64,000 nt of DNA from Allacma fusca (taxonomy: Eukaryota; Arthropoda; Collembola; Symphypleona; Sminthuridae), in NCBI GenBank assembly GCA_947179485.1, contig OX359250.1, positions 18,024,539 to 18,088,538 on the forward strand. The letters run 5' to 3'. Shown in pieces: positions 1 to 64,000 of this stretch. How positions within the stretch are numbered: the first letter of the stretch is position 1; each line of letters begins with the position of its first letter. A program made the translations under genes and the position numbers. Under the pieces are notes generated by a model. The model was not told the origin of the DNA, made no database searches, and was given only the letters and a program-made list of their open reading frames with translations.

Positions 1-700
1 TCTCTACGAAAGGGCTTGATTCGTAAACCGTGAGGATTTTAATTTCTACAATCACACTGCCACCTCTTCAAGTAATTGTCCCTGTGAAGCTCAGGACTTT
101 TACAAAACGTCTATGTTTTTGAATATCCCGCCAAAACGTAACTACGATAAACAATTTTCTACATTTGTTGTTTTACAATTAAATTTATTTCAACTGAGCT
201 CCTAACTAACCACACGCAGGATGAGGGATAAATTCTTCCCGGCACAAAATCAGAGATTTTGGTAAAAACTCCGTGAAATTGAATGACCGTACCAAATTTT
301 TACTACAATTTTGAAATTTTGTTTACTATTATATTTTTTATTAAAATTAGATTTTAATGCAATCTAACACAACTTTTCCCCGGATATTATAGACCCAAAT
401 GCGACATCTAGGTCGAAATGCATTGGAGTTTTTCGAATTTCTAAATTGCATCCAAAATGTACTTTTTCGCATTTTCGACGGCGATTTTTACAAAATATAA
501 TTTTTAAACATTTGTTCACAAACTTGATCGAACGGCCATTTCGTCGGTGAAGAGGCAAAGTGGTGTGAGTCCGTTTTCGATTAAAATCAAAATGGAATAG
601 ATGCATCAAGTTTTAAAAGCAAAAAGGTCTACATACAGAAACGAATGAGAGCGTAATTATTGAGCTGTATTAATTCAACTTATAAAATAAATATGTAGTG
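1..700 (-). repeat. rep-A dispersed repeat, part 1
   Basis: Non-coding decayed repeat. The same succession of motifs (a rare-cutter-poor AT stretch, the block around 'cacacgcaggatgaggg', then 'tctgggtctataatat') recurs at about 6640-7520, 13990-15070, 30600-31800, 42990-43680 and 60490-61180. This copy reads in the minus orientation and resumes after 1257. No protein of a known family was seen in it. Confidence 0.6.
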
Positions 701-1056
701 ATTACTTCTTACAAGTAATCTTTGCCACATGCCCACTCGGGATATGCAATTTGGTGGAGGTTTACGTACCTGGCCCAATTAGAGCGAGAACAACAGGTTT
801 GACGTTTGCGCAAAAATTCGAGCCAAGTTTAAAATTCTAACTTGTAGATAAAGGGTTCTCTGTCCAACTTAAATTTTCCAATGTCAAATCCCCTAAGAAA
901 ATATCATTTTCAGAAGTCGATGCTATATACTGTATTAGATGAATGGTGTATTTATGGCATGCATTCATCATAAGTGTTTCAAGGTTCAAATACTGACCAC
1001 TGTTGGTAACCAACGGTTTCGTGGCCTCAGATTTATCAATATCTATCACAGATACC
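701..1056. other. Gene-free stretch
   Basis: AT-rich sequence between two halves of a rep-A copy. It is probably part of whatever inserted into rep-A together with the tandem array that follows. No convincing coding sequence, inverted ends or target duplication was found. Confidence 0.4.
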
Positions 1057-1256
1057 TTCTTGACCTTAGATTAACCAATATTGGTCACAATTGGTTTTTT
1101 GACCTCAGATTAACGAATATTGGTCATAATTGGTTTTTTGACCTCAGATTAACGAATATTGGTCACAATTAGTTTTTTGACCTCAGATTAACGAATATTG
1201 GTCATAATTGGTTTTTTGATCTCAGATTAACGAATATTGGTCATAATTGGTTTTTT
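1057..1256. repeat. 39-bp tandem array, about five copies
   Basis: Head-to-tail units built on 'gacctcagattaacgaata' followed by 'ttggtcataattggtttttt'. Successive 'gacctcag' starts are at 1101, 1140 and 1179, with a diverged start at 1218, so the period is 39 bp. Because 39 is a multiple of three, the array makes a short repetitive open frame that should not be read as a gene. Confidence 0.85.
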
Positions 1257-1900
1257 CTTCATGTAGACCATTCAGCTTATAGTGAAAACTGCATGTACAT
1301 GATTCATTTTGCTTTTAGGAAGGTTTACAACTATTCCATTTTGCCTTTCAGGAAAAGGACGAGTAGACTAGGTATTTTGCTTATAATCGAAATTGCAATA
1401 CAATTTTGCCTCTTCACCGACGATTTGTTCTGACAGGGGAGTGCCAATTCTCAGATGATTCCCTCTTTGCGAAAAAAATCGTCAGATTATGATCTAATTT
1501 GTGAGTTGAAATATTCGACAAAAATGTCGGACATTCACATTTTTTTAAAGAAAAGACTCGGATGCTGTATCTCTTTCACTGATAATAATTTAAAACATGT
1601 TGTTATGCTCTACAAGCTGAAATAATGCTAAACAAAATTTCAAAATTTTTAAACAAACTTTCGTCCTGAGATCCTGAGACTTGGCCACCTCTCTCTCTAC
1701 CTGTGGTTATTAAAGAGTTCATTCGCATTCATTCAACAGAATGCGTTATTCAAACTTGTGAATATCACTTTTGTTCAATCATCAATTACGTGAATAATAA
1801 ACAAGCCTATACATACATGGTGTCGCAAAAGCAACTCCTCCAATCCTCTGGTCTTATTACAAGTTTACATTCTACTTTCTAAAAATTGATCGAAAATTAC
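1257..1900 (-). repeat. rep-A dispersed repeat, part 2
   Basis: Continuation of the rep-A copy begun at 1, including the block around 'gatgctgtatctctttcact' that also occurs (either strand) near 6760, 14210, 31430, 43020 and 60545. Confidence 0.55.
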
Positions 1901-3060
1901 CCTATTGATGTTTAGAAATCTATGCCAAAAGTAACATTACGGAGGCCAAGAATTTATCACAAAATCAGCATTGCCCTTTTTCCAATCTATTCCGGATTTG
2001 AAATTGTGCTGTGTAGAATTTATCTCAAAAGTAAAATACAGTAGAGCTGAGGAGGAATCATTGTCAAATCTAAAACTGTGATCTATGGGATTTTCTCACA
2101 AATTTTTACAAAACCGCTCTAAACAAGATTTTACCACAAAATTAAAATTGCAAAGTATATGAAATGACACCAAAATTAAAATTTCACAGTACACGAAACG
2201 ATACCAAAATTAGCTGTAAAGTAAATTATGACAAAATTAACAATGTGTAGTGTAGGAAAATGTTCTAAAAATTAGTGCTGTGCTGTATAGCAAGTTTTCC
2301 CCAAATTGAAATTGTGCAGTATAGGAAATTATGGCAAAATTCATATTGTGCTGTAAAGAAAATGCTGACAAAATTAACATATTTTTATAATAATAAATTT
2401 TTCCGGAACGGAAAGTTAAAAACTATAGATTTATGTTTTATGCCAAAGTTAACATTACGCAGTGCAGGAATTTATCACAAAATTAATCCTGCACGGTGTA
2501 AGAGTTTATCTTAAAATTACCTTAAAATAAAATTCCGTTTTTCCAATCTATCCCGAATTTCACATTGTATTTTGTAAACTTTATCCCAAAATTAATCTAG
2601 AGCTGTAGAGGAATCTATGAAAAAAGGAAGATTGCGCTCTGCAGGAATCCCAAAATTAAAATAGTCCCTATTAAATAAATCCCTAAAATAAAGAAGGAAA
2701 AAACGGCTTGGTGGGGCTAAGATAATTTTATATTAGCACTCTCCACTCTGAACAGCAGAAGGGAGTTCATACAAGAGTGGAATGTGTTGACATAATGAGC
2801 TAAGGCGTATGAAATTGCAAAGGAGACCTTTCACATCTTGTATCTTCGAAACTACATGTATCTGAACAAAATTGCTTCAGATATCTGACCTTCTCACTAA
2901 ATTTATGAGAAATTAACGTTGTGCATTGTTGGAAATTACGACAAAATTAACATTGTGCAGTATAGGAAATTAACATTGTGTATTATTCCCAACTAAGGGA
3001 AATAATAGAAATGTAAACGTAGGAAATTTTTACAAGTTGGAAAATCGGCAATTATTTATA
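1900..3060 (-). repeat. rep-B degenerate array ('acaaaattaacattgtgcag' type)
   Basis: A long run of imperfect 30-45-bp units containing 'aaattaacattgtgcagtat' and 'aggaaattatgacaaaatta' style motifs. The family recurs at 8690-9060, 9480-9870, 13390-13850, 31820-32250, 55900-56160 and 60331-60480. No coding content was seen. Confidence 0.6.
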
Positions 3061-3079
3061 TACAATTTGTTTCAAAACT

Positions 3080-4020
3080 AGATAATTATATGAAAAAATT
3101 GTAATGTTGGAACTTCCTCCCCACATTCCGTAAAGGTTTACACTTGAAAGAACGTGGACCAGTCGGAAGGCTCACTGGAAAAAAATACATAAAAATAATC
3201 CCAGACGAAAGCACTTGCATTGTTCTTTGTTACATTTCCTGATAAAAGGCGACGATGCCGAGCACGAATAGGAAGTCGACCGAAAATTAACATTGTGTGG
3301 CATAAGACGTAGTCCAAAAAGTAAATTTATGTGTTTGGAGGAAATATGAATAGGAAATGCCTCCACTTGCTTGGACAGCGAAGTCATCTTTTTATGATAG
3401 TGCAGTGTATGATTAGGAGTGCTCAAAAAATTAACATTATGGGGATGGAAAGTACTTGAGAAAATAAAATTGATGGGAATAGGACAAGTGTTCGGACCAA
3501 TTCAATTCTGAATTGGAAATTTTCGCTTCAGTCGACATGGATCGGATGTCTCCCTCACATCTGTTCAAGTATGTAGGCCTCAGGATAAACAAAGTCACAT
3601 TTGCTAGGTCATTTTATTTTTTAAGGAACCTGGTATATGGGGCTGTGTTTTTGGAGAATAGGTTCATATGTTTTTAGCCTCATACGAACATGATCTTGAG
3701 TTTCATAACAAAGCAATGAGTTTCATATGGCGTACTGAAACCTGTACCTTGAAATCCCAGAGACGTTTTCATGTGGAGCCAATTCTGTACACTGCGATCG
3801 TTTCCTTGAAAGAATAATTGTTTCAGTGATGCGTTGGAAACGTTGAGTTGATTCTACCAAAGCAATGGAATCGCTAGGAACGGGGCCACTCTGAAGTTCT
3901 TGTGCAATCCCAAGACATCATACAGATACGTTAATTACCGGTTAATTGAAACCAGAATCTAACGTCAACAACAAATGAGAAAATATATGGCGCAAGATCT
4001 ACCTCGCAGTTTCTGTGTGT
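3080..4020 (-). repeat. rep-C dispersed repeat, partial
   Basis: Contains the 'agacgaaagca(c/t)ttgcattgtt' block and the 'ttttcgcttcagtcgacatg' block. These define a repeat of about 1.3 kb whose fuller copies are at 5640-6640, 11270-12240 and 34410-35620. Short open frames in it are not conserved between copies. Confidence 0.6.
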
Positions 4021-4550
4021 CACATGTAAATTGCAAAGAAAAATAAAATAAAACCAACCCAATTAATTAGACAGGAATTAAGAAGCCATGAATTTGGAGT
4101 ATGGTGAGGATATCCGTTAAGATGACAAGTTGACGCACAAACATTTTAATGCGCACCACTACACGTAAAGGTTTAGCTTTGCGCTCACTGGTATGTATAT
4201 AAACTTGTTACGGCATTAAAGGTACTTTCTCGTGTTGTCACACAACGTTGGGGTGCTTCGTCCCCAACTGACTTAGCACGTAGTGCTGATCAGAGATGAT
4301 TTTTCGTTCTGCCGAGGACTGGACAGAATAAAGTCATAACCTTCCGAACCATTTTCGGACCGAATTGGCCTGTAAAATATTTTATTTCGGATCAAACTTT
4401 ATTGAAAAATCATGCGTAATGTTAATCATGACTGTTACGAGGTCAACTTTGGTTAATCCGAGGTCGTGGGACTACTTCTGACCACTCAGCTCTACACGAG
4501 GTCATGTAACGAACTGGGATGCGTTAAGGTCAATAAAAGATTGCTTGAGA
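4020..4550. other. Gene-free stretch
   Basis: No coding sequence recognised. The segment from about 4430 resembles 54300-54560 (minus strand), so its right part belongs to rep-F. Confidence 0.35.
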
Positions 4551-5640
4551 CGTTCCGACTGCCCTGGGACAGAGACTCATTTGGGTTCTCCCCAACATTA
4601 TTTCACTCATAGATCAAAGAAATCTTAAATTGAAAATATTTTCCCAATTGGTGAGTCAAACGAGTAAAGTGCACTGCTGGGGAATGAAGAAATCATTTGA
4701 CAAAGTCCCAGCTCACAGAATACTGTACATTTTGTAAAGTACGCTGGAATTGTCATAAAGGATTTACCAACTCCAAAGGAATTGAGAAAATAATTCGCAA
4801 ACCGCATAATAATTGAGGAAAACATTTGTACAACTACGTAAAAAATATTGTCCTCCCCCAAACCTCCTGCTTACTTACCTCCTAGGAATTTTCAAAACTA
4901 TTTCTCCCATAGACGAAAATAATCGTGAATTGAAAATATTTCGCCCATTGGTGACCTCGTAATCAACGCAGGGTGTACTCACATGGTAATTGCTACCTCT
5001 GCATATTTTTTACAAGACTTTGTGTACACTGGAACTGACCATATTTTAATTATTAATAATTATTTCTTTGTACGTTGTGCTGCCCTATTGTTCACGTTTA
5101 GTTTTCTTTTTGTTTTGGTTTTGTTTTTCAAATAAAAAATATCCGTTGTAGAAAATTAAAATTAAAAAAAACGCGATTTGTACCAACAAACGTTTACCAA
5201 AGAATTACGAAAAGAGGACTGAAGTGGCAGTAATTTGACCAGGGATTTAGAAATTGAAAAAAACTTTACACAATTGTTTTACAAAAAAGTATTCTGATAA
5301 TGTCAAAGTGTTTTAGCCAATTTATGGTTGTCATAAATATTTCGCCAAAAGAATATAAAGTGACACAAGCCCCTCCCGGTCTGCTTTTCTACCCAAGTGT
5401 CAACGTTCACATTTTGGAAATAATTGTGAAGACCTCCATTTTTTGGATAATTCCCCAAAATTTAACTTCGATTTGAATTTTGATCTTTTTGTAATTATTA
5501 CATTTTGAAATGATGAGCTCATAAGTAATCACACGTAGCCTGACGGAAGTCACGAAGCCTCAGATAATGTATCATATGAGTGAAGACAGGGTTGAATTAC
5601 GATCTCAATCCCAAATTTGTATGGATCATGTTCCTCTTCA
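4550..5640 (+). repeat. rep-F dispersed repeat
   Basis: The stretch 4553-4890 is nearly the same as 32822-33145. The stretch 4940-5300 matches 42360-42680, and parts match 12530-12660, 15080-15290 and 54000-54260 on either strand. No coding capacity was seen. Confidence 0.6.
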
Positions 5641-6640
5641 CAATACAATTATTATTCCTACCAAGACAAAAACCCTTGCATTGTTAATCGTAGTTACGTC
5701 GCTACCAAAAGACAACATTTCCGATGATGCCAAGCACGAATAGTAAGTTGGCCAAAAACATTGGCCAATGAACATTGTGTGACATAGGACGTAGTCCAAA
5801 AAATAAACTTGCGTGTATTGAGAAAATATGGATAGGAAATGCCTCCACTTGCTTGGACAGCAAAGTTTCGCAAGATTTTCTTGACTCCATCATATGACAC
5901 TCAATGTTAATCTTTGGACTCTTTTCTACTCCCCACAATGTTAATTTTCCGACGATTCCTTTTCATGCTCTCGACTGTCAACCCGGAACTTCCTTCCCCT
6001 CGCTTTCTCTAATTTGCTCCCTCTGCTAATGTTTTTACTAATTGTGAATGTGTATTATAATTTATTCCTAAATATTAACTAAATGTCTAAATGTCTCCAC
6101 TATATCACCAAATACAGTCATTTACATTCAATTCTTCGGTAACCAGAGTTTTTGACCTACCGGAACAGAGCAAATTTCGAAATATCTAAAATTTGCAATC
6201 TAGTACATGACTATTAATTATAAATATTTTTTCCAATAAGTAAGGAAATATTTTTAATCATTGACATTTTTCTATGGAAAAATTTTTCTATGGTGGTGAA
6301 AATTGTTTGAAATTCCTCCGTCAGAAAATTAACATTATGGGTTTGGAAGGAGTTCAAAAAATAGCATTGATGGGAATATGACTCGGAAAATTCCATTCTG
6401 AATTGAAAATTTTCGGTTCAGTCGACATGGATCGGTTGTGTCCCTCACCTCACATCTCCCTGACATCTATTGATATAAGCGTCAGAATAGACAAAAACCA
6501 ATTTGCTTGGTCATTTTATTTTCTAAGGAAACTGACATATGGAGTTGAGTTTCTGGGGAATAGTATCATACGTTTTAAGCCTCATGTGAACATGTTCTTG
6601 TAAGGAATCTAATATGGTGCGAGGTGTGAGTGTTAAATGG
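5640..6640 (-). repeat. rep-C dispersed repeat, fuller copy
   Basis: Carries both rep-C halves in the same relative order as 34410-35620, joined by the 'cttcggtaacc...gacctaccgga' segment. It is the reverse of the copy at 11270-12240. Near 5965 it contains the site that is occupied by the 8.2-kb transposon at 44967-53184. Confidence 0.65.
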
Positions 6641-7520
6641 TGCTTTTGCAGATCTTAACAGTACAATATGCAATAAGATTGAATACATATTAAGAAATTT
6701 TGGTTGACGTTATTTCAGCCTGTAGAGCATAACAGTAGCTTTTAAATTAATATCAGTGAAAGAGATACAGCATTTGAGTCTAAACTTCGGATTTTTCGAG
6801 TCTCCAGTAGCCCCAAGATCTGTTTTTTTTCAAAATGATAACCAGCAGTGGACACGGATTTTGAATTTTCAGATTTATTCAAAAATTTTATGAAAACACA
6901 ATTTTTCCTAGTCGAATTTTTGTCGGTGTATTCAAACTCACAAATTAGATCAAAATCTGACATTTTTTTCGCTAAGAAGGAATCTTTTTAGAATTGGTCC
7001 TCCAGTCTCAGAACAAATTTTCAAGTTTTTGAATAAATGTTTAAAATTATATTTTTGTTTAAGCGTCTTCAAAAATTCCAAATAGCACATTTTGGATCCC
7101 ATTTAGACCATTTAGACTATAATGCATATTGACCTACATGTCGCATCTGGGTCTATAATATCTGATTAAAAAGTTGTGTTAAATTGCATTATAATCTAAT
7201 ATTTCAATCAAAAATATCATACTAAATAAATCAAAATTCTAGTGAAAATTTGGCGGGGACATTTAATTTCACGGATTATTTATCAAAATGTCTCATTTTT
7301 GCGCCGGGAAGAAATTATCTGAATCTTGGTACCCTCATACTGGGTGTGGTTAGTTTAGAACTCCGTTGAAATAAATTTAATCGGAAAACAACAAATGTTG
7401 AAAATTTTATATTGTAGATAAATTTTGGTGGGATATTCAAAAACTTAGACGTCTCGACAAAAATTCCCATAATCTGAAGTCTGAAGGTTGGCTCTATTGT
7501 AGAAAGCAAGCCACGAATGG
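6640..7520 (+). repeat. rep-A dispersed repeat
   Basis: Plus-orientation copy of rep-A, from the 'agcataacagtagctttta' block to the 'gaaggttggctctattgtag' end. It supplies the unoccupied version of the insertion site used by the element at 29533-30594. Confidence 0.65.
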
Positions 7521-8690
7521 CTTGTTTTTAATAATTCTGATTTCTTGTCTTCCGTTTTCCACGTTTATTTTCCATTTCAATGCACTAATTAAAAATTGTT
7601 TTTAGGTATTCCTTAGCAATGGGCCAAATTTTGTTCGTTGCACAGTGGCAGTATGAAAATGAAGTTTTTAGAAAAATGAGAACGAACGAAATATGCCACT
7701 GAAGTCAACAATTTCGGCGAAATATGAGAAAAATAGCTAGAACCGCTGTAAAACATTGCACGTAAGAAATGATTTTAAAAATCTCTTAATGTATTTCATA
7801 AATTCCCAGCATCTAGCGAAATATTGCGTCCACTACGGAGGAATTGAGACAGAAATTGGGCAACTTGGTTGAGTGGATCAAAATAGTTGGGGAAATATCT
7901 GGGAAGTATTGAAAAATCATTTGAAGGCTGTCTATAATTGGCACAAATATTTATTTGGTTAAATCCGCAGTAATTGTTAACATTATTTTTCTGAATTCAG
8001 TGGAGCTGACGAAATTTGGTTTTCTGATTCACCAATCAGCTGCTGAAGTTAAACTTCAATGTACATGATTTAATTCCGAGTTCTCTTTTTCCCAATATGA
8101 ATCCAAATTATTGAAAGCCCATGTGAATGATTCTCGTAATGTTGATTTTTTGAACTACTACTTTCATTATTATGACCCATGATTTTAGAAATTCAAATTT
8201 TAGATGTTACTTACTTGACAAGAATTTCAGAGCTCAAAAGAAATATTTCGTCAAGTCTTGCCTAGTTTCTAATATTTGACTAGTGTGGGAAATAATTTTG
8301 GCATTAAAAAAGATATCTCTCCAGATTTCTAATATTTCCCATAATATTTCTCCATGTATTTACAAACCTGTCAAGATATTTAGCCGAGTATTTCGTTCCA
8401 TGATCAGTTTTTAAACCAGCGGGATTGGAAAAAGTGGAACAATTGTGCTAAATTACGAGGGAATTAAATATTTTTTTACCACCATCAGCCACATTAAACA
8501 CCACTAGTCATTTAATTTTGAGAGTAGTATTACTGCATATAATACATGTGTCAGTCATACATTTTCACGGCGGCTGAGAAAGTTACAACTTGCAAATGTG
8601 TGGTCCTAGGAACGAAATATAAATATATTTCTTTTAAAATGTCGTAAATAACGTCTTGATTAAGTCTTCCTCTCTAATTTTGTCACAAAT
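7520..8690 (+). repeat. rep-E dispersed repeat, long copy
   Basis: About 1.2 kb of non-coding repeat. The reverse complement is found at about 28100-29530, and parts lie at 9990-10800, 26640-27250, 33690-34200 and 61180-61400. No conserved reading frame was found. Confidence 0.65.
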
Positions 8691-9060
8691 CCTTACACAA
8701 CACAATGTTAACTTGTGACAAATTCCTATTCTGCACAACGCCAATTTTCCAACAAATCCCTATAACCCACAATGTTAATTTTGTGAAAAATCCCAAACCT
8801 AAGTACAACATGTTAATATCCTATACTGCACAATGTTAATTTCCTAAACTGCACAATGTTAATTTCCTAAACTGCACAATGCTAATTTCCTAAACTGCAC
8901 AATGCTAATTTCCTAAACTGCACAATGCTAATTTCCTAAACTGCACAATGCTAATTTCCTAAACTGCACAATGCTAATTTCCTAAACTGCACAATGCTAA
9001 TTTCCTATTCTGCACAACGTTAATTTTCAATACTGCACACTGTTATTTTGCTTTAAATTC
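8690..9060 (+). repeat. rep-B with a 23-bp tandem array (8 or more copies)
   Basis: From about 8815 to 9030 a unit close to 'aatgctaatttcctaaactgcac' repeats head to tail with period 23 bp. It is the regular version of the degenerate rep-B motif. There are no spacers, so this is a satellite-like expansion and not a CRISPR array. Confidence 0.85.
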
Positions 9061-9990
9061 AGTGAGAAGATCAGAAATTTGAAGTAATTTTGTCCAGGAT
9101 ACATTTAGTTTCGAAGATAGAATAGTTCAAAGGTCACCTTCGCAATGTCATACACCTTAGCTCATTATGTGGACATGTTCCACTTTTGTGTGAACTCCCT
9201 TCTGCTGTTCAGTGTTGAGAGTATTATTACAAAATTATGATAGTCCCACCAAGCCTGATTTTCCTATTTTAGGACACGTTCAAAAATTGAAAATCTCAAT
9301 AATTACAACCATAACTGGTTAATGATTTGAAGCAATAGCGAATTATAAAATAATCGCACGTCTTCAAAAACGCTGCGCGGGTTTTTGCAACACAGTACGC
9401 ACTGTTGACATTAAACATCTTTTATCCTCAAAAACACACGTTTCTTGAACACAATTCTTTCAGATTCGTTATCCACAACCTCAATTTTCCTTTTCCATCA
9501 AGTTTCATTAAAACTGGACAATGTTAATTTTGTCATTTCCTTTGCAGCACAATGCTTGTTTTCGTATCATTTCTTATACTGTACAATTTTAATTTTGTGG
9601 TAACATCGTGTTCAGCGAGGTGTTAAATTGGTGAAAAAATTCCCTTTGACATAGATTCATCTACAGCTCTAGGTTAATTTTGGGATAAATTCTACAAAAC
9701 ACAATGTAAAATTCGGGATAGATTGGAAAAAGGGCAGTGTTAATTTTAAGATAAATTCGTATACCGTGCAGTGTTCATTTCGTGATAAATTCCTACACTG
9801 CTTAATGTTACTTTTGGCGTAGATTCCTGAACATCAACTTTTTAATTTTTTTACAATGTAAACTTGTAATAAGACCAGAAGACTAAGTGAAGGTTAAACA
9901 TTGTGGGTTTAGGGATTTGTTGGAAAATTTGCATTGTGCTGAATAGGAATTCGTCACAAAATTATCGTTGTGCTGAGCATGAATTAATCT
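9060..9990 (+). repeat. rep-B, diverged
   Basis: Loose 'cacaatgttaattttgt' type units and flanking AT-rich sequence. The part at 9060-9260 is the reverse of 2720-2900 and resembles 32640-32760. No gene seen. Confidence 0.5.
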
Positions 9991-10820
9991 CAATTTCAGC
10001 AACTATTGATGAATCAGAAACATACATTTATTCAGTTCCACTATAAATTCGGAATCATATTTTCATCAATTTCCGCGGATTTAACCAAATAAATATTTGT
10101 GTCAATTATAGTCAGCCTTCAAGTCCTTTTTAATAATTCCTAGAAATTCCTCCGATTATTTTGATTAACTCAACAGAATCGCGTTTCAATTCCAACGTAG
10201 TGGGCGCAATATTCTGCGAATCCCTGGGAATTTATGAAATGTATTAAGAGATTTGTAAAAAAACTGCCGGATTTGGGATTTGTCACAAAATTAACATTGT
10301 GGGTTATAGGGATTTGCTGGAAAATTGGCTGAATAGGAATTCGCCACAAAATTATCGTTGTGCTGAGCTGCTGAGCATGACTTAATCAAACATTTAGTTA
10401 TTTTTAAAGAAATACATATTTTGTGCTTAGGACATCACATTTATAAATTGTCACTTTCTCAGCCGTCTTAAACATGTATGTATATGTAACATGTATTATG
10501 TGCAGTAATGATGCTCTCAGAATTAAATGAGTATAAATTTTGGATTTGATTGATGTTAATAAATATTCAATTCCCTCGTATTTTGTCTAATTTGCTCCAC
10601 ATTTCTCCAATCCCACTGGTTAAAAAACTGATCATGGAAGCGGAACGAAGTCACTGAAAATAAAAATGGAATTTTCAGCATTTGCAGAGTGGCTCCAGGT
10701 TCAAGCAGAATCGATTCACGATTACCTTAATTGTAATCGCTACTACTTTCAATTTCGTATCACAACTGTGTGAATTTATTTTAGGATACTTTGCCCCTAC
10801 ATTGAATAAAGAAAAATGGT
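9990..10820 (-). repeat. rep-E dispersed repeat
   Basis: Minus-orientation copy of rep-E, matching 28100-29100, with a duplicated short segment at about 10260-10400. No gene seen. Confidence 0.55.
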
Positions 10821-10829
10821 TCTTTTGGA

Positions 10830-12250
10830 AATGTTAATTTTTGGCCAACTTCCTATGCGTGCTCGACATTGTCACGTTTTACCAGGAAATGCTGTCTGTT
10901 GGTAGCGACACAGCTGCAAATAACAATGCAAATGCTTTCGTCTTGGTTTTATTTTATGCATGTGTTTTCGGTGAGCCTGCCGACTGGTCCACATTCTCTA
11001 AAGCTAATCCTTATTACGTAATGCGAAGGAGGAAGTTCCGACGCTACAACTATTTCATTGTTTAAGGTTTGGCTATATCAGGGAGATATCCGAGCGATGT
11101 GATGGAGACATCGGAGCAAACTATTCAAATTTTGGTTAAACAAATCCGTGATTTTTAACACCCCGTCCAAATGTCGACTAGGATTTCGAAATATTTTGAG
11201 GTTTTAAAATCATTAATCATGTTTTTAATGAGACATTAATGACTGAGAATCTCATCGAACGATAATTTGTCATAAGGGGAAAAGTGATGTCTCAGATTAC
11301 TTCTTGACGAAAATGTGCGTTGAAATTTTTTCTTCCCATCCCCATAATGTTAATTTTCTGCCGGAAGTGCAGGAATTTAAAACAATTTTCCCCACCCCAG
11401 TCTATAATAATAATAATAATAATTTTATTTAGGTCGATTTTTGGCCAAAGCCTTTACAACCATTACGATTCATCTTCATTTACATGCAGGATTTTAAAAC
11501 AATTTCCCCCACCCCAGTCTATAGAGAACGGTTAAGGATAAAAGTTTTATTTCTGGTTACCGAAGAATTGAATGTGAATGACTGGATTTGGTGATAGTAG
11601 ACATTTAGCTAATATTTAACAATAAACTATAAAATACATTTACAATAAGTAAAAACATTAGCTGAGGGAGCAAATGTGTGAAAGCGAGGAGAAGGAAGTT
11701 CCGGGTTGACAGTCGAGAGCATGAAAAGGAGTCGTAAGAAAATTAACATTGTGGGGAATGGAAAGGAGTACAAAGATTAACTTTGAGTCACATATGATGA
11801 AGTCGAGAAAATCTTCCAAGCAAATGGAAGCATTTCCTATCTATATTTCCTCCAGACACGCAAGTTAATTTTTTAAACTACTTCCTATGTCACACAATGT
11901 TAATTTTTGGCCAACTTCATATTCGTGCTCGGCATCGTCGTCTTTTATCAGGAAGTGTTGTCTTTTGGTGGCGACGTATCTACGAGTAACAATGCAAATG
12001 CTTTCGTCTTGGTTTATTTTTATAAACTTTTTTCCAGTGAGCCTGCCGACTCTCCCACGTTCTTACGGAAAATCCTTGAATATTTGGGGGAGGAAGTTCC
12101 AACGTTACAATAATAATTATTTCATACAATTACCTACTTTTGAAAAGCATTGTGAGTACACAAAGAATTACGGATTTTCCAACTTGTAAAAATTTCCCAC
12201 ATTTACATTTCTATTATTTCCCTTAGTTGAGTAGGAGAGTAAGAATGATT
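10830..12250 (+). repeat. rep-C dispersed repeat, one partial and one fuller copy
   Basis: A partial copy (10830-11080) is followed by a fuller plus-strand copy (about 11270-12240). A short AAT microsatellite lies at 11403-11428. At about 11722 the sequence 'gacagtcgagagcatgaaaa' is the unoccupied counterpart of the target site of the transposon at 44967-53184. Confidence 0.65.
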
Positions 12251-12676
12251 GTATTGGGAAGAGGAAAAACGATCCAAAGGATTTTGGGACTGAGATCATC
12301 ATTTAGTCTTGTCCTTATTCATATGACACATGTCAATTAGATCCTTTTGAATTTACTCAACTGCGCAAAGATCATTTTGACTGAGGGCAACAGGAATTAT
12401 GTAGATAATTTTTATTTTAATCCAAAATGAATCTGAATCATTTTGCTTGTAAATTTTACCTTGACTTACTTTAAATGTCTTCACGCATGTGATACATTAT
12501 CTTAGACTACGCCAGCCCTCACGCCAGGCACTTTAGTCCTCTGTTCTTAATTGTTTGGTAAACTTTTGTTTTTCCAGTCGCCGTTGTTTTTGTTTAATTT
12601 TGCATTTTCTAAAACGGGCAATTTTTGTTCGAAAAACAAGACCAAAACAAAGAGGAAACTAAATGCGAATGAGAAA
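12250..12676. other. Gene-free stretch with rep-F remnant
   Basis: No gene recognised. The part at 12530-12660 is a minus-strand fragment of rep-F. Confidence 0.4.
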
Positions 12677-12896
12677 GGGGCGAAGTGATCTATTCTGATC
12701 CAGTACGTGATATGTGAAGGTTAATTTGTAAGATTTAGGTCAAACACATGACCCAGTTCATTATAAAATAAATCAACTTCTGACAGATTAGTGATGCCGC
12801 AGTTGAAAATTTGAATTTTCTGGTGATATACTCGTCTATAACTCGACTACTTGTATCCCGACGATCACAGCAAGGATCTTCGTTTCACTTCGCCCC
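12677..12896. mobile_element. Small MITE with 12-bp inverted ends GGGGCGAAGTGA
   Basis: Starts GGGGCGAAGTGA (12677-12688) and ends TCACTTCGCCCC (12885-12896), a perfect 12-bp inverted repeat. The same ends bound 35833-36061, and in diverged form 55077-55299. Single ends are seen at 43765 and 55495. There is no coding capacity and no clear target duplication, so the superfamily is open. Confidence 0.7.
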
Positions 12897-13390
12897 TGAA
12901 AAGAGGAATGAGTATATTGGCAAATTGTAATTAATTCGTATACATTTTTGAGTACTTAAAATCTGCTCCAGAAATTGAAGAAATTCCAATCTAAATGCAC
13001 AATCACTAGGACGTAAAAGCAGCGATTGGTTGCTCGAGTGGTAGCTCGGACTTAGAATATTTTTGATCTCCTCTGCTCTGCACTTTAATAATTTAATAAT
13101 TATTATTAAAGTACACGTCCAATTACAGTGAATCAAATTCAGAAGTCAAATTCTTGTGATTCACATCAACAAAATTGCTGATAATTTCCTCTGTGGAAAA
13201 TTCACTGCCCTGCCTAACCATTGGCTCCAAATTAGATAAATTCCATTTTAACTGAATAACTTCTTTAGTATCCGACCAAATTCATTGAAAACGGTGCCCG
13301 ATGATTCGAGGGGTTGAATTGCCATTGTGCCAATCTATAAATCTGTAGTTTTCAACTTCCCTTTCCTTCAAAATTATTTATTATGAAAAA
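12897..13390. repeat. Segment duplicated at 55500-55880
   Basis: The sequence following the MITE ('gaggaatgagtatat...' to 'ctgtagttttcaacttcc') is repeated, in the same order and with small insertions and deletions, at about 55500-55860. It starts from the same GGGGCGAAGTGA-type end, suggesting a longer element or a segmental copy. Confidence 0.65.
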
Positions 13391-13990
13391 ATTTTAATTT
13401 TGTCATCATTTCCTTTACAGCACAATGCTTATTTCGGGATCGTTTCGCATACTGTACAATTTTAATTGTCTGGTAAAACCTTGTTTAGCGCGGTGTTAAA
13501 TTTGTAAAAACAAACCCGTACAACACAGTTTTAATTTTGATATTTATTCCTTCACAACGTGCGTTTCTGATTTTGGGATTCCTGCTGAGCGCAATCTTCC
13601 TTTTAGCATAGATTCCTGTACAGCTCTAGGTTAATAATAGGGAATAATTCTACAAAACACAATGTAAAATTCGGGATAGATTGGAAAGAGGGCATTTAAT
13701 TTTAAGTTCATTTTAAGAAAAATTCCTACACCGTGCAGTCTTAATTTTATGATAAACTCCTGCACTGTGTAATGTTACTTTCGGAATAAAACATCAACAA
13801 TAATTTAATTTTTGAACAATTTTTAGGAAGTAGAATGTAAACTTGTAATAAGACCGAAGGACTAAAGTGGAAGGTTTTTCTTCGACACCATGTATGTACA
13901 TACTTGTTTATTATTCACAAAACTGATGATTGGATAAAATTGATATTCATAAGTTTGAAAATCACATTTTGTTTGCTTTGCAATTATCAC
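13390..13990 (+). repeat. rep-B, diverged
   Basis: Imperfect 'cctttacagcacaatgctta' and 'gaataaattctacaaaacac' type units resembling 9530-9860. No gene seen. Confidence 0.5.
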
Positions 13991-15070
13991 GGTTTTTAAG
14001 AATGAACTCTTAAATAACCACAGGAAGAGTGAGAGGTGGCCAAGTCTCAGATAATTATTGTTTCTTCACGGAAACAAATGGTGACATTTTAGACGAAAGT
14101 TTAGTGAATTTGAATTTCCCACTAAAAGGTTAAAAATATTTTGAAATTTTGGTTGTGATTATTTCAGCTGTAGAGCACAACCGTAGCTTTTAAATTAATA
14201 CCAGTGAAAGAGATACAGCATTTGCGTCAAAACATGTTGGGATTTTTCGAGAGTCTCCAGGTGCCCCAAGATCTGTGTGTTTGAAATGATAACCACCAGT
14301 GGACATGGATTTTAAATTATTAGATTCATTCAAAACATTCATAAAAGCATTATTTCTTTTCTTTAGAAAAATTTGAAGCTCCTAATCGAAATTTTGTCGG
14401 CATATTCAAATTCATAAATTAGTTCAAAATCTGACGATTTATTTCGCTAAGAATTAAGGAATCATGTAAGAATTTTTCCTCCCTTCTCAGAAGAAATTGT
14501 CGCTCGACCAAGTTTTTGAAAAAATGTTTATTTTGTGTAATTTTAAATGTATGCAATTTTTCGAGTCTCAAGTGTCGCAAAATCAGTTTTTTCGAAATTA
14601 TAACCACAGGTGTCTTCAAAAATGCGAAAAAGCCCATTTTTGATGCGATTCAGACATTCGAAAAACTCCAATGCATTTTGACCTACATGTCTCATCTGGG
14701 TCTTTAATATCCAGTTAAAATTTGTGTTAAATTGCACTAATTGCATCTAATTTCCATAAAAAATATCTTAGTAAAAACAATTTCAAAATCCTAGTCAAAA
14801 TTTAGTAGGTGCATTGTAATTCACAGATTTTTGACAAGAATTTCTTCTTTTTGTTGGATTTGGAAGAAATTATCTGACACTTGGGCAACCTCATGCAATG
14901 TGTCGGTAGTTAAGAGCTCATTTAAAAAAAAAAATGATTGCGAAACAACAAAAACATCAAATTTCAAACTGTAGCTAAATTTTGGTGGAATTTTCAAAAC
15001 GTGGACGTGTAGACAAATATTTCCAAAATCTGAACGTTCGCTCCAGGGTAGAAAAGAAACCCCAAAAGGG
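13990..15070 (+). repeat. rep-A dispersed repeat
   Basis: Plus-orientation rep-A copy, complete over most of its length. The only open frames are short and not shared with other copies. Confidence 0.6.
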
Positions 15071-15510
15071 TTTGCGTAACTTTATATGCTGTTGGTGAAA
15101 TATTTAATTATGAAAACCACAAATTGGCTAAAACACTTTGACATTGTCAGAATACTTTCTTGGAAAGCAATTTGTATGCAGATTATCTCAATTTGCTAAA
15201 CTCCTGGTCAAATTCCTGGCACTTTAGTCCTCTGGTTTTAATTCTTTGGTAAACTTTTGTTGGTTGACATGATGACATGGCCTTAGCCATTCGTTGGGAA
15301 TAAATTGGAGAAAAATTGGAGAATAAAAAGAATCGGTGAGAATTGAATGTGAATGACTGTATTTGGTGATAAAAGAGTCATTTAGACATTTAGCTAATTA
15401 TTAGCTAACAGAGAGAACAAATATGAGGAAGGGAGTAGAAGGAGATTTTTGGATTACAATTTGATTGTGCAAGCTACAAAATGTAGTGTGGATTTGTTCT
15501 CACTTTTAAC
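15071..15510. repeat. rep-F fragment and rep-C fragment
   Basis: The part at 15080-15290 is a rep-F piece (minus strand) and 15320-15480 a rep-C piece. No gene seen. Confidence 0.45.
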
Positions 15511-15518
15511 CTTAGAAC

Positions 15519-16155
15519 TATAGCTCCTTATCGAGTTCGAGTATACCGGCGAGTATCGAGTACGAGTACGAGTTCGAGTCGAGTACGGTCAAATTTTTGT
15601 GAATACTCGTTACTTGAAATGGGTTTCGAGTACGGGTAACGATTTTTCACATACTTACGAGTACGAGTATCAAACGAGTACGAGTCCAATAAAAATACTC
15701 ATAAGGGTTATCGAGTTCGAGTTCGAGTACCACATGCTCAATATACGAGTACGCGTACACGTGCACACAAGTGTTGCAAACTTCTGAATTTCCAGTAAAG
15801 AGACGAAGGCACTGCATGTTCAGTTTAAAATTTTGGGGGAATTATTTGTGATAAATTAAAGGAATCTAAAAAAATCACTGCTCAATTGTGGTCTTGTTAT
15901 TATTAAATACTCGAGTATGAAGACTCGAGTCACGGCACGAGTACGGGATTTCGGTATTTAAAGTTCCGTACTCGCGAGTATGAAACAAGTTCGGGTTCTG
16001 AACTGGAACTCGGTCGCTTATTTCAAGTATTTTCCTGAGTACTCGTATATGTGGCGAGTACGAGTACCTTGGATTGGAGTCCATACTCGATGCTTCGATT
16101 TCGAGTACGAGTTCGAGTACGGTTCCGCAAGGTAATCACTCAATAAGGAGCTATA
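15519..16155. mobile_element. hAT-like non-autonomous element filled with CGAGTA motifs
   Basis: The ends are inverted: TATAGCTCCTTATCGAGT at 15519 against the reverse complement of ACTCAATAAGGAGCTATA at 16138-16155 (17 of 18 match). The element is flanked by a perfect 8-bp direct repeat CTTAGAAC (15511-15518 and 16156-16163), the target duplication length of hAT elements. The interior is largely short repeats of CGAGTA/CGAGTT, on the plus strand at left and on both strands at right. No transposase is present. Confidence 0.9.
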
Positions 16156-16159
16156 CTTA

Positions 16160-16425
16160 GAACTTCCATTGCAGAGCATGACGAGGAATCGTAAGACAAT
16201 TAACATTGTGGGGAATACAAAGGAGTCCAAAACGTAACATTGAGAGAAATAGGACGGATTGGAGAAAATCCCGCGAAACTTCGCTGTCTTAGTAAGTGGA
16301 AGCATTTCCGTTGGATATTTCTTCCATGCAAATATTTTTCAGAATCAGAATTTAGCCTGTACTTCGAGTTTAGAGTTTGAGATTTCATATTAGATTTGGA
16401 TTTAGATTGTGATTTCCGCCTTACT
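16160..16425 (+). repeat. rep-C fragment
   Basis: A short rep-C piece ('gcagagcatgacgaggaatc' onward) running into unclassified sequence. It carries the 8-bp target ACTACTAC at its right end. Confidence 0.5.
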
Positions 16426-16433
16426 ACTACTAC

Positions 16434-16791
16434 CAGAGGTCGGATTTTTGTGGGAAGACGGGAAGATTCTTCCCACGGAGAAAATATTTCTGGCAGGGAA
16501 AATCTCAAAGAGAATGGATTTATTTTTACGAACAGGGATTTTTAAAATTTGTTGACGTGTTTCAGGGGAATTTGTTAAGCAAACAGGGATTTTTGGCTTG
16601 ATCGGCCTAATTTGGCAGGGATTTCACATCTTGTAAGGGATTATTTTTGCCAACAGGGATTTTGAAAATCGTTGACCTTTTCTTCAGCAGGGATTTTTGA
16701 AATCGTTGAGGACCAACCAGCAGGGAGATAATATTCAGCAGGGAAATTCAGAAATGATCTTCCAGGGAGATTTACAAAAATCCGACCCCTG
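16434..16791. mobile_element. hAT-like MITE with CAGGGATTTTT motifs
   Basis: Begins CAGAGGTCGGATTTTTGT and ends ACAAAAATCCGACCCCTG, which are inverted with one mismatch in 18. It is flanked by a perfect 8-bp direct repeat ACTACTAC (16426-16433 and 16792-16799). The interior is made of repeats near CAGGGATTTTT and CAGGGA. It is 358 bp long and non-coding. A CAG start and an 8-bp duplication fit hAT. Confidence 0.9.
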
Positions 16792-16799
16792 ACTACTAC

Positions 16800-17034
16800 C
16801 TGGCGCTTAGTTTCTCTCAATTTCAAAAGTCCTGGTCAAATTATTTTGGGATTTGTCACAAAATTAACATTGTGTTGTGTGGGAATTTATTAAAAAGGTA
16901 ACATTGAGGGTTATAGGGGTTTGTTGGTAAATTGGCACTGTGCAGAATAGGAATTTTTATCAAAATTAACGTTGCGCTGAGCAAGACTTAATCAAAACGT
17001 TAGGCTATTTTTAAAGAAATCGGTAATTTTATTA
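16800..17034. repeat. rep-E / rep-B fragment, left flank of the split hAT-like element
   Basis: 'aaattaacattgtg' and 'gaatttttatcaaaattaac' style sequence that continues, after the insertion, at 25866. It ends with the target duplication TTTTATTA (17027-17034). Confidence 0.55.
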
Positions 17035-17574
17035 CAGTGCTGCGGACAAGTTTAAGTAATACTTGAGTTTTCAAGTCAAGTTCAAGTTCGGGTCAAATTC
17101 AAGTAGGCCAATATTTTTACTTGAATCTTTCGGGTCAAGTTCAAGTACGTATACTCGTCTTGACCATGAAATTCTAAGACAAGTCAGGTTCAAGTACAAG
17201 TAAGAGAAATTTACTTGAATCTCAAGTCAAGTTCAGGGTCAAGTAATGGAAAGAAAAAACTTGACCATGAACTTGAGATTTCATGGTCAAGTTCAAGTAA
17301 TTTTAGATTGCGTAAGCCAGTCCGTTTTATAAAGGTCTTGTTTATCAGGCGTTGCTCATTGTTAGTTGTTGCAGCGGCGTCTCCATGAAATGAAAGAATT
17401 ATCTTGGTAATTCGTATTGTTGCTTAGAATTATTAGTTTCAACTTGTGTAAATAAATTCCAGTATAAAATGATCTTGGATGACTCTTTACAAAAAGCGTT
17501 TAATAAATAAGTAAATACTAGTTTATTAAATTTTAACTTAAGAGTACCGGTAATGCACAAATAGGTATATGTAT

Positions 17575-17904
17575 TGTAGCGTTAGATACAGAATCCAAAC
17601 CTTCTTAGTTTAAACAAAAGCAAACAATATTTCTACATTTCATTATTTTAGAATTTAACAATAATCCTAAGATGAGTTCATTATTGAATATGAATAAGCA
17701 TGCTGTGTTATGATTTATGAATGGAAGATGGGAGCTGAGAATAAAAAGGGCAGTCTAGTTTTGGTCATTCACCACGTTAGACAATTCTTACCTACTCTTT
17801 TGGGAATCTCACAAAGTGTTCTACCTTATCTACGTTTACTAAGTGCTTATCTATAATTACTATCATTGTCATCGAGCTACGCTGACCCAACACAAAATCC
17901 TACA
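17575..17904 (+). repeat. 5' LTR of the Gypsy element
   Basis: 330 bp with TG...CA ends. A candidate TATA-like run (aataaaaagg) lies about halfway along, near 17740. No obvious tRNA primer site starts right at the LTR edge. A TGG triplet that could begin one lies about 7 nt inside, near 17911, but the matching tRNA was not identified. Confidence 0.95.
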
Positions 17905-18058
17905 AGGCGCCTGGATCGTGAACGTTCCTTGCTCTTCTGTGGTAAATTCTTTATTGCTAAAGACATTTATTTTTCACCCTTTTTGTACACAGCCACATAA
18001 CACATCCTCACTCTCACTCAAATACATAATTTTCATTTCTAAATTTAACCTCCATCAA

Positions 18059-18560
18059 TTAAAACAGTTTGACCTGCGTTAATTTTCAAAATTTGACCAG
18101 CGTTAACTGTCTCAGTTTGACCTGCGTTAATTTTCCAAATTTGACCAGCGTTAACTGTATCCGTTTAACCAACATAAATATTTCATAAATCTGACCAGAG
18201 TTGACTTACAGTCTGACCTGAGTTGATTTTCATGAATAAAAATTCACACTTGATCCGACCAGTGTTGACTTTACAGTCTGACCTGGGTTTAATTAATGTA
18301 TCGTAGTTCTGACCTGTGTTGACCATTGTGTCTGACCAGTTGTTGAACTACCACAATAATTATTTTCTGAAAAGTGTAAAATTCAGGGGAATCCCTGCCA
18401 AAATTTTCTTTTTTTCCCAAAAACTTTGATTTTTTTTAAAAAAAAGTGTAAAAATTAGGGAAACCCCTGCCCAAAATTTCCTTCATTTTCTAAAACTTCG
18501 ATTTTTTTTGAAAAAGTGTAATAATAGGGGGAACCCCTGCCAAAATTTTTTCGGAATCTC
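18059..18560 (+). repeat. Tandem repeats in the Gypsy leader
   Basis: From about 18060 to 18350, units containing TTTGACC(T/A)GCGTTAA recur about every 24 bp, diverging to the right. From about 18370 to 18545, three units of about 70 bp each contain 'aaaagtgtaa', 'cccctgcc' and a T-rich run. They lie between the 5' LTR and the first ORF and are leader sequence, with no coding role apparent. Confidence 0.7.
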
Positions 18561-18614
18561 AGAAACTCTGATTTCTTTTTATTAATCATCAAAACCGAAA
18601 AATATAAGTAAAAA

Positions 18615-19028
18615 GTGTCAACATTACATTATATTTTCTCTTTAACGGTGGAAGTCGCCGCGAACCGATTAGCTCTCACAGCCAAGCCAACCAACCCTAT
18701 GGTATTAATTAACATTCTTGCCTACGTAACTCCAGACGATTATCATTATTCTGATTTCACCCTACTAAAACAATATACCCTACCTACTGATTCAACTTTG
18801 GAAATTAATATTCACATACCAATCACAAACGCTATCTATTACTCAATATTTGAAGACGACATTGTTACCATCAGATTACAAATAACTACCTCCCAGGCCT
18901 ACGAACAATTAGCGAACATCTCAATCATCTATCAACAACATACTCCTGAAGACTTCATTAATAACCCTATCCTACCGAATATTGATTTAACTGATCCTGA
19001 CGGACAAGAGTGGATGCACAGATATTAA
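18615..19028 (+). CDS. Small ORF before gag in the Gypsy element (unknown)
   Basis: An open frame of 137 codons if a non-ATG start near 18615 is used. The first ATG is at 18699, leaving 109 codons. It ends with TAA at 19026-19028 and overlaps the beginning of the gag frame, which is one base back. The first gag ATG (19031) follows the stop after two bases (TAACCATG). That arrangement would allow termination and re-initiation, or the ORF could be an N-terminal part of gag joined by frameshift; neither is shown. The product has no recognisable zinc knuckle, membrane segment or enzyme motif. Base composition matches the other element genes. Confidence 0.55.
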   Translation: MSTLHYIFSLTVEVAANRLALTAKPTNPMVLINILAYVTPDDYHYSDFTLLKQYTLPTDSTLEINIHIPITNAIYYSIFEDDIVTIRLQITTSQAYEQLANISIIYQQHTPEDFINNPILPNIDLTDPDGQEWMHRY

Positions 19029-19030
19029 CC

Positions 19031-20032
19031 ATGACTTCTTTCTTACCCAATGAAATCTTCTCTAACATTCCCACCTACGATGGACATTCCTCCTGCACTA
19101 TGTGGCTCAAATCATTTAACTCTAGATGTGCCCATTTTAAACTTACGGACAAATGGAAATTCGAAAACATGGATTCCATATTACAAGGATCTGCTTTACA
19201 TTGGTGGACCTTTTCTAATGACACATTCCTGGACAATCTAAACATAGCCAACTCCCAACCACGTTTCAAAGACTTTGAGACACAAATTCAACAGGCTTTT
19301 TCTGAAATAAACGATAAAGCTATAGCCACCGCGGAGAATATTGCTACAATATTCAACACCGAGACCGACATCGCAAGAGATTACATCTACAAAAAGTTAA
19401 GTATCTTCAAACGTATGGATCCAATGATGACAGACTCTTGCAAACTTGACTTCCTTTACCAAGGATTACCACCTGACCTGTCATGGAATATACAGCTAAA
19501 ACTTGGAGCTGATGGTACTATTCCTCAATTCCAAAAGCAATTAGAATTCTACACCACCAAACTCCAAGCTCATCACCTACTCACGAAGCAGCAAGTACCT
19601 CCACCACACATCACCAAACTTTATGAACTCCCAACTACAACAAGACACCTACAACCTACCCAAACCTCATCCGCTCCCGTTACCACAATGCTACCACCAA
19701 CGTGCTCTTTCTGCAATACAAACACTCACAAATTCCGTGACTGCCGTTCATTTAGACGATGGTTAAATGAAACGAACAACCTTAACCCTACCCCGAATAA
19801 CCACCCTGAACAACCAAATGTCAACACCATACCTCAACAACAATTTCAACAAACTAACCAACAAGGATTAAAACGCCACAACAACATCTCATATAATTAC
19901 CATTCAAAGAAACCCCTCCTCGAAGTTCCCTACAACAACCCATCACAATTCAATTATATCAATAGATTCTACAATCCAAACAACGAACAACATCCTTCAA
20001 ACCAAGATCAAAACTGGCGATCGGGAAACTAA
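19031..20032 (+). CDS. gag: Gag polyprotein of the Gypsy element
   Basis: Structural protein that would package element RNA. The first ATG in frame is 19031, and the frame is open a little further upstream (19010). The N-terminal two thirds resembles Gypsy Gag, with a Trp-rich stretch (ALHWWTFS) and a helical capsid-like region. A retroviral-type zinc knuckle C-x2-C-x4-H-x4-C (CSFC...H...C) lies around residue 230, followed by an Asn/Gln/Pro-rich tail. It stops at TAA 20030-20032, directly after the heptamer GGGAAAC (20023-20029), which sits in the exact X-XXY-YYZ register for -1 frameshifting into pol. Confidence 0.9.
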   Translation: MTSFLPNEIFSNIPTYDGHSSCTMWLKSFNSRCAHFKLTDKWKFENMDSILQGSALHWWTFSNDTFLDNLNIANSQPRFKDFETQIQQAFSEINDKAIATAENIATIFNTETDIARDYIYKKLSIFKRMDPMMTDSCKLDFLYQGLPPDLSWNIQLKLGADGTIPQFQKQLEFYTTKLQAHHLLTKQQVPPPHITKLYELPTTTRHLQPTQTSSAPVTTMLPPTCSFCNTNTHKFRDCRSFRRWLNETNNLNPTPNNHPEQPNVNTIPQQQFQQTNQQGLKRHNNISYNYHSKKPLLEVPYNNPSQFNYINRFYNPNNEQHPSNQDQNWRSGN

Positions 20033-20095
20033 ATAGCCTGATGAAAAACAAGGGAGATCATCAGGCCACACAATTAGTCGACTCGGAAACCTCCC
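20023..20095 (+). promoter_or_regulatory. -1 ribosomal frameshift signal between gag and pol
   Basis: The slippery heptamer G-GGA-AAC is in the gag frame and is followed at once by the gag stop. After a 6-nt spacer comes a perfect 8-bp stem, GCCTGATG (20036-20043) with CATCAGGC (20059-20066) and a 15-nt loop. GGGAG in the loop (20052-20056) can pair with CTCCC (20091-20095), which would make an H-type pseudoknot. A -1 slip leads straight into the open pol frame. All of this is seen in the sequence; frameshifting itself is inferred. Confidence 0.85.
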
Positions 20096-23000
20096 ACCGT
20101 ACCACCAACACACAAAGTACTCAAACTCATACCATACCACTAAACAACGAACTACAAACTCAAAACACAATTTACACATCAAGCACACAAACATCAATAC
20201 CCACAACCATCGAAACCAAAACACACGCCACACAAACCGATTCCAAATTAATGGAAACTCCTGAATCAACAACCATCTCAGAAAACTGTTCATCACCAAC
20301 CTCAACTCTCAAAAACATTGATACTTCTGACGAAATAACAAATAACTTAATATATCTACCTGTCCAAGTCAATAATGCTACATTCAAAGCTTTAATTGAT
20401 TCTGGAGCTGCCCTATCAGCAATTAATGAATCAATTTGGAACTCACTACCCAACGAAATGAAACTCAAAACAGAAACTCTTCAAATACCACTTAAATTAT
20501 CTCTTGCCATTACAGCTAACAACAAACCACTCATACGGAAGAAAATAATTCTACCTATCAAACTACAAAACTACAACATCAACTGGCCATTTCACATCAT
20601 ACCAGACTGTAGCCACGATATAATCCTTGGAAAACACTTCTGTAAAATCCACAATATGGAATTCGACTGGTCAAATGATACTGCTTATATCAACCCAACA
20701 CAACCTCAAAAGAAACCAATTAAATCTATCAAGAAACTCTCAAAAAGAATAACCACAATTAACTCAGTACAAGTTTCAGAATCAACGTTAATTCCTCCCT
20801 ACACAACGAATCAAATTCCCATTAAATCCAATGTCCATTCCGGAACCTTCTTATTTGAACCTTCAGCCCAATTTCAAACAAAGAACTTAATTTTAACACC
20901 TGCAGCCATAATCAACGTTGAAAAACAAGACAGCTTCATTTATATTACTAACCCTACAAATTCCGTTATCACAATTCCATCAAAATCAACCATTGGAACA
21001 CTTCAATCAATTTCAACCAAAAACATCCTCCACACCATTGATGATACGTCCAGAGAAACAGAATTAAATCACATTCAAGCTAAACTTAATTGTACAGAAA
21101 TTCCTATAAACCAGGATATAGCCGAACTTAACTTCTCACCACACCTAACAACAGATCAAACTCTTACCTTAAAACTACTTCTTTCAAAATACAGACAAGT
21201 ATTTGCATTTAACACTGAAGAACTCGGTAGTACAAATTTAGTTAAACATAAAATCGAAACCTCTGACGAAATCCCTATCCGTTGCAGACCCTACCGCGTA
21301 TCACAATTAGAACGTGATGAAATCAACAAGCAGATCAACGAAATGCTGAAAACACACATTATTGAACCCACAGACTCTCCATATGCTGCTCCAGTTGTAC
21401 TTTGCAAAAAATCGTCTCCAGATGGATCCAAAACATCGTACAGATTCTGTTGTGACTTCAGATTATTAAATAAGAAAACAAAGAAAACCAGTTATCCTTT
21501 ACCAAGAATCGATGACGCATTAGATAAATTACATGGCTTCAAATATTGTAGTACCCTAGACCTTTTCTCAGCTTTTCACCAAATCCTAATGGATCCGGAA
21601 ACTAAACACAAATCTGCATTCACAACCCCTGACGGAAATTACGTTTGGAACCGCATGCCATTTGGATTAGTCGACAGTCCATATTCCTGGCAACGATTAA
21701 TTGATAGAGTACTCGGTAACCTTAAATGGAGCATCTGCCTAGTTTTTCTAGACGACATCCTGATTTTCGCAAAATCCTTTGAAGAACACAATCGACGTTT
21801 AGAATTAGTTCTACAAGCACTTCTACAAGCAAACCTAACTTTAAAACCCAGCAAATGTCAATTCGGGATGCAGGAAGTGAAATACCTAGGACACATCATT
21901 TCCAAGAATGGTATTCTCCCTAACCCCGAAAAAATCAAGGCCGTCCAAGATTTTCCTACACCACAGAAAGTTAAAGATGTGCGTTCATTTGTATCACTAT
22001 GCTCGTACTACAGAAAATTTATCCCCAACTTCGCCAACATAACACATCCTTTGAATCAATTACTTCAGAAAAATACACCATTCTTGTGGGATGAAAAATG
22101 TTCTACTTCATTTAACCTGATGAAAGAAAAATTAACTTCAGCCCCTGTCCTCGCTCATTATAATCCAAACGCAGACATCGAAATACACACTGATGGAAGT
22201 TCCTTATACGGTATAGGATGCATAATTATGCAAACTGAAAATGACGAACGACATCCTATAGCTTATTTATCAAGAAGTCTAAACAAGCACGAAAAAGCCT
22301 GGGCCATAACACACATAGAATGTCTAGCAGTAATCTACGGTGTCGAAAAAGCAAGACCCTATATTTTTGGAAAACATTTCAAAGTTGTCACAGACCATTG
22401 CTCATTATGCCACCTAATGAAAACTAAAGAATTAAAATCAGACAGACTGTCAAGATGGGCCTTAAGATTACAGGAATACGATTTTGACATTGTTTATAAT
22501 TCTGGAAAGAAACATGCCCATGTAGATGCCCTTTCAAGATACCCAACGTCAGAACCAACTCCCGCAGAAGAAGACTTCCCAGAATCATACTTACTATCAA
22601 TCAACGTACCATCAACAAACCCTGAAACACGTCGTCTCATAATGCACCAAAACCAAGACCCACAACTCCACCCCATTATAAACCATCTAATCAAAACTAA
22701 ATTAAATTCTTTCAACAACTACTACCTCATCAATAATATTCTCTGCAAGTCCAGACCAAACTATAGCAAAAATATATTTAAAATATGCATTCCAAAATCC
22801 TTACAACAAGAAATCATAAATTCTGTTCACAACAACCCCACTGGTGGCCACTTAGGAATTTTCAAGACACTGCACACCCTTCAGAATAGATATTATTGGA
22901 AAAATATGAACCAGGACATCACAAAATTTATAAATTGTTGTGATATTTGCCAAAAATACAACCGACGGAATTTTGTTGAATCCGGACCAATGTGCCCTCT

Positions 23001-23883
23001 AGAAACACCAGAAACACCCTTCCACACACTAGGCATTGATTTTCAAGGACCCTACCCTGAATCTGAAAAAGGAAACAAATTCGCTCTAATAATCAATGAT
23101 CATCTTACACGTTATATAGAAGCAGCTATAGTACCTTCTCAAGACTCTTATAACGCCATAAAATCAATAACCAACTTAATACTACAACGTCACGGAATTC
23201 CATCGAAAATAATTGTAGACCCAGGAACAGCATTCACATCAAACGAATTTCAATCATTTTGCAACTACTTTAAAATAGAACTCATCACCACTCCACCTAA
23301 TTGCCACGGAACTAATGGTCTAGCAGAGAAAAACAACGATACTCTTAAAAGAATCATTGCAAAATTTATACAAAATGATCACAGTGAATGGGAATTATAT
23401 TTACCATGGGCAGTTTATGCACATAATGTTACCACACATAGAATCACAAGATTTTCTCCATACTACTTAGTTTACGGACGAGAACCAATACTACCCTGCG
23501 ATAAAATAATTCCACCTCTGAAACAATACTTAGAAGATTTTAAACCACCTCTCAACGCAAAACGTGTAGCAATTTCTAGAAACACTGCAAAACAAGTAAC
23601 TGAACAGTTTCGACGAAAAGAAAAGCAAAAATTCGACACTCTGCACCCCACAATCCCTTTTCACATCAATGATTTAGTTCTTGTTGCCGACTTTACCAGA
23701 AAACCTGGTTTTGTGCAAAAATTCATGCCCCATTGGAAAGGACCATATGAAATCATTGATCAATTAAACCCTCGCAGTTTTAAATTAATTGACAAAAGAA
23801 TCGGAAAACCCAACAAAATAATCTCCATGAATACACAACATCTAAAACATTACCACCCTCCACTGACCAGTGATGATATCTAA
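20041..23883 (+). CDS. pol: Pol polyprotein: protease, reverse transcriptase, RNase H, integrase
   Basis: An uninterrupted 1280-codon frame from the first ATG; the frame is open upstream to the gag frameshift site, so it is probably made as Gag-Pol. In order: a Thr/Gln-rich lead; an aspartic protease (DSGA, residues 120-123); a reverse transcriptase with YPLPRIDDAL, the MPFGL block and the catalytic FLDDIL (about 568); RNase H with HTDGSS and a distal DALSR (about 715-835); and an integrase with an HHCC zinc domain (about 930-970) and a DDE core (D of GIDF about 999, D of VDPGT about 1059, E of GLAEKNN about 1095). The C-terminus has a GPY/F module (KGPYEII). All catalytic residues looked for are present. 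Confidence 0.97.
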   Translation: MKNKGDHQATQLVDSETSHRTTNTQSTQTHTIPLNNELQTQNTIYTSSTQTSIPTTIETKTHATQTDSKLMETPESTTISENCSSPTSTLKNIDTSDEITNNLIYLPVQVNNATFKALIDSGAALSAINESIWNSLPNEMKLKTETLQIPLKLSLAITANNKPLIRKKIILPIKLQNYNINWPFHIIPDCSHDIILGKHFCKIHNMEFDWSNDTAYINPTQPQKKPIKSIKKLSKRITTINSVQVSESTLIPPYTTNQIPIKSNVHSGTFLFEPSAQFQTKNLILTPAAIINVEKQDSFIYITNPTNSVITIPSKSTIGTLQSISTKNILHTIDDTSRETELNHIQAKLNCTEIPINQDIAELNFSPHLTTDQTLTLKLLLSKYRQVFAFNTEELGSTNLVKHKIETSDEIPIRCRPYRVSQLERDEINKQINEMLKTHIIEPTDSPYAAPVVLCKKSSPDGSKTSYRFCCDFRLLNKKTKKTSYPLPRIDDALDKLHGFKYCSTLDLFSAFHQILMDPETKHKSAFTTPDGNYVWNRMPFGLVDSPYSWQRLIDRVLGNLKWSICLVFLDDILIFAKSFEEHNRRLELVLQALLQANLTLKPSKCQFGMQEVKYLGHIISKNGILPNPEKIKAVQDFPTPQKVKDVRSFVSLCSYYRKFIPNFANITHPLNQLLQKNTPFLWDEKCSTSFNLMKEKLTSAPVLAHYNPNADIEIHTDGSSLYGIGCIIMQTENDERHPIAYLSRSLNKHEKAWAITHIECLAVIYGVEKARPYIFGKHFKVVTDHCSLCHLMKTKELKSDRLSRWALRLQEYDFDIVYNSGKKHAHVDALSRYPTSEPTPAEEDFPESYLLSINVPSTNPETRRLIMHQNQDPQLHPIINHLIKTKLNSFNNYYLINNILCKSRPNYSKNIFKICIPKSLQQEIINSVHNNPTGGHLGIFKTLHTLQNRYYWKNMNQDITKFINCCDICQKYNRRNFVESGPMCPLETPETPFHTLGIDFQGPYPESEKGNKFALIINDHLTRYIEAAIVPSQDSYNAIKSITNLILQRHGIPSKIIVDPGTAFTSNEFQSFCNYFKIELITTPPNCHGTNGLAEKNNDTLKRIIAKFIQNDHSEWELYLPWAVYAHNVTTHRITRFSPYYLVYGREPILPCDKIIPPLKQYLEDFKPPLNAKRVAISRNTAKQVTEQFRRKEKQKFDTLHPTIPFHINDLVLVADFTRKPGFVQKFMPHWKGPYEIIDQLNPRSFKLIDKRIGKPNKIISMNTQHLKHYHPPLTSDDI

Positions 23884-23932
23884 CCATACAAAAATCTCAA
23901 CCATCAATTTTTTTTAACACTTACAGATCAAA

Positions 23933-24826
23933 ATGGATATAATGGAAATCGAGCCCTCAATGGAGGATTTGCTGATTATAGAAGCTACACCTGGAGAAGA
24001 CTTTCCAAAGTTTATCTTTCCTGCTCCTACAAAATCCCCCGAACCGAATTTTCCATCTTTTATTAAAGACATGAATGCTGCCCTCGAACTTCCATCTAAA
24101 CACGAAGAACTACCACTTACTCCTGGTAAAAACTTACACCACAGAACCAAACCTTTGACTCTCTCAACTTCACTGACGAATGACGATATGGACATTGACA
24201 TCATCACTTTATCTCCGAAATCACCAACGACCTCAACACAATTACCCTCATCTTTAAAATGGTTTCTTGGAGGATACGAACCATTACCAAATTCGAATCC
24301 ACCATACATCACTCATATGGGTGACTCAAAAGGAATCTGGTATGGTAATAAGTGGCTCCCTCACCCAAGAGTCATCGTACAAAAACTTCCCAAGAATTTC
24401 CCAAAAGGAACAATCAGAGCACCGAACACCTTGAAGACACCAAACCAACCAACAACCTCTACAACCAACAACTTACTCTCATTGCCTCATCATAACTCAA
24501 ACCAACCAACCACCTCTGCAACCAACCACCTACTCACATTGCCTCATCAAAGCTCGAAACAATACACTAACAATTGGGCTCGGAAGGCAGCTTACTACAA
24601 TACTTATTGGAAAGAACATTCCGGACAAACCAACCAAGCAGTCGTACGACAATTATTTTCCACAAACTCCATCGAAAATCCAACTAAATCCAACATCAAA
24701 CACACATCTTCACTACCAACCACTTCAATCACACCAAAACCAATCAGACGTAACCGCCCAGGAAAAGCCCGACGAGACAAAATGATGCGGCAAAAGTTGA
24801 GACTATCCAATGTAGGACAGAAGTAA
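23933..24826 (+). CDS. Extra ORF downstream of pol in the Gypsy element (unknown function)
   Basis: A 297-codon frame starting 49 bp after the pol stop and ending 76 bp before the 3' LTR, in the position where env lies in errantiviruses. The product has no signal peptide, no membrane segment and no cysteine-rich ectodomain, so it does not look like an envelope protein. It is acidic near the N-terminus, Pro/Ser/Thr/Asn-rich in the middle with a duplicated segment (NQPTTS(T/A)TN around residues 164-200), and ends in a strongly basic tail (RRNRPGKARRDK). That suggests a nucleic-acid-binding or accessory protein, which is only inference. The frame has the same base composition as pol. Confidence 0.7.
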   Translation: MDIMEIEPSMEDLLIIEATPGEDFPKFIFPAPTKSPEPNFPSFIKDMNAALELPSKHEELPLTPGKNLHHRTKPLTLSTSLTNDDMDIDIITLSPKSPTTSTQLPSSLKWFLGGYEPLPNSNPPYITHMGDSKGIWYGNKWLPHPRVIVQKLPKNFPKGTIRAPNTLKTPNQPTTSTTNNLLSLPHHNSNQPTTSATNHLLTLPHQSSKQYTNNWARKAAYYNTYWKEHSGQTNQAVVRQLFSTNSIENPTKSNIKHTSSLPTTSITPKPIRRNRPGKARRDKMMRQKLRLSNVGQK

Positions 24827-24902
24827 AAACATCGACAGAAGAACCATCAGAATCATCCACTTTGACTTAGAGTGTCAAGTCCCCACCCCTTATACGGAGA
24901 GA

Positions 24903-25232
24903 TGTAGCGTTAGATACAGAATCCAAACCTTCTTAGTTTAAACAAAAGCAAACAATATTTCTACATTTCATTATTTTAGAATTTAACAATAATCCTAAGA
25001 TGAGTTCATTATTGAATATGAATAAGCATGCTGTGTTATGATTTATGAATGGAAGATGGGAGCTGAGAATAAAAAGGGCAGTCTAGTTTTGGTCATTCAC
25101 CACGTTAGACAATTCTTACCTACTCTTTTGGGAATCTCACAAAGTGTTCTACCTTATCTACGTTTACTAAGTGCTTATCTATAATTACTATCATTGTCAT
25201 CGAGCTACGCTGACCCAACACAAAATCCTACA
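24903..25232 (+). repeat. 3' LTR of the Gypsy element
   Basis: Same 330 bp as the 5' LTR by visual comparison, preceded directly by a short purine run (GGAGAGA) that may be part of the polypurine tract. The duplication GTAT follows. Confidence 0.95.
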
Positions 25233-25873
25233 GTATATATACATATATAAACATTAAATAAAACTTGACACCATGTAAAACTCGTCAGATATACACTGAA
25301 AGTTAGTTATAACGGCTCAGCTTATAAGGAATGTATCGATATCAGGGATGCATTTGTTTGACCCCAACTTTCATTTAGACAATGTTTTAGACATTTTTAT
25401 AAGGGAAAATCCTTTATAAATTGTAGTCAATTATATCGATCTTTTACTGTATTCAATATGCGCTCAAAGTTGTCCTCGAATTGTTTTAAATAAACAATTT
25501 TAGTAAAATTGTTTTCTGAATGCGTTTTGGTTTTCCGTCTGAAGGAAATGATTTGCCGAAACAAGTTTGACAAGTTATTGAGGTCATGTTTTAATTTTTG
25601 TGATACTTAACTTGAATTATCAAGTTCAAGTCGCGTTCAAGTCATGTCAAGTTGAGTTCAAGTCAAGTTTGGAAATTTAACTACTTGATCAAGTTCGGGT
25701 CTTACAAAAGTTACTTGATTACTTGAGCTTGACAAGTCAAATAATTACACGAGTTATCAAGTTAGTTATCAAGTTCAGGTTGTGTCTTGAAAATTACTTG
25801 AATTTTCGTGGTCAAGTCAAGTTCATGGTCAAGTTTTGAAATTACTTGACCCGATCGCAGCACTTTTTTATTA

Positions 25874-25986
25874 GTAGGGTCACACATTTTCAAGCTATAA
25901 TTTTCTCAGCCGTCTTAAATTTTTTTGTGAAATCAATGTATTATATGCAGTAAGTAGTATGCTCTCAGAATTAAATGACTAGGGGT
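25874..25986 (+). repeat. rep-E fragment, right flank of the split hAT-like element
   Basis: Continues the rep-E sequence interrupted at 17034 ('tctcagccgtcttaaa' to 'aatgactaggggt'), and is itself interrupted at 25987. Confidence 0.55.
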
Positions 25987-26275
25987 CAGAGCTGCGTTCA
26001 AGTCAAGTTTTTTATGATAACTTGACTTGAACTTGACTTGAACTTGACTTGAACTTGACTTGAACTTGAAAAATTGTCCAAACGAGGTATCCGCACTTGT
26101 ACTTGATGAATCAAGTTTCTCAAGCAACTTGAGTATTCAAGTACACGTTTTTCAAGTTCATTTTGTAGAACTTAAACTTGATCAGAACTTGATATTCAAG
26201 TTGGACACATGACTTGACTTGAAAGTGAACTTGAACTTGTACTTAATTATTCAAGTAATTTTTTCGTAAATGAAT
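25987..26275. mobile_element. Truncated second CAAGT-array element
   Basis: Begins CAGAGCTGCG, close to the left end of the element at 17035, exactly where a rep-E copy is broken, and is filled with ACTTGA/TCAAGT repeats on both strands. No matching right end or target duplication was found, so it is a fragment or a 3'-deleted copy. Confidence 0.55.
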
Positions 26276-27250
26276 AAACAATACTCGAAATTTCGTCCAC
26301 AATTATTATTGCTGATAATGGTTAGGCCCTAATTAGTATAAGCTAAACGGCATGCGGACGAAATTCTTTAGTTTAAAATTGCCAAAAGGTTTTAAATATA
26401 TGATCAAGTAACTGTAAGCATTGTAATTTAATTTACTAATTTCTATAGTTAACAGAGTAGCAATCATATTATTGGTCCGTTCACATTATGTTTTACTCGT
26501 TTGGTGAGTGTAGCCAGAAATGAGTTATAATCATGAATATCTGTCGTCGTTAATTTTGCTTGACCACACGTGAGCGGTGGCAAAGTCTCAGATAATGCAT
26601 CATATGAGTGAATACAGGGTTGAATGATGATCTCAATCCCAAAATCCTATGCATTGTTACTCGTAGATACGTCGCTATTAAAAATTGTTTCTAGGAATTT
26701 GGATGAAAAACCATTTCAACTTCTAGTTGTATTAATTTTGTGTGCCCATTTTTGTCTATTCCTTAGCAGTTGGCCAAAATTTATTTGTTGTCCAGAAGTG
26801 GTATGAAAAGTAAGGTCTTAGAAAAATGAGAACGAGCGAATTGTGCCACTGAAGTCAACGAATTGGGCGAGGCATATGAAAAATATCCTCGCCCTAGTTG
26901 TGAAACGTTAATCGTTTTAAAAAATCTCTTTACATATTTCATAAATTCCCAGGAATTAGCAAAATATTGCGCCCACTACGTTGGAAATGAGAAAGGAATT
27001 GGGCAACTTGTTGAGTGGATCAAAATAATTGGAATTTCCAGGAATTATTAAAAAGCACTTGAAGGCTGCAAAAATTAACACACAAATGTGTTTGGTTAAA
27101 TCCACAGTAATTGATAAAAGTGCTTCTTTGAATTCAGTGGAACTTCAATGTAAATGATTTATTTCCGCGTTGAAAGCAAAGATTTGGCGAAGCATTTCGA
27201 AATTTTCAAAACTTTTGCCCACATACTAATAATTGATAAAAATATTTACT
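26276..27250 (+). repeat. rep-E dispersed repeat plus unclassified sequence
   Basis: The stretch 26640-27250 matches 7570-8000 (rep-E, plus orientation). 26276-26640 shows nothing recognisable except a 26580-26640 piece shared with 5525-5620. Confidence 0.5.
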
Positions 27251-27880
27251 GTTTACGAATAACAAGAAACGCTGGGCAAAAATTCTCCATGGATCGATCC
27301 GATGCCTCTCTTTGATTGAAGAACAATTATTTTGAAAAGCATTCCCAGCCTTTGATGGGATGATAAACAAAAGACTCTTCTGCAAAATTCAACGTACAAT
27401 GGTAAAAGTTCACCCCCAGTACACAAAGTTTTGTAAAAAATATGCAACGGTAGCAATTATCATCTCAGGATTCTTAATGTTGATTAAACGGGCAAATATT
27501 TTCAATTTCAGATTTTTTTGGTCTATAGGCGAAAGAATCGATAGCGAACTCAAATGAATCTCAGGTAAATTGCTGTCAGAAGGTGGAGTCATATGAACTC
27601 CTATTGACCTTAACTAACCACAGTTGGTTACATGACCTCATATAAACCTTACGGTTCACGAGTAGTTGCAAGATCTCACATTAATCAAATATTAACCTCG
27701 GAACTGTCATACTACACATTACACATATTGGACCACAAATCTCCGAAACTAAGCAGGCTTCAAAAAATAATAAATTAAATATGGAAAACCATGGGACAAA
27801 AATTATTTTATTCATCTTGTACTTACAGACACAGGAACACACATGATTGCATTATGAACGGAATATTATGATTTTAAAAT
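27250..27880. other. Gene-free stretch with rep-F remnant
   Basis: No gene recognised. The part at 27590-27720 resembles rep-F sequence at 54340-54480 on the opposite strand. Confidence 0.35.
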
Positions 27881-29530
27881 AAAATGTTTTGCGGGATTTG
27901 GGATTTGTCACAAGATTATCGTTTTGCTGAGTATGACTTATCAAAAAATTTAATTATTTTTAAAGAAATAGATATTTCGTGCTTACGACATCGCCTTTGT
28001 AAGGTGTCACTTTTTCAGCCGTTTAAAAATGTAAATGAAACATGGATTATTGTAGTAAAGATACTCTCAGAATTAAATGACTTAAATGAATTAAATGACA
28101 GAATTAAAGAAACACAAATTTAGTCAGTTCCACTAAATTTACGATATTTTAAAGAAATAGATATTTCATGCTGAGGGCCACACATTTACAAGTTCACTTC
28201 TCAACATCACTTTCTCAGCCGTCTTAAAATTGTATATGAAACATGTATTATTGCAGTAATGCTGTTCTCAGGGTTAAATGACTAGGGGTGTTCAATTTGA
28301 CTGATGGTAATAAATGTTCAATTCCCTCGTAATTTAGAAAATGATTTCCCGAATTTTCCAATCCCTTTAGCCTTAGCACTGGTCATGTAAGAGGAGCAGA
28401 TTCAGAATGGTTTGGAAAAACTGGAATTTTTAGTATTTGCTCAGAGTGGCTCAAGATTCCAGCAAAATCTGTATATTAAACAGAATATTTTTGAACTGCA
28501 AAATCCTTAGCAAATGTTTTCCTAAATGTTATGAAGCCGGCCAAGTAACAATTTATTTTACAGCTACGAAAGACCCGGCTAAGCATCTTGACAGGTTCAT
28601 AAATAAATGAGGAAATATTACTGGAAATATTAGAAATCTGGAGAGATATCATTTTTAATGCCTAAATGCTTTACCACATTAGTCAAATATTAGAAAGTAG
28701 CCTAGATTTGGCGAAATATTTCTTTTCAGTTCTGAAATTCTTGTCAACTTGTGGCATCTGAAATCTGAATTTCTAAAACAACGGGTCATAATAATCAAAG
28801 TGGTATTTAAAAAATCAACATTACGAAAATTATTCGCATGGGCTTTCAAATATTTCCATTCAGATTGGAAAAAAGAGAACTCGAAATTAAATCATATACA
28901 TTGAAGTTTAATTTCAGCAGCTGATTGAAGAATCAGAAACACAAATTTCGTCAGATCCACTGAATTTACAAAAGTATTTTTATCAATTACTGTGGATTTA
29001 AACAAATAAATATGTGTCAATTATAGGCAGCCTTCAAATAATTTTTAAAACCTCCCAGATAACCCACCAATTATTTTGATACACTCAACAAAGTAACCCA
29101 ATTCCTGTCTTAATTCCAAAGTAGTGAGCGAAATATTTTGCTACTTCTTGGAATTTATAAAATATGTGATAAAATATTTTAAAAACATTTCTTACGAGCA
29201 AAGTTTTACAGCAGTTCTAGATATTTTTCTCATGTTTCGCCCAATTCGTTGAATTCAGTGGCACATTTCGTTCGTTCTTATTTTTTCTAACAACTTCATT
29301 TTCATACTGACTATACAACAAACAAATTTTGGGCCACTGCTAAGGAATAGACAAAAATGGTTACACAAAATTATTACAATTAGGAATTCAAAGTTTTTTC
29401 GCCAAGTTCCTCAAAACCATTTTTAATTAGTGCGTTCAGTTGGAAAATAAACGTGGAAAACGGAAAAAAATAAATCAGAATTACAAAAACCAAGACCCTT
29501 CGTGGCTTGCTTTCAACACTAAAGCCAACC
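27880..29530 (-). repeat. rep-E dispersed repeat, long minus copy
   Basis: The reverse complement of 7570-8660 over most of its length, with a duplicated starting segment at 27900-28120 and 28140-28290. It joins rep-A at about 29500. No coding capacity seen. Confidence 0.65.
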
Positions 29531-29532
29531 TT

Positions 29533-30594
29533 CCCAGTCACTCGAAATATATAGGATCCTACATGTAAAATCTATAGGATAAAAGTATCAGATTTGCGGA
29601 CGATATCTCAAACGATTTTACTACGGGATCCTATACTTTCCCATAGTTACTAGTCCCAACCTCGTATGGGATTTTCTCCAGGTTATCCTATAGTTGAAAA
29701 TTCATAATTATCTTATGCACGTCTCTACCTCTACTCCATTTTCCTCCAAAATTAAATCTACATAACTATGTTTATTACAGTTAGTTTAATTTTTAGACAA
29801 TTGTAAATAGTATGAATATTTACAATTGTCTAAACAATTAAGCTAACTGCCATAAACATTTGCATACATATACATGTTCTCAAGTTGTCATCCGTAATAC
29901 ACCATACACTGTAGTTCTATTTGGAAATAATATGAAACACTTTATAAAATAAAATTGCATCCACAAGTAAATAAATTCACGTAGGAATTCAAAAAAACAA
30001 CAACAATCACACACTAGTTATATTTTCCACTTGTCTTACTATTACTAATTTTAAGTTAAAATTGAAACAAAATAAAGAACAGGTAATTTGATTTGGCGTC
30101 CATCACAACCAAAGAACATGTGAACGTCAACTGCTGTTGATGAAGTATGGAGAATTTGGCGGTTATAATCTATGTCTTGTACAAAAGCCAAGGAGCGCAG
30201 AATCCTTGTCAAAGCAAGTACAGGATTTTTCTAAAAATGTCCTATGGTACCCCTAAACTATAGGATTTTTCTGAAAATGTCCTATGGTACTCCAGCTTGC
30301 AGGATATGTGGCACCCAACTTATAGGATTTTTTTAAAACCTTCCTATGGTACCCCCAACTTATAGGATTTTTCTGAAAATGCCCTATGGTACTCGCACTT
30401 GCAAGATTTGTGCTACCCAACTATAGGATTTTTCTAAAAACTTCTTATGATACCCTAACTTATAAGAATCGCGTGCAATTTTCTGACGAGCTGAATGATT
30501 TCTATAAGAACCTATATGGCTTATGGGATTTCTGGTACATTTTCTCACAGAACTTGCATCCTATAGGAATCCCATACAGTTTTGAGTGACTGGG
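29533..30594. mobile_element. Non-autonomous DNA element with CCCAGTCACTC ends and TATAGGATTTTT arrays
   Basis: The left end CCCAGTCACTC (29533) and the right end GAGTGACTGGG (30584-30594) are perfectly inverted over 11 bp. The flanks rejoin to the unbroken rep-A sequence seen near 7487 (reverse strand), so the boundaries are well placed. The target duplication is short: TT, or TTC if the outer C is counted as host. This is unlike the 8-bp elements and closer to Harbinger-type elements. The right half holds repeats built on TATAGGATTTTTCTGAAAA and TCCTATGGTACCC. Confidence 0.75.
29768..29859. repeat. Long hairpin inside the 29533-30594 element
   Basis: Two arms of about 40 bases (29768-29809 and 29817-29859), imperfectly complementary with a 7-base loop. 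The core TTTAGACAATTGTAAATA pairs exactly with its partner. It may be a tiny nested palindromic MITE. Confidence 0.7.
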
Positions 30595-31810
30595 TTCAGA
30601 CTCCAGATTATGGGACTGCTTGTCTACGTCTTTGAATATCCCGCCAAATTTTAACTACGATATAAAATTTTCAACATTTGTTGTTTTGCAATTAAATTTA
30701 TTTTAACTGAGCTCTTAACTAACCACACGCAGGATGAGGGTGCAAGGTTTCAGATAATTTCTTCCTGGCACAAAAATGACACATTTTGGTAAAAAATCCG
30801 TGAAATTGAATTTTTACTAGAATTTTGCATTTTTTTTACTACGACAGTTTTGATTGAAATTAGATTTTCATGCAATTTAACACAACTTGTTAATCCGATA
30901 TTATAGACCCAGATGCTACATGTATGTCAAAATGCATTGGAGAACGAATGTCTAAATCGCATTAAAAATGTGCTTTTTCGCTTTTGTAGACGATTAAACA
31001 AAAATATAATTTTTAAACATTTATTCAAAAACTTTATCGAACGAAAATTTGTTCTGAGAGTGGATGGCCAATTCTCAGATGATTCCTGGTCAGTGAAAAA
31101 AATCTTGAAATTTTCATCTAATTTCTAAATTTGACAAAATCGACAAAATTTTGACTAGGAAAAATTTCGTTTTCGTGAAATTTTCGACTAAATGTTTAAA
31201 AAATTATATTTTTGTTTAATAGTCTAAAAATGCGAAAAAGCACATTTTTAATGCGATTTAGACATTCGAAAAACTCCAATGCATTTTGACCTACATGTAG
31301 CATCTGGGTCTATAATATCGGATATATTTTCTAAAATCCGGGTTCACTGGTCATTATCGATTTTGAAAAAAAAAACAGATCTTGGGGCTACTGAGGACTG
31401 AAAAAATCCCAACAAGTTTTGAGTCAGATGCTGCATCTCTTTCACTGGTATTATTTTAAAAGTTACTGTTATGCTCAACAAGCTAAAATAACGCCAACCA
31501 AAATTTCAAAATATTTGTAAACATTTTAACGGGAAATTCGAATTCACTAAGCTTTCGTGCAAAATTTCACCATTTGTTTCCGTGAAGAAACAATTATTTG
31601 AGACTTGGCCAATTCGTACTCTACCCCTGGTTATTTAAGAGTTTATTCTTAAAAATCGTTATAATTGCAAAACAAACAAAATGTTAATTTCAAGCTTGTG
31701 AATATCAATTTTGTTCAATCATCAATTTTGTGAATAATAAACAAGTACATATATACATACATGGTGTTGCAAAACCTTCCACTCCAGTCCTCTGGTCGTA
31801 TTGTGAGTGT
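30595..31810 (-). repeat. rep-A dispersed repeat
   Basis: Minus-orientation rep-A copy broken on its left by the 29533-30594 element and continued to the 'acatacatggtgttgcaaaa' block that is also at 1815 and 13880. No gene seen. Confidence 0.6.
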
Positions 31811-32820
31811 ACAATGTACTTTCTAAAAATTGATCAAAAATTAAACTTGATGTTTAGAAATCTATGCCAAACGTAACATTACGCAGTGTAGGAGTTCATC
31901 ATAAAATTAATACTTCACGATGTAAGAATTTATCTTTAAATTAACTTAAAATAGAATGCCCTTTTTCCAATCTATCCCGAATTAAATTTTTATTTTGATT
32001 CTAATAGAGAATTGTGTTTTGTAGACATTATCCTAAAATTAACCTAGAGATGTAGAGAAATATATAAAAAAAAAAGAAGACTACGCTCTGCAGTAATCCC
32101 AAAATTAAGAACGCGCGTTGTGAACGAATTATAGCAAAATTTTATCTGTGGTTCACAAATAAAAATGAAAATTGTACAGTATACGAAATGATCCCAAAGC
32201 ATGTACTGCAAAGGAAATGATGACAAAATAAACATTGTGCAGTTTGAATGAAACTTGATAGAAAGGGAAAACTCAGGTCATGGATGACGAATCTGAAATA
32301 ATTGTGTTCAAGAAACGTGTGGTTTTGGAGATAAAAGTTGTTAATTGACACCAATACAAACTGTGTTGCATAAACGCGTGCAGCTTGTGTAGACTGCACA
32401 CTTGATCTGTTTTATGGTTAATTCTGTATAGAGATTAAGACTGGGAAGAAGGAATTATATCATTTTGAAAGTCAACATTGGTCAAATGTTAGTCTAAGAT
32501 ACGTAACCGAATTATGACTTTGAAGAGGTGCGATTATTTTTTAAATCAATCGTTATTGCTTCAAGTAATTAACCAGTTATGGTTGTAATTATTGGGATTT
32601 TAAATTTTTTAGGGTGTCCTGACTAAAATAGGAAAATCCGGTATGGTGGGACAAAAATAATTTTTTATTAATACTCTCCACGCTGAACAGCAGAATCTTC
32701 GAAACGACATGTATCCTGGGCAAAATTACTTCAGATTTCTGATCTTCTCACTGAATTTATGAGAAATTAGCGTTGCGCATTGTTGGAAATTAAGACAAAA
32801 TTAACATTGTGCAGTATAGG
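31811..32820 (-). repeat. rep-B, diverged
   Basis: Repeats the order of motifs at 1850-2960 and 9060-9860 in reduced form. No gene seen. Confidence 0.5.
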
Positions 32821-33150
32821 CAACCCTGGGACTGAGATTCATTTGGGTTCACCGCCACACATTATTTAACTCATAGATCAAAGAAATCTTAAATTGAAAA
32901 TATTTTCCCGATTGGTGAGTCAAACGAGTAGAGTGCACTGCTGGGGAATGAAGAAATCATTTGGCGAACTACCAGCTTACATAACATACTGATTTTAGCC
33001 AATTACGCAGGAATTGTCAAAAGGGATTCACCAGGAATTCAGAAAATAATTCGCCAACCGCATAATGTTTGAGAAAGACATTTGTACAACTACGTACAAA
33101 ATATTGTCCTCCCCGAAACCCCCTGCTTACTTACCTCCTAGCAATTTTTA
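32821..33150 (+). repeat. rep-F fragment
   Basis: Close match to 4553-4890, ending at the same 'cttacttacctcctag' point, where different sequence begins. Confidence 0.65.
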
Positions 33151-33690
33151 AAGCGAAGCGCTTTTGTAAAATTGCTCGTTTTTGATTTTGTCCTTCTAAA
33201 GGCTCCCGCACGGGACAAGATACAACCGCCGGACCAGCGGCAAATGACCTGTTGGGTCCTGGACTTGGGAATAACGCCTTTACTTTTTCAATTTTCAATA
33301 TTTCATGAAATTTCATAAAATTTCGAAAATTCCCCGAATTCACTTAAAAATCTAATTTAACCGTACAAACGAATTCGTTGATCACTAAAGTCGTGGAAAA
33401 TACCTTTCCCGCCCAAATTTCCTGAAATTTCGAAAATATTCCGAATTTACGTAAAATTCTGATTTAACCGCTCAAAAGAATTCCTTGATCAATAAAATCG
33501 TCGAAAATACCTTCCTCGCCACAATATTCAAAATTTTATGAAATTTCGAAAAAACTTCGAATTGACGTGAAAACCTGGGTTAACCACAGGAACTAGATTT
33601 TAACTCGTTGATCACTAAGGTCGTAAAAAATACCTTCCCTGCCTTGAAATCCGGCTTCGCTTTTGTTGCAATCGATGAATCGATTGCAGT
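33151..33690. repeat. Insertion with a three-copy 110-bp tandem repeat
   Basis: From about 33300 to 33650, three diverged units of about 110 bp share 'gaaatttcgaaaa', 'gatttaacc', 'cgttgatcactaa' and 'aaataccttcc' blocks. The segment is bounded by GCGAAGC-containing sequence on the left (33151-33170) and its approximate reverse complement on the right (33655-33670), which may be diverged inverted ends. No gene seen. Confidence 0.55.
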
Positions 33691-34410
33691 TTTGGATTTT
33701 TATTTTTTCAACTACTACTTTGACCATTGTGACCTGTTATTTTAGAAATTCAGGTTTTATTCAGAGTATGCTACTAGTTTACAAGAATTTCAGAACTCAC
33801 AAGAAATATTTCGCCCAGTGTAGCCAAATTTCGAATATTTGACTAATACGGTTAATCATTTAGCATTAAAAATGACATTTCTCTAGTTTTCTAATATTTC
33901 CAGTAATATTTCGCCATTTATTTACGAACTTGTCAAAATATTTGGTCGAGTCTTTCGTAACTGAAAAATATATTATTACTTTGCCGGCTTCACATCATTT
34001 AGGAAAATATTTTCCAAGGATTTCGCAGTTTAAAAATATGTTTCAAAAAAGATTTGAACAAAGTGTCTTTTTAGAAATTTTCTAAAGTTTTTCCCCAGCA
34101 GATAATTCACAATAATTCACAATAATTCAGCAATAATTTTCGGCAAAGTATTAAATAACTATTTCGCGGATTTTGTTGTTATAATATAAATATTATTTGG
34201 CCGAGGTGGATATGAAATATGTATTAAGGCTCGTTAAAATGCTTATTGCAATTTTTGTACAAATTTTGCTCAAAACCATGTAGTAAATTATTTAGTAATT
34301 ACTTGTCCAAATTTTTTGAGTAATTATTAAGGAACTATTTTCCGGATTTGCTTGTTATATCTAACCCAGTTGGATTTGGAAAATGTATTAACACAAATAC
34401 ACAGGAAATT
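33690..34410 (+). repeat. rep-E dispersed repeat, partial
   Basis: Matches 8150-8420 and, in reverse, 28490-28800. The right part (34030-34410) is unclassified AT-rich sequence without a gene. Confidence 0.5.
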
Positions 34411-35625
34411 ACACTACAATTTAAGGAACGTGGACCAGTCGGCAGGCTTACTGGTAAAAAATGCATAAAAATAAACCAAGACGAAAGCATTTGCATTGTT
34501 ACTCGTAGTTATGTCGCTACCAAAAGACAACATTTCCTGATAAAACAATGATGACAATGCAGAGTACGAATAGGAAGTTGTCCAAAAATGAACATTGTGT
34601 GACATAGAACGTAGTCGAAAAAATCAACTTGTGTGTATGCAGGAAATATCGATAGGAAATGCCTCCACTTGCTTGGACAGCAAAGTTTCACAACATTTTC
34701 TTTACTCCATCCTATGTCACTCAATGTTATTGTTTGAACTCCTTTCTATTCTCCACAATGCTAATTTTCTGATTCTTCTTCATGCTCTGCACTGCAACCT
34801 GGAACTTCCTTCTCCTCGCTTCCTCACATTTGCATCCTCAGCTAATGTTTTTACTGATTGTAAATGAATATTATAATTCATTGCTAAATATTAACTACAT
34901 TTCAAAATGTTTCTACTATCACCAAATACAGTCATTCACATTCAGATCTTCGGTAACCCAACTTTTTGACCTACCGGAGCAGAACAAATTTAAAATTTGT
35001 TACAAAGTATTTTTCCACTAAGTTATTAAAATATAATATTTTTAATCTTTGGTCGTTTACTATAGACGGGTGGGGAAAGTTGTTTGAAATTCTTACACCT
35101 CCGCCAGAAAATTAACATTACGGGGATGGAAAGGAGTTCAAAAAATAGCATTGACGGGAATATGACAAGTGCTCGGACAATTCTATTCTCAATTGAAAAT
35201 TTTCGGTTCAGTCGACACGCATGTCTCCATCACATCTATTCAAATAAGCGTCAGGACAAACATAGTTACATTTGCTAGGTCATTTTATATTTTAAGGGAA
35301 CTGACATATGGAGTTGTGTTTTTGGGAAACAGGTTCATTTTTTTCGCTTCATGCGAACATGTTCTTGTAAGAAATCTCATATGGCGTACTGAAACCTGTA
35401 CCTTCGAATCCCATGAACGTTTTCATGTGGAGCCGATTGTGTACCTGGTGTTCGTTTCCTCGACTGAATACTTGTTTTTGTGATAATAAAGTTGGAAACG
35501 TTGAGTTGAGAGTTGGCCATACCAAAGCAATGGAATCGTTAGAATCAGGACCACTCTGAAGTTCTTGTATACAGATAAGTTTCACACTCAAGTCACAATC
35601 CTTCAAACGAATTTTATAATCGTTT
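34410..35625 (-). repeat. rep-C dispersed repeat, fuller copy
   Basis: Both rep-C halves in the same arrangement as 5640-6620. Near 34780 the minus strand reads 'gcagtgcagagcatgaa', another unoccupied version of the 8.2-kb transposon target. Short open frames on both strands are not conserved between copies. Confidence 0.65.
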
Positions 35626-35686
35626 CTATTTTCTCCGGAACCGTTCCTGTTACCGGCAGGGTAGTGCTGTCCTGCAATATATTTTA

Positions 35687-36061
35687 ATGCATAAAATTAA
35701 ATTTACAGTAATAAAATCATGTGTATACGCGTGTACTTAAGTATAAAATTTATAATTTCTCCAACAGATTTAATCTGCTCGATTATGCATTTTAATTAAT
35801 TATGATCTGCCTAAATACGCATCCCCTTTTTAGGGGCGAAGTGAAACGAACGTGTTGTGGTCGTCCTGATGTCCACTTGACTGTAATTACGATGACTGCC
35901 GAACCAATATTTTTGCAGTCAATTCAAGTTTTCTACTGCGGCATCCCTAATCAGTCAGAAATTCATTTATTTTATAATAAATTGGGTCATGTGTTTGAAC
36001 TAAATCTTACGAATTAATCTTCACATATTACGTGCTGGAACAGAGTAGATCACTTCGCCCC
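35687..36061. mobile_element. GGGGCGAAGTGA MITE with attached arm, inverted copy of 55077-55447
   Basis: The part at 35833-36061 has perfect 12-bp inverted ends (GGGGCGAAGTGA / TCACTTCGCCCC). Together with the preceding 146 bp it is nearly identical to the reverse complement of 55077-55447, so the mobile or duplicated unit is about 375 bp, longer than the MITE alone. Non-coding. Confidence 0.75.
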
Positions 36062-36069
36062 TCTCTGAC

Positions 36070-37682
36070 TTTCCAGTTTAGGGTCAATCACCGGTGATTT
36101 AGTTGAGTTGTCGAAACTAAAATCATGTAAAAATATTCTGAATTAGGTAAAACATTAGACTCGTGGTTAGTAACGACAACGATAAATACTTCAACGAGTA
36201 CCAGGTTTTGAAATAGTTTCCCAATTATATTACATGGTATATCTAGTATTACCATTCCCAGTTAATACACTATGCTATTAGTTACTTGCGACTCTCTCAC
36301 TATTAGTTACTAGCTCCTACCAAACGAAGCAGTGTGCAACATCCTTGGATATTTGTGTTAGTAGCGGACTTGACTTACAATTAGATGAATATGGAGAATC
36401 CTTTGAATTAATTCAAATAACTTTTTGCATGAGTCACTTACTGGGATCGAATTTTCTTATTTTTATTTTCAATGTAATAATCCAAAACCAAACTGCTAGA
36501 ATTTTATTTCCAATGCATTGATGCAAATCTTTTTTATTAAACCCTTAATCAATTCCTGATTGCAACCTGACTAGACTGAATTAATTCAAATAACTTTCTG
36601 CATGAGTCACATATACTGGGATGGGAAGTAATAATTGGAGCTAGTAACTGTAGTACCCTAAAACATGGGGACACCCGCAACGGGCTAAATTATCGATATA
36701 TTAAGTATTATATATTGTTGAGATACGAAGGAAGAATTCGATGCAGGGTATCCTTAAGACTGACTTTCAATTTTGATAGGATTTTTCGGATACCGATTCG
36801 AATTCTTTTTTTTAAACCGGATTTTGTAAGGTATTGTGAGTATTTGAATTTAAAGATTCGTTTTGAATTTCGATTCTACTACCATTTATATATTTTTTAT
36901 GCTACTAACTAATCATTGAAAATGAGCATTTAAATACAAACGGGGTTTGAAGTTTTTGAGGAAAAATTAATTTCGAATTCTGGTATCTATACCTGGATTA
37001 CATTACTAAATTTTAGCAAACATTTAAAATTAATTTCCGCAGGGAGGAGTTTTTGTGACATGTACTGGTGGAGTAAATTAAATATGCATTAAAAATACAT
37101 TGCATATTATTTTGATGCAAACAACTACATAATTAGAATATGTATGTGACAATATGCGTTGCCCTCCAATTTTTTCACATATGTATTTATGCACGTGTGT
37201 ATACGTGACCTCGTTTAGTTTTCTGCGGTCGGACGAATGACCCGATCTCCTTCAAAGGCAGTAGGCATCTTACTTTTGTCTAATCTACCTCTCTAGAAAA
37301 TTTGAGTTGTCTGATGACAATGTGTGGGCAGTTCCCGACAAACAGACACCCGGACATTCTCAAAAGGGACTTTCAAGGTCGATTCGCCCGTAAAAATAGA
37401 TTCGGCTTTGTTGTAGATCCCGAATAAATTTTTATTACTAGGTCTGGCCTGGAAGGTAGGTCAAAATTTTGAGAGTGCAAAAGAAGTTAGTACGTAGGAA
37501 TTGGAAGACGGAGAAACAACATCAGTAATTCATTAATAGTAGGTTGATGGAGCGAAAATGTCAGTTTTAATAACACTTCCAAGAAATAGCTAAATGAGAA
37601 GCCAATGAAGTAGTCTGAGGCTGTGCGTGACAGTTACTTTTTGCCATGGCCAAGATTCTCACATTCATGCAATTAACAAGGA
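36070..37682. other. Gene-free stretch with repeat arms
   Basis: No gene recognised. It holds an inverted-repeat arm at 36287-36362 whose partner is at about 40292-40366, and a direct repeat of about 35-45 bp ('tgaattaattcaaataactt' onward) at 36404 and 36577. It ends with the target duplication AACAAGGA at 37675-37682. Confidence 0.5.
36287..36362 (+). repeat. Left arm of a 4.1-kb-apart inverted repeat
   Basis: Starting TGCGACTCTCTCACTATTAG, about 75 bp here are the reverse complement of 40292-40366 with only about three differences. No matching target duplication lies outside the arms. Confidence 0.8.
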
Positions 37683-38471
37683 CAGAGCTTCTGCCGGGGA
37701 CAGGGACGTCCCGTCGGGACACTGGACGGACCGGGACGGGACGTCCCCGGGGACAAAATAAATGTCCCCATGTCGTATTCGGGACGGGACGGGGACAAAC
37801 AAATTGTCCCCATTATATTCGGGACGGGACGGGGACAAAACAAAATGTCCCCATTATATCGGGGACGGGACGGGGACAAAACAAATTGTCCCCACTATAT
37901 TCGGGACGGGTCATGCTTTTTGGTCGTGTATATAACGGGACGGGACGAGCAAGCACAGCAGAACAAGGATAACGTTTCAGCTTTAATGCTCATGAGTAAA
38001 CTATTCTGTGAACACTATTTCACCTTTGTAGAAAATGAGGCTTGTTCCTCATGTTCCGATTTTCGATATGAGAATGTCGACAACTGTTTTCAGTAATTAT
38101 CGGGACGGTACAGGAATTTTGTTCACATTCCACGATTTTTGGGACCGGGTACAATATTTTTTTTAAATTTTGGGGACGGGATGGAGACAAGGTTGTTGTC
38201 CCCATGTCCCGACTTTCGGGACGGGACCGGGGACGATGTTTTTTAAAAAGTTTGGGGACGGGTCGGGGACAAGATTTTTGTCCCCATGTCCCGACTTTCG
38301 GGACGGGACCGGGGACAACGTTTTTATAAATTTTTGGGGACGGGACGGGGACATGGTTTTTGTCCCCGTGTCCCGATTGTCGGGACGGGACTGGGGACAA
38401 AGGTTTTTTAAAATATCGGGACGGGACGGGACGGGGACGGGACAAGAATTTTGTCCCCAACAGAAGCACTG
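37683..38471. mobile_element. hAT-like element filled with GGGACGGGAC motifs
   Basis: The left end CAGAGCTTCTGCCGGGGACA and the right end (reverse complement CAGTGCTTCTGTTGGGGACA) match at 17 of 20. A perfect 8-bp duplication AACAAGGA flanks it (37675-37682 and 38472-38479). The interior is a GC-rich array of GGGACGGGAC/GTCCCC units in an AT-rich region. Apparent open frames of 100-178 codons on both strands come from the repeat and are not genes. Confidence 0.92.
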
Positions 38472-38479
38472 AACAAGGA

Positions 38480-41141
38480 CTACCAGGAAACCCGCAAAGG
38501 TTGGCGTAGCAAGTGGTTTTTGCAAGTTTTGAATCTATTTGTTTTGTACTCCTCAACTTCTGCAGCGAGTCCAGCAGTCCAGCCGAGGTTACAGGACCAT
38601 GACTTTAATTGACCCGCTCATTCTGCAATTGCAACTTCATTGGCGTTCCGCAACTGACATTATCGATCGGGCATTTTACAGGACTCGCTAAAAATATTTT
38701 CCTCATTACATGGCTCTGTGAATAGTACTATTTGTATTAGGGGATTAACGAACAATTTGACTATTTGGTTAGAGGTAACGGGTAAAATTTACTCAAGTCT
38801 TGGAATAGGATTCACAATTTATTTATTAATAATCCGGGATTATTTAATAATGGAATTGCATTCCTTCATTTTAACTGCTTTTCCAGTTTGAACATTTTCT
38901 TTCGGTACCGCTGTCCCTGTCGGCGTTGTTGTTGAGAAATACTTAATTACTTATGTATATACCTTCAGCTTTTCCTATTGTTTCACCTTGTTTGGTAGTA
39001 TAAGTTACAACTACCTTGATATTTTTTAGACTTAATACTCGAAAAAGAAACGTGGAGTTGTCCATGTCAAAATAAATGCCAACTTTATCAAAAAGTTGTC
39101 AATTAAAAGTTCCCCTGACATTTATTAACTGTATTTTCAAACTTTGCAAAGTACATTCTAATAGGAAACTGTTTTCCATGTAAATGAGTAGTCACCGTTT
39201 AAGTTGATTTAAATGTAGCCCATGATCACCCCCTTTGTTACTACATAATGCTTTGGTATTCCATTAAACTATTTAGCCTTTAATGGTATCAAATTATTAT
39301 ATTATCGAAATAAATTTTTTCAAATCAAATATTTTTTTAAAATGTCTTTCTTATCTGAAATACAATATATTGTATTTATATCCGCTGGCTGAGCTTCGGC
39401 ACATAGCTAAACTCCTCGCTACGCGCGAAATTTAAACAGCTTTTGACATGGCCAAATTATTGTATAAAGGTTTTAATAGTAATGCATTATTAAAATGATC
39501 ATGAATTTCAAATAATTTAATTACTTGTTAATATTGGAAAGACTTCAAGTTACGTTTCGAATATTGAAGGTTGATTATGACAACCATAATTCGCATTTTT
39601 AAACAATTAATTTTAAGGGTCCAAGCCTTCGGGCGCCCATCATAAGATTTTGCACACTTGCTTGCAATAATTAGGCAGATTAGTGCAAATTTTTATCAAA
39701 GTTGTTGTGGGGGAAGGCCTTTAAAAAACTGTGATGTGCTAGGATAGGCAATTCCGTAGACTCATGGAAAAACTTAGGTATAAAAACATCAGATCTCGTA
39801 AACTATACATTGTGAGCAGGTGAGTTAAGCAATGGACGTTATACAAATTCTGTGATTGACTTTAGGGGTTGTTTGTGAAAGGGTGTAGGTATACTCAAAT
39901 CTTTTTTTTCAAGGGGGGTAAGTGCATATCTACGCTTTGCGTTTTTTACGAAAACGAATTTTTCAAAAGTTGAAAAATCTAATTTTTGCGAGTCAGTAAA
40001 AAATTATCTTCGTAAAAATGAAAATACTATAAATCTAAGCATCATAAAATCGGAATTGCTTTTTGAACTGACATACATTAGACCTAAATACATTATAAAT
40101 GTAACTCATGCCTTTCATTCAGTGAGCATGAACAAATGGTATGACTGCATCCTAATTCACTCTTTAAAAAACATGTGCCTGGCCCCTCCGAAAAAATGGC
40201 GTGGATCGATTTAATTTACAAAAATCCTAAATTTTGTATGCGTGCCTTACTGTTCCGGCAATGAATTGCCTGAAGAGACTTTAAATGACTGCGAATATAA
40301 ATATCTAAGGATGTTGCACACTGCTTCGTTTGGTAGGAGCTAGTAACTAATAGTGAGAGAGTCGCATGTTGTAAGTATACGGCCGAGGAAAATAGTCAAA
40401 GTCTGAAGAAGAGCTGGTCGTGAGTCGAGCTACCAAAGCCTGTCTTTAACGGCTAGTCACGTAACTGTGTTTTGTTCATTCATTTAGAAATACATGAATT
40501 AATAATAATTTAATAGTATCAAATTAAGTTTAATATTAAAAATATTATTTAATTCAAATTTCTTAATTAATCATCAGAAACTACTGGATGTTGAATTAAA
40601 TTATGAGACGTCAGATCATTGTTGATTGTACGCTGTTTCGAGTGATCCAAAACAATAACCACAACGTTATGACAAAAGTGTGCATACTTTTCACGTGAGC
40701 CTCCGCTTCACGCTATACGAGGTTTCAGTAACAGGTAAATTTGAGCAATGATTAATCGTTTGGACTGCAATTCAGAGTAAACAAATCAATTCAGTTCAGT
40801 TACGAATCGAATTGAATTGAATCGACACATTTCGGTTCTGGATTGAATTAGTCCGACCACCACTTGAAACTTTTAAATGACTCTACCAAATGAAAAGAAT
40901 GACTGGAGACAGGACCTCTCTCAACACTCTAAAGCTCTTCTACAACCCGAAGTCACCATGGAGCTCAATGCAAGGTTTTATTTGTCCTTCCATGCCAGGT
41001 GGTCACGATTGAACAGAATAAACTCACAACACTCTGAATCATTTTTTTAATTCAACTGATTTGGAAAATATTTTATTGGATCAAATTTCATTGATAAAAT
41101 CATATCCTGCAATTCATAATTCAAACATTTGTACTCTTGTG
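38480..41141. other. Gene-free, mostly single-copy stretch
   Basis: No coding sequence, splice-site series or repeat family used elsewhere in the window was recognised over about 2.6 kb, apart from the inverted arm at 40292-40366. It may be genuine host intergenic or intronic DNA. Confidence 0.4.
40292..40366 (-). repeat. Right arm of the inverted repeat paired with 36287-36362
   Basis: The reverse complement of the left arm, ending GAGAGAGTCGCA. Confidence 0.8.
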
Positions 41142-41149
41142 TCTGTAAG

Positions 41150-42068
41150 CAGGCGCGTAGCCAGGAACTGGCCAAGGGGGGGGGGCAACATTAATTAGAA
41201 CGTACATAAAATGACACATTCTATGGGAAATCCAATTTACGATGTAAAACGCATCAAATTTTGCAAATTGAATTTCAGATTTTTAAATTCTCCACGTTTT
41301 ACGATTCCATCAAATTTGAATGATTTTGGGCCAGATTTTCAATTGGGCTTGATCCGATTTCGGAGAATTTCGAGACCTGGGTTCGCTTCTATCGTTTCAG
41401 CTGGTGCTTAACCTACTGTTCCTGTGAAACACGTCTTTGCTTCGAAAAGAAACTGCGGATATCAGGCGTGCTTGACCTTTTCATAATGAAGAATTAAATA
41501 CAATTCACTAATTTAATAATTCTATCCAGCGTAAAATTCCCTCGAAGCGATGCGTGTAAGTTACAGAAGCTAAAAGCTTTTAATATGAAAATATTTAAAG
41601 CCGCTGTTACCATACTTTTGTTGCCGTTGAAGGTTGAAGTCGAATCGACGAGGCAAAGGGCAAAGTGAAATCGGGATTTCGCAATGCATTCAAATGACAA
41701 GCTAAGCAAGGATGAACACAATACAAATACTATACTCTAGAATCACCCAAAACGTCTCTTTAGTGAATGGTTTATTACTAATTACCCACGGCTTCTTCCC
41801 GTCAAAAGTTGACCCATCCATACCCGCGAAAATCGTATCGAAATGCTTTTCCATTTCGATAGAAATTTATTGATCTAGAAATCGTTTGCTCTCGCGATAG
41901 ACAAACATTGCGATACGATTTTTGTGCGTATAGATGAGTCAACTTTTGACGGGAAGAAGCCGTGGGTAATTAGTAATAAACTAGTGAGTTTTTGAGTGAT
42001 TTGAGAGCATTTTATTTCGAATGGGGGGGGGCAATTGCCCCCTTTGCCCCCCCTTGGCTACGCGCCTG
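41150..42068. mobile_element. hAT-like element with CAGGCGCGTAGCCA ends
   Basis: A perfect 14-bp inverted repeat CAGGCGCGTAGCCA (41150-41163) / TGGCTACGCGCCTG (42055-42068), followed inwards by G- and C-runs, with a perfect 8-bp duplication TCTGTAAG (41142-41149 and 42069-42076). It is 919 bp long with no transposase, and it contains a second, nested element at 41769-41981. Confidence 0.93.
41769..41981. mobile_element. Nested MITE with 44-bp perfect inverted arms
   Basis: 41770-41813 and 41938-41981 are exact reverse complements (GTTTATTACTAATTACCC onward). Outside lie TAGTGAAT (41761-41768) and TAGTGAGT (41982-41989), an 8-bp duplication with one change. The core between the arms contains a weaker inverted repeat (ATCGTATCG/CGATACGAT). 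It sits wholly inside the 41150-42068 element. Confidence 0.85.
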
Positions 42069-42076
42069 TCTGTAAG

Positions 42077-42990
42077 TATAAGATCGACAAAATAATTTTT
42101 ACGACATGACTTTCCATGGTTTAATAGATCTTTGCTGCGTTTTTTACATAACTAAGGCAAGGGTGGACTCCATGAGAAATCCCGAATCTAAAAGAAGAAT
42201 TTCGGAACCTTGCGTAGTTTCGCAGATTTCTGGTCCAATGGGCCGCATGAAAATTTGGAGTTCAAGTTATTGGTTAGTTTGAAGTCGTGGGAATATATCC
42301 TTGTGACCCCTAAGGCCTATAGTTCCAGGACATCTTCATTTGAAAAACTTTGCCCGATTGGTGACCTCGTAGTCACCGTTGAATATCCTCACTGGATAAT
42401 TGCTACATATTTGATACAAAACGTTTGTACTGGGGGTGACCATATTTTAATTATTTATTTGTGCGTAGTGCCGGTTTAATGTTACCCTTTGTTTTGGTTT
42501 TGTTTTTCGAACAAAAAATACACGTTTAGAAAATACAAAAAGAACTGCGAGTTGGACAAACAAAAGTTTAGCAAAGAATTAAGACCAGAGGACTTGTGTT
42601 ACACCGTTCGTAATTACCATATTTCTTGTTTATTATTCAGAACTTTATTTGACCAGGAATTTAAAAATTGACAAAAAAATATTTCTCCAATTTCCTAAAA
42701 ATTCACTAAAAATGTGGCTACATATTCAGAATTGGAAAACATTGTTTTGTCAACTTCCTAATAATCCTTAAATTGCATTTGGCAGTATTTTAAAATTGAC
42801 AAAAGCTATAAGTACGGCAGCTGCGAATTATTTGAGAAAAAACGAACATTCCAAGTTTGTACCTGTACCCAACACCTGGTTTTGTACCCAAAATTTGGGT
42901 ACATATAGCTAGTACCCATAAAGTACCCATTCAGTTTGGGTACTTAAACAGAGTACCCATTTCGGACCTGGACCTGTACCTGTACCCAAA
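42077..42990. repeat. rep-F remnant and GTACCC-rich segment
   Basis: The part at 42280-42700 matches 4920-5300 (rep-F). From 42855 to 42990 the sequence is dense in GTACCC/GGGTAC and ends where a rep-A copy begins, so it looks like another inserted short-motif element. No inverted ends or duplication could be fixed. Confidence 0.5.
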
Positions 42991-43690
42991 TAAAGTAGCT
43001 TTTAAATGAGGTATCAGTGAACGAGATACATCATCTGAGTCGAGACTTGTTTGAATTTTTCGAGTTTTCAGAAACCCCAATATCTTTTTTTTGAAAGTAT
43101 GACCAGCAGTGGACATGGATTTCATGAAAGGACAATTCATCTTTTCCGTAGAAAAATCTGCATTTCCTAGTCGAAATTTTGGCGGCATATTGCGATTCAT
43201 AAATTAGAATGCAAATCTTATCATCGTATTCGCGATAAAGAAGGAATTACCGGAGAATTTGATCCCCTCAAAACAAATTGTCTTTCGATGAAGTTTACGA
43301 ATAAATTATATTCATGTTCATTTGTCTTCGAAATTTCGAAAAAGTATAATTATTTTCGGAGCGATTTTGAAATTCGAAAAAATTCCGGTGCATTTTGACA
43401 TAAACTGGGTCAGTATTATCTGGTTAAAACGTGGTGTTGAATTGTTCTACTATCTAAATTCAATAAAAAAAAGCATAGCAAAACAATTCAAAATACAAGC
43501 AAAAATTTGGTAGTGGCATTCAAACTCACGGATTTTTACCAAAATTTCTCATTCTTGTGCCGGAAGAAATTATCTGAAACCTGGCACCCTCATCCTGCGT
43601 GTGGTTAGAATTTTGGCGGGATATTCAAAAACACACACGTCTCTACAAATACCCAAGTCCCAAGTGAGCCATACCCTTAATTTCTCGTAC
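42991..43690 (+). repeat. rep-A dispersed repeat
   Basis: Plus-orientation rep-A copy, shortened relative to 6720-7510. No gene seen. Confidence 0.6.
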
Positions 43691-43938
43691 ACATTTTACG
43701 TGCTCGGATATGTACATATACTAATTAATTACGGTTTGCCTATAAACCCATCCCCCTTTTTAGAGTCGAAGTGAAACGAAGGACCTTAATCACTTACTAA
43801 TCACCACGACTTTAGTGCAAAATTTCCAATATATATTCAAAATAACTGTCCTATTTTATTCCATGATTTTGCCCAAAATGTCGGATATTCCCTGGAATAA
43901 AATTGTCCTATTCTGCAGGTCCCGCTCTGAAATTAAAA
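43691..43938. other. Short gene-free stretch
   Basis: Contains a GAAGTGAAACGAA piece of the 12-bp-ended MITE family at about 43766. Nothing else recognised. Confidence 0.4.
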
Positions 43939-43946
43939 CACCCGAC

Positions 43947-44739
43947 TAGAGCATCACCCCGTGGGATATTTTAGGCCCGTGCCCGCCCGTGGCTCGTAAC
44001 GTTTTACCCGTACCCGCCCGGCCCGAAATTAATGTTTATCAGAAAAGCCCGGCCCGGCCCGCAAAATTAAAAAAAGCCCGTAGCCCGCCCGCAAATACCA
44101 TACATCTTAAATACTGAAAAACTGTATTTTAAAATATTGGTGTTCTTGACTGTTACATAAAGTCGTTAAACTACCTTGTTTATTAAGAAGGCAATACAAA
44201 AGCTTATGCTGCTATTTCGGCACTGGTGGCACTTCTGGTGGCGTTCTTGAATTTATTACAATGTTAACTTCTGGATTCTTATTACAAATACTTGAACTAC
44301 TAGCAGGATTCATCTTCTAGACTAAATGGAATTTTCCACAGAAATGAAGAGCGAAGTGAAACTTACTAAATAACAAGGGCAGGTATGCAAGAAATCTTTT
44401 CTTGAGACAGACGGGCACGGGCCTAAAATATCCCACGGGGTGATGCTCTATCGTACACCAAGCCTTAGTTTGGTTGAAAGCTAAAATTTCAAACGTCTGA
44501 AATTCGTTCAAGTCATTCAAGTCTATGTACATTCACAACCGCTGCTCCTGCATTCACAACTAATGGAATTTCTCACGGGCTTTTACGGGCTTTCACGGTC
44601 TTTTTTAACCGCGATGAAAAGACCGTACCCGCCCGTAACCCGTCAAACGTAATAATTTTTACCCGTACCCGCTCGAAGCCCGTGCGGGCCGGGCTTTTTG
44701 CGGGCTTACCCGTAAATTTTAACCGCCCGAGATGCTCTA
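43947..44739. mobile_element. hAT-like element filled with CCCGCCCGTA motifs
   Basis: Starts TAGAGCATC (43947) and ends GATGCTCTA (44731-44739). Flanks are CACCCGAC (43939-43946) and TACCCGAC (44740-44747), an 8-bp duplication with one change. Next to both ends are C-rich CCCGCCCG/CCCGTA repeats on the plus strand. Inside, 44411-44450 is the reverse complement of 43947-43986 (39 of 40), so a third terminus is embedded, implying an internal rearrangement or a nested relative. Non-coding. Confidence 0.82.
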
Positions 44740-44879
44740 TACCCGACATGATAGGGCATTATGGGCTGGCAATTCAGATCACGTCGAAAACGTTTTTTAT
44801 ACCAGTTTTGGGTTGATTGGTTTCATTGTAATTGCTTAATTTCAAGTTTTTTTTGTTTCGGCACCGACAGTTACACTAT

Positions 44880-44966
44880 TTAAGTACAATAAGTAAAAAC
44901 ATTAGCTGAGTGAGCAAATGTGAGAAAGCGAGGAGATGGTTGTTCGGGGTCGACAGTGCAGAGTAT
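44880..44966 (+). repeat. rep-C, left half of the copy split by the 8.2-kb transposon
   Basis: Matches 11640-11735 ('agtaaaaacattagctgag' to 'cagtgcagagtat') and continues at 53185. The duplication CAGAGTAT is at 44959-44966. Confidence 0.85.
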
Positions 44967-44984
44967 CGGGTCTGGAATAAGTTC

Positions 44985-45243
44985 CAAACTCCCGACTAAC
45001 CTAAATTGGGACTTCCCCGACTCAAACACGAAATTTCCCGACTACCATTTTCCAAATTTTTCCGAATTCGTCGAGTTTTCCCGACGTCCCCGCCACCAAA
45101 ATTTCCAAAAATTTCCGAATTCGTCGATTTTCCTTAACGAACCCGGTAGGAATATTTCCAAAAATGTCCCGACTTTCATTCAAGACATTTCCCGACTAAC
45201 CGTCCCTTTCCCTCTTTCCGACTCCAAAATTTTTCGACTTGGT
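44985..45243. repeat. Left subterminal CCCGAC-rich array of the 8.2-kb transposon
   Basis: Repeats of TTCCCGACT, TTCGTCGAGTTTTCCCGACG and CCCGCCACCAAAATTTCC. It is related to the right array at 52640-53110 and lies in the same orientation rather than inverted. Confidence 0.85.
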
Positions 45244-45502
45244 TAAATTTGCTGTACTGCTTCCATCAGCAACTCAGAAATTCCAGCCATCTTATATTTT
45301 GACATTATGCGAGACTTAATGTGTACAGCGTGTCGAGAACAAAATACTCAGGAGTACAATTTTTATTATACATTTTTATAAATTTATTATCCAATGAAAA
45401 CCTTATTCCCACCATGAATTTCAAAAATCAAAATTATACATACAATTCAGTCACACAAAGATCTGAATACTGACGGCATCAACCGTTTCTCACAAAACCC
45501 AG

Positions 45503-47228
45503 TCAAAAAGGAATGCCGATAACATCCAGAATGGTTTGAAATACTCCCGGAGGTTTGATACTCGTCGTATCAGGTGAACATCTGGAATCACCATGTTCTG
45601 TATTCCAATCATCCAGCTTCCTGACAAGAGCAGGTGGATTAGCTGGCGCGCATTTTTTCAACGCTTTCTTGAAATCAGTTTGCAATGCAAAAGAAATCAG
45701 TCTGCAATGCAACAAATCAACTGCTTATCAGGTTGTGATCCGGGTTTATTTTAATATTTAAAATCTTACGACAACAATAGGTCGAAGTATGTGTGATCCT
45801 GGCGGATGTTTGTTTGACTTCCGTGTTGACATATAATCTCTATAAGGTTCCAGGCCCGCCTCCGTAACGACAGTTTGAATATCCGATCCAGAATATCTAC
45901 AAAGTAAAAACCAGTAGTATCTTCATTTCTTCGATATCAAAATATAAATCGTTCAGCTGTTAACCGTATTTTTCATTATGCATTAAATAATAGAAGCAGT
46001 AATGCTTATAATACGTACCCATCAGTTTTTGTTGCCACGTAATTGATTTCACCGTCTGTTAAACATGCCGTGTACGGTTTCAATTTCGACCTGATTATTT
46101 CGGCTCGGTCATTTATTTTTGGTAACGGCACATACACACGACGGGGAAACCGTCGCATAAAGCTTGCGTCGATGGCAAAAGGTTGGTTTGTTGCACCAAC
46201 AACAAAAACTCCTGTCATATCCTCCATCCCATCCATCTCGCAAAGCAGAGAATTCTTGAATCGCCTGGAGCCGTCGGACTCATCTGTTCGACTTGCGCAA
46301 AAAGAATCGACTTCGTCAATAAAGAGTATTGATGGCCTCCGTTTCCTTGCCATTTCAAATAAACCTCGCACAAGCTTTTCTGATTCGCCAACCCATTTTG
46401 ATAGCAGCATGTCCGGACGGACGGTTATAAATGTTGCGTTGTTCGCTTCAGCTGCCAAAGCTTTGCATAGCTGTGTTTTTCCAGCACCACCAGGCTAAAA
46501 TATAAAACAATGTGTAAACATGTAAAGAGTTCAAATGGTGTACAAGTAAATACATGCCACGGATAAGTGGGTTATACAATGCAGAAATTTACACCAAATA
46601 AAAGAAGCCCTTTGTGAGCAAAAGATGCCTGTGGGGAGCCTGGAAACAGGATAGGATTAAGAACAGCTTCCTGCATTGGACCCTTCGCTTCTTCAAGCCC
46701 AATGACATCATCCCACTTCACAGTAGGCTTCGAAATACACACTGCGGACTGGAGGCTCTCTGGAACCTCAGCATCCATACCAGATTTAGCAGTACATTCC
46801 GATTGATCCTCATTTGCCATACACGGCACCTGGGATTGCTGTTTATCGATGTACGCATTCGTATGCAACCTCTCTGAAGGACAGTCGTTTGTCAACAACT
46901 CATTAGCTCGTTTGGCGTATAATGCAACATTATTAATTACAAACTGCTTCTCCGCGTCATTCAGGTCGTTTCCTATACAATAAAACAGTATTACCCAATG
47001 CAACATTTAGATGTACACGGTAAACATTAATGAAACCAGTTGATTCTTACCTTCTAACGTTTTTATATAAACACTTACTGCTTCGATGTACTTGCCCGCA
47101 GCAATAAGCTTTTGACTGGATTTCTCACACAGCACAGCATTTGTGACCAAACGGGCTGCAACTTCAAGATACGTAGTGGCAGAATTCATGCTTACAGAAT
47201 TACTATTGTCTCTCAGATTAACTTTCAT
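45503..47228 (-). CDS. VPS4-like AAA ATPase with MIT domain, five exons
   Basis: Exons by GT-AG sites and phase: 47228-47051, 46972-46593, 46494-46019, 45896-45770, and a last exon starting 45667 and ending at the stop 45503, giving about 441 residues. The N-terminus (about 10-85) reads as an MIT helical bundle, which in VPS4 binds ESCRT-III tails. The AAA domain has VKWDDVIGLEEAK, Walker A GPGGAGKT (186-193), the pore loop SKWVGES, Walker B LFIDE, GATN, and arginine fingers in MRRF (about 299-302), then TDGYSGSDI. The C-terminal helices (FKKALKK...WNTEHG) match the VPS4/katanin end, but the VPS4 beta-domain insertion is missing. Walker A is unusual (PGGAGKT for PPGTGKS). All catalytic motifs survive. 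The first four exons join in frame; the last acceptor is doubtful. The role in the transposon is unknown; katanin-like identity is the alternative. Confidence 0.85.
45671..45714 (-). repeat. 22-bp tandem duplication at the last acceptor site of the ATPase gene
   Basis: 45671-45692 and 45693-45714 are two copies differing at two bases. Read on the minus strand, the outer copy has a good acceptor (TTGCAG before ACTGATTTC) but splicing there puts a stop in frame. The inner copy has TTGCAA and cannot be used. A weak acceptor (TTTCAAG) just inside restores the frame. Confidence 0.85.
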
Positions 47229-47731
47229 CTAAAACACTTCCAAACGGAGAGATCAGTTTAAGAGTGCAGGTGATCAACGAGGAGCGGGTGCCGCCGTAAT
47301 GACTGGATTTTTCCAAAGCTTCTGCTACTTGGCGTTTAAATAGTATATTTCCACAGTCCAAAACGGTATAAATAAGTGCTTCCTTTCTCTTTTCGTAAAC
47401 TCATTCTCATTGTTCACATAAATCGTTAATGCACACACTTAATCCTTGTTACTGGAAGAAACTAAAATACATCGCCTTTCAAATTACACTGGTTTGAACT
47501 AGATTTTACAAGTACTTTACAATGGAAAATCAATGAGTCATGAACCAAAACATTCTCCCACTTTAAAGACACGCTGAATTAAGGTCACCAAAATCTTAGT
47601 CCATTTGCAGTTGTGGTGACAACTTCAAATATTCTATGTACGCTGGGGCTTTATTTGTGTAATTTTGTGTTTCGGACGAGCTTTGGTCAATCTTAAATTG
47701 CTACATAATAACAGTGGTTAACAAAATCGCC
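47229..47731. promoter_or_regulatory. Divergent intergenic region between the two transposon genes
   Basis: About 500 bp between opposed start codons, so it should hold both promoters. A TATA-like 'tataaata' occurs near 47369. A TTTTAG directly before the ATPase ATG could be the acceptor of an intron in the 5' leader. Neither is established. Confidence 0.4.
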
Positions 47732-50700
47732 ATGCCAAAGCAGACTTCACAAATTGTCAGAAAAAACCGTGTAAGTGTTATTTGCTCGTATTGTGGCAAG
47801 TCCGTGACGCGAGATTACTTAACCAAGCATACGATCGTGAAACACGGTTACAATTTGCCAGTACTGGAGAAGGGGCAGTCGTCGATCGCATCATTTTTAA
47901 CCCCAAAGCGTCAGAAAATGGATACAGATAATCACACTTATTCCAGCGAAGCCGAGAAGATTGGTTCGAGCGAAGCCGAGAAGATTTGTTCGCGCGAAGC
48001 CGAGAAGATTTGTTCGCGCGAAGCCGAGAAGAAGTCCAGAAGATTGGTCGGATCGAAGACGAGAAACTTCGTTCGAGCGAAGCTAATGCTGCAGCGGAAA
48101 AATTATCCACATATTTTCCTACTATTCCAGACAGATAATACATGCTTTGATACTAAGCAAGTACAAATGCTGGAAGACTTACAAGTTGTAAGATCTTTGC
48201 AGAACTGCAACACTGACGAAAGTCGAAGACAAGTCTTGAACAGATGCAGCAACATGAAAGAACGCATCCTTGATTTAGGAAGACAAGCTCCAGAAATTTA
48301 CTGACAAACAATTCCTATTGACGACTTCACCCAGCGAGTACTACCACCGGACTGGAACTATAAAGTTGCAAAAGTTGCCGACAACGGGAATTGTTTGTAC
48401 AATGACATCTCCGCGGGATTAACGGGTGAGGAGAACTTGTGCCACTTAATTCGGCTCTGAGGTACAGAAAATAATGGAAAATAAGGATAATCTCACGTAT
48501 ACCGTGCAAAATAAGTCCTCACTGACGAATTTAGGTAAAACATACAATAAGCTTATACAGGACACCAGCAAAGATCACGACTGGGGAGATGAGGCAAATA
48601 TAGTAATTGCGTCCGCCATAATAAACCGCCCAATTGACATAATCCCCATTTTGGACAGTGGAATAATGTCAGCTCGAATGAGGTACAACATTAACCCAGC
48701 CGTTGAACACCGTCGACCGCTGCAACTTGTGCTGTACAAAAAACATTTTCAACCCTTACTTCGTCTATCGTATGATGAAGCACCGGTGCCGATAGATGGA
48801 GTGTACAACAATTGCATAGACAGTGACTTCCGTATTCACATAGATGCCGAAGGTAGACCAGTTCTTGAGGATGTAGGAGCGGCTTTTTCAAAGATTTTTT
48901 CCGACATGGAACTTGGTGATGATGATGAACATTCTGAGACACGTTATTGTGATGACAGATGGAATAAACTCACTGCCTCTGACAACAACGCAAAGGACAA
49001 GTCCAAATCACCATCGAACGTTGTTGAACCATCTGGGACGGCTAAAGAACAAGGTAGGTCATCTAATACCGGTCATTTCACACATGTACAATTACCACGG
49101 GACATAATAGGGACACAATATTTGACAGCAGCAAGTTCCAGCGCCAGCAGTACATGTATTAGTTCAAAAGCATTCTCAAGTACCGCAGAAGACTCGACAG
49201 AGGACACTGGAGAACACTTGCCAACTTTGACGATCGCAACTACAAATGATCGTGACAGGGTTCGTAGTCTGGAAAAGGGAGATGTAAACCAAAGCGCTAT
49301 GACAGAAAAGGTACAAACCCCTACGTCAGTTGAAGGTGCGGATGATAGACGAGATGACGTTACCGATAGCTCCTCGAGTCCATGTAGTCCAGTGGACACA
49401 GTTGATTGTGACAAATTGAAACTGAAAAAAATATCCAGCAGAAATTTGTTGAAAACACTCGGCGACAAAGTGGACGGGCTCGCTAAGCAGTTCAACTCTA
49501 TGTTTATTAAAAAACCAGATGATGATATCTCATTCAGCTCTCAGTCGACCAAATCAACGGAATCGCTGACAATGACAACCGCTAGAAGCGTGGAAGACAT
49601 ACTAAAAACATATTACTGCTTAGAAACCAGATGTGACCACAGAGAACCGTTAACTACCGAAGAATTTACTTCCCTAATTTGTAATTTATGTTTTGACGAG
49701 AACAAGAGGAGCAGTGTAGGCGAGTTCAAGTACAGCTCAAAAAAAGGTACACACTTTAAAACAAAAGAGAAGCAACCAAGATCATTTATCAATCTAAAAA
49801 AGAATATTATGGAGCACATGAACGCTCCTACGCATTTAAAAAACGCAAATGAAGAGGAGAAAATGGTATTGCAGAGAAGCAAAACAATACACAACAATAA
49901 GGTAGCAGGAATGAACTGTGGAAGATTTGCATATACTTGCATAAAAGATAGTGCAAATTATGCAGCTTATGAACCGCATCTTGCTCTTGCTAACAAGAGT
50001 GGTTGCTTTGTTGGAGACATCAATCACAGCCGGAAGTTCTGTGCTGACGTTAGGCACAGCGTTTATTCAAAACTATACGAACGAACAAAGTGTATTTTGA
50101 ACACTCCTCGTAAAGGTACGGGGCGTCCACCTCCTGTTGGCATATTTGCAGACAAATACACCCCAAACAGACAGACTGGCCAAGTTGTTGGGCTCGTTAC
50201 ATTCCTAAATGGAAATGTTGAAACTCTCAATGTTGGATTTGTCCCCGTTCCTGATCACAGTCCTCGGGGATTAGCTGATAGCATCCTGAAGCCCATTAAT
50301 GACGTGATAGTCGGAAACTTGGAGAAACGGTAAGTTTACCATAACGGAATATTCGTAATAGTAAATGGTGTCAGTACTCAATATGTAATGACATATCAAC
50401 TGAAGTCTCCCAAGCGTATGACGTTACTTTGATTACATCATAATTGTAATTGTTTCTTGTAGGACTGTTAATGGTGCATTTGACGGGGAGTATTTCATTA
50501 AAAAGGCCACTGACGTTATAGCGGAATCCCTGTGTCACGGAACTGACGCTCATTGGCTTACGCTCCAATGGGATGCAGCACACAGACTTGAACTATCCGT
50601 AAAGGAAGCACTGGGAACTACATCAAGAAACTCTACTCCGACATGGTTTTCAACTGCTATTCTGGATACTGTTAATAACGTTAATGACAAATACAGGTTT

Positions 50701-51910
50701 GGATCCCGTTACGGCGAGCTTATCTCTGCCGAGGCAACATGTCAGCCAAAATCGATTTCCAGTCACCGCTTTGCCTCGTATAGTCACAAGGCAATTGATA
50801 ATTTTATTAAGAATTTTATGTACATTTGCGAAGACCTAAACTATCATGCCGATCCCGAGGCAGATAATGTCAATCATGCTTCATTTGTTTTGGGACTAAC
50901 GTTTTCCAAGGATTTGTATAAGATTATCAGTGATGTCTCTAAAACAACACAGAGAGTTCAAATGTTACCATGGCAAATGAACAAATATGTTACAAAAAGC
51001 TACCACTGACAAATTAAAGATAATAAAACGGTCCTTAGATGTAGGTGAACCCATTCCTGAGGCTGATTTTCCTACATTCACTGCAGCAGTTTCCGAATTG
51101 GACACCTCTTCCGAGTACCAAGGTAAAGCCATTTTGATGCGCAGGATGCAATATTATGCCACCAGGGGTTCAACACATTCCCAAGACACACGGGTGTCTC
51201 ATTTGGAGGAAGCAGTAAGCTTTGTAGTGAAGCATGCCGGAGCGTTAATGGAAAAACTGGTAGATGACTTTTCCACTCGAGGTGGAAGCTAACTCGTGTA
51301 AAGAAATGCATGAAATTATAAGACAATGTTTTCCCGCCGATCAAGTAATCAGTCATGCGGAAAGCAACACCGTTCCTTCAGAGTTTCTGGAGTATGCAAG
51401 GAGGGCACTGAGGGCTGGCTACTTGGAAGAATACAATGAAGAAGATCTGTGTGGTCAATACAAAACTTTCGCAAAATACGTTGCAGAAGAATATCCAATG
51501 TATAATAATACTGACAATGATGATGAATACAAGATGTACTGTAAGGTCATTAACTCCGATTCCTCGGTGCATATGAAGGATACATTCACTTGCTAGCCAG
51601 TGCGATCCTCCGATCTCCGAATGAGGCCCCAGCTGAAAGTATGGGCAATAAGATTAAAATCCACGAACAGGGACGGGCTACAGATTTTTCTGCTATAGGG
51701 GAAGAGGTTTTCATAGCTTGGAATGGTCCAAGTGCTCCCTTTGCAGACGTTCTCATTAAAGATTCTCTAGATCTGCATTTTGACGACGACAAATCGTGGC
51801 ACTTCTTACGTACTAGCCCCCTGTACAAGCTTTGTGCGCGTGAAATTTCGCAAGTTGTAGATAGAGTGCTAAAAGAGCAAGAAGCGAAAACTAGGATCCA
51901 TTACAAGTAA
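47732..51910 (+). pseudogene. Zinc finger - OTU protease - hAT-like transposase gene, broken
   Basis: The N-terminus has a C2H2-like finger (CSYCGKSV...KHTIVKH), a PIP-box-like QSSIASFL, and 8-residue repeats near SREAEKIC. An OTU cysteine-protease core follows: VADNGNCLYNDIS, with a likely catalytic His in LYKKHFQPLL. After a Ser/Thr-rich linker come hAT-like parts: IFADKYT (first acidic residue), FDGEYF, WDAAHRLEL, then SPNEAPAESMG (likely catalytic Glu) and FIAWNGP near the C-terminus. An intron 50330-50462 (GTAAGT...TTGTAG) joins in phase. Damage: TGA at 48302, frameshifts near 48040, 48435-48470, 51000, 51280 and 51570. The long intact block 48474-50329 has 618 codons. OTU cleavage of ubiquitin-type chains is a family property, not shown here. 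Confidence 0.8.
50330..50462 (+). other. Intron in the OTU-transposase gene
   Basis: Donor G/GTAAGTTT, acceptor TTTCTTGTAG/G. Exons join as CG+G in phase, and the joined protein continues RTVNGAFDGEYF. It is 133 bp. Confidence 0.88.
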
Positions 51911-52639
51911 TTATTCCGATTCATGTCGTTACAAATGTATTCCGCGATTTTCATTAATTGATTTTGAGCAGATTTAATAGAAAAGTGTATGTAGACAATT
52001 GTTCCTATACTTACGGCGGTTTGAAATAGTTCCAAACTTTAAAGTAACAAATTTTTGAACGAAATGTCAACTGTGTTCCAGTTGGTTAACTACTTCGCCG
52101 TAGAAAAATCCCAAAATTTTTGTCCACTTTTCTGATTTTGTCAACTACCTAGGGGAGAACAATTCCAAATTTTTTGTCAACATTTCTGATTTTGTCAACT
52201 ACCTAGGCGGAGAAAAATCCCACAACTTTTGTCAACTTTTCTGATTTTGTCAACTCAACCGTTTAACCTCACAGGCAGTGTCATGGTCGAAATCAAACAT
52301 GGGCAAAGTATTCGCATACTTTAAATCCTACATATTTTAAGGTTATTACGTATAACCTACATTTTAGCCTACATAAATCACTCACCTACAACCGACATAC
52401 CTCTTTGTCGTACTTGATTCATACCTGCATAACCAAAATGAAATTATGCAAATATATATTCATTGTAAATAATTTCCTCTTAATTTAAAACTAAACAATA
52501 CATACATAGTTGGTAATGAAAATGCTTGTTCAAGTCAGATGTTACATCAGCAGTGTTTTGGGTGTGCTACTTAATTAAAAGAAATTTGTGTTGTTTAATT
52601 AGTAATTCACTGATTTCAATAATGAATAGGGAAGAAGAA
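51911..52639. repeat. Non-coding 3' part of the 8.2-kb transposon with a three-copy repeat
   Basis: From about 52090 to 52255, three units of about 60 bp share 'gtcaacttttctgattttgt' and 'actacctaggcggagaa'. The rest shows no gene. Confidence 0.6.
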
Positions 52640-53110
52640 ATCGAATTTCCCCGACAGGGAAAATTCAAAAAAATTCCGACTTCGTCGAGTTATCCCGACG
52701 ACCCTGACAGCCAAACTTCAAAAAGAATTCCTACTTCGTCGAGTTACCCCGACGACCCCGCCACCCAAATCTCCAAAAAATTTCCGAATTCGTCGAGTTT
52801 TCCCGACGTCCCCGCCACCAAAATTTCCAAATTTTTCCGACTTCTTCGGGTTTTCCCGACGTCCCCGCCACCAAAATTTCCAAAAATTTCCGAATTCATC
52901 GAGTTTTCCGGATGTCCTCGCCACCAAAATTTCCAAATTTTTCCGACTTCTTCGGGTTTTCCCGACGTCCCCGCCACCAAAATTTCCAAATTTTTCCGAC
53001 TTCTTCGGGTTTTCCCGACGTCCCCGCCACCAAAATTTCCCGACTGCGTCGAGTTTTTCCGACGACCCCGCCAGGGAAAATTCCGAAAATTTTCCGACTT
53101 CCCTGGTATC
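52640..53110. repeat. Right subterminal 53-bp tandem array of the 8.2-kb transposon
   Basis: About seven units of 53 bp. The CCACCAAAATTTCC anchor is at 52815, 52868, 52921, 52974 and 53027. The unit contains TTCGGGTTTTCCCGACGTCC. Because 53 is not a multiple of three, successive units pass through all frames, creating open frames of up to 195 codons that are artefacts. Confidence 0.92.
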
Positions 53111-53184
53111 TAAAATCCCCGATTATGACGGGTCACTTCCCCGACTTACCGGGTTCGCAGGTTAGAGAACTTTTTCCAGACCCG

Positions 53185-53720
53185 CAGAGTATGAAAAGTA
53201 ATCGTAAGAAAATTAACATTATGGGGAATAGAAAAGATTTCAAAAAATAACACTGAGTGACATAAGATTGAGTCGGGAAAATCTTCCAAGAAAGTTGATG
53301 CATTCCCTATCGATATTTCCTCCATACACGCAAGTTTATTTTTGGGAATACGTCCTATGCCACACAATGTTAATTTTTGGTCAACTTTCTATTCGTGCTT
53401 GGCATCGTCGCCTTTTATCAGGAAATGTTGTCTTCCGGTATTGATGGTTAACTAGGAGTAACAATGCAAGTGCTTTCGTCTTGGTTTATTTTAAGCATGT
53501 GTTTTCAGTTAGCGTGCCGACTGGTCCACGTTCTTTCAAGTGTAGTTCTTTACTGAATGTGGAGGAGAAAGTCCCAACGTTACAATTATTTCATACGATC
53601 ATCTAGTTTTGACATAAATTGTGAGTATATAAAGAATTGCCGATTTTCCAACTTGTAAAACTTCCTACTCGTACATTTCTATTATTTCCCTAAGTGAGGT
53701 AGGAGAGTAGAAATAATTGT
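53185..53720 (+). repeat. rep-C, right half of the copy split by the 8.2-kb transposon
   Basis: Continues from 44966: 'agtatgaaaagtaatcgtaa' onward matches 11725-12240. Shares the duplication CAGAGTAT. Confidence 0.85.
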
Positions 53721-54560
53721 ATTGTGAAGAGGAAAAACGATCCATATGATTTTGGGATTGAGATCATCATTCAACCCAGTCTTCACTCATATGATACTCT
53801 AACTGAGATACCTCACGTTTGGTTACTTCAGAGCTCATTATTTCAAAATGTAATAATTGCAAAACAAGCAAAATTTAAATTTCAAATCGTAGTTAAATTT
53901 TGGCAATATATTCAAAACATGAATATGTTCACAAATATTTCCAAAATCTGAACGTTGGCTCAATTGTAGAAAAGAAGACCCGAACGGGCTTGTGTCACTT
54001 TATATGCGTTTGGTGAAATATTTATGAAAACCAAACCATAAATTGTCTAAACACTTTGACATTATCAGAATACTTTTTTGTAAAACAATTGTGTAAGTTT
54101 TTCTAAATTTCTAAATTCCTGATCAAATTCCTGGCACTTCAGTCCTCTGGTCGTAATTCTTTGGTAAACTTATGTTTGTTGAAGTCGCAGTTGTTTTTTT
54201 TAATTGCATTTTCTAAATAGGGTGTTTTTTATTTGAAAAACAAAACCAAAACAAATACAAACTAAATGCGAACAATAAGACAATACTACGTATAAAGAAA
54301 TAATATTTAAAATATGCTCCCAGGGCAGTCAGAAAGTCTCACATAATCTTATATTGACCTTAACGCATCCCGGTTTGTCACATAACCTCGTGTAGAACTC
54401 AGTATTTAAAGTAGTCCCACGATCTCAGGCTAACCAAAGTTGACCTCGTAACTGTCATGCAGAACATTACGTATGATTATTTCGATAAAGATTGATCCAA
54501 TAAAATACTTTGCAGGTCAATTCGATCCGAGAAATGTTTCAGTGTTGATTCTTTATACTG
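53721..54560. repeat. rep-A and rep-F remnants
   Basis: The part at 53780-53995 is a rep-A piece, and 54000-54260 and 54300-54560 are rep-F pieces (54300 onward reads opposite to 4430-4560). No gene seen. Confidence 0.5.
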
Positions 54561-55070
54561 CACAATCCTCGGCAGAACGAATAAAAACTTACAATGAGCT
54601 GCATGGTGACTTCGGGGTGTAGAAAATTTTCAAAGTGTTCTTAGGGTTCTGTTTCTAGCCATTCCAATGATTTGGTGGTGCCATTCATTTGTAAACTTAA
54701 TTGATGCATTGCACTGCCCAATCGGAAAAGCAGCAAGAGTCTCAACCACAACCGAGAATTTGAACTGATTATCACAGAAAGGTAAACAAAGGTGAAACCC
54801 AAAAACCAGACCACATGAAGTCAGTAATGAAACTGTCTTCACTGATAAGACTTCATAATATTTTATTTATCCCGATTGGGGCCAAAAGTTCCTTAATTTT
54901 TCACCTGAATCAGTTCAAGATTTTAACCCCACCCTGAGCAACCAATCAGCGGCCTTCTCAAAGAATCTAAGGTTTTTTCTTAGTTGGGTGGAATTGCAGA
55001 GACCTCTTGATTTTCTAAATCTTGCCAGACTTTTCAGTTTTACTCCTTCTCGGTCACCTCAACTGGAAAA
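54561..55070. other. Gene-free stretch
   Basis: Nothing recognised on either strand. The short open frame at about 54630-54842 has no family signature. Confidence 0.35.
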
Positions 55071-55076
55071 TCAAAA

Positions 55077-55447
55077 AGGGGTGAATTGATCTACTCTGTT
55101 CCAGTGCGTAATATGTGAAGGCTAATCGAAAGATTTCAAACAAATGGCCCAATTTTTTATAAAATTAATGAATTTCTGACTAGTTAGGGTGCACAGTAGA
55201 AAACTTGAATTGACTGCAAATATATTGTATCGCCAGTCATCATGATTACAGTCAAGTGGACATCAGGACGACCACAACACGTTCGTTTCACTTCGCCCCT
55301 AAAAAGGGGATGCGTATTTAGGCAGATCATAATTAATTAAAATGCATAATCGAGCAGATTAAATCTGTTGGAGAAATTATAAATTTTATACTTAAGTACA
55401 CGCGTATACACATGATTTTATTACTGTAAATTTAATTTTATGCATTA
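55077..55447. mobile_element. GGGGCGAAGTGA-family MITE with arm, inverted copy of 35687-36061
   Basis: The right end TCACTTCGCCCC is at 55288-55299; the left end is diverged (GGGGTGAATTGA at 55077). The following 148 bp match 35687-35832 in reverse with very few differences. Confidence 0.75.
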
Positions 55448-55459
55448 ACACATTATGCA

Positions 55460-55890
55460 CATCACGACGATCACAGCAAGGATCTTCGTTTCATTTCGCC
55501 CCTAAAAAGAGGAATGAATGTATATACAAATTGTAATTAATTCGTATACATTTTTGAGCACATAAAATCTTCTGGAGAAATTGAAGAAATCCACGTCCAA
55601 AAAGTACACATTCAATTACAGTGAATCGGGTACCATCTAATTCAGCGGTCAAGTTCTTGTGATTCGCATCAACAAAACTGCTGATTATTTCCTGTGGAAA
55701 ATTCACTGCCCTGCCTGTTCATTGGCTTCGAATTGGATAAATTCCATTGTAACTGAATAACTTCATAAACAAATTCAATGAAAACGGTACCCGCTGATTC
55801 ATGGAGTTGAATTGCCGTTGTTCCAATCTATAAATGTGTAGTTTTCATCTTTCCTTTCCGGAAAAATTAATTGTTATTAAAAAATTTTAA
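55460..55890. repeat. Segment duplicated from or to 12860-13390
   Basis: Begins with a CATTTCGCCCC end of the 12-bp-ended family, then follows 12897-13380 with gaps, to 'tgtagttttcatctttcctt'. Confidence 0.65.
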
Positions 55891-56156
55891 TTTTGTCCAC
55901 ATCAACAATTATAAGAAATTATAAGAAATATAAGCCTTGTGTTAAAAAGTGAACCTCTACCCTTATTTAATATATTATATATATTTCACTTCGCGTCTTT
56001 AACTAATTATAACTATAATCAACAATTACCTATACTGCACAACAACACTTTTGTGAACACTTGCTATACAGCACAATAATAATTTTTAGAACATTTCCTA
56101 TACTGCTCAGTGTTAATTTTTTCATAATTTCCAATTATGCACAATGTTAATTTCGT
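55891..56156 (+). repeat. rep-B, diverged
   Basis: 'tatactgcacaacaacactt' type units. It ends at the target duplication of the LINE, and the family continues at 60331. Confidence 0.55.
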
Positions 56157-56171
56157 AAATTAATTTTCCTT

Positions 56172-56820
56172 AAAGACCGAGCCTGCGGTCTGGTGGTGTA
56201 GCGAATCTGTAAGGTTGCAGAAGAGCTCACCCCAAAATAATTTCAGGTCCTTTCTATCTTTCACTATACACTATCGGTATGCAAATGAGGGTTGGAGGCA
56301 TGTTGCGCATTCTTGGAAGAGTGTCAGTAGGAGTAGTGTGTGCCGTACACTGATAATTATTCTTAAGATGAATCGGTGTATTTGCATATACTGCGACTAC
56401 TGATATTCGGATAAATTTGTGTCCATGGCATAGCCCTTGACTCCTCCCTGGTCTGCATATCTTCTCTCTCTACCTGTAGCTTTACATTTCACTCTCATTC
56501 TATAGCTATGCCGGACAGTAGGTATTGTCCAGCACTGAATGTACTCAACTACCATCGTTGAGGAATGGCTCCTGAGCCCAGTGCCCCTGCTGTTGCGGAA
56601 GTGTGAGTAGTGAGAGAGATAGATGTTGGGTTCTGTGGGATGTACTGCTAGTTAGCATGCACCCAACGCTCACTTCAATGTGAGTGGATTTACTGAGTGA
56701 TTCGGGATAGGTGTGCCTCTGTCATAGTTAGACAGTGCACCCTCAGTTCGTCGTGGGATATTATCTCCTTCTATGTTACCTTACTTACTTTTTTTAGCTA
56801 AGTATTGTTATTTTCGCCTT
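56172..56820 (+). promoter_or_regulatory. LINE 5' leader
   Basis: About 600 bp upstream of the first coding frame, more GC-rich than the surroundings, starting 'aaagaccgagcctgcggtct'. It should contain the internal promoter that LINEs of this kind use, but no specific site was recognised. Confidence 0.4.
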
Positions 56821-57618
56821 ACTCTGATTATCATGGCTTACTATAAGGCTGGTTCGAAAGAAATTTGTAAAATATGCATGAAAGCTAACGCTAGAAAAGC
56901 TTTTATTATTTGCACAATATGTAAATCTCTGTTCCATAATACGGGCTGTCTAAACCTTGCTATGAGCATCCCTGAGTTTAGACAACTCAATGAGTCTCAA
57001 ACTTGGAGCTGTAAAGATTGCTGTAATACTGACTCACCCTCCAATCTTATTGACTCGCACCTTGTCAACTTAGGCAATATTAATGACTCATTCTTTTTAC
57101 CAGAACAAGATATTCTGAAAATACCCTACAATAATAGCTCCTACATGAAAACAGAGAATTTACCTAAAGGATTCTCTATTATGTATATAAATATTTGTAG
57201 CTTACGATTAAAACTTGACGAACTTACTTTAATTATGCTACAATACAAGGTGGATGTTATGTGTATTGCTGAAACTTGGCTTAGTACCTCTATTAATGAT
57301 AACGAATTACATATAAGTGACTACAACTTCTACAGAAAAGATAGAGGCAACAAAGGTGGTGGCTTAATTACTTATATAAGAGACATTTACATCTCTGAAG
57401 TCATTGAAATTGATATGTTAGCAGCTGAATCACTGAGTATAAAAGTTAAGTTACCAAACACAAAACCTTTCTCTATTATAAATATGTACAGACCTCCTGG
57501 CCACCTTGCTGAGGGAGATAATTTCCTCTTCGAATTTACAAATCTTATCAAATCTATTCAATGTGTATGTACTGAAATTTATTGTATAGGAGATACTAAT
57601 ATTGATTTACAATTGTAA
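56773..57618 (+). pseudogene. LINE ORF, N-terminal part: PHD finger and APE-type endonuclease (frameshifted)
   Basis: A 281-codon frame. The most natural start is the ATG at 56833 (MAYYKAGSKE); 56773 is further upstream. A Cys4-His-Cys3 PHD-like finger (CKIC...CTICKSLFH...C...CKDC) is followed by an APE-type endonuclease: MYINICSL, CIAETWL (catalytic Glu), the KDRGNKGGG loop, YRPPG and GDTNID. The domain is cut by TAA at 57616 after GDTNIDLQL. Its remainder, with the ISDHD motif, lies one frame over at 57618-58091, which also has a TAA near 57762. This copy could not make active endonuclease. Confidence 0.85.
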
Positions 57619-58091
57619 TGTACATACACATTTGTAATGGGACAAAATATTTCAACTACTGTACTAAACCACTAAACTTAACTCAGCTTATAATTACTCC
57701 TACTCGCTCAACTTCCAATAGCCAAACCCTCATCGACCATGTATATACAAATGTACCTGAATAAGAGACGTCCTTTGGTGTGATTCCTTGTGGCATCTCT
57801 GACCATGACATTGTTTATGTCATTCGAAAAAAACCTAAACTAGCGTATGTAAACCGGGTAATTAGCTGCAAAAACTACAGCACAGGAAACATTGATAAGC
57901 TAATGCATGGCCTTCTTAATGCTAAGTGGGAAATTATTGACTCTCTCGCAACTCTTGATGAAAAAGTTGCAACGTTTACTAATTTGACTGAATGTATTAT
58001 TGAAGAACATATTCCCACAATAACAAGACGCATCAAGTCCAAGCCAGCGAACTGGCTCTCTTCCTCTCTCAAAAAACTTATAAATACATAA
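57618..58091 (+). pseudogene. LINE ORF, middle fragment: end of endonuclease and linker
   Basis: Reads in a different frame from both neighbours. It contains LIDHVYTN, a stop near 57762, then CGISDHDIVYV, the SDHxP/V-type motif that closes APE endonucleases, and the linker towards reverse transcriptase. The coding frame shifts again between 58091 and 58267. Confidence 0.8.
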
Positions 58092-58266
58092 AAAACATCA
58101 TTGTAAAAAAATAGCTCTCAAATCTAAAACTGCAGACGCCTGGAATAACTATAAACAAATTCGAAACATTGTTACCAGGGAAATTCGAAATGCTAAATTC
58201 CGATATTTCAATACCAAATTCACAAAATGCAAATCGTCTAAGGAAGCCTGGGATGTTTTCAAAAGA

Positions 58267-60045
58267 ATGACCGGACGTCATCTTTGTAACACTCAAATCC
58301 TTGAACTCAAAGTAAACAACACTATTATTAATGATAAAGAAACCATCTGTAAACATTTAGCCTCTGCTTTTACTGTAAATCATGATAATGAAGACCCTGA
58401 ACTAAATAGAATTATGATAGACTTAACGAAACCATTTGTATATAAAACAGTAACTGTTGCGGAAGTGACAGAACTTATCCAACATACCAAGGGCAGTAGT
58501 TCTTCTGGAATTAAAGGTGTCCCTTCTAAAATAATCAAAATGTTCCCTATCATTTTTGCTCCCGTCTTAACTTCTATTTTTAATTTCGCTCTGGCAACTG
58601 GCTCTTTCCCGTCTATATGGAAATGTGCTGTAATCACTCCATTATTGAAACCAAACTGTTCTAAGTCCAACCCTGTATCTTACAGACCTATTTCCATACT
58701 TCCCTTTCTTTCGAAAATATTTGAATCAGTTATTGCTGCTCGCCTTATATCCTATGTTGAAACCAACAACCTTCTCTGCAAATACCAGTACGGGTTCAGG
58801 AAAAATAAATCTACTATGCATGCACTAATTGAACTCACACATAAAATATACAGAGCTATGGAAAATAATCTGTATGTAGCTGCATTATTTGTAGATCTTA
58901 AGAAAGCGTTTGACAGCATTAAATATACAAAACTTATTAACAAACTCTTGAACAGATATAAACTCCCTTCATATCTAGTTTCTATACTGTGTAGCTACCT
59001 CACTGGAAGAATTTTTAACGTCAAACTGGGTATTTTTCATTCTAACGCATTTGACCTAAATGGAGGAGTACCTCAAGGCAGTGTGCTTGGACCTATTCTA
59101 TTTATCCTATTCTTTGATGATATTTGTGATGTATTGACTGAATCTGCATTATATGCTGATGACTTAGGATCTGTATGCATAGCTCACAATCCTATACTCC
59201 TTAAAGTGAAACTTGAAAAGATACTTCATAATGTAGACACTTGGTGTAGAAACAATAATATGGAAATCAACTTTATGAAAACATATTTTGTTATATTTAC
59301 TAAGCCCAGGTCTAAACTGCGATGCTCTTTTGATAAAATATACCATAACGGAAATGTTATCAGAAATGCAGACCAATTTAAATATTTAGGTATTTACCTT
59401 GATAAAAACTTGAACTTTGTTATGCATGCTAATGATGTGCATAAAAAAATATCGTTCAAATGTTCACAGCTAGTACGATACAAAAGGCTCATTCCATCTA
59501 AAATGCTTAATGTTGTATTTAAATCACTTGTGTTCTCTCAGATTGACTATGGTTTACCAATCTGGGGTGCTGTCTCAAATACGGAGCTAACAAAATGTCA
59601 AAATACTATAGATCACTACCTCAAATGTATTAATTTTAAAGGTTATCATTTTAACATGTATGCTAAATTAAATTTTCCTTCAATCCAGATTAACAAAAGA
59701 AAGAATCTTATGAATATTAATTTAACGAAACTGTATGAATCATGCTCTATACTATCTATATTTGAAAGACATACCTATATTATTATGTCAATAACCCGTA
59801 TGTTACTTCATCAACCGGAACAACTGGAATGTCTAGCAGAAATCTCCCGAATTCGTTCAGAACGCTCCTCTAGACACTCACATTTTCTTAAAATTCCTAG
59901 ATGCTCTTCGTTTTATCAAAATTCTTTTCAATACAGATCTGCCAAAATATGGAATATGGTACCACCTATTGTTCATTCCCATGCAGTTTTTAAAGATTTC
60001 CAATTCGAATTAAGCAAATGGCTTATTTCAAAACGTAGTAATTAA
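58267..60045 (+). CDS. LINE reverse transcriptase frame
   Basis: 592 open codons beginning in the linker before RT (the ATG at 58267 is internal to the original protein). Motifs in order: SSSSGIKGVPSKIIK, NPVSYRPISILPFLSKIFE, YGFRKNKST, FVDLKKAFDSI (first catalytic Asp), GGVPQGSVLGPILF, YADDL (catalytic Asp pair), KYLGIYLD and a C-terminal domain ending SKWLISKRSN. These are the standard blocks of non-LTR RT; similarity is closest to CR1/Jockey-type elements by motif. The RT part is intact; the endonuclease upstream is not. Confidence 0.92.
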   Translation: MTGRHLCNTQILELKVNNTIINDKETICKHLASAFTVNHDNEDPELNRIMIDLTKPFVYKTVTVAEVTELIQHTKGSSSSGIKGVPSKIIKMFPIIFAPVLTSIFNFALATGSFPSIWKCAVITPLLKPNCSKSNPVSYRPISILPFLSKIFESVIAARLISYVETNNLLCKYQYGFRKNKSTMHALIELTHKIYRAMENNLYVAALFVDLKKAFDSIKYTKLINKLLNRYKLPSYLVSILCSYLTGRIFNVKLGIFHSNAFDLNGGVPQGSVLGPILFILFFDDICDVLTESALYADDLGSVCIAHNPILLKVKLEKILHNVDTWCRNNNMEINFMKTYFVIFTKPRSKLRCSFDKIYHNGNVIRNADQFKYLGIYLDKNLNFVMHANDVHKKISFKCSQLVRYKRLIPSKMLNVVFKSLVFSQIDYGLPIWGAVSNTELTKCQNTIDHYLKCINFKGYHFNMYAKLNFPSIQINKRKNLMNINLTKLYESCSILSIFERHTYIIMSITRMLLHQPEQLECLAEISRIRSERSSRHSHFLKIPRCSSFYQNSFQYRSAKIWNMVPPIVHSHAVFKDFQFELSKWLISKRSN

Positions 60046-60109
60046 CTTATTTAGTTTTATTGTATATTAGTTATAACTTAGTTTTATTCTTGTCTGTCTC
60101 TGGAAATCA

Positions 60110-60315
60110 GTGCTTCTGCACTGTGATGATTTGACGCAATAAAGCTATTACATTACATTACATTACTCTCCCTCATCCATAGATTACGCAAATTAGGTTA
60201 GGATTGAAAAACGGGCTGCGTCACAACACATAAACATGCAATGTAATACTGAATGTAAATATGATTGTTATAGTCTGTGTACTGAATGACAATAAAGTTG
60301 AATTGAATTGATTTG
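60110..60315 (+). other. Two successive LINE 3' tails
   Basis: A first tail 'gcaataaagctattacattac' with ATTAC repeats ends near 60166. Another 150 bp follow, then 'gacaataaagttgaattgaa' with a short GAATT repeat ends at the target duplication. Only the second tail is at the real insertion edge. Confidence 0.7.
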
Positions 60316-60330
60316 AAATTAATTTTCCTT

Positions 60331-61200
60331 TACATCACAATGCTAGTTTTCGTATCATTTCGTATACTGTACAATTTTAATTTTCTGCTTTAATCTTGTT
60401 TAGCGTGGTGTTAAATTTGTGATACCAAATACAATAGTTTTAATATTGATTCCTTGATAACGCGCGTTATTAATTTCGTGATTCCTGCAGAGGTTGGCGT
60501 TATTTCGGTTTGAAGATCAAAACAGCAACTTTTAAGTTAGTATCAGTGAAAGAGACAGCATCTGAGCCAAAACTTGTTGGGATTTTTCGATGGTGTCCAG
60601 TAGACCCAAAATCTGTTTTTTTCGAAATATGTACCAACAGTGAACACGGATTTTAAATGTTTAGATTTATTCAAAATTTTCATGAAAACACAATTTTTGT
60701 TTTCTTTAGAAAAATCTGAATTTCCTAGTCCAAATTTTGTGGGCATATTCAAATTCATAAATTAGATCAAAATCTCCCGTTTTATTGATAAGAAGGAGTC
60801 ATCTGAGAGTTGAGCCTCCCCTCTCAGACAAGCTGTCGTTCCATCAAGTTTTTGAATGAATGTTTAAACATTATATCCACTTTTACTCGTCTGAAAAATT
60901 TCGAAAAACACATTTTGGGAGCGATTTTGAAATTCGAAGAACTTCAATGCATTTTGACCTAGATGTCGCATCTTTGTTAATAATGAATGTTTAAAACGTT
61001 GTGTTAAATTGCTTTAAATTTAATATCAATAAAAAATATTATAGTAAACAACATTTCAAAATTCTATTAAAAACTTGGTAGGGGCATTCAATTTCACGGA
61101 TTTTATACCAAAGTTTCGTTTTGTCCCAGGAAGAAATTATGTGACAATTGGCCACCATGCTAAATGTGGAATGATTGGGAATTAACCAAAAGCATTTGAA
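60331..61200 (+). repeat. rep-B remnant and rep-A copy
   Basis: 60331-60490 continues rep-B interrupted by the LINE; 60490-61180 is a plus-orientation rep-A copy. No gene seen. Confidence 0.55.
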
Positions 61201-62356
61201 CGCTGCCTATAACTGACGAAAATATTTATTTGGTTAAATCCACAGAAATTGATTTTTTTCAAATTTAGCGGAACTGACTAAATTTGTGTTTCTGATTCAT
61301 CAATTAGCTGCTGAAATTAAACTTTAATGTACTGACACTATTTAATTCCATGTAGATGGATTTCTCGTTTTTCCAATCCCTAAATAAAATATTGACATTT
61401 TCAAATTGCCGACCCTGTTTACTTGTAGCAATAAGAAACGGATCTGGCAAGAAAATAACAAACATATATTCATTCTTTAAGTAATATACATATATACATG
61501 TAAGTAATTTTAATTTTTGACTTCCAATGAAGGCAATTAAATTCAAACTCAAAAACCGCTCCTTGAAATTCTTTTGTAATGAGTTCAATCTGCAATCTGA
61601 CTGACTCTTTACGTTATATTTCTTTATTAGATTCCTGAGGTGAATCATTACACAAGTTAGAATACAACTACCATGTAATCAGAAATGAAACGAAGCCCCG
61701 TTGCTCTGTCACTGATACGAGCACCCGTGTACAAAGGAGCAAAGTAGATTGAACTTTGAAGTACCCACAAACACTCGGGTATAACACGCACAGGTACAGA
61801 TATTTTACGTAGTGATACCCGTATCTATTGGGTACTACCCGATTGCCACTGAGAGAGTACCCAGTAAACCACAAATATTGGGCCCGGTAGGGGCCAGGTT
61901 CGGTCATTTGGGCAAAATTATGGCTATGGCGATAAAAAGGCAAACCTGAGCTTTCCCAGCTCGTTTCAAATTGCCAAATCCGGGCCTGTATTGGAATGAT
62001 TCTGGCAAGCCTGGCAAATAATCCCTCGGGGTCTTATTAGGCTAGCCACTGCTGACCCAATACTGCATTTGACCTGGGCTGCTTGGCAAATCATGTTCAT
62101 TGGTTCGGTTGCGGCTTGCCGCAATTTTAACGGTAAAAAATGTACATGCCATTACAACACTGGCATGGTTCCGCCCCCGCAGCCTTAACTCTTATAACAA
62201 ATGCGTGAAACGTGTCTAGTGTGGGAAGGAGCTAACAATAAGGAGCGCACACCCAAACTTTACTCAATTTCTATCCTTACAATGAATTTAAGGACTTGCT
62301 GGCTTACTTCGTTGGAGTTCCATTTTTCAGTGTTAGTTACAGTAATAATTTCTTTC
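61201..62356. other. Gene-free stretch upstream of the DUF4806-type gene
   Basis: 61201-61400 is a rep-E piece. 61735-61870 is rich in GGGTAC/TACCC like 42855-42990. 61870-62200 is more GC-rich and single-copy here. It may include the promoter of the gene starting at 62357; no TATA box is evident. Confidence 0.4.
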
Positions 62357-63975
62357 ATGAAGCCATTTTACTGCATTGTTTACTTTCCCAAGGACTGCAG
62401 CGTAGAAGCTGTTCCTTCAAATTGGTTATTTGCCAACAAAACTAAGTGCCACTGGCCAACCGGCATTGATGACATAAAAGTTTGCAACTTATTACAGAAA
62501 TGTGTAGAGCCGTCCATGACTCCAAAGGTTAAGTGGGAAATCTACGATTGTGAATTTCGATCCGCAGCAGGTAAGTATAAATCTAATTATGTATATGTTA
62601 CAAATTATAGGCTGTGACGACGAAATTTACCAGGATTAAATAACGTTTGTATTCACAGATTCGTATGATCAAGGCCAGAATAGAGCAGATAAGGCTGTCA
62701 ACGAAACTGATTTTGAGCTGACAGAATCAGAATGCGATGTGACTCCTAAAAGGCGCCTCAGAAAACGAAGGCCACAATTGCAGCGTTTAAAGCTAGGATT
62801 GAAACCTGTCGAACTTGAACAAGTAAATATTTCTGGGACTTCACAAACAAGCAACATTGGCTCCAACTCTCATTCCAATCCCCAATCCAAATTTGAAGCT
62901 GGTGAATTTGATCCAACTCTTGGATTTTTTGTAAATCTGTTTTCCGAAACTAATATTCCAGAAGAGACATTGGGTAAGCAATGAAATATGTACTGATGAC
63001 TTTATATAGGTTTTGAATCGTTGACTAAGAGGATAATGGTAAATTTGTCTTTTTAATCAATGTGAGGTCTACTTACAGTTTCACTAAAAAATTAATGGTC
63101 TACTTGCGTGCACCAATTTTATCCGAAAGCTGTGTATATTAATTTGTTTCTTCATCTTAATTTTTCAGTAATAGATGTTATTAAGGACAATCCGAAAACA
63201 ACAAATTCGTTCGAATCTGGTGAACTTCATATATTAACGAACTTGCAAGAATCGAGCGGCTCGGATCGTTTACTGCCTGCTAAGAATTGCTTGGGTCAGG
63301 TTGCAGATTTGACAAAAGATTGACACATTGACGGCAGAATTTAGAAGTAAGTTCATAAAAGTACACAAGCATACAAATAGGTTGCAATAATAGTTTTTAG
63401 GTACAGAATGATGATGTAGAGGAGTAATATTAAATTCTTAAAGACTTCCAGGAAGTGTTCAGTAAGCAGTTCTTTTGTCTAAAGGAAGAGATTGCTCACA
63501 TTTCAAAGGTGGTTTCACAAGGAGCAGTGGTTGAGCTTGTAAGCGAGTCGGATATTGGAATTACTCTGCCAATCAACTTTGCCACAGATTTTGACGCATT
63601 TAATGACTTACTGATGGTTTCCGAAAATCGAGGCAAATGCGTAAGTTTCACAAATATTTTTACGACTGCATTTGTTGAACCATACAATTTCAAGTAAAAT
63701 AGTTTTTATTTTAGATAAAGGTCTTGAAAAGTATTGGAGGACACAACCTTGACAATTCTATCAAGAGGATTATGCAGAGATTTATTGGGGCTGATTTGGC
63801 AAATTCGATGACATTTGCAGGAACAAAAACCACAATTCCATTCAGAGGACATAATCTTCTTTCCTTTATTATAGGTATGCTATTCCCTTTATATAGAAAA
63901 TGTGCCAATAGAATGGTGACTTAAATTACAGGGAAAGTACACCATCCCTATTGCATGTATAATCGAAGTAATTGA
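62357..63975 (+). CDS. DUF4806-type protein, spliced, possibly continuing past the window
   Basis: Exons by GT-AG sites in phase: 62357-62570, 62659-62973, 63169 to about 63298, about 63452-63640, 63715-63874, 63932-63975 (TGA). The start MKPFYCIVYFPKDCSVEAVP, with WLFANKTKCHWP, matches the N-terminal module of insect DUF4806 proteins. A basic stretch (PKRRLRKRRPQLQRLK) could be a nuclear signal. The end of the protein (LKSIGGHNL...RIMQRFIGADLANSM..AG) is the DUF4806 domain, function unknown. The exon 3/exon 4 junction is uncertain: the in-frame donor (CAG/GTTGCA) is weak, and a better donor at about 63347 lies beyond a stop. The last exon may also splice onward outside the window. Confidence 0.72.
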
Positions 63976-64000
63976 TTTATTTTAAATTTAGCCTCATTGC

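Follow-up and report, generated by a model that had tools for sequence, protein, structure and literature searches.

A gene for a VPS4-type AAA ATPase and a gene for an OTU-bearing transposase lie within one and the same mobile unit in the genome of the springtail Allacma fusca. This unit occupies positions 44967-53184 (8.2 kb) of the window, i.e. the whole stretch of 64,000 nucleotides that was analysed, and its anatomy is almost certainly that of the relic of a two-gene hAT element; a first-pass annotation had rightly recognised a single mobile element with a hAT-type OTU transposase and a VPS4-type ATPase. Its terminal inverted repeats (TIRs; from the end alignment, left 44967-44984, plus strand, and right 53167-53184, minus strand) are identical at 17 of 18 positions, and the 8 bp target site duplication (TSD) CAGAGTAT flanks the element on both sides without mismatch (44959-44966 and 53185-53192, 8/8), which reproduces the inverted ends and the perfect duplication described earlier. 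Both hAT characters, an 8 bp TSD and short TIRs, are therefore present in the window element. The usual hAT terminus starts with CAGRG, which is a common feature but not a defining one; the ends studied here begin with CGGGTCTGG, unlike this consensus. Subterminal repeats were found by repeat analysis on the plus strand at either end, with 2.3 copies of a 53 bp unit on the left (45049-45169) and about 7-8.5 tandem copies of 53 bp on the right (52660-53101). The left repeats, which are at least partly present in all 20 loci fetched with the left end, are probably a transposase-binding region. A further 55 bp tandem repeat (3.1 copies, 52088-52255, plus strand) is missing from the second coding copy, along with all of 51760-52499. 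For an empty-site comparison, 400 bp of each flank and one TSD copy were joined and aligned to the repeats of the window. The joined flanks align unbroken across the junction to three of them (11641-12111, 82%; 34862-34413, 81%; 6045-5660, 78%), in agreement with the earlier observation that the halves of a rep-C repeat rejoin when the element is removed.

At the DNA level the genes of the element occur at only two places in the genome, namely in the window and in a second copy that is 95-97% identical to it over long blocks. Copy 2 possesses both genes and the right TIR and has lost the left TIR, so that of the two ATPase-bearing copies only the one in the window displays a TSD; its flanks do not match those of the window, which excludes a segmental duplication of the locus. 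ATPase and transposase are found together in both coding copies (2/2), and each copy has private lesions; therefore the ancestor of these two independent insertions carried both genes together. Because copy 2, situated elsewhere, harbours the same gene pair, the ATPase belonged to the mobile element itself and did not merely happen to lie next to it. The left 200 bp of the element were scored at 39 places in the genome (window included) and the right 200 bp at 40 (window and copy 2 among these). Coding sequence of the element was found in none of the 20 fetched left-end loci, 15 of which are short derivatives with both ends, while a convincing right end is missing at the remaining five. The TSDs at these loci are perfect in 11 cases (8/8), the same 8-mer with one base off in three, and matching at 5/8 in one. 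Since such ends occur at many places in the genome, mostly as short elements, two unrelated short elements might be thought to have inserted beside an ordinary host gene pair. The probability of this is next to nil, since the TSD copies match, the empty sites span the junction and the second locus combines the same genes and right end with other flanks. Thus the ATPase recurs in an independent insertion, for which the first-pass annotation had suggested searching, and neither of the outcomes it had named against its own proposal (complete copies all devoid of the ATPase, or unrelated elements beside host genes) occurred.

The two divergent spliced genes noted earlier inside the element are confirmed, the ATPase on the minus and the transposase on the plus strand, separated by 542 bp (47190-47731) that are conserved in copy 2 and presumed to be a shared promoter. 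The transposase gene (47732-51910) is interrupted by a GT-AG intron at 50330-50462. Its first part (47732-48449) encodes a weak C2H2-like finger, a 24 bp repeat (47941-48032) and the beginning of the OTU domain, followed at 48450-50329 by the rest of this domain, a linker, a Cys/His-rich stretch recognised by eye and the first catalytic D (ADKYTPN), and at 50463-51910 by the second D (FDGEY), DxxH (WDAAH), the helical insertion and the E region (EAPAESMG). The OTU domain (PF02338) was matched with E 1.6e-4 and 22.6 bits, against a cut-off of 23.3. The NCBI protein P0121 of A. fusca is part of the same transposase and is joined at the same intron, and a relative represented by the pieces P0122 and P0125, from one or more contigs of 4191 bp, is interrupted at the intron site. 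The fold is that of hAT transposases, an RNase H core with a large helical insertion, and the order D, D, C/DxxH, E recurs as ADK/GDK, FDGEY, WDxAH and CEAxxEGMG in P0123, P0124 and P0127-P0131, with the E-region variant EAPAESMG in the window transposase and P0125. C/DxxH is given as a shared signature in PMC9587614. None of the Pfam hAT models reached E 1 for the six pieces of the window transposase or for five relatives, and the transposase profile found no useful match among PDB sequences; a first set of AlphaFold models of six sequences, at pLDDT 44, was set aside.

More distant transposase matches in the A. fusca genome number 14, at 28-40% identity, and comparison of coordinates placed no ATPase match within 100 kb of any of them. 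The two of these loci that were fetched, C1:43.9 Mb and C10:21.16 Mb, contain no VPS4-type match; they show a broken transposase and frames that look Gypsy-like by eye. Because of these 14 matches the ATPase is so far a trait of one family. It travels with the transposase in both coding copies, but the distant relatives lend no support to the earlier suggestion that a whole lineage of large hAT elements regularly carries it.

The ATPase gene comprises five exons on the minus strand. Exon 1 (47051-47189) encodes a MIT-like domain below the Pfam cut-off, exon 2 (46593-46972) the end of the MIT-like region, the linker and the start of the AAA domain, and exon 3 (46019-46494; PF00004, 1.8e-32) the AAA core with the rest of Walker A, the pore loop SKWVGESEKLV, Walker B (FIDEVD), GATN and SRRF. 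Exon 4 (45770-45896) contains GYSGSDI and a shortened remainder of the beta-domain region, and exon 5 (45503-45701), which is out of frame in the window copy, the Vps4 C-terminal helix region. The NCBI protein P0001 of A. fusca, which ends inside exon 3, has the same first two splice junctions, i.e. both junctions of exon 2; P0001 and P0121 each derive from a 6497 bp contig, probably the same one. The AAA core has VPS4-type motifs and matches PF00004 (1.9e-34) and AAA_lid_3 (5.5e-10). The MIT profile is matched over positions 2-64 of 66 (15.8 bits, cut-off 30) and Vps4_C in its C-terminal part, over positions 25-60 of 61 (14.4 bits, cut-off 21.3), while the beta-domain is mostly absent in an alignment to host VPS4 that set the last helix elsewhere than the Vps4_C match. 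Walker A reads GPGGAGKT, and the pore loop equals that of mosquito VPS4. The motifs of the AAA motor have thus been kept, whereas MIT, linker and beta-domain are changed or shrunken.

The ATPase gene probably derives from an animal VPS4 gene that was captured as genomic DNA, introns included, and then strongly changed. Each of its four introns lies at the same position and in the same phase as an intron of host VPS4 (4/4), and for two (FG|P and G|YSG) the alignment leaves no doubt; host VPS4 has one additional intron in the linker and probably another near the start. Identity to host VPS4 is 37% in the whole-protein alignment and 52% over 161 residues of exon 3, values on which a recent capture of the present host gene was rejected, and this ordinary VPS4, at 52%, is the best-scoring genomic match after the element copies. 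Descent from a katanin-like AAA protein of the meiotic clade is very improbable, even though exons of host katanin reach 52-56% identity to exon 3 (126-128 residues, with lower scores than VPS4) and the short C-terminal region without a beta-domain resembles, by eye, that of host katanin. All four introns are those of host VPS4, the FG|P intron is absent in four host genes named by resemblance (two katanins, one fidgetin-like, one ATAD1-like), and the core scores 225 bits to VPS4 versus 174 to katanin. In the tree against VPS4 and katanin that had been called for, the AAA core of the element groups with both against three CDC48 rows (support 100/100), but neither VPS4 (p-AU 0.31) nor katanin (p-AU 0.28) is rejected as its sister, and its branch measures 3.2 compared with mostly 0.02-0.35 for VPS4 rows. 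Since the tree leaves the sister undecided and the branch is very long, the case for VPS4 descent is built on introns and architecture. Many CDC48-type proteins, which possess two AAA domains, outscore VPS4 in the protein and PDB searches, and no close relative outside A. fusca is among the 120 matches listed of 2682. Viral contigs yielded three weak AAA matches for P0001 and none for P0122.

The window copy is not intact. Its transposase contains an in-frame TGA (48302-48304) and four frame breaks, one near 48450 and three within 50463-51910, and a 22 bp duplication within 45671-45712, absent from copy 2, shifts the reading frame of ATPase exon 5; lesions of the ATPase are present in both coding copies. 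Since the copies split, dN/dS was 0.64 for the ATPase and 0.79 for the transposase, without significant constraint (Fisher p 0.31 each). Over the longer divergence from VPS4, which is at saturation level, the reading frame and AAA motifs of the ATPase nevertheless persist, while MIT and linker look unconstrained in a pN/pS contrast that mixes host and element branches.

We lean towards explaining these findings as a two-gene hAT element which the ATPase served as a retargeted hexameric unfoldase. The weak part of this explanation is the specific role of the ATPase in transposition, which we propose only tentatively. An OTU-bearing animal hAT lineage may possibly have recruited the VPS4 motor in the form of a second, dedicated gene that, with the deubiquitinase of the transposase, unfolds ubiquitin-marked protein on DNA. 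The plus-strand gene encodes a transposase that bears a C2H2-like finger and an OTU deubiquitinase domain at its N-terminus and would cut and paste at 8 bp target sites. The ATPase would most likely dismantle a ubiquitin-marked assembly on the DNA of the element, be it the post-transposition complex or a host complex that represses the element, while the OTU domain would take off ubiquitin; short derivatives, which consist only of both ends and subterminal repeats, would move in trans.

Alternatively, the ATPase could stem from a divergent paralogue of VPS4 that the element took up, in A. fusca or in some other species, and carried unused. The lesions in both copies, the lack of significant constraint after their split and the 14 distant transposases without a neighbouring ATPase would fit such a passenger, which we nonetheless regard as unlikely: frame and AAA motifs outlasted saturation-level divergence from VPS4, and no such paralogue was found in the genome of A. 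fusca, the next match by score being ordinary VPS4. Moreover, because the transposase, a gene that is needed, is equally unconstrained, the post-split test does not separate cargo from use. Still less probable is that the ATPase acts on host ESCRT-III/VPS4, for example in mixed hexamers or at the nuclear envelope, and thereby lets the element into the nucleus or the germ line. The MIT-like domain and C-terminal helix are recognisable, if below Pfam cut-offs, and the pore loop is identical to that of mosquito VPS4; the altered parts, however, namely the seemingly unconstrained MIT and linker and the mostly lost beta-domain, are those that choose the partners of VPS4.

Extra enzyme genes (dioxygenases, helicases, nucleases) are already known in cut-and-paste elements, while searches of the open-licence PMC literature brought up no VPS4-type ATPase in a DNA transposon of eukaryotes. 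The evidence also suggests that a hAT element captured an entire animal gene, introns included, at the DNA level. If the reading as a dedicated second gene is true, a eukaryotic cut-and-paste transposon encodes its own AAA unfoldase. Had the ATPase served transposition, it would be a eukaryotic counterpart of bacterial transposon AAA+ helpers, and whether hAT complexes need active disassembly would become testable; had it disturbed host ESCRT, a transposon would have exploited a pathway known chiefly for its part in the budding of viruses.

With Hermes, hobo and Ac the element shares the 8 bp TSD, short TIRs, transposase fold, D/D/DxxH/E order and a cut-and-paste anatomy with short derivatives; it differs from these hATs in its termini, the N-terminal OTU domain, the divergent ATPase gene, its length of 8.2 kb and a transposase that matches no Pfam hAT model. 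VPS4/SKD1 is the ATPase that disassembles ESCRT-III, and the element ATPase resembles it in the order of MIT-like region, linker, AAA domain and C-terminal helix region, in pore loop, Walker motifs and intron positions and phases, but not in its low identity (37%), diverged MIT, mostly lost beta-domain, Walker A (GPGGAGKT) and location on a transposon. In bacteria, transposons have AAA+ partners in MuB, TnsC and IstB, and the host protein ClpX acts on MuA; they offer precedents for an AAA+ ATPase in target choice or disassembly of transposition complexes, although they belong to other AAA+ branches and ClpX is host-encoded. Kolobok elements likewise combine a DDD/E transposase with accessory enzymes that are specific to particular lineages, but these are a RecQ helicase and nucleases, and the excerpt from PMC9587614 mentions no ATPase. 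OTU-type protease domains occur in or beside the mobile element protein of Helentrons and Ginger elements, which are of the rolling-circle or Gypsy-integrase type, not hAT, and for which VPS4 goes unmentioned in the excerpts from PMC6431247 and PMC2836005. Finally, TIR elements with a gene for a DNA-modifying enzyme, hATs among their superfamilies, also carry an enzyme as a further gene, and some add a gene for an alpha-kinase that is oriented oppositely to the transposase gene; there, many families of several superfamilies are involved, whereas here it is an AAA ATPase in one family of an animal.

The 8.2-kb hAT-type element (window 44967-53184), in which an ATPase gene on the minus strand and an OTU-transposase gene on the plus strand diverge from each other, is a real single unit of established anatomy. 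As the first-pass annotation had claimed, its ends are inverted repeats (17/18) and its target site duplication (TSD) is perfect between both sides (8/8). The further claim that the interrupted repeat rejoins on removal of the element also held: the joined flanks with one TSD copy align over the junction to three copies of the host repeat family in the same window (6045-5660, 11641-12111 and 34413-34862), at 78-82% identity.

The assembly of the host, the globular springtail Allacma fusca (392.74 Mb, 91 contigs; window at C9:18024539-18088538), was searched with ATPase exon 3 and a transposase exon as protein, and with the ATPase gene and 4.1 kb of transposase as DNA. All four queries returned one and the same close locus besides the window, at C8:57.12 Mb. 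This second copy contains both genes between flanks unrelated to those of the window, so that the ATPase does occur in an independent insertion (the annotation had asked for insertions with different 8-bp duplications), and the two genes demonstrably moved together. Identity to the window element is 95-97% in three long blocks and about 89-90% in the right-end repeats. The right terminal inverted repeat (TIR) is present at the end, while the first 82 bp and window segment 51760-52499 are missing; no left TIR was found in the 3 kb further out, so this copy lacks the left boundary needed to define its TSD. A 948-bp insert in this copy (L029 reverse complement 4838-5785, G000:C8), which has inverted ends (TAGGGTTTGTCGATTTTTAAATGCCA) and what looks like a direct duplication of 8-9 bp (ACATGTATT), is a nested transposon of another family. 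A distant transposase relative (about 22-39% identity, several broken frames) lies at L034 (G000:C1:43.91 Mb), with a Gypsy-like reverse transcriptase frame, recognised by eye, within the same 10 kb.

Both coding copies are relics. In the window, the transposase is interrupted by one in-frame TGA and by frame breaks at four places; that of the second copy is open across all five lesions and broken at other places. In the ATPase, exons 1-4 are open and exon 5 is out of frame in the window, while the second copy has a stop in exon 2, further amino-acid changes and an open exon 5; splice sites are intact in both. Because the lesions are private to each copy, their common ancestor had both genes, and its integrity is established. 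Since the copies split, neither gene has been under measurable constraint (ATPase: of the changes in 374 codons, 15 are non-synonymous and 7 synonymous, with dN/dS 0.64 and Fisher p 0.31; transposase: dN/dS 0.79 over 754 codons compared, Fisher p 0.31).

Ends of the element are far more widespread. Across the whole genome, the left 200 bp scored at no fewer than 39 places, window included (161 candidates), and the right 200 bp at no fewer than 40, window and second copy included (209 candidates), both counts being lower bounds. In the best 20 of the 38 non-window left-end places (about 10 kb each), ten coding pieces found no match by tblastn. A convincing right end follows in 15 of these loci, giving elements of 293-2510 bp; in the other five (L016, L017, L018, L021, L025) none was recognised, leaving left-end pieces only. 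The TSD is perfect in 11/20 loci and 5/8 in L019. Three loci, L011, L013 and L015 (on C8, C48 and C1), have the identical 8-mer TCCGGAAC at their ends, one base off, which perhaps reflects one event. These derivatives either landed in a single repeat family or were duplicated once they had inserted. In L010 (144-2653; G000:C9:45684243-45686752) the subterminal repeats have expanded to an array of ~2 kb with the TSD still 8/8, a transposon end on its way to satellite-like DNA.

The ATPase is most probably VPS4-derived. It is matched at 100% identity by an A. fusca database protein, and its residues 2-401 align with 2-398 of the 444 residues of solved VPS4B (E 2e-73); CDC48-type chains outrank VPS4 in this structure-sequence search, and likewise in the protein search, by summed double domains. 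Pfam recognised AAA (1.9e-34) and its lid (5.5e-10), with MIT (15.8 bits, cut-off 30) and Vps4_C (14.4 bits, cut-off 21.3) below threshold. The core is 51% identical to host VPS4 (225 bits) and 46% to one host katanin (174 bits); exon 3 alone gives 52% over 161 residues against VPS4, and 56% and 52% over 126-128 residues, with lower scores, against two host katanin exons. The tree against VPS4 and katanin suggested by the annotation rejects neither as sister. Host VPS4 (L031) has introns at SIK/Y (phase 1), in the linker (phase 2), and at FG|P (phase 0), G|YSG (phase 2) and VTM|S (phase 0), and the element ATPase has all of these except the linker intron; the correspondence is clear-cut at FG|P and G|YSG, while at SIK/Y and VTM|S it depends on the alignment of diverged flanks. 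Neither of the two host katanins examined has an intron at the FG|P site, and in one of them the remaining two sites that could be assessed are uninterrupted as well. Two closely alike AAA-type fragments (SKWHGESEKLVHGLFEQL...), at L039 (G000:C1:81.66 Mb) and L041 (C12:36.72 Mb), differ from the VPS4 and katanin sequences of the host examined in this analysis and possibly represent a dispersed AAA gene family of A. fusca.

VPS4 hexamers thread and unfold proteins, OTU domains cleave ubiquitin, and hAT elements transpose by cut-and-paste. The ATPase retains GPGGAGKT, SKWVGESEKLV, FIDEVD, GATN, SRRF and GYSGSDI, and is altered in MIT, linker and beta-domain; because the motor is kept while the partner-choosing parts have changed, it may be a retargeted motor. 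That it is passenger cargo seems unlikely, and interference with host ESCRT more improbable still. Our preferred substrate for a retargeted motor is a ubiquitin-linked one on the element's DNA, since the partner gene has a deubiquitinase and the 542-bp divergent region between the genes (47190-47731) probably drives both.

Our search of open-licence PMC papers found no VPS4-type gene in a DNA transposon. Extra enzyme genes in such elements are already documented: TET/JBP genes occur in several DNA transposon superfamilies, hAT7 among them (PMC12730594), Kolobok elements carry accessory helicases and nucleases (PMC9587614), and OTU domains are described from Helentrons and a midasin-like AAA region from a planarian retroelement (PMC6431247).
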